Part shown: positions 1-18,545 of the stretch, piece by piece
How the letters are laid out: each line of letters starts with the position of its first letter
Numbering within the stretch: position 1 is the first letter of the stretch
The notes under the pieces: generated by a model
Told to the model about the DNA's origin: nothing
What the model saw: only the letters and a program-made list of their open reading frames with translations
The model's database searches: none
Made by a program: the position numbers and the translations under genes
Source of the DNA: a bacterium
GTDB taxonomy: Bacteria; SZUA-182; DTGQ01
Direction: 5' to 3'
NCBI GenBank assembly: GCA_023512255.1
Contig: JAILZY010000067.1
Coordinates: 1-18,545, forward strand
DNA length: 18,545 bases

Positions 1-109
1 CTATTGTCTTTTACCTCAATACCCTTACCCTGCGGCTTATCTCCTCCTCCTAATTTAAACATGGGGAACATCTGGAGCCTTTATAAAAAGATGGAAATAT
101 GTAAAAAGT

Positions 110-189
110 GCGGGTATCACCGCCCTGTCATCATCGTTTAATAGGTACATTTTTTAGCTTAATGCTGAGCAGCAAGCGGTGATACCTGC
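110..189 (-). terminator. Long-loop inverted repeat, possible terminator of the M6 protease gene
   Basis: The arms GCGGGTATCACCGC (110-123) and GCGGTGATACCTGC (176-189) are complementary at 13 of 14 positions, with a loop of about 52 bases. Read on the minus strand, the second arm is followed by ACTTTTT. This stem lies just past the stop codon of the minus-strand gene ending at 200, so it could end that transcript. The loop is longer than in a classical intrinsic terminator, so it may instead be a remnant repeat. The rest of 1-109 shows no convincing gene. Confidence 0.4.
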
Positions 190-199
190 AACAAGCTCT

Positions 200-1621
200 T
201 TAATCCCCTCCGCTTACATATAGATCAGCGCTCATCACCGGGGCTGAACTACTGATATTGCGGACCGCGACCTGGGTTTTTTGGCCTTGGTAATCCGCAC
301 TGTTTGGGGTGCTGCTTTGATTAAAATTTCTCTTGCCCACACTTCCCGGCCAAGGGTCGCCCTGATCACCGCTATTAGTGCCATTGTTGAGGTCAAAGGC
401 GCCATCGGCCTGCTCAACATCTACCTTATAATGGACTGGATTATCCTGCCGCTTAACCTGATCGTCAACATGGTAAATCAGCAGGCCATCTCCAGGCAAA
501 CTATCGTCAAAGAGCACCTTCTGGCGATTCTCTACAAGGAAATACTGCGTCCCTACGGCTCCGTCAGTCCACAGAAGGAATATAGATGGTTGAGTTTCCA
601 CCTGCGGAATATTCACCTTGATCTGATTCGATCTCAAGACAATGGGATTTACCCAACCAAGCTTGACCTTCGACCAGGCACAGAAGTGAGCTGGCCGACT
701 TCCATGAGGAGTCCCGTTCCAACTGCCTCCACCCATTACTCCCCAATTTCCAATTCCCTCTCCTCCACTGTGTCCCACATCGTATAAATCAGGCAGCCCC
801 AGCTCATGGCCGTATTCATGGCAGAATACCCCGATTGTTCCATCACCAGGGGTTCTAGTATACTCAGATTCCATAGAATAGCCCCTAAATCTCATGCCAT
901 CCAAAACCGGCGGATTCTTCATCTCCCAGCGGTGCGACCAGATAGAGCCTTCAGGATTAGTGGAGGCTTCGGCACTTGGCCCAGCATGGATGATGAAAAG
1001 GCTGTCCACCTCGCCATCGCCATTGTTATCATACCGCCGGTAATCAACATAAGGGTCTGCGGCCACGACTGCATCCTCAGCCAGTTTCTGGGCGTTGGTC
1101 GGATAATTGCCCAAACCCGATTGTCCACCGAGATAATAGCTGTAAGTTTGCGGCATCCGAAACCAGTCTGGAGGCGCTCCGATCGTGCCGTTTACCTCAC
1201 CGGTGAGGTCAAACTGGCCATAGGATACCTCCTGATAATAATCCCTCATACTTCCCGTCGGATAGGTCCCTAGGCTAAACAGCATCTCGTAGAAGTGATC
1301 CTTATCAGTTTGCCCCTGGTTATCGGAAAAATCAACCAGAATTACTAAGGCCCGGAAGGTGCCTTGAGCTTTGATTAGAGGTCCTGGGGCATCCAGCCTG
1401 GAGGAGAGTTTCTTTGCCTGCCGGTAGATCTCAATCGCCCAAACCCTCACTTTGCCCTTGAGGTCAGGGTGCGGAGGCATAGCCGCAGTCCAAGACAGGC
1501 CGCCGCTCACCAGCAGGATAGCAGAGGCCAGAAAAGCTAACCACATAACCCTAGCCAAGAGGAAAAATCTCTCTCCTAGCCCAAGAAGGCGAGCGGCTCT
1601 CATGCAGGCTCTTTGGCTCAT
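200..1621 (-). CDS. Secreted M6 family metallopeptidase (immune inhibitor A-like)
   Basis: The predicted product is a 473-residue zinc endopeptidase of the M6 family, which degrades proteins outside the cytoplasm. The zinc site is HEYGHELGLPD at residues 268-278, giving His268, Glu269 (catalytic) and His272, with Asp278 in the family position for the third ligand. A DNNGDGEVD stretch (198-206) resembles a calcium-binding loop, and the following SLFIIHAG strand is typical of the family. A hydrophobic segment at about 23-47, after a basic N-terminus, looks like a signal peptide or anchor. The ATG at 1621 is preceded by GAGGTGAGGTAAGGA, a good ribosome site lying in the last codons of the upstream gene, whose stop is only 3 bases away, so the two are probably translationally coupled. 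No C-terminal sorting domain is visible. The substrate is unknown. The family call is firm. Confidence 0.93.
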   Translation of the reverse strand: MSQRACMRAARLLGLGERFFLLARVMWLAFLASAILLVSGGLSWTAAMPPHPDLKGKVRVWAIEIYRQAKKLSSRLDAPGPLIKAQGTFRALVILVDFSDNQGQTDKDHFYEMLFSLGTYPTGSMRDYYQEVSYGQFDLTGEVNGTIGAPPDWFRMPQTYSYYLGGQSGLGNYPTNAQKLAEDAVVAADPYVDYRRYDNNGDGEVDSLFIIHAGPSAEASTNPEGSIWSHRWEMKNPPVLDGMRFRGYSMESEYTRTPGDGTIGVFCHEYGHELGLPDLYDVGHSGGEGIGNWGVMGGGSWNGTPHGSRPAHFCAWSKVKLGWVNPIVLRSNQIKVNIPQVETQPSIFLLWTDGAVGTQYFLVENRQKVLFDDSLPGDGLLIYHVDDQVKRQDNPVHYKVDVEQADGAFDLNNGTNSGDQGDPWPGSVGKRNFNQSSTPNSADYQGQKTQVAVRNISSSAPVMSADLYVSGGD

Positions 1622-1624
1622 TCC

Positions 1625-2518
1625 TTACCTCACCTCGCTTTCTTGCGGCAAGCGGCTTGGGTTAGAAATAATCCAGATTAATCTGCCGTTCCCTGGCTCT
1701 AGACTAGCTTCAGCCTCGATCATGTCTCCGGGCAGAAGATAGTAGGCCAGAAGACTTTTGCTGTTATGCGACTCAGTAGGTAGAAATTCCCCCCTCTCAT
1801 ATACATAGTATGGCCTGGCAGTAATGGTCACCCCTGCTGCCAGAAAATTTGAAAAATCACTAACATCAATAGATTCTACCACTTTAAGAGTCAGCTCGAC
1901 CCCGGGGTATTCCTTCTTCTCTACCCTAAGCACCCGGCCAATGATTTTGCTCTTGTTGGGAGAGAGCGGTGCTGGCGCTGGGGAAATTTCCGGGCCAGCC
2001 ACCTCAGGCTCCTGCTCCTCAATGAGAAGACGGGTAATATCCGTGATCCACCAGCTCAAGGTAGTGGTGGGGCCACCCGTGGCTTTGGCCACTGCTTTGA
2101 TCCGGTCTTTGGGGAGGAGGTAATAGGCCTGAAAGTTGCGAATATTTCGAGGATCAGCCAAGGCGATCTGCCGAATGCCGGCTGTATACTTATAAATATA
2201 CTGAGGACAAGCAATGATCGTCTCTCCTGGCTTAAGCAGATTAGTAAAATCGCCGATATCCCTTGATTCGATGACCCGAAGGGTAAGGTGCACAGTGGGA
2301 AAAACGTCTCGATCAACCCGCTGAACTTCAGCCACAAGGTCACTTTTGTTTGGTACCACCGAAACCTGGGCAGAACCGGTATGTAGAATATTCAACCTAG
2401 CTCTAATCCGCTCTTGGGACATACTCCCTTTACGGCTCACTAAGCGGATCAGCAAAGCTGCGGCCAAAATCATCAGCAAACTTCCAAGAGACAGAATAAT
2501 AAGTTGTTTTTTAGTCAT
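1625..2518 (-). CDS. Membrane-anchored protein with a duplicated domain, function unknown
   Basis: I do not recognise the family. From the ATG at 2518 the product has 297 residues: a short basic start, one hydrophobic helix (about 5-27), then two related domains of about 100 residues (about 57-164 and 189-290) joined by a Pro-rich linker (176-187). The copies share patterns such as LTLRVIES/LTLKVVES, DIGDFTNLL/DVSDFSNFL and AYYLLP, so they arose by internal duplication. The domains look beta-rich and probably face the periplasm or exterior. The frame is open upstream to 2623, but that part is encoded by a palindromic repeat and is unlikely to be coding. GAGG lies 6 bases before the ATG at 2518, which is why I prefer that start. 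The ATG at 2530 is the alternative. The stop lies 3 bases before the M6 peptidase ATG, suggesting linked roles. Confidence 0.75.
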   Translation of the reverse strand: MTKKQLIILSLGSLLMILAAALLIRLVSRKGSMSQERIRARLNILHTGSAQVSVVPNKSDLVAEVQRVDRDVFPTVHLTLRVIESRDIGDFTNLLKPGETIIACPQYIYKYTAGIRQIALADPRNIRNFQAYYLLPKDRIKAVAKATGGPTTTLSWWITDITRLLIEEQEPEVAGPEISPAPAPLSPNKSKIIGRVLRVEKKEYPGVELTLKVVESIDVSDFSNFLAAGVTITARPYYVYERGEFLPTESHNSKSLLAYYLLPGDMIEAEASLEPGNGRLIWIISNPSRLPQESEVR

Positions 2519-2581
2519 AACGCGCCTCATATTCTCCATATCGGAATTTAGGCAGGAAGTGAAGTATGGATACCGAAAGAT

Positions 2582-2706
2582 TTTGGAAGGAACCCTTTTG
2601 AAAAAGGGTTCCTTCCAAACCATCCTCCTAAAACTTTAATATATATATTAAAGTTTTAGGAAAGGGGTACAAGGGGAAAACCCTTTTTCAAAAGGGTTTT
2701 CCCCTT
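2582..2706. repeat. Compound palindromic repeat: two inverted hairpin modules around a 34-bp palindrome
   Basis: There are three hairpins in a row. The first has 18-bp arms (2582-2599 and 2602-2619). The centre, 2627-2660, is a perfect 34-bp palindrome. The third has 17-bp arms (2671-2687 and 2690-2706). The left half, reverse-complemented, closely matches the right half: both read TTAAAGTTTTAGG, then a G-rich spacer, then GGAA..CCCTTTTT. The element is therefore two copies of one module in inverted orientation, as in REPIN or MITE-like elements. Its right end overlaps the stop codon of the ATPase gene at 2706. It may also act as a transcription terminator or mRNA-stability element between the two genes. 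Confidence 0.85.
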
Positions 2707-3710
2707 TAATCGGCAAACAATAGGTCTGCTGTTCGCGAAAGCATAGGCAGCCCGCGAACCTCAGTCTCAAGGAGTGGCAGAATAGCCCGGACCTGGCCGC
2801 TGAATTTTTCTCTGATTGTCCTCATGTGCTCTTCTTGCATCCTGGCACGGCTTTGGACAAATTCAGCCGCACCATCGGTGATCGTCGATCGATCGATCAT
2901 CATATTGACAATAACTCCTCCTACTGGAATTCCAAACTCATGAAACCAGTCCACAAAGCGGGTGATTACGGCAATGGGTAAGGCCTCTGGTAAGGTAACG
3001 AAAAAGAAGCTGGTTCTGGCTGAATCGGTCAGAAGAAGGCGGGCATGCTCCATACGGTCCCGAAATCCAGTCAGATAATCCATGAGAGGATCGGGCTCTT
3101 TTTTTTTGCTGAATGAGAGCATCTCACGCAAAGATCTTGCCTCCTGTCGGGATTTCATCATCTTATTGACCCAGAGGCTATAGACCTTAGACATGCCAAG
3201 CAGCCGCCGAGCATTAGCCGTCGGAGCAGTGTCAAAGACATAGACCTCGTATTCGTCCCGGAACATAAGATCAATCATATTTTCAAACATAGCCGACTCT
3301 TCAAAGGCTGGGTTCATAGTAGCCGAGTCCACAAACTCATCCGCCTTGGTTCTAAGGTCGGCAAACTTAAGAAACCACTGAATCTTATCCCTGATTTCCT
3401 GCTTGGAGCGGCTGATGGTTTCCCGGGTGTCGATCTCGTAGGCAAAGAGATTGGGGGCGCCACTGACTGGCGTAGGCCGCCCAAAGACATCCTGAGATAG
3501 CAGCCCAGACAGGCTATGCACCGGATTAGTTGAAGCCAGCAAAGTCCGCCGTCCCTGCCTGGCATACCAAAGGGCTGTGGCCCCGGCCATGACGGTTTTG
3601 CCCACTCCGCCCTTGCCGCCAAAGAAGATATATTTGAGAGTGGAAATCTCCTGGAGGTAGGATTTCATCGACTTATCAATCTCAGTCATAGATTTATCAG
3701 TGTCAGTCAT
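2706..3710 (-). CDS. ArsA/Get3-like P-loop ATPase, second of a tandem pair (switch I Asp replaced by Asn)
   Basis: A 334-residue ATPase of the ArsA/Get3 (TRC40) branch of the SIMIBI class. These act as nucleotide-driven dimers that handle anions or hydrophobic membrane-protein segments. The deviant Walker A is GGKGGVGKT (31-39). Switch I reads STNPVHSLS (60-68), where the usual form is STDPxHSLS, so Asn62 replaces the conserved Asp. Switch II is well kept as DTAPT (160-164). NMM at 269-271 fits the later nucleotide-base region. The ATG at 3710 is preceded by GAGGAAATAAATC, and the N-terminus contains a small MTDTDKS/MTEIDKS repeat. The gene starts 26 bases after the other ATPase gene and is surely co-transcribed with it. 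No arsenic genes or Cys-rich metal site are seen, so an arsenite pump role is unlikely. The substrate is unknown. Confidence 0.88.
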   Translation of the reverse strand: MTDTDKSMTEIDKSMKSYLQEISTLKYIFFGGKGGVGKTVMAGATALWYARQGRRTLLASTNPVHSLSGLLSQDVFGRPTPVSGAPNLFAYEIDTRETISRSKQEIRDKIQWFLKFADLRTKADEFVDSATMNPAFEESAMFENMIDLMFRDEYEVYVFDTAPTANARRLLGMSKVYSLWVNKMMKSRQEARSLREMLSFSKKKEPDPLMDYLTGFRDRMEHARLLLTDSARTSFFFVTLPEALPIAVITRFVDWFHEFGIPVGGVIVNMMIDRSTITDGAAEFVQSRARMQEEHMRTIREKFSGQVRAILPLLETEVRGLPMLSRTADLLFAD

Positions 3711-3736
3711 GATTTATTTCCTCATCCAGAATTTAT

Positions 3737-4711
3737 CTAAAAATCACCATACATAATATGGGACAGCTTCTCAACCATAGCTAACCCGGTTACATCCCGC
3801 TCAAGCTCCGGTACAAAGGCTTTGACTTGATCGCCAAAAACTTCCCTGATCTTATCCAGATATCCCTTCTGCATCTCTATCCGGTGTCTGAGATAAGCGG
3901 GAATATTCTGTTTGAGCAGCTCATCGGGAATTAGCCGATTGACCACATAACCGGCAATAGGTACATAATCGGCAAAGAGCTGGGCAGCATTTTGGGTATC
4001 GAGGATGATCATCTCCTCGGGCACAAGGACAAAGAAAAAGGCGGTCTTTTGCCTATCGGTCAGGATCTGCGATGAGGTATTGATGCGCTGCTTAATGTAG
4101 AGAAGCTCACTGAGAATCTTATCCTCTTCCCTCTCCTGAGTGCGCTTCATCACCGAGGCCATACGATCGTACTCGGCCATCTCTTGGCGTAGGCTGGTGA
4201 TCTTGTTGATCCACTCATCATATATCCTGGCCATCTTCAAGTAGTAGAGAGCATGGCCAAGAGGCACCAGATCATAGATGTAATAATCGTAGCTGCCTTC
4301 CTTGATAATGTCCACAACGGCATCGAAAATGGCCGACTCTTCCATAGCTGGCTCGGCCCCAGCAGCCTGAAGATAATTTTCAATCTCATCGGGCACCTTG
4401 TCAAGGCCGTACATATCGAGGATCTTCTGCCGAATCTCCTGCTGATACTCCTTGATGCGCCGGTCAGCATCAACTTCCTGAGCCCAGAGATTATCCATGA
4501 TCTTCACTGGCCCCTGGCCGAAGATATCCCGCTGAAAGATATCGCTAAGGCTGGCCTGTGGATCTACGGAAAAGACCAGCACCTTTCTGCCAGTTTTGGC
4601 TAGCCAAAAGGCCGTAGCTGCGGAAAATGTGGTCTTGCCAAGCCCCCCTTTCCCACCAAACATGATATAGCGGCGGTCAGGGTTTCGCTCAAAAATTTCT
4701 CGCAACGACAT
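3737..4711 (-). CDS. ArsA/Get3-like P-loop ATPase, first of a tandem pair (degenerate switch II)
   Basis: A 324-residue paralog of the next gene. The Walker A is GGKGGLGKT (19-27) and switch I is SVDPQASLS (48-56) with the conserved Asp50 kept. The family motif DTAPTGH is degraded to DLVPLGH (147-153). The middle (about 160-215) is charged and helical, where Get3-type proteins place their client-binding helices. MEESAIFD (123-130) has a direct counterpart, FEESAMFE, in the partner, so the two were made by duplication. The ATG at 4711 has AAGGAG about 12 bases upstream. The gene lies 21 bases after the coiled-coil gene and 26 before its paralog. Tandem ArsA-like genes forming a heterodimer are known in mycobacteria (Rv3679-Rv3680). 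A heterodimer here is inference. Confidence 0.88.
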   Translation of the reverse strand: MSLREIFERNPDRRYIMFGGKGGLGKTTFSAATAFWLAKTGRKVLVFSVDPQASLSDIFQRDIFGQGPVKIMDNLWAQEVDADRRIKEYQQEIRQKILDMYGLDKVPDEIENYLQAAGAEPAMEESAIFDAVVDIIKEGSYDYYIYDLVPLGHALYYLKMARIYDEWINKITSLRQEMAEYDRMASVMKRTQEREEDKILSELLYIKQRINTSSQILTDRQKTAFFFVLVPEEMIILDTQNAAQLFADYVPIAGYVVNRLIPDELLKQNIPAYLRHRIEMQKGYLDKIREVFGDQVKAFVPELERDVTGLAMVEKLSHIMYGDF

Positions 4712-4732
4712 GATATTTTTACTCCTTATGCC

Positions 4733-5179
4733 TCATAAGCGGTGCATGATCTGCTCATGCTCATCGAATCTGTCAGCGATTTTTTCTACCTTATCCTCAA
4801 CCCGGTGCAGATCAGCTTTAAGCTCCCGGAGGTCAGATTTAATTTCGGCCACATCAGTCTTTAGCTCAGCCACGTCGGTCTTAAGATTAGCTACGTCAGC
4901 TTTCAATTCCTTTACTTGTTTGTTAGTCTTGTCTATCTTTTGGTTCAACTGCTTGTTCATACTAGCCATCATGGCCTGAGCTTCGTTGAACCTTTGATCT
5001 ATCTTTCTATCCAGCTCATCTGTCCGCCTATCAAACTTTTCATTTAAAGCAGCCACTCCCTCAGCTACGATCTGAACCTTGCTGATCACATCCTCAGCTA
5101 TGATGTGAAACTGATGGATAATATCTTTCTGAAAATGGGTCAACCTCTCATCTATATAATCTTTGGTTTCTCTGTCCAT
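4733..5179 (-). CDS. Heptad-repeat coiled-coil protein, function unknown
   Basis: The product has 148 residues, is highly charged and has no signal or membrane segment. From about residue 40 to 140 it is almost continuous coiled coil, with a clear seven-residue repeat (LKTDVAE, LKTDVAE, IKSDLRE, LKADLHR). The N-terminal 45 residues (MDRETKDYIDERL... HQFHIIAED) are a separate short helix region. Such proteins usually form trimers or tetramers and act as scaffolds. No enzyme motif is present. The gene lies 21 bases before the first ArsA-like ATPase, so it is likely part of the same operon. The ribosome site before the ATG at 5179 is weak (GGA only). Function and partners are unknown, and similar coiled coils also occur alone in other genomes. 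Confidence 0.75.
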   Translation of the reverse strand: MDRETKDYIDERLTHFQKDIIHQFHIIAEDVISKVQIVAEGVAALNEKFDRRTDELDRKIDQRFNEAQAMMASMNKQLNQKIDKTNKQVKELKADVANLKTDVAELKTDVAEIKSDLRELKADLHRVEDKVEKIADRFDEHEQIMHRL

Positions 5180-5222
5180 ATCTAAATTCCATACTTAACC
5201 TAGGCCTTTTGAGCCCCAAATC

Positions 5223-5342
5223 TTAATGCTTAAAACTATGGTCAAACTTTCCCTGAATCAGATGCTCAATGTCCAGAAGATACTTAAAAGCTAGATAACC
5301 AACGCTAGATCGCCAGCTTTTTTCCTCAGGCCATAGCGTCGG
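5223..5342 (-). pseudogene. Start-less open frame, probable gene remnant
   Basis: A 39-codon frame open between stops, ending ...FKYLLDIEHLIQGKFDHSFKH, reads like real protein (mixed hydrophobic and charged, no low complexity). It has no ATG, GTG or TTG start. It begins inside the end of the upstream small gene, in another frame. It could be the tail of a decayed gene, a frame reached by ribosomal frameshifting, or chance. The rest of the gap between 5180 and 5325 holds nothing else I can name. Confidence 0.3.
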
Positions 5343-5637
5343 TCAGGTCTTTTTCCCGCAACATCCGACGTTTCCAAGTACTAATCTGCGGCACCACATA
5401 GGGCAGAAGGCGCAAGGAGTAGTAAGGCGGCAGGATGGGCACACCGAGAAGGTCGCCCATGGTGATTAGAATGAACAGGTGCTCCATGCTGGCCCGAGTT
5501 TTCATGGCCTGGCGGGTCATGTCATGGGCAGCCATGCCGTATATCAGCTCTTTGATCTGGCTTAAGGATCTGCGCAAGAGTCCCTCTTTTTTCGGTCTCT
5601 CTGACTTTGGTAATTCTGATTTTGGCACTTCTGACAT
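5326..5637 (-). CDS. Small conserved-looking protein with PPYYSLRLLPY core, paralog of the preceding gene
   Basis: From the ATG at 5637 the product has 103 residues. A GTG at 5691 would add 18 residues, but GAGGAG 9 bases before 5637 and the matching length of the paralog favour the shorter form. The N-terminus has an SEVPK/SELPK/SERPK repeat. Residues about 52-83 form a hydrophobic stretch holding GDLLGVPILPPYYSLRLLPY, followed by a basic end (WKRRMLREKDL). It is strongly similar to the gene at 5745-6059. The hydrophobic core broken by prolines suggests a membrane-associated or re-entrant helix rather than a simple transmembrane span. I do not recognise a named family. It lies upstream of the coiled-coil and ArsA-like genes, in the same orientation, and probably works with them. 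Confidence 0.75.
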   Translation of the reverse strand: MSEVPKSELPKSERPKKEGLLRRSLSQIKELIYGMAAHDMTRQAMKTRASMEHLFILITMGDLLGVPILPPYYSLRLLPYVVPQISTWKRRMLREKDLTDAMA

Positions 5638-5744
5638 AGCGGTTGACTCCTCATCAGTCAGTGTGGTAAAGTTTTTATGCAAAAAAACCACAGCCTCATT
5701 ACCCCAATTATCCCAAAAATTTTGCTTAACTAACGAGCCTCGAT

Positions 5745-6059
5745 TTATCCAAGGCTATCCCCTTCTCCTAAGAGATCAACGATGTCCCGCTCACGAAGCA
5801 TCTCGACCTGCCAGCGATGGATTGAAGGCAGAATATAGGGCAGGAGGCGCAGAGAGTAGTAAGGCGAAAGGATGGGCAAACCTAAAAGATCACCCACCAG
5901 AAGGAGCATGAACATCCGCTCCACGTAGGTCCGCTCGCGCCTTAAGCTGATCCAAAATCCATAAGCCGTCATCCCATACCAGACATCGGCTGCTGCTCTG
6001 GCCCATCGGCGCAAGGTGGCCATGAGGTTACTTAGCCTTGACATGCTCATTTTCTCCAT
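5745..6059 (-). CDS. Small protein with SPYYSLRLLPY core, paralog of the following gene
   Basis: The product has 104 residues. Residues about 27-95 align throughout with the neighbour: the GMTAY/GMAAH start, then GDLLGLPILSPYYSLRLLPY (56-75), then EMLRERDI near the end. The segment MFMLLLVGDLLGLPIL is hydrophobic and the flanks are rich in Arg, which fits a protein lying at the inner face of a membrane. Starts at 6059, 6050 and 6044 are all possible. GGAG overlaps the first ATG and lies at a good distance from the third. The gene is 107 bases upstream of its paralog and heads the cluster leading to the two ATPases. The function is unknown, and the two proteins may form a heteromer. Confidence 0.75.
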   Translation of the reverse strand: MEKMSMSRLSNLMATLRRWARAAADVWYGMTAYGFWISLRRERTYVERMFMLLLVGDLLGLPILSPYYSLRLLPYILPSIHRWQVEMLRERDIVDLLGEGDSLG

Positions 6060-6181
6060 TTAACTTTTAACTTCAGCGAGCGAATTTTTTCAGAAAATTA
6101 TACACTCCTCTCAGAAAATGAGCAAGGGAAGAACGAGAGGCTGCCTGCTGTTTGCGGTCTTCAAGTCTTCAACCCCTTGCC

Positions 6182-6231
6182 AGCGGTATGGCTCATCAAT
6201 GGGCCTATTGGTATGGCCCAAGCGGTATGGC
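6182..6231. repeat. Short repeats and hairpin between cstA and the small-protein gene
   Basis: GGTATGGC occurs three times (6185-6192, 6211-6218, 6224-6231), twice within AGCGGTATGGC. TGGGCC and GGCCCA (6200-6205 and 6215-6220) form a 6-bp stem enclosing 9 bases. No T-run follows on the minus strand, so this is a weak terminator candidate for cstA at best. Nothing else is seen between 6060 and 6266. Confidence 0.45.
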
Positions 6232-6266
6232 GATGATTCCGAAGCTCCTCTTGAATGAAGCTGATC

Positions 6267-8069
6267 CTAAGTTGTGAGTGGACCTGTTGCGGCTTGCGGT
6301 TGTCCTTTAGCCTGCGCCTGGGCTTTAAGCCGCAAATAGGCTTTCCAGCCTTCCCAGGCCAAAAAGAGGGCCGCAGCCACCAGAAAAAGGGCCAAAAGAA
6401 CCAAAATGCTGGCGCCAATAATGGCCAGGCCGCTGTAGCCTGGCTTGCCCCAGTTGGGAGCAACAACCGTGATGTACAGGTTCCAGGCAGTAATCAGGTT
6501 GGCAAAGACCGTAGTTACATACATAAAGAACATGGGCAGAGCTACCCACAGGGCTTTCTTCCCCTCCGAAACCAACCAGAGGGTAATCAGCATAAGGGTC
6601 AGCGAGGCCATCAGTTGATTGGCGCCGCCAAAGAGTTGAAATAGGTAGGTAAAAGTGCCTGAGAGAACCACAAAAAACACCAGGGCTGAGGAAATAAGCG
6701 TGCCAAGATGAATATTATGAATGAGGGGGAAGCTTCCACCCAACCACTCGGCCAGGGAGACACGCATAAAGCGGATGGCCAACTGAAGCATGGTAATAAT
6801 GATAATAACAAAGGCGGCAAAGGCTATCGAGCTGCCATACTTAGGATCTAGCCCAAAGATGGACAGGAAATTTCCCACACCCTCGGCAAAGGCTGCCGCA
6901 CCGCCACCTTTTCCGGCCACCGAGATGGCCATCAGGGAAAGAAGCGCTAGCAGCATCTCGCTAAACATTGAGCCGCTGCCAACAGCTAAGGCATCGGTTT
7001 CATTCTCAAGTTGCCGAGCCGTGCCTACGGTCGAGATCAGCCCATGCCAGCCAGATATAGCACCACAAGCGATGGTAATAAAGAGCATTGGCCACAGGGG
7101 CTGGAGAGCACCCCGAGTGCCCACATTCCAGGCTTTGAAGGCGGATATGGTGAAGGTAGCTAGCTGAGGTCTGACCAAGACGGCCAGACCCGCCCCCAGA
7201 AAGCCGCCGATGAGGGTAATAGCCATTACCCAAAAGCCAATATAGTTGATAGGCTGAGCATAGCGCCAGATAGGCAAGGTAGCGCCAAGGTAGCAAAAGA
7301 GAATGGTAAACAGCAGCCAGAAAATATAGCTTGGAGTAACCTTCAGATAGCCGTTAGTCATCGGATCAAAGACCGAGTAGAGGGGCTCTCCTGCCGTGAG
7401 GCTATTGAGCGCATTGTTCAGCCCGCTAACTAGCCCGCTCACCGCTCCGCTAGGGCCAAGAATAATAGCCAGCATGGTCAATCCGACAATGACCAGCGTC
7501 GTTACCGCCAGCCCCATCCGCCACCGGTAGAGCATCTGGCCACCCATAAGACCAGCCAAAACCAAAACCACAATGCCAAGCGGTACACTCGGCGTGTTGG
7601 AAAAAACCGAAGCCATCAGATTGCCGAAGGCACCGGCCACAACCAGAAGATAAGCAAAGATAAAGATCAGCAAGATAATGCGACTGGCTGGAGAAACCAG
7701 CTTGTGGGCTGTAGCGCTGAGTGAGTCTCCGTCGCGGCGCACCGACATCATCAGGCTGCAATAATCCTGCACCCAGCCAATGAAGCTGACGCCAACCAGC
7801 AGCCAGATAAGCGCTGGCAGCCACCCCCATAGGCTAACCGCAGTAATAACCCCCACAATAGGCCCGGCAGCAGCTATGGACTTGAACTGAAACCCATAGA
7901 GAACGTAGCGGCTAGCTGGGGAAAAATCCACCCCGTCCATGTACATTCTGGCCGGAGTTATCTTTTTGGGATCAGCCTTGATGACGTCTCGGTCAATTTT
8001 TCTAGCATACCAGTTGTGGCCAAGGTAGCAGGTAACTGCCCCAAGGGCTAGGGTGAGCAGGGTATTCAT
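6267..8069 (-). CDS. cstA: CstA-family carbon starvation / pyruvate-peptide transporter
   Basis: A 600-residue inner-membrane protein with about 16 hydrophobic segments, matching CstA throughout. The N-terminal ARMYMDGVDFSPASRYVLYGFQFKSIAAAGPIVG and the GWVQDYCSLMMSVRRDGDSLSATA region are characteristic. In enterobacteria CstA and its relative BtsT take up pyruvate and, by older reports, peptides. The substrate here is inferred only from the family. The length is at the short end compared with about 700 in E. coli, and the C-terminus is a basic Gln/Ala-rich tail. AAGGAG lies 8 bases before the ATG. The small YbdD-type partner often found with cstA is not visible downstream. The 207-base gap to the next gene suggests a separate transcript. 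Confidence 0.93.
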   Translation of the reverse strand: MNTLLTLALGAVTCYLGHNWYARKIDRDVIKADPKKITPARMYMDGVDFSPASRYVLYGFQFKSIAAAGPIVGVITAVSLWGWLPALIWLLVGVSFIGWVQDYCSLMMSVRRDGDSLSATAHKLVSPASRIILLIFIFAYLLVVAGAFGNLMASVFSNTPSVPLGIVVLVLAGLMGGQMLYRWRMGLAVTTLVIVGLTMLAIILGPSGAVSGLVSGLNNALNSLTAGEPLYSVFDPMTNGYLKVTPSYIFWLLFTILFCYLGATLPIWRYAQPINYIGFWVMAITLIGGFLGAGLAVLVRPQLATFTISAFKAWNVGTRGALQPLWPMLFITIACGAISGWHGLISTVGTARQLENETDALAVGSGSMFSEMLLALLSLMAISVAGKGGGAAAFAEGVGNFLSIFGLDPKYGSSIAFAAFVIIIITMLQLAIRFMRVSLAEWLGGSFPLIHNIHLGTLISSALVFFVVLSGTFTYLFQLFGGANQLMASLTLMLITLWLVSEGKKALWVALPMFFMYVTTVFANLITAWNLYITVVAPNWGKPGYSGLAIIGASILVLLALFLVAAALFLAWEGWKAYLRLKAQAQAKGQPQAATGPLTT

Positions 8070-8157
8070 GGGTTTTCTCCTTATCTTGGGTTTTTAGGAT
8101 TTTTATTTTTATTTTAAAAATTTATTTAAAAATTTTATTCTAAAAATCTTATCTTAG

Positions 8158-8273
8158 TGGTCTGTTCGCTAAGTGTGTAACACAAAGTGCACAGAGCGAA
8201 TCAATTACGATATCAATTGTAGGTGCAGGCCTTGTGCCGGCGCAGCTTGCGCATTTTATTAGCGAAAAGACCA
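8158..8273. mobile_element. MITE-like element with 15-bp terminal inverted repeats
   Basis: TGGTCTGTTCGCTAA (8158-8172) and TTAGCGAAAAGACCA (8259-8273) are inverted repeats with one mismatch. They bound a 116-bp segment that is more GC-rich than its surroundings and holds no gene. CTTAG occurs at 8153-8157 and again at 8275-8279, a possible target duplication with one extra base. The core GCAGGCCTTGTGCCGGC is a further palindromic-type sequence. A degenerate relative lies at 15519-15770. This is a non-autonomous element by structure; no transposase is nearby. Confidence 0.6.
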
Positions 8274-8563
8274 ACTTAGTCTTAGAAAATTAAGCTTGAG
8301 CGTATAAAAATTACCTTAAAAGGTATCTATTAAAGATTATTAAAGATATTATGAATTGTATTCTATAGATTTAAAACTTACAAGTAAATTTTAGTTTTTT
8401 TCTGTAGTTATGAAATATTTTTCACAATTAGGCAATAAATTTCACAAGAGAATTAAAAAATTTCATAAGATAGTTATAAAAAAATAATAAAATAATCTTA
8501 TAAATTTATGTGTAATAAAAATTATAAAATATTATATTTTTATATAATATATAAAATATAAAA

Positions 8564-8580
8564 TGGCATATTTTTTGCTT
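8564..8580 (+). promoter_or_regulatory. Sigma-54-like (-24/-12) promoter
   Basis: TGGCATATTTTTTGCTT matches the TGGCAC-N5-TTGCW pattern, with the GG and GC dinucleotides at the right spacing (GG 8565-8566, GC 8577-8578). Transcription would start near 8590 and run towards the small frames at 8769-9047 and the cohesin/dockerin gene at 9265. The T-rich context makes the -12 half easy to meet by chance. No enhancer site was identified. Confidence 0.4.
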
Positions 8581-8586
8581 ATTATT

Positions 8587-8620
8587 TATTTAATTGCTCG
8601 ATGTATTTAATTACTCGATG
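8587..8620. repeat. 17-bp tandem repeat, two copies
   Basis: TATTTAATTGCTCGATG (8587-8603) is followed directly by the same sequence with one change (8604-8620). It begins 7 bases after the sigma-54-like promoter and would cover the start of the transcript, so it may be a regulator site or part of the leader. Confidence 0.6.
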
Positions 8621-8768
8621 CTATCGAAAACACCTCCATAAGGTAAATATTCAACCCACCATCTCGATTTAACCTGTTTCATCCTAAAAGCTAATTAGAA
8701 AAACTTAACGAGCAAGAAACCTTAAACTATCAAAATATCTCCAGAAGAAAATAAAGACAAGGGGGACA

Positions 8769-8934
8769 ATGATAATTTTTCCAAAAAATTATAAGGCCAT
8801 AATTTCTCTTCGCTTGCCGCCCCGGACTCGACGCTCAACAAAGAGAAATTCTCTCGGCTAGCCAGCAAAAAGAGTGGTGGCTAAAAGACCACTTAGCTAA
8901 ACGATCCCTTAAGAGAGCTGAACAATTCTTATAG
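8769..8934 (+). pseudogene. Possible frameshifted small gene
   Basis: An ATG at 8769 opens a 30-codon frame (MIIFPKNYKAIISLRLPP...) ending at 8861. A second frame, open from 8803 to the stop at 8934, has no normal start but reads REILSASQQKEWWLKDHLAKRSLKRAEQFL, which looks protein-like and ends just before a strong ribosome site. One base shift would join them into a protein of about 55 residues. This may be a decayed gene or coincidence. Confidence 0.25.
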
Positions 8935-8951
8935 AAAGGAGGTGAAAACAG

Positions 8952-9047
8952 GTGAAAATCAGGATACGGAAAGATAAAGAAAACTATAGCCTGCCTCAGC
9001 CTGCTCTGGTAGATATAGTTAGACCTCCACCAGGCCGCCCAGCTTAG
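8952..9047 (+). CDS. Putative 31-residue small protein with strong ribosome site
   Basis: The GTG at 8952 is preceded by AAAGGAGGTG with a spacer of 7 bases, one of the best ribosome sites in the window. It opens a 31-codon frame: a very basic start (VKIRIRKDKENY), then a Pro-rich end (PPPGRPA). There is no signal peptide or membrane segment. It lies downstream of the sigma-54-like promoter and 217 bases before the cohesin/dockerin gene. It could be a genuine small protein, a leader peptide or a remnant. I recognise no family. Confidence 0.4.
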   Translation: MKIRIRKDKENYSLPQPALVDIVRPPPGRPA

Positions 9048-9093
9048 ATCAGCCCATGAAAAGCTTGGCCACAAATGGTCCATTTTTTATGGC

Positions 9094-9135
9094 TTGGTCA
9101 GTTAAAAATAAAATTTGGTCATTTAAAAGTAAAAT
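9094..9135. repeat. 21-bp tandem repeat upstream of the cohesin/dockerin gene
   Basis: TTGGTCAGTTAAAAATAAAAT (9094-9114, first and last bases included) is followed immediately by a copy with two changes (9115-9135). It may be a double operator or a remnant of a transposon end. Further short repeats of the TTTCTAGCC type lie at about 9215-9240. Confidence 0.55.
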
Positions 9136-9264
9136 GTAGAGGGATTTATTTTTCAGGAAGTTAATGGTTATTAAGGGAGGAAATCCCAAGCCTATATATT
9201 TTCTAACCGCCTATATTTCTAGCCAAATTTCTAGCCAAAGATAAAATTCAAGGAGGAGAGTTAA

Positions 9265-10938
9265 ATGAAATCTCTAGGTAAGAAGCTATTCTTTTTGATC
9301 TTCTGTGGACTCATAGTTATCAGCTATTCATCAGCTGCATATCCACAGATAGCTACAGGCAATGAAAAGGCGCTGGCGGCAGCAGCCCTGACGCCTCTTC
9401 CCATCGAGGAGGTAAGTGCTCTGACTCCTCTTCCAATAGAGGAGGTAAGTGAAGCCAAGTCGCTACCTGCAATCACAACAACCACGTACACTTTAACTAC
9501 GGCAGATGCGGTCTTAGATAGCATGACTGACCTGACGGCAGCAGCTAACGTGGTTCCATGGCCGCACTGGTGGTATAAGAATGAGTATTTAAGAAATAAC
9601 ACGAGGCAGATCGCTTACGATGCAGTAAAAATATTGCGCGGCTGGTGGCCAATTAGGGGAATGTACTCAAATGTATTCCGGCAGAGGATGTGGTGGTGGG
9701 TAATGGATTGGTATGGCCGCAGGTGGACAGTGCTTAAGTGGAGAGGCGGAGCACTCCCCCCTGGTGGTAGTGCGTATCTTTGTTTCTGGGCCTTTGGCTG
9801 GAGCCCTCCACGGGTTGCCGCATTCTGGTGGACTGATAGGCGTCAGTGGCCAATACTACCCTACTGCAATGCTGCTATCAGTGTGGAAGTTAACTTTATG
9901 GATATGGGCGACAATCGGTTTGCCCCAGTGATAACCTTAGGTAATTTCCAGATGACCGACATCAAGATTGATGAAACCAATCCTGAGTTCTGGGAAGATG
10001 GAGGCTTTGAGTTAGGCGGAGAGACAGGCTCGACGATCAATATTGTAAGTGCGAAAGCGGCTATTGTGGATAAGAAGTTCACTGCTGAGACCTTGAATTT
10101 AGAAAATACCATTAAGTCATCGGATTTAGGACAATATTTCATGGACGTCAAAATACCAGCGTCCACCATACAATATGGTCAAGCAATACCACTTCCACCA
10201 CTCACCGCTGCGGATGGTGCTCCGCTGACTATGGCCACTGGCCAATCATTGGTAATCGTAGTTGAGCTGGCGAGCGGAGACTATGAGCTAGTCAGTGTTG
10301 AAACTCCTATCCCCTCTAAATGTGGAGAAACGGATATGGGAATGCTCGATATCCAAGATACCGAACAGCATCTTGGCGGAGTGGTAAGCATACCAATCAG
10401 GATCCAGGGAGCAGCTAACCAAGTATTCAGCGCTGGGTTTGATCTTACCTATGATCCTGGGGTGCTGAGTTATCTTACTTTTACCAAAGGCCCCCTTAGT
10501 AATAAATTTAAGATGCTTGAGGTAGCCAGGGTTGAGCCCGGACGCCTGCGCATCGGCTGGGTTGATACTGTCGGCAGCATCGTACCTGGAGAGAGCGGAG
10601 ATGTTATTTATCTCCAATTCCAGGTCATCGGCGGAGTGGAAAATCAGAGCTATCCCTTGAGGTTAGACGCACTTAGAGATGATATTGCCGACTGGCCAGC
10701 CTCAGGAGGCTGCCTGACCGTTTCATCTTGTAATGGTGATTTGAACGGAGATGGTAGCATAACGCCGACCGATGCTCTTATTGCTATGCGATGCTATCTA
10801 GGAAGTGGAGACTGCCCGATCTGCGCTGATGTCAATACTGATGGTGTGGTTACACCCCGTGACGCCTTATGCATCCTGGAAAAATATCTAGGCATCCCAT
10901 CCTGTCTTGATCAGAGAGAGCCAGTAGCCGCCTATTAA
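9265..10938 (+). CDS. Exported Trp-rich protein with cohesin-like and dockerin domains
   Basis: The product has 557 residues. A basic start and hydrophobic stretch (6-25) form a signal peptide. Residues 41-62 are an 11-residue tandem repeat (ALTPLPIEEVS twice). Residues 98-197 contain about 16 Trp, including WWW at 143-145. After a beta-rich middle comes a cohesin-like domain (about 358-475; ISIPIRIQG-type start, AGFDLTYDPGVL, GDVIYLQFQV). A type I-like dockerin (490-547) with two calcium loops, DLNGDGSIT (492-500) and DVNTDGVVT (522-530), follows. Cohesin binds dockerin, so the protein might self-associate or join a surface complex. No catalytic domain or sorting signal is seen, so a cellulosome role is not supported. 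AAGGAGGAG precedes the ATG by 5 bases. The function is unknown, and the N-terminal part is unlike any family I recognise. Confidence 0.88.
   Translation: MKSLGKKLFFLIFCGLIVISYSSAAYPQIATGNEKALAAAALTPLPIEEVSALTPLPIEEVSEAKSLPAITTTTYTLTTADAVLDSMTDLTAAANVVPWPHWWYKNEYLRNNTRQIAYDAVKILRGWWPIRGMYSNVFRQRMWWWVMDWYGRRWTVLKWRGGALPPGGSAYLCFWAFGWSPPRVAAFWWTDRRQWPILPYCNAAISVEVNFMDMGDNRFAPVITLGNFQMTDIKIDETNPEFWEDGGFELGGETGSTINIVSAKAAIVDKKFTAETLNLENTIKSSDLGQYFMDVKIPASTIQYGQAIPLPPLTAADGAPLTMATGQSLVIVVELASGDYELVSVETPIPSKCGETDMGMLDIQDTEQHLGGVVSIPIRIQGAANQVFSAGFDLTYDPGVLSYLTFTKGPLSNKFKMLEVARVEPGRLRIGWVDTVGSIVPGESGDVIYLQFQVIGGVENQSYPLRLDALRDDIADWPASGGCLTVSSCNGDLNGDGSITPTDALIAMRCYLGSGDCPICADVNTDGVVTPRDALCILEKYLGIPSCLDQREPVAAY
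9385..9450 (+). repeat. 33-bp in-frame tandem duplication
   Basis: 9385-9417 and 9418-9450 encode the same 11 residues (ALTPLPIEEVS) with silent differences only. This suggests a duplication old enough to have drifted, yet kept at the protein level. It lies just after the signal peptide. Confidence 0.85.
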
Positions 10939-10981
10939 GCATCTTGGGTTAACTATTAAGCTTTTTGGGTTAGAAACATTT

Positions 10982-11009
10982 CAGGGGGAGCAAACCAAGG
11001 CTCCCCCTG
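10982..11009 (+). terminator. Hairpin terminator after the cohesin/dockerin gene
   Basis: CAGGGGGAGC and GCTCCCCCTG form a perfect 10-bp GC-rich stem with an 8-base loop, 43 bases after the stop codon. The bases after it (TTGTCTATCTT) are T-rich but not a clean run, so termination strength is uncertain. It lies between convergent genes. Confidence 0.6.
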
Positions 11010-11090
11010 TTGTCTATCTTGAGCGATGCAAGAACGATCTGATTCTACTTGTGGCTCCATCTAGGCCACCCGGTATCTTATTGCTAGGAT

Positions 11091-11251
11091 TGACATTTTG
11101 CCTGACATCTTGCCTGACATCTTGAATGGTGAGAAGCGGTCGCCACCACCACCCTGCCCTTCCCTCCCCGGGCAGTTTGTCAGTCGTTCTGGCGGCTTCT
11201 GATTTTCACAAAACCCTTCCCTCCCCTACCCGGGCAGCGGTTTGCTCCCCC
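11091..11251. repeat. Repeat cluster between convergent genes
   Basis: Three 12-bp units of TGACATCTTGCC type stand in tandem (11091-11126). CCCTTCCCTCCCC...GGGCAG occurs twice (11157-11175 and 11214-11237). GGTTTGCTCCCCC (11239-11251) is the exact reverse complement of 10984-10996 in the upstream hairpin, giving 13-bp inverted repeats about 240 bases apart. No gene is seen in 10939-11307, and the region probably serves to end both transcripts. Confidence 0.6.
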
Positions 11252-11307
11252 TCCTAGGTTTAAGGATCTCTTGCCCACACCATACCTCATCACCCCCACC
11301 ATGCCGA

Positions 11308-14300
11308 CTACTGCTCTCGAATCAGTCGGAGCAATTCATCGGCGGACATTTTGCCAGTCATATCACTACCCTCAAGGAGGGATGAGGCCAGGTCCCGTTT
11401 TTCAGCATGGAGGTTGACGATTTTTTCCTCAATAGTATGCCGAGTAACCATTCGGTAAATGGTTACTGGACGCTGCTGGCCAATCCTGTGTGCTCGGTCT
11501 GAGGCCTGATCCTCGCCCGCCGGATTCCACCAGGGGTCCATGTGAATTACAAAATCAGCCGCGGTCAGGTTTAGCCCACATCCTCCAGCTCTCAAGCTAA
11601 TTAGAAATAGGTCTCCATCACCGGTCTGAAAGGCCTCGATCCGCCGCTTTCGCTCTCTGGCTGGTGTGCTGCCATCAAGGTACTGGTAGCTGATTCCCCG
11701 CTCATCCAAAAGCTCCCTGATTATGGACAGATGATCAACAAACTGGCTGAATATCAAGGCCTTATGCCGGTTCTCCAAAAGCTCTTCCACCACCTCGGCC
11801 AAAAGAGCCAGCTTAGAGCTCTCAATGTCGAGGTTAGGATTGACCAGCCGAGCATGACAGCAGGCCCGGCGCAGTTTCATGATTTCAGCCAAAATCTTAA
11901 GATGCTTCTGTCCGGCTGGACCCTCAAGCCCCTCAAGCCGCCTGATGGCCTCCTGCCTCAGGGCCTCATAGAAGGCGAGCTCTTCGTTGCTCATTTCCAC
12001 ATGTAGGGTGATTTCTGTTCGGGAGGGGAGCTCTTCCAGCACCTGGCTTTTGGTTCTTCGCAAGATAAAGGGCTGGATCAGTTTTTTGAGTCTCTTTCTG
12101 GCTTCGGGGTCATGATATTTTTCAATCGGGATGCCAAACCGTTGATTAAAATTTTCCAACGATCCCAATAGACCAGGATTGAGGAAATTAAACAAAGTCC
12201 ACAGCTCGCCCAGATGGTTTTCAATCGGCGTTCCGGTGGTGATCATTTTGAATTCGCCTCTGAGGGACATGGCTGCCTGAGACCTTTTGGTGGTCATATT
12301 CTTGATGGCTTGAGCCTCATCGAGAACAATGGTCTGCCAATGAATTTGAGATAAGCTCTCTGCCTCGATCTGAAGTAGAGCATAGCTAGTGATCAGAAGG
12401 TCAAAGGCTCCCAGGTTCTCAACCTGTTTTTTCCGATCCTTCCCCCAAAACTGGACAATGTTTAGGATCGGAGCAAAGCGATTTGCCTCCTCTACCCAGT
12501 TCATGCAGACCGAGGTAGGAGCAACCACCAGGGTCGGGCCTCCTGCTGCCCGATCAAGGATCAGAGCCAAAGCCTGCACGGTTTTGCCAAGCCCCATATC
12601 ATCGGCCAGGCAGGCCCCGACCCCCCACCTAGCTAACTGAGCCAGCCACATAAATCCATCCACCTGATAATCGCGAAGCTGGGCCTGCAAGGTCGAAGGC
12701 ACTTTGGCCATCAGGTGCCGCGAGCGGTCAATCTGCTCAATGTGCTCTCGCCAAGCCTCGTCTGCCTCCAGAGAGCCGACGCTATCGGTAAGATCGCGCA
12801 AAGCAAGTGAAGCCAAGGAATGAAACCTCACTCCCTTAGCCGTTTGCTCAGAGAAGGCCCTCAGCTCATCAAGCCGTTTTCGCAGCTCATTGGTCAGGGC
12901 CAGAAACTCCCCCTCCCCAAGGGGAATGAACCTCCCCGGTGAAGACTCCATCAACTCAAGGAGCCTTCGCATATCAAGCACCCTTGAACCATCCACCTGA
13001 ATCTCCCCACTGGCGCTGAACCAATCCCTTTCTCGATGAATCTTGAGTCTCATCTGGTCAAAGGAGATCGGGCGGCTAATGACTTTTAGCTTCTCTCCCT
13101 CTGGCCACTCGATCTGAACGCCTTCTATCTGGTGAAGATCGAGCAATGTTTGCAAGCAATCTTCAACCCCTTCGATCAGCCACTCAAACTCATATTCTTC
13201 AAGCCCTGCTAGGACCGGACAGGCAGCCACGACCCCTTTGGCCCGGTAGATTTCCTCCTTAAGGTCTCTAGTGGTTTGAATCCGCTTGCCATCAATCTCG
13301 GCAATGATATTACTTCCCCCAAGACCGGGTTTAAAGTATGGTCCTGCTGGAGAAAGTGGCCTGACCAGCATCTTTAACCTAACCCCTGACCCAGTAGGCA
13401 AGAGATGAACATGGATTCTAGAATCAGCCTCAACTTCCTCAATATCCTTCACCTTGCCCTCAACCCCTGACTGCACTGTAACTAGAGCGGACAGGCTGGC
13501 CAAGGCCTCAAGAACCCTGTCCTTGGCTTCGATCGGCACGACAAGCCCCCGCGGGCCGAGAATTTTGGCTATAGCCTGCTGTTGAGCGCTGACTTCAATC
13601 ACCTTATACTTAGTCAATCCCTCCTGAACAACTATAATGTCGCTGTCAGCAATATCTTGGACCTCTTCAGAGAACCTAATCCGAAATTGATTGCCCTTGC
13701 GGTCCACGATCAACTCCAGGCTTCCAGACACAAGCTCTATCCGCACCTCTGGATTATCCGCCAAAAACAGAAGTGGATGGCCGATCATGGCTGGTAGGGT
13801 TTTTTTCCAATCAAAGTGATAGGTTGTCTGCCAATAGTCACGCTTGACCGATATGGTAGAGCAGATTTTCTGATCCTGTGGGGTCAGAAAGGGCAGATTT
13901 TTCTGACCATAGAGCCGGCTAAGAGCAATCGGGCGACCTTTTGACCATGTTCCGCTCTTGGTCAACTTCTGCTCTAGGGGCTGAAAGCTGCAATAGTTAG
14001 CCCGAAAGCTGATCAGCCAAACAAGCCTTGATTCTCTAGTTGTATTTTCTACTCCTCCTCGAGCACAAGAGGCGAGGTTGATCAGGGCTTTTAGGCCGCG
14101 CTCCCAGTCAGCCTCATAGCGGATTAGACCCAAAATAGATCTCATACCGGTCTGGCCCTGAATTTCTCCAACCCGTCGGCGATAATGCGGATCATCAGGA
14201 AAGAGGGCCGCCAAGAGATTGGCCGATTCCATAGAAAACCACAAATACCCTCCATTCTCTGCTCTGGAAAAGAGCGCCTTCAGCAGGCAGACCTGCTCAG

Positions 14301-15465
14301 AGTCAAGCTTTCGCTCTATCCAATAAGTAGCCAGGAGAAAAAAGAATATGGAAAGCTGATCATTTGGCCGAGCATTCTTCAGCAGAGAGAAGGTGATTTT
14401 CGACTCCTCGGTCTCACCTCGCTGGAATAACAGGGTGGCTTTCAGGGCTCGATACGCCCCTAGGTACTCATTATTGTCTTGCTTTTCCTCCACACTGCGG
14501 ATAAACCCGAGCATCTCAGCCAGCCAGTCAGGCTGTCCAGTTTTCATCAAGGCCAGAATAAAGAATAGGCCGCTTACCTGCCTGAAGTAGAGCTTTCTTC
14601 GATCTGACCCTTTTCGATAGCGCTTCAAGGCCGCCTGATAGCGAGCAATGGCCTGGTCATTATTTCCCCGCAGAAAATCACACCAGGCTTCGATAAGCTC
14701 TGCATAGATCAATCCCTTATCTTGATCTTGTTTGACTACTTGAAGAGCCTCATCTAACTGGCCCTGAAAAATCAAGATCCTAGCCAGAGCATCCCGAAGA
14801 TATGGGCCGCTTTGCTCATCAGCAGTAAGAGTGCGGTATTCGGCCAATAGCTCAGTTATTTTTCCAGGTGAAGCCAAATCTTGCAGAGTCAGACTTGTGG
14901 TTTCAAGGAGGGCAGAGGCTCTGATTTCTAGCGGTAGTTTACGGAACCACAGGGGGCGAAAGGGATTGTTGCAGATTTTGGCAAAAATCTTTATCCGAGC
15001 AAATCTCTGTGGATAATTTACCAAGCCAAGATGGTAGAATTTCCTAATCTGATCCAGATTATGGCTATATACTCCAATGCGGATTTCGCGGATATATCTT
15101 TCAGCTTCCATATTCCAGCCTAAAGCCGGTATCTCCTCCTGAACCGCTTTGACCATCATGGGAAATTGGCCGCTTTCAACCGCCAGTGTGGTCGCCTCCT
15201 CTACAAATGAGGGATGACACACGATCTGATCGCCGATAAACCCCTCTTTTCTGAGCGCACTCAACACGCCTTTCACATCCTGTCCACTCAGGGTTTTTCC
15301 TTCAGCCGTTTTGGCTCCGATTCTTCTCAGGCACTTCAAAAGCGTAGTCTGGTTGGTTGGCTCGTAGATAACTGATAGCATCTGGATGGCTGTCTGCTCA
15401 AGAGGGGATAGCTTCGAATAGGCTGCCGGCAGCCTATTAAATTCTGAATTACTTAATAACAGCAT
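11308..15465 (-). CDS. SNF2-family DEAD/DEAH ATPase with long N-terminal extension
   Basis: A 1385-residue Swi2/Snf2-type double-stranded-DNA translocase. The ATPase core fills the last 450 residues: motif I DDMGLGKT (955-962), motif II DEAQ (1049-1052), motif III [19 protein letters not shown], then the C-terminal half with [36 protein letters not shown] and the arginine-finger motif RAHRIGQ (about 1324). All key residues are present. Residues 1-100 look like a winged helix. About 150-460 is helical and TPR-like (e.g. [23 protein letters not shown]). About 560-900 is beta-rich and would contact substrate or a partner. In bacteria such proteins act in transcription recycling, repair or phage defence. 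No restriction, methylase or other defence gene is beside it, so the role cannot be told from context. GAGAGAATCTAT precedes the ATG. Confidence 0.9.
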   Translation of the reverse strand: [1385 protein letters not shown]

Positions 15466-15518
15466 ATAGATTCTCTCTTTTTATTTTATTCTTATTTTTT
15501 CTCCAAAGTCAGAATTTA

Positions 15519-15770
15519 GTAGTCCTATCGCTAATAAAATAAAATGCTAAAAAATGCTAAAAATAAAATGCGTAATCGGAAATTATTTTTATAACTTATT
15601 GTTATTTAGAGACTTTCATTTCCAATAAAAATTGAGTTTTAAGTAACCTATTGATATATAGAGTTAGTTTGAATCTTAGTTTTTTAAAAAATTGTTTATT
15701 TTCAATTACTTATAGTTACGATAAAATCTAATTTTAATTACTGATCCGCTGTGCCCGCTTAGCGAGAAAA
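15519..15770. mobile_element. Degenerate relative of the 8158-8273 element
   Basis: The left end AGTCCTATCGCTAATAAAAT (about 15522-15541) matches the reverse complement of the right end of the 8158-8273 element (TCTTTTCGCTAATAAAATGC). The right end, TAATTACTGATCCGCTGTGC followed by CTTAGCGAGAAAACT, resembles the opposite end of that element read in reverse complement. The interior is AT-rich and different. This looks like an old, expanded or rearranged copy. It lies in the 358-base gene-free gap 15466-15823, upstream of the SNF2 gene. Confidence 0.4.
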
Positions 15771-15773
15771 CTT

Positions 15774-15827
15774 TTAGATTTAACCAGCAATTTAGATTTA
15801 ATAATTTTATTAGATTTAATAACTTAA
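15774..15827. repeat. Three 18-bp tandem units at the end of thyX
   Basis: TTAGATTTAA recurs at 15774, 15792 and 15810, exactly 18 bases apart. The second and third units also share the following T-A-A-rich bases. The array runs into the thyX stop codon (15824-15826). Its role is unknown; slipped duplication of AT-rich DNA is the simplest explanation. Confidence 0.6.
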
Positions 15828-16459
15828 TAAGTAATATCGTCGAAAATGACTGGAATCCTCCTCTTGAATTCATCGAGAAGAGGCCGAGCAATTTCAATCA
15901 TCTGGGGATGGGTGGCAGCTTGGGTCCTGAGTTTGAAAAAATGTCTCCACTCCCGCAGATTCATGGTCATGACCAGCTCGGTCTTGAGAGAGTTGGGAAG
16001 AACGCTTCTCGCCTCTTGGGGCGAAGCGCCCAATTCGAGGAGTTTTAGGTAGGCCCGCTCTGCCTCTTCCATAGCCTTTTTCCAGATGTCGTATTTTTGC
16101 TTATCTTCATCGCTTTCGCTCTTCCAAAAGCAAGGGGCAATGACCGTTATTTCATGACCGAATTTATTCTGACTATAGTTACAATAGCGGGTGCTTTCCT
16201 GACTGTAGCTGGCTATCCTATGCCTGACTATTTCATGGCTTACACCCCGATCGCAGACAACCCTGACGGTAACCTTCTCATGTTCCAGCACGGTCTCATG
16301 GCCATGTTCGATGATAAATTTTATAAACCCTCTTGCCGACTCAGGGGTAATTTTATGCTCACTTTTATAGCAAGTCCGCCCATATTTTTCAAGTTTTTTT
16401 AGTATTTCATCACCATCGATTCTATCTTCAATCACTGCCCAGGGCTGCACGATTTTCAT
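15824..16459 (-). CDS. thyX: Flavin-dependent thymidylate synthase ThyX
   Basis: The enzyme methylates dUMP to dTMP using methylene-tetrahydrofolate, with FAD and NADPH as reductant. It replaces ThyA in many anaerobes and thermophiles. The product has 211 residues, a normal length. The diagnostic motif RHRxxSxxxxSxR is present as RHRIASYSQESTR (79-91). Other family features are EHGHETVLEHEKVTV (51-65), the LPNSLKTELVMTMNLREWRHFFKLR region (about 154-178) and the closing AxHPQMxEIA helix. AGAGG lies 4 bases before the ATG, which is a slightly short spacing. It is transcribed alone, 358 bases from the SNF2 gene and divergent from the LRR gene. No folate genes are beside it. Confidence 0.96.
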   Translation of the reverse strand: MKIVQPWAVIEDRIDGDEILKKLEKYGRTCYKSEHKITPESARGFIKFIIEHGHETVLEHEKVTVRVVCDRGVSHEIVRHRIASYSQESTRYCNYSQNKFGHEITVIAPCFWKSESDEDKQKYDIWKKAMEEAERAYLKLLELGASPQEARSVLPNSLKTELVMTMNLREWRHFFKLRTQAATHPQMIEIARPLLDEFKRRIPVIFDDITY

Positions 16460-16867
16460 AAAGCCTCTCTTTTCCCCTCGAATTTAAAATTTTTAATATT
16501 TATAAGCTTTTCTATCCTTTTATTTTTATCTACACTTTTGCAGAACTCTCCCCATGCCTTGAACTTCTTGAAAATTATCTTTCATACCAAACCCACTAAA
16601 ATCAAGGGTTCAGAGAAAAAGTGCAAAAGTATAGTTTTATATCTTTCTACATTTCCTATTATATCATGTGTGGATATCATTTGTGCCGATATTTTGACAG
16701 GATAAGAGGAGGTTCTAATCAACTCATCCCTTTTTATCTCCCTGCAAAGAGGGCATCGCAGCAGAGAGATAATAAGGAAGCATTGAGTGAGGTTTTAGAC
16801 AGCTACATTCTTGAGACAGAAAATCAAGGATAATAGCTAGGTTATGTTGTAAGGAAAGGAGAAGGTC
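16460..16867. other. Divergent promoter region between thyX and the LRR gene
   Basis: The 408 bases hold AT-rich DNA next to thyX and a 70-codon GTG frame (16621-16833) that I do not accept as a gene. ACACTTTTGCA (about 16532-16542) and TGCAAAAGTAT (16622-16632) are near-inverted repeats and might be regulator half-sites. AAGGAAAGGAGAAGG lies directly before the ATG at 16868. No clear -10/-35 pair stands out. Confidence 0.5.
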
Positions 16868-18079
16868 ATGAAAAAAACATTGTTGATGGTTTTGGTGGTG
16901 TTTTTTGCACTTATAGCTGGAGTGGTTCTGGGGCTATTCTGCCCGCCTACTGAGGCCAGAGCGGACAGTCAAATTACTTTCGCTGATCCGCGGCTTGAGC
17001 AAGCGGTCCGCGAAGCCCTGGGAATAAGTAAAACAGAGCCAATAACCAGGCAGATAGCCCAGACACTGACTTTTCTTGATGCCTCATCACGGGGGATCGA
17101 GAAACTTGATGGTCTTGAGTACCTTACCAATCTGACTGATCTAAACCTGGCTAATAACAAGGTTCAGGTTATTATTCCCATCTCAGCTCTTAGCAAGCTC
17201 GTCAGGCTAAGTCTTTGGCAGAACTTCATCCATGATCTCAGCTCCCTGAGTAGCAATACCGGCCTAACATGGCTAGACCTTGGAGCAAACTTCATAGAGA
17301 ACATCGAAACCTTGGCCGAGCTGAATAATCTGCAATGGTTAAACCTAGCCGATAACTTCATCAGCGATATCACTCCCCTGGCTAACTTGGCCAATTTGAG
17401 GTGGCTGAACATTATGGATAATCTGATCGATAACATCAGCAGCCTGGCTGAAAATCCTAACCTGCTCTGGCTGAACAACTTGCCCTGGTCAGGCGGCAGC
17501 CAAGCCAGCTTTCTGGATCAGATAATAACTTTGTATAATCGCAACCAGGAGCGGATAAATGACTGGCAGCGTCTGGTCAATGGGTTTGCTGACTTGCCTC
17601 ACTTGAGAGAGCTGCCAATCGTTCCCTTCTGGCAAGGTGGCAATCTGATCGAAAACCTGGCCATCTGGAATGACTATTGGCAAACACGGCTGAGGCTTTG
17701 GCAGAATGCCATAAGCACCTTCGGAGACCGCCCGTGGTGGTGGGTAGCCACATCTGCTGAAGGTAGCATGTCGGAGGCTGTCAGCGTCATGGATAGTGGT
17801 GGAGCCTTGGGAGGAGAGAGGGGAGCAGAGCTAGAGGCATTTTGGGCTAGGATGAGTGAAAAATTCGGCTCTTGGCCAATCTTTAAAAATCAACCCTGGT
17901 CATCGTATCAGCCGCAGGCAGGTTATTTGCGGAAACTTTGGGAATCTTACCTGAGCAAGCGAGGGCTGAACAATCGAGGCACAAATAACGATGAGGCTGA
18001 TGATCCAGGAGACGATGATGACGGCGATGGTGATGATGATGGCGATGGTGATGATGGTGATGATAATTCCTGTTATTAG
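16868..18079 (+). CDS. Exported leucine-rich-repeat protein with Trp-rich middle and Asp/Gly tail
   Basis: The product has 403 residues. A signal peptide (KK then hydrophobic 4-24) ends near PPTEARA (26-32). A short helical cap (38-60) is followed by about six internalin-type 22-residue leucine-rich repeats (about 64-205; e.g. LTDLNLANNK, LTWLDLGANFI, LQWLNLADNFI). Such repeats bind proteins on their concave face. Residues 201-360 are rich in Trp (about 14, with WWW at 290-292), predicted helical, and of no family I know. The end (375-400) is nearly all Asp and Gly, encoded by a GAT/GGC triplet run, and could bind calcium. The last residues are SCY. No membrane anchor or sorting motif is seen. 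Its Trp-dense section resembles in style that of the protein at 9265-10938. Confidence 0.85.
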   Translation: MKKTLLMVLVVFFALIAGVVLGLFCPPTEARADSQITFADPRLEQAVREALGISKTEPITRQIAQTLTFLDASSRGIEKLDGLEYLTNLTDLNLANNKVQVIIPISALSKLVRLSLWQNFIHDLSSLSSNTGLTWLDLGANFIENIETLAELNNLQWLNLADNFISDITPLANLANLRWLNIMDNLIDNISSLAENPNLLWLNNLPWSGGSQASFLDQIITLYNRNQERINDWQRLVNGFADLPHLRELPIVPFWQGGNLIENLAIWNDYWQTRLRLWQNAISTFGDRPWWWVATSAEGSMSEAVSVMDSGGALGGERGAELEAFWARMSEKFGSWPIFKNQPWSSYQPQAGYLRKLWESYLSKRGLNNRGTNNDEADDPGDDDDGDGDDDGDGDDGDDNSCY

Positions 18080-18122
18080 ATATTAGAGCGGTTTTCACTT
18101 GGATAAACTTGTCTGTATCATA

Positions 18123-18144
18123 TTGATACCACTTTGATACCACT
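18123..18144. repeat. 11-bp tandem repeat TTGATACCACT
   Basis: Two perfect adjacent copies of TTGATACCACT are present. GTATCA just before the first copy makes a small palindrome with TGATAC, so this could be an operator-like site. No gene start is near. Confidence 0.55.
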
Positions 18145-18251
18145 ATATTTACAAGGTGCATGTGCAAACCGCTGTAGAAGAGAGCACTCAGGGCAGATTC
18201 TGGATGCGGTTTTAGTGGTTTTAGTGAAGTAAAATGGGGAGAGAAAAGGAA

Positions 18252-18281
18252 GGGTGGAGTTTTTAAGCAGAAACTCCACCC
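18252..18281. terminator. Strong 11-bp hairpin, possible terminator
   Basis: GGGTGGAGTTT and AAACTCCACCC form a perfect stem with an 8-base loop, about 170 bases past the LRR gene stop. No T-run follows on the plus strand. On the minus strand TTCCTTTTC follows, so it could serve a minus-strand gene beyond the window. Confidence 0.5.
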
Positions 18282-18545
18282 GATCCGATCAAAAATCACC
18301 AAAAGTGGCTTTGATAAACCCGACTTACCCCTTCTTTCTGTCCTTTTTCGCTACAGTAATAGAATTCGGTACAGTAATCAGTACATTAATACAATTCAGT
18401 AATTAGTGTCTGTCCGAAAAAATGCCTTTTGGGATTACACCTATAATGAGCAAAATCAAATATATAGATAACAGACACATATATATAAGTGAACAGAAAC
18501 TCGTTAAAAATCGGATGAAATAGATGAAAAATTAATAATTATTTC

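Follow-up and report, generated by a model that had tools for sequence, protein, structure and literature searches.

Why should a bacterium keep two ATPases of the ArsA/Get3 family beside two tiny hydrophobic proteins when no arsenic genes accompany them? The question is raised by an 18,545-bp contig (JAILZY010000067.1, from a bacterium of the SZUA-182 lineage; this whole stretch of DNA is called the window below), which the original prediction had described as carrying a five-gene cassette. The five ORFs are indeed found on the minus strand at positions 2706-6059, encoding two small proteins (cory1 and cory2), a coiled-coil protein and two ATPases (ArsA-A and ArsA-B). The intergenic gaps between the last three genes are 21 and 26 bases, within the predicted spacing of less than 30. 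The predicted paralogy of the small proteins agrees with their 45% identity, no arsenic genes are seen in the window, as had been stated, and no ArsA-family match besides the ArsA-A/ArsA-B pair was found in the 3.83 Mb genome assembly. The cassette is the distal part of a CstA-type nutrient transporter operon that is widely conserved, and the lead gene of this operon had been missed.

That gene (6267-8069, minus strand) lies 207 bp upstream of the small-protein genes on the same strand and encodes a 600-aa protein of the CstA ("carbon starvation") family (PF02554, E 7e-101; 339 bits against a cut-off of 27). The AlphaFold2 model of the protein (pLDDT 84, pTM 0.86) reaches Z scores of about 22 to BasC, Nramp and KimA in structure comparison, and the family match and predicted fold together identify it as an APC/LeuT-fold transporter. 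Transporters of this fold usually run on ion gradients. CstA homologues accompanied by neither cory nor ArsA occur in the small phylum of the window itself and elsewhere, so ATP is not an inherent requirement of transporters of this type. These features lend weight to a purely regulatory role of the ATPases, the main rival to the mechanism proposed below: ATP binding and slow hydrolysis by the A-B pair would switch CstA on or off according to the energy state of the cell while transport remained ion-driven, as the fold shared with ion-driven secondary transporters and the many CstA proteins that have no ATPase partner would allow. KimA, an APC-fold protein among the best structural matches, has been solved with a cytoplasmic ligand, c-di-AMP, bound.

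Directly after the stop codon of ArsA-B, three tandem near-perfect hairpins (2586-2706, minus strand; RNA fold -73.2 kcal/mol, z -10.9) may form a terminator or represent an inserted repeat; none are present at the corresponding place in a congener (locus L011). Further downstream of the operon is a gene for an M6-family metalloprotease (200-1621), a close relative of which is also downstream in the congener but with inserted genes between. Elsewhere in the window, cohesin and dockerin domains both occur on one protein (9265-10938), and the congener locus also encodes a dockerin-like protein (15345-16286).

Conservation of the unit and its small proteins

A scan of GTDB genomes was carried out with eight cory proteins, and the best 80 of 360 relatives were kept; the tallies that follow depend on the search motif and on this selection. 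The arrangement CstA-cory-cory-ArsA-ArsA on one strand was found in 48 of the best 80 loci, most of the others being cut by contig ends. In 45 loci the flanking sequence extends for 3 kb or more upstream and 2.6 kb or more downstream; 42 of these carry CstA together with both ArsA genes and 41 carry two cory genes, and in nearly all of the 45 the CstA gene is upstream of the small proteins; orphan cory genes numbered only 3/45, and the small proteins are thus not regularly found far from ArsA-like genes. The hosts include Chloroflexota, Rokubacteria, deltaproteobacteria and betaproteobacteria, a spirochaete, an actinomycete and several archaea. As had been supposed, genes for the small proteins and for both ATPases therefore co-occur across distant phyla as a conserved unit unrelated to arsenic; in full, this unit consists of CstA, the two paralogous small proteins, ArsA-A and ArsA-B. 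Cory genes with neither CstA nor ArsA nearby were noted at L073:7971-8270, L063:805-1104, L062:3250-3519, L086:7860-8234 and L053:610-930; the second cory gene of L086 seems to have moved, because the same genome holds a CstA-cory-ArsA-ArsA locus elsewhere (L142).

The pattern recurs in individual phyla. Among 61 genomes of Chloroflexota, CstA is found in four and cory in five, and in the four genomes common to both the genes are adjacent; with the centre genome left out, CstA is in 3/60, cory in 4/60 and both in three (hypergeometric probability about 1e-4, 4/34220). Cory was detected in 14 of 29 archaeal genomes, in exactly two copies each, and the archaeal loci that were fetched mostly have the order cory1-CstA-cory2-A-B or similar orders. 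In control lists, Haloferax volcanii has matches for cory, CstA and ArsA but none for YbdD, the small protein encoded beside CstA of Escherichia coli, which the latter requires as a pyruvate importer (PMC5847655). CstA is present in 34 of 60 genomes of Pseudomonadota and YbdD in nine, each time close downstream of CstA; among these 60 genomes YbdD never occurs together with cory, which suggests that cory and YbdD are alternative partners of CstA. Many CstA proteins have neither. The E. coli system resembles the present one in that CstA has a small protein encoded adjacent to it, but cory lies outside the YbdD family (0/18 cory proteins match the PF04328 YbdD/Sel_put profile) and E. coli has no ATPase in the system.

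Cory1 (5745-6059, minus strand; 104 aa) has a proline-broken hydrophobic core. Cory2 (5326-5637, minus strand) is a protein of 103 aa if translated from an ATG at 5637, which is probably the start to judge from the congener; its ORF is open further, to a GTG at 5691 (5326-5691). Cory2, which directly precedes ArsA-A in most relatives, is the conserved paralog (70% average identity among second-position copies), whereas cory1 is more variable (49% average mutual identity among first-position copies; n=74 for each position). Cory1 and cory2 match NF041419 ("cory-CC-star") with E values of 1.6e-9 and 8e-9, as do 16 of 18 cory relatives (best E 3e-10), but their 35-38 bits do not reach the curated cut-off of 80 bits, so that they appear to be distant relatives of this family and not members by its curated rule. 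As a known Pfam family or a fragment of another known protein, cory gave weak chance matches only, and searches found no relative in the PDB and no match in plasmid records. The AlphaFold2 model of cory2 is of low confidence (pLDDT 65), for which reason it was left out of the fold search, and predicts a long helix broken at a conserved VPILPPYY. Each protein has one hydrophobic stretch, and both are likely to be small membrane-associated subunits.

The coiled-coil protein (4733-5179, minus strand; 148 aa), which had been predicted to be a scaffold within the cassette, was rejected as a core member because it is lineage-specific and multi-copy. It is present in the congener, where the gene order is CstA, cory1, cory2, coiled coil, ArsA-A, ArsA-B, but absent from L012 and L013 and from most other relatives; a further genome, from the same order, contains CstA-cory and cory-ArsA segments that lack it. 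The gap between cory2 and ArsA-A, about 610 bp in the window, exceeds 400 bp in only 1 of 59 relatives. Relatives of the coiled coil are encoded elsewhere in its own genome (C57 and C158), away from ArsA-like genes.

The association had been thought new, but the operon was already described by Castillo and Saier in 2010: CstA-CstX-ArsA operons were reported in 26 bacteria and archaea, without ars genes, with CstX of about 90 aa containing one predicted transmembrane segment, with ArsA proteins that have a single domain and about 330 residues, and with paired ArsA or paired CstX in some of the 26 genomes (PMC2963123). The locus in the window most probably belongs to this system: it has a CstA gene in the cluster, and its ArsA proteins, 324 and 334 aa long, contain one PF02374 stretch each. 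CstX may be equated with cory from its size, hydropathy and context; a search of the available literature found no later paper on CstX.

Active sites of the paired ATPases

Both ATPases are ArsA-like, as had been predicted. ArsA-A (3737-4711, minus strand; 324 aa; PF02374, E 6.5e-72) has the P-loop GKGGLGKT and a switch I motif SVDPQAS with a catalytic-type Asp50; ArsA-B (2706-3710, minus strand; 334 aa; PF02374, E 2.3e-67) has the P-loop GKGGVGKT and a switch I motif STNPVHS, in which Asn62 (codon AAT, 3525-3527, minus strand) aligns with the Asp of STDPAHS in archaeal Get3 (3ZQ6). This Asp is presumably the equivalent of D57 in yeast Get3. D57 is essential for hydrolysis, and the D57N mutant traps ATP without hydrolysing it (PMC12506534); ArsA-B would therefore be expected to act as an ATP-bound partner.

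The difference is a property of the paralogs. When the proteins were assigned to classes A and B from homology scores (pair counting by motif was avoided as circular), switch I had Asp in 71/71 A proteins (DPQAS, once DPLAS) and Asn in 64/64 B proteins (NPVHS), a tally that leaves out one unrelated third ArsA in L087. The rule holds in all further archaeal and bacterial pairs fetched, of which L123 duplicates the contig of L061. In switch II, the A proteins keep Gly-His (DLVPLGH; DMPPFGH in archaea) but the B proteins do not (DTAPTAN). A and B form separate clades in a phylogenetic tree (support 99/97 for A and 100/99 for B), each with archaea and bacteria; by this sequence evidence the split into two clades with different active sites is ancient, although its depth should be read cautiously because the branches between archaea and bacteria are long. 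The stop of A overlaps the start of B by 4 bp in 35 of 64 pairs measured (median gap -4). Correlations of evolutionary distances are r 0.95 for A with B, 0.87 for A with cory2 and 0.76 for CstA with cory1, values that still include shared organismal history. Co-inheritance, gene overlap and complementary motifs suggest that ArsA-A and ArsA-B form an obligate cytoplasmic heterodimer, made in equal amounts, with one hydrolytically competent site. ArsA-B may be wholly inactive; hydrolysis by ArsA-A itself is not certain because its motifs (DPQAS, DLVPLGH) are non-canonical. Strict retention of the catalytic Asp of A over the divide between archaea and bacteria suggests that hydrolysis matters and not only binding, which tells against the regulatory gate and leaves it an unlikely, if still substantial, alternative.

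The original prediction also proposed that the ATPases act as a Get3-like targeting or chaperone pair that places the small proteins (or, by extension, CstA) in the membrane or removes them from it. Archaeal Get3 proteins, of the same ATPase family, are the best solved relatives of the pair (E 3e-61 and 4e-56), and the small proteins are hydrophobic and encoded next to the ATPases. Yet the CXXC motif, a zinc motif of the Get3 dimer interface, is found in 0/65 A and 0/41 B proteins scored, compared with 2/2 archaeal Get3 proteins, and the helix-8 region, where TRC40 proteins have their insert, is charged in A and B and not hydrophobic: the best 11-residue hydropathy is 0.06 and 0.17, against a comparison value of 0.55 that comes from two archaeal Get3 references only. 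The hydrophobic insert is a hallmark of Get3 that ArsA has not retained, whereas CXXC is also missing from some true Get3 proteins (PMC10248533). In addition, the hydrophobic stretch of cory is in the middle of the protein, unlike a C-terminal tail anchor, the whole unit is associated with a single transporter, and, unlike Get3, the ATPases are two paralogs, one with a natural D57N-type change. With both CXXC and the hydrophobic insert missing, an insertion or extraction role is improbable.

Two other ArsA-fold systems offer a comparison. In ArsA-ArsB, an ArsA-fold ATPase with two ATP sites likewise serves a membrane transporter of another fold, but that ArsA is one fused two-domain protein, whereas here there are two genes, few cysteines (mean 0.4 per protein), another transporter and no ars genes. 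Against TIGR04291, the profile of this arsenical pump ATPase, ArsA-A and ArsA-B score 94-110 bits, below the cut-off of 650 bits. Mycobacterial BagA-BagB (Rv3679-Rv3680) are paired, co-encoded ArsA-fold ATPases that were solved together (6BS3-6BS5), but they match the present pair only weakly in sequence (E about 1e-6). Equally tight conservation and gene coupling would be expected if the ATPases were assembly factors that mature a CstA-cory complex and are not needed in each transport cycle, and genes for gas vesicle biogenesis are another setting in which ArsA homologues occur (PMC2963123). No positive evidence points to such a role, however, and ArsA-ArsB, the nearest pairing that has been studied, functions as a pump; assembly is accordingly given very little credence.

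Possible coupling of ATP hydrolysis to CstA

The proposed mechanism, which is given an even chance of being correct, is that ATP hydrolysis by the A-B pair is relayed by the small proteins to the APC-fold CstA, which it drives or gates. The genes would encode a membrane transport complex in which ArsA-A hydrolyses ATP by means of its retained switch I Asp and ArsA-B serves as the ATP-bound partner, by analogy with ABC transporters that have one degenerate site. In each cycle, one productive hydrolysis event would change the shape of the heterodimer, and the cory proteins would pass this change to CstA, so that transport is driven or strongly gated. That hydrolysis powers transport is suggested by analogy with ArsA acting on ArsB, and candidate substrates, by analogy with CstA of E. 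coli, are pyruvate or peptides. Energising and regulating roles of the ATPase pair would look alike at the level of sequence. A more specific reading, judged less likely than not, is that the unit represents a class of ATP-driven APC-fold transporters, in which an asymmetric Get3/ArsA-fold ATPase powers a LeuT-type carrier via small membrane subunits; such a transporter would consist of CstA, two cory proteins and the A-B pair, in which one site is live and the other dead by nature, and would extend from archaea to bacteria.

The association of CstA with ArsA has been known since 2010, when ArsA was proposed to energise CstA through CstX as the linker, homodimers of ArsA were suggested, and Asn was noted as a possible replacement of the motif Asp (PMC2963123). 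The paralog-specific split of active sites is new: variation between Asp and Asn was then unassigned to paralogs, whereas here it follows A and B strictly, and a heterodimer is predicted in place of homodimers. The split sharpens the earlier proposal into a testable one, a heterodimer with one hydrolytic site and a small-protein link. The strict tie of an ATPase pair to an APC-fold transporter in both bacteria and archaea suggests a second way in which such carriers may be powered or controlled, and the equally strict pairing of a live with a presumably dead ATPase makes the old question of the role of ATP in CstA transport directly testable.
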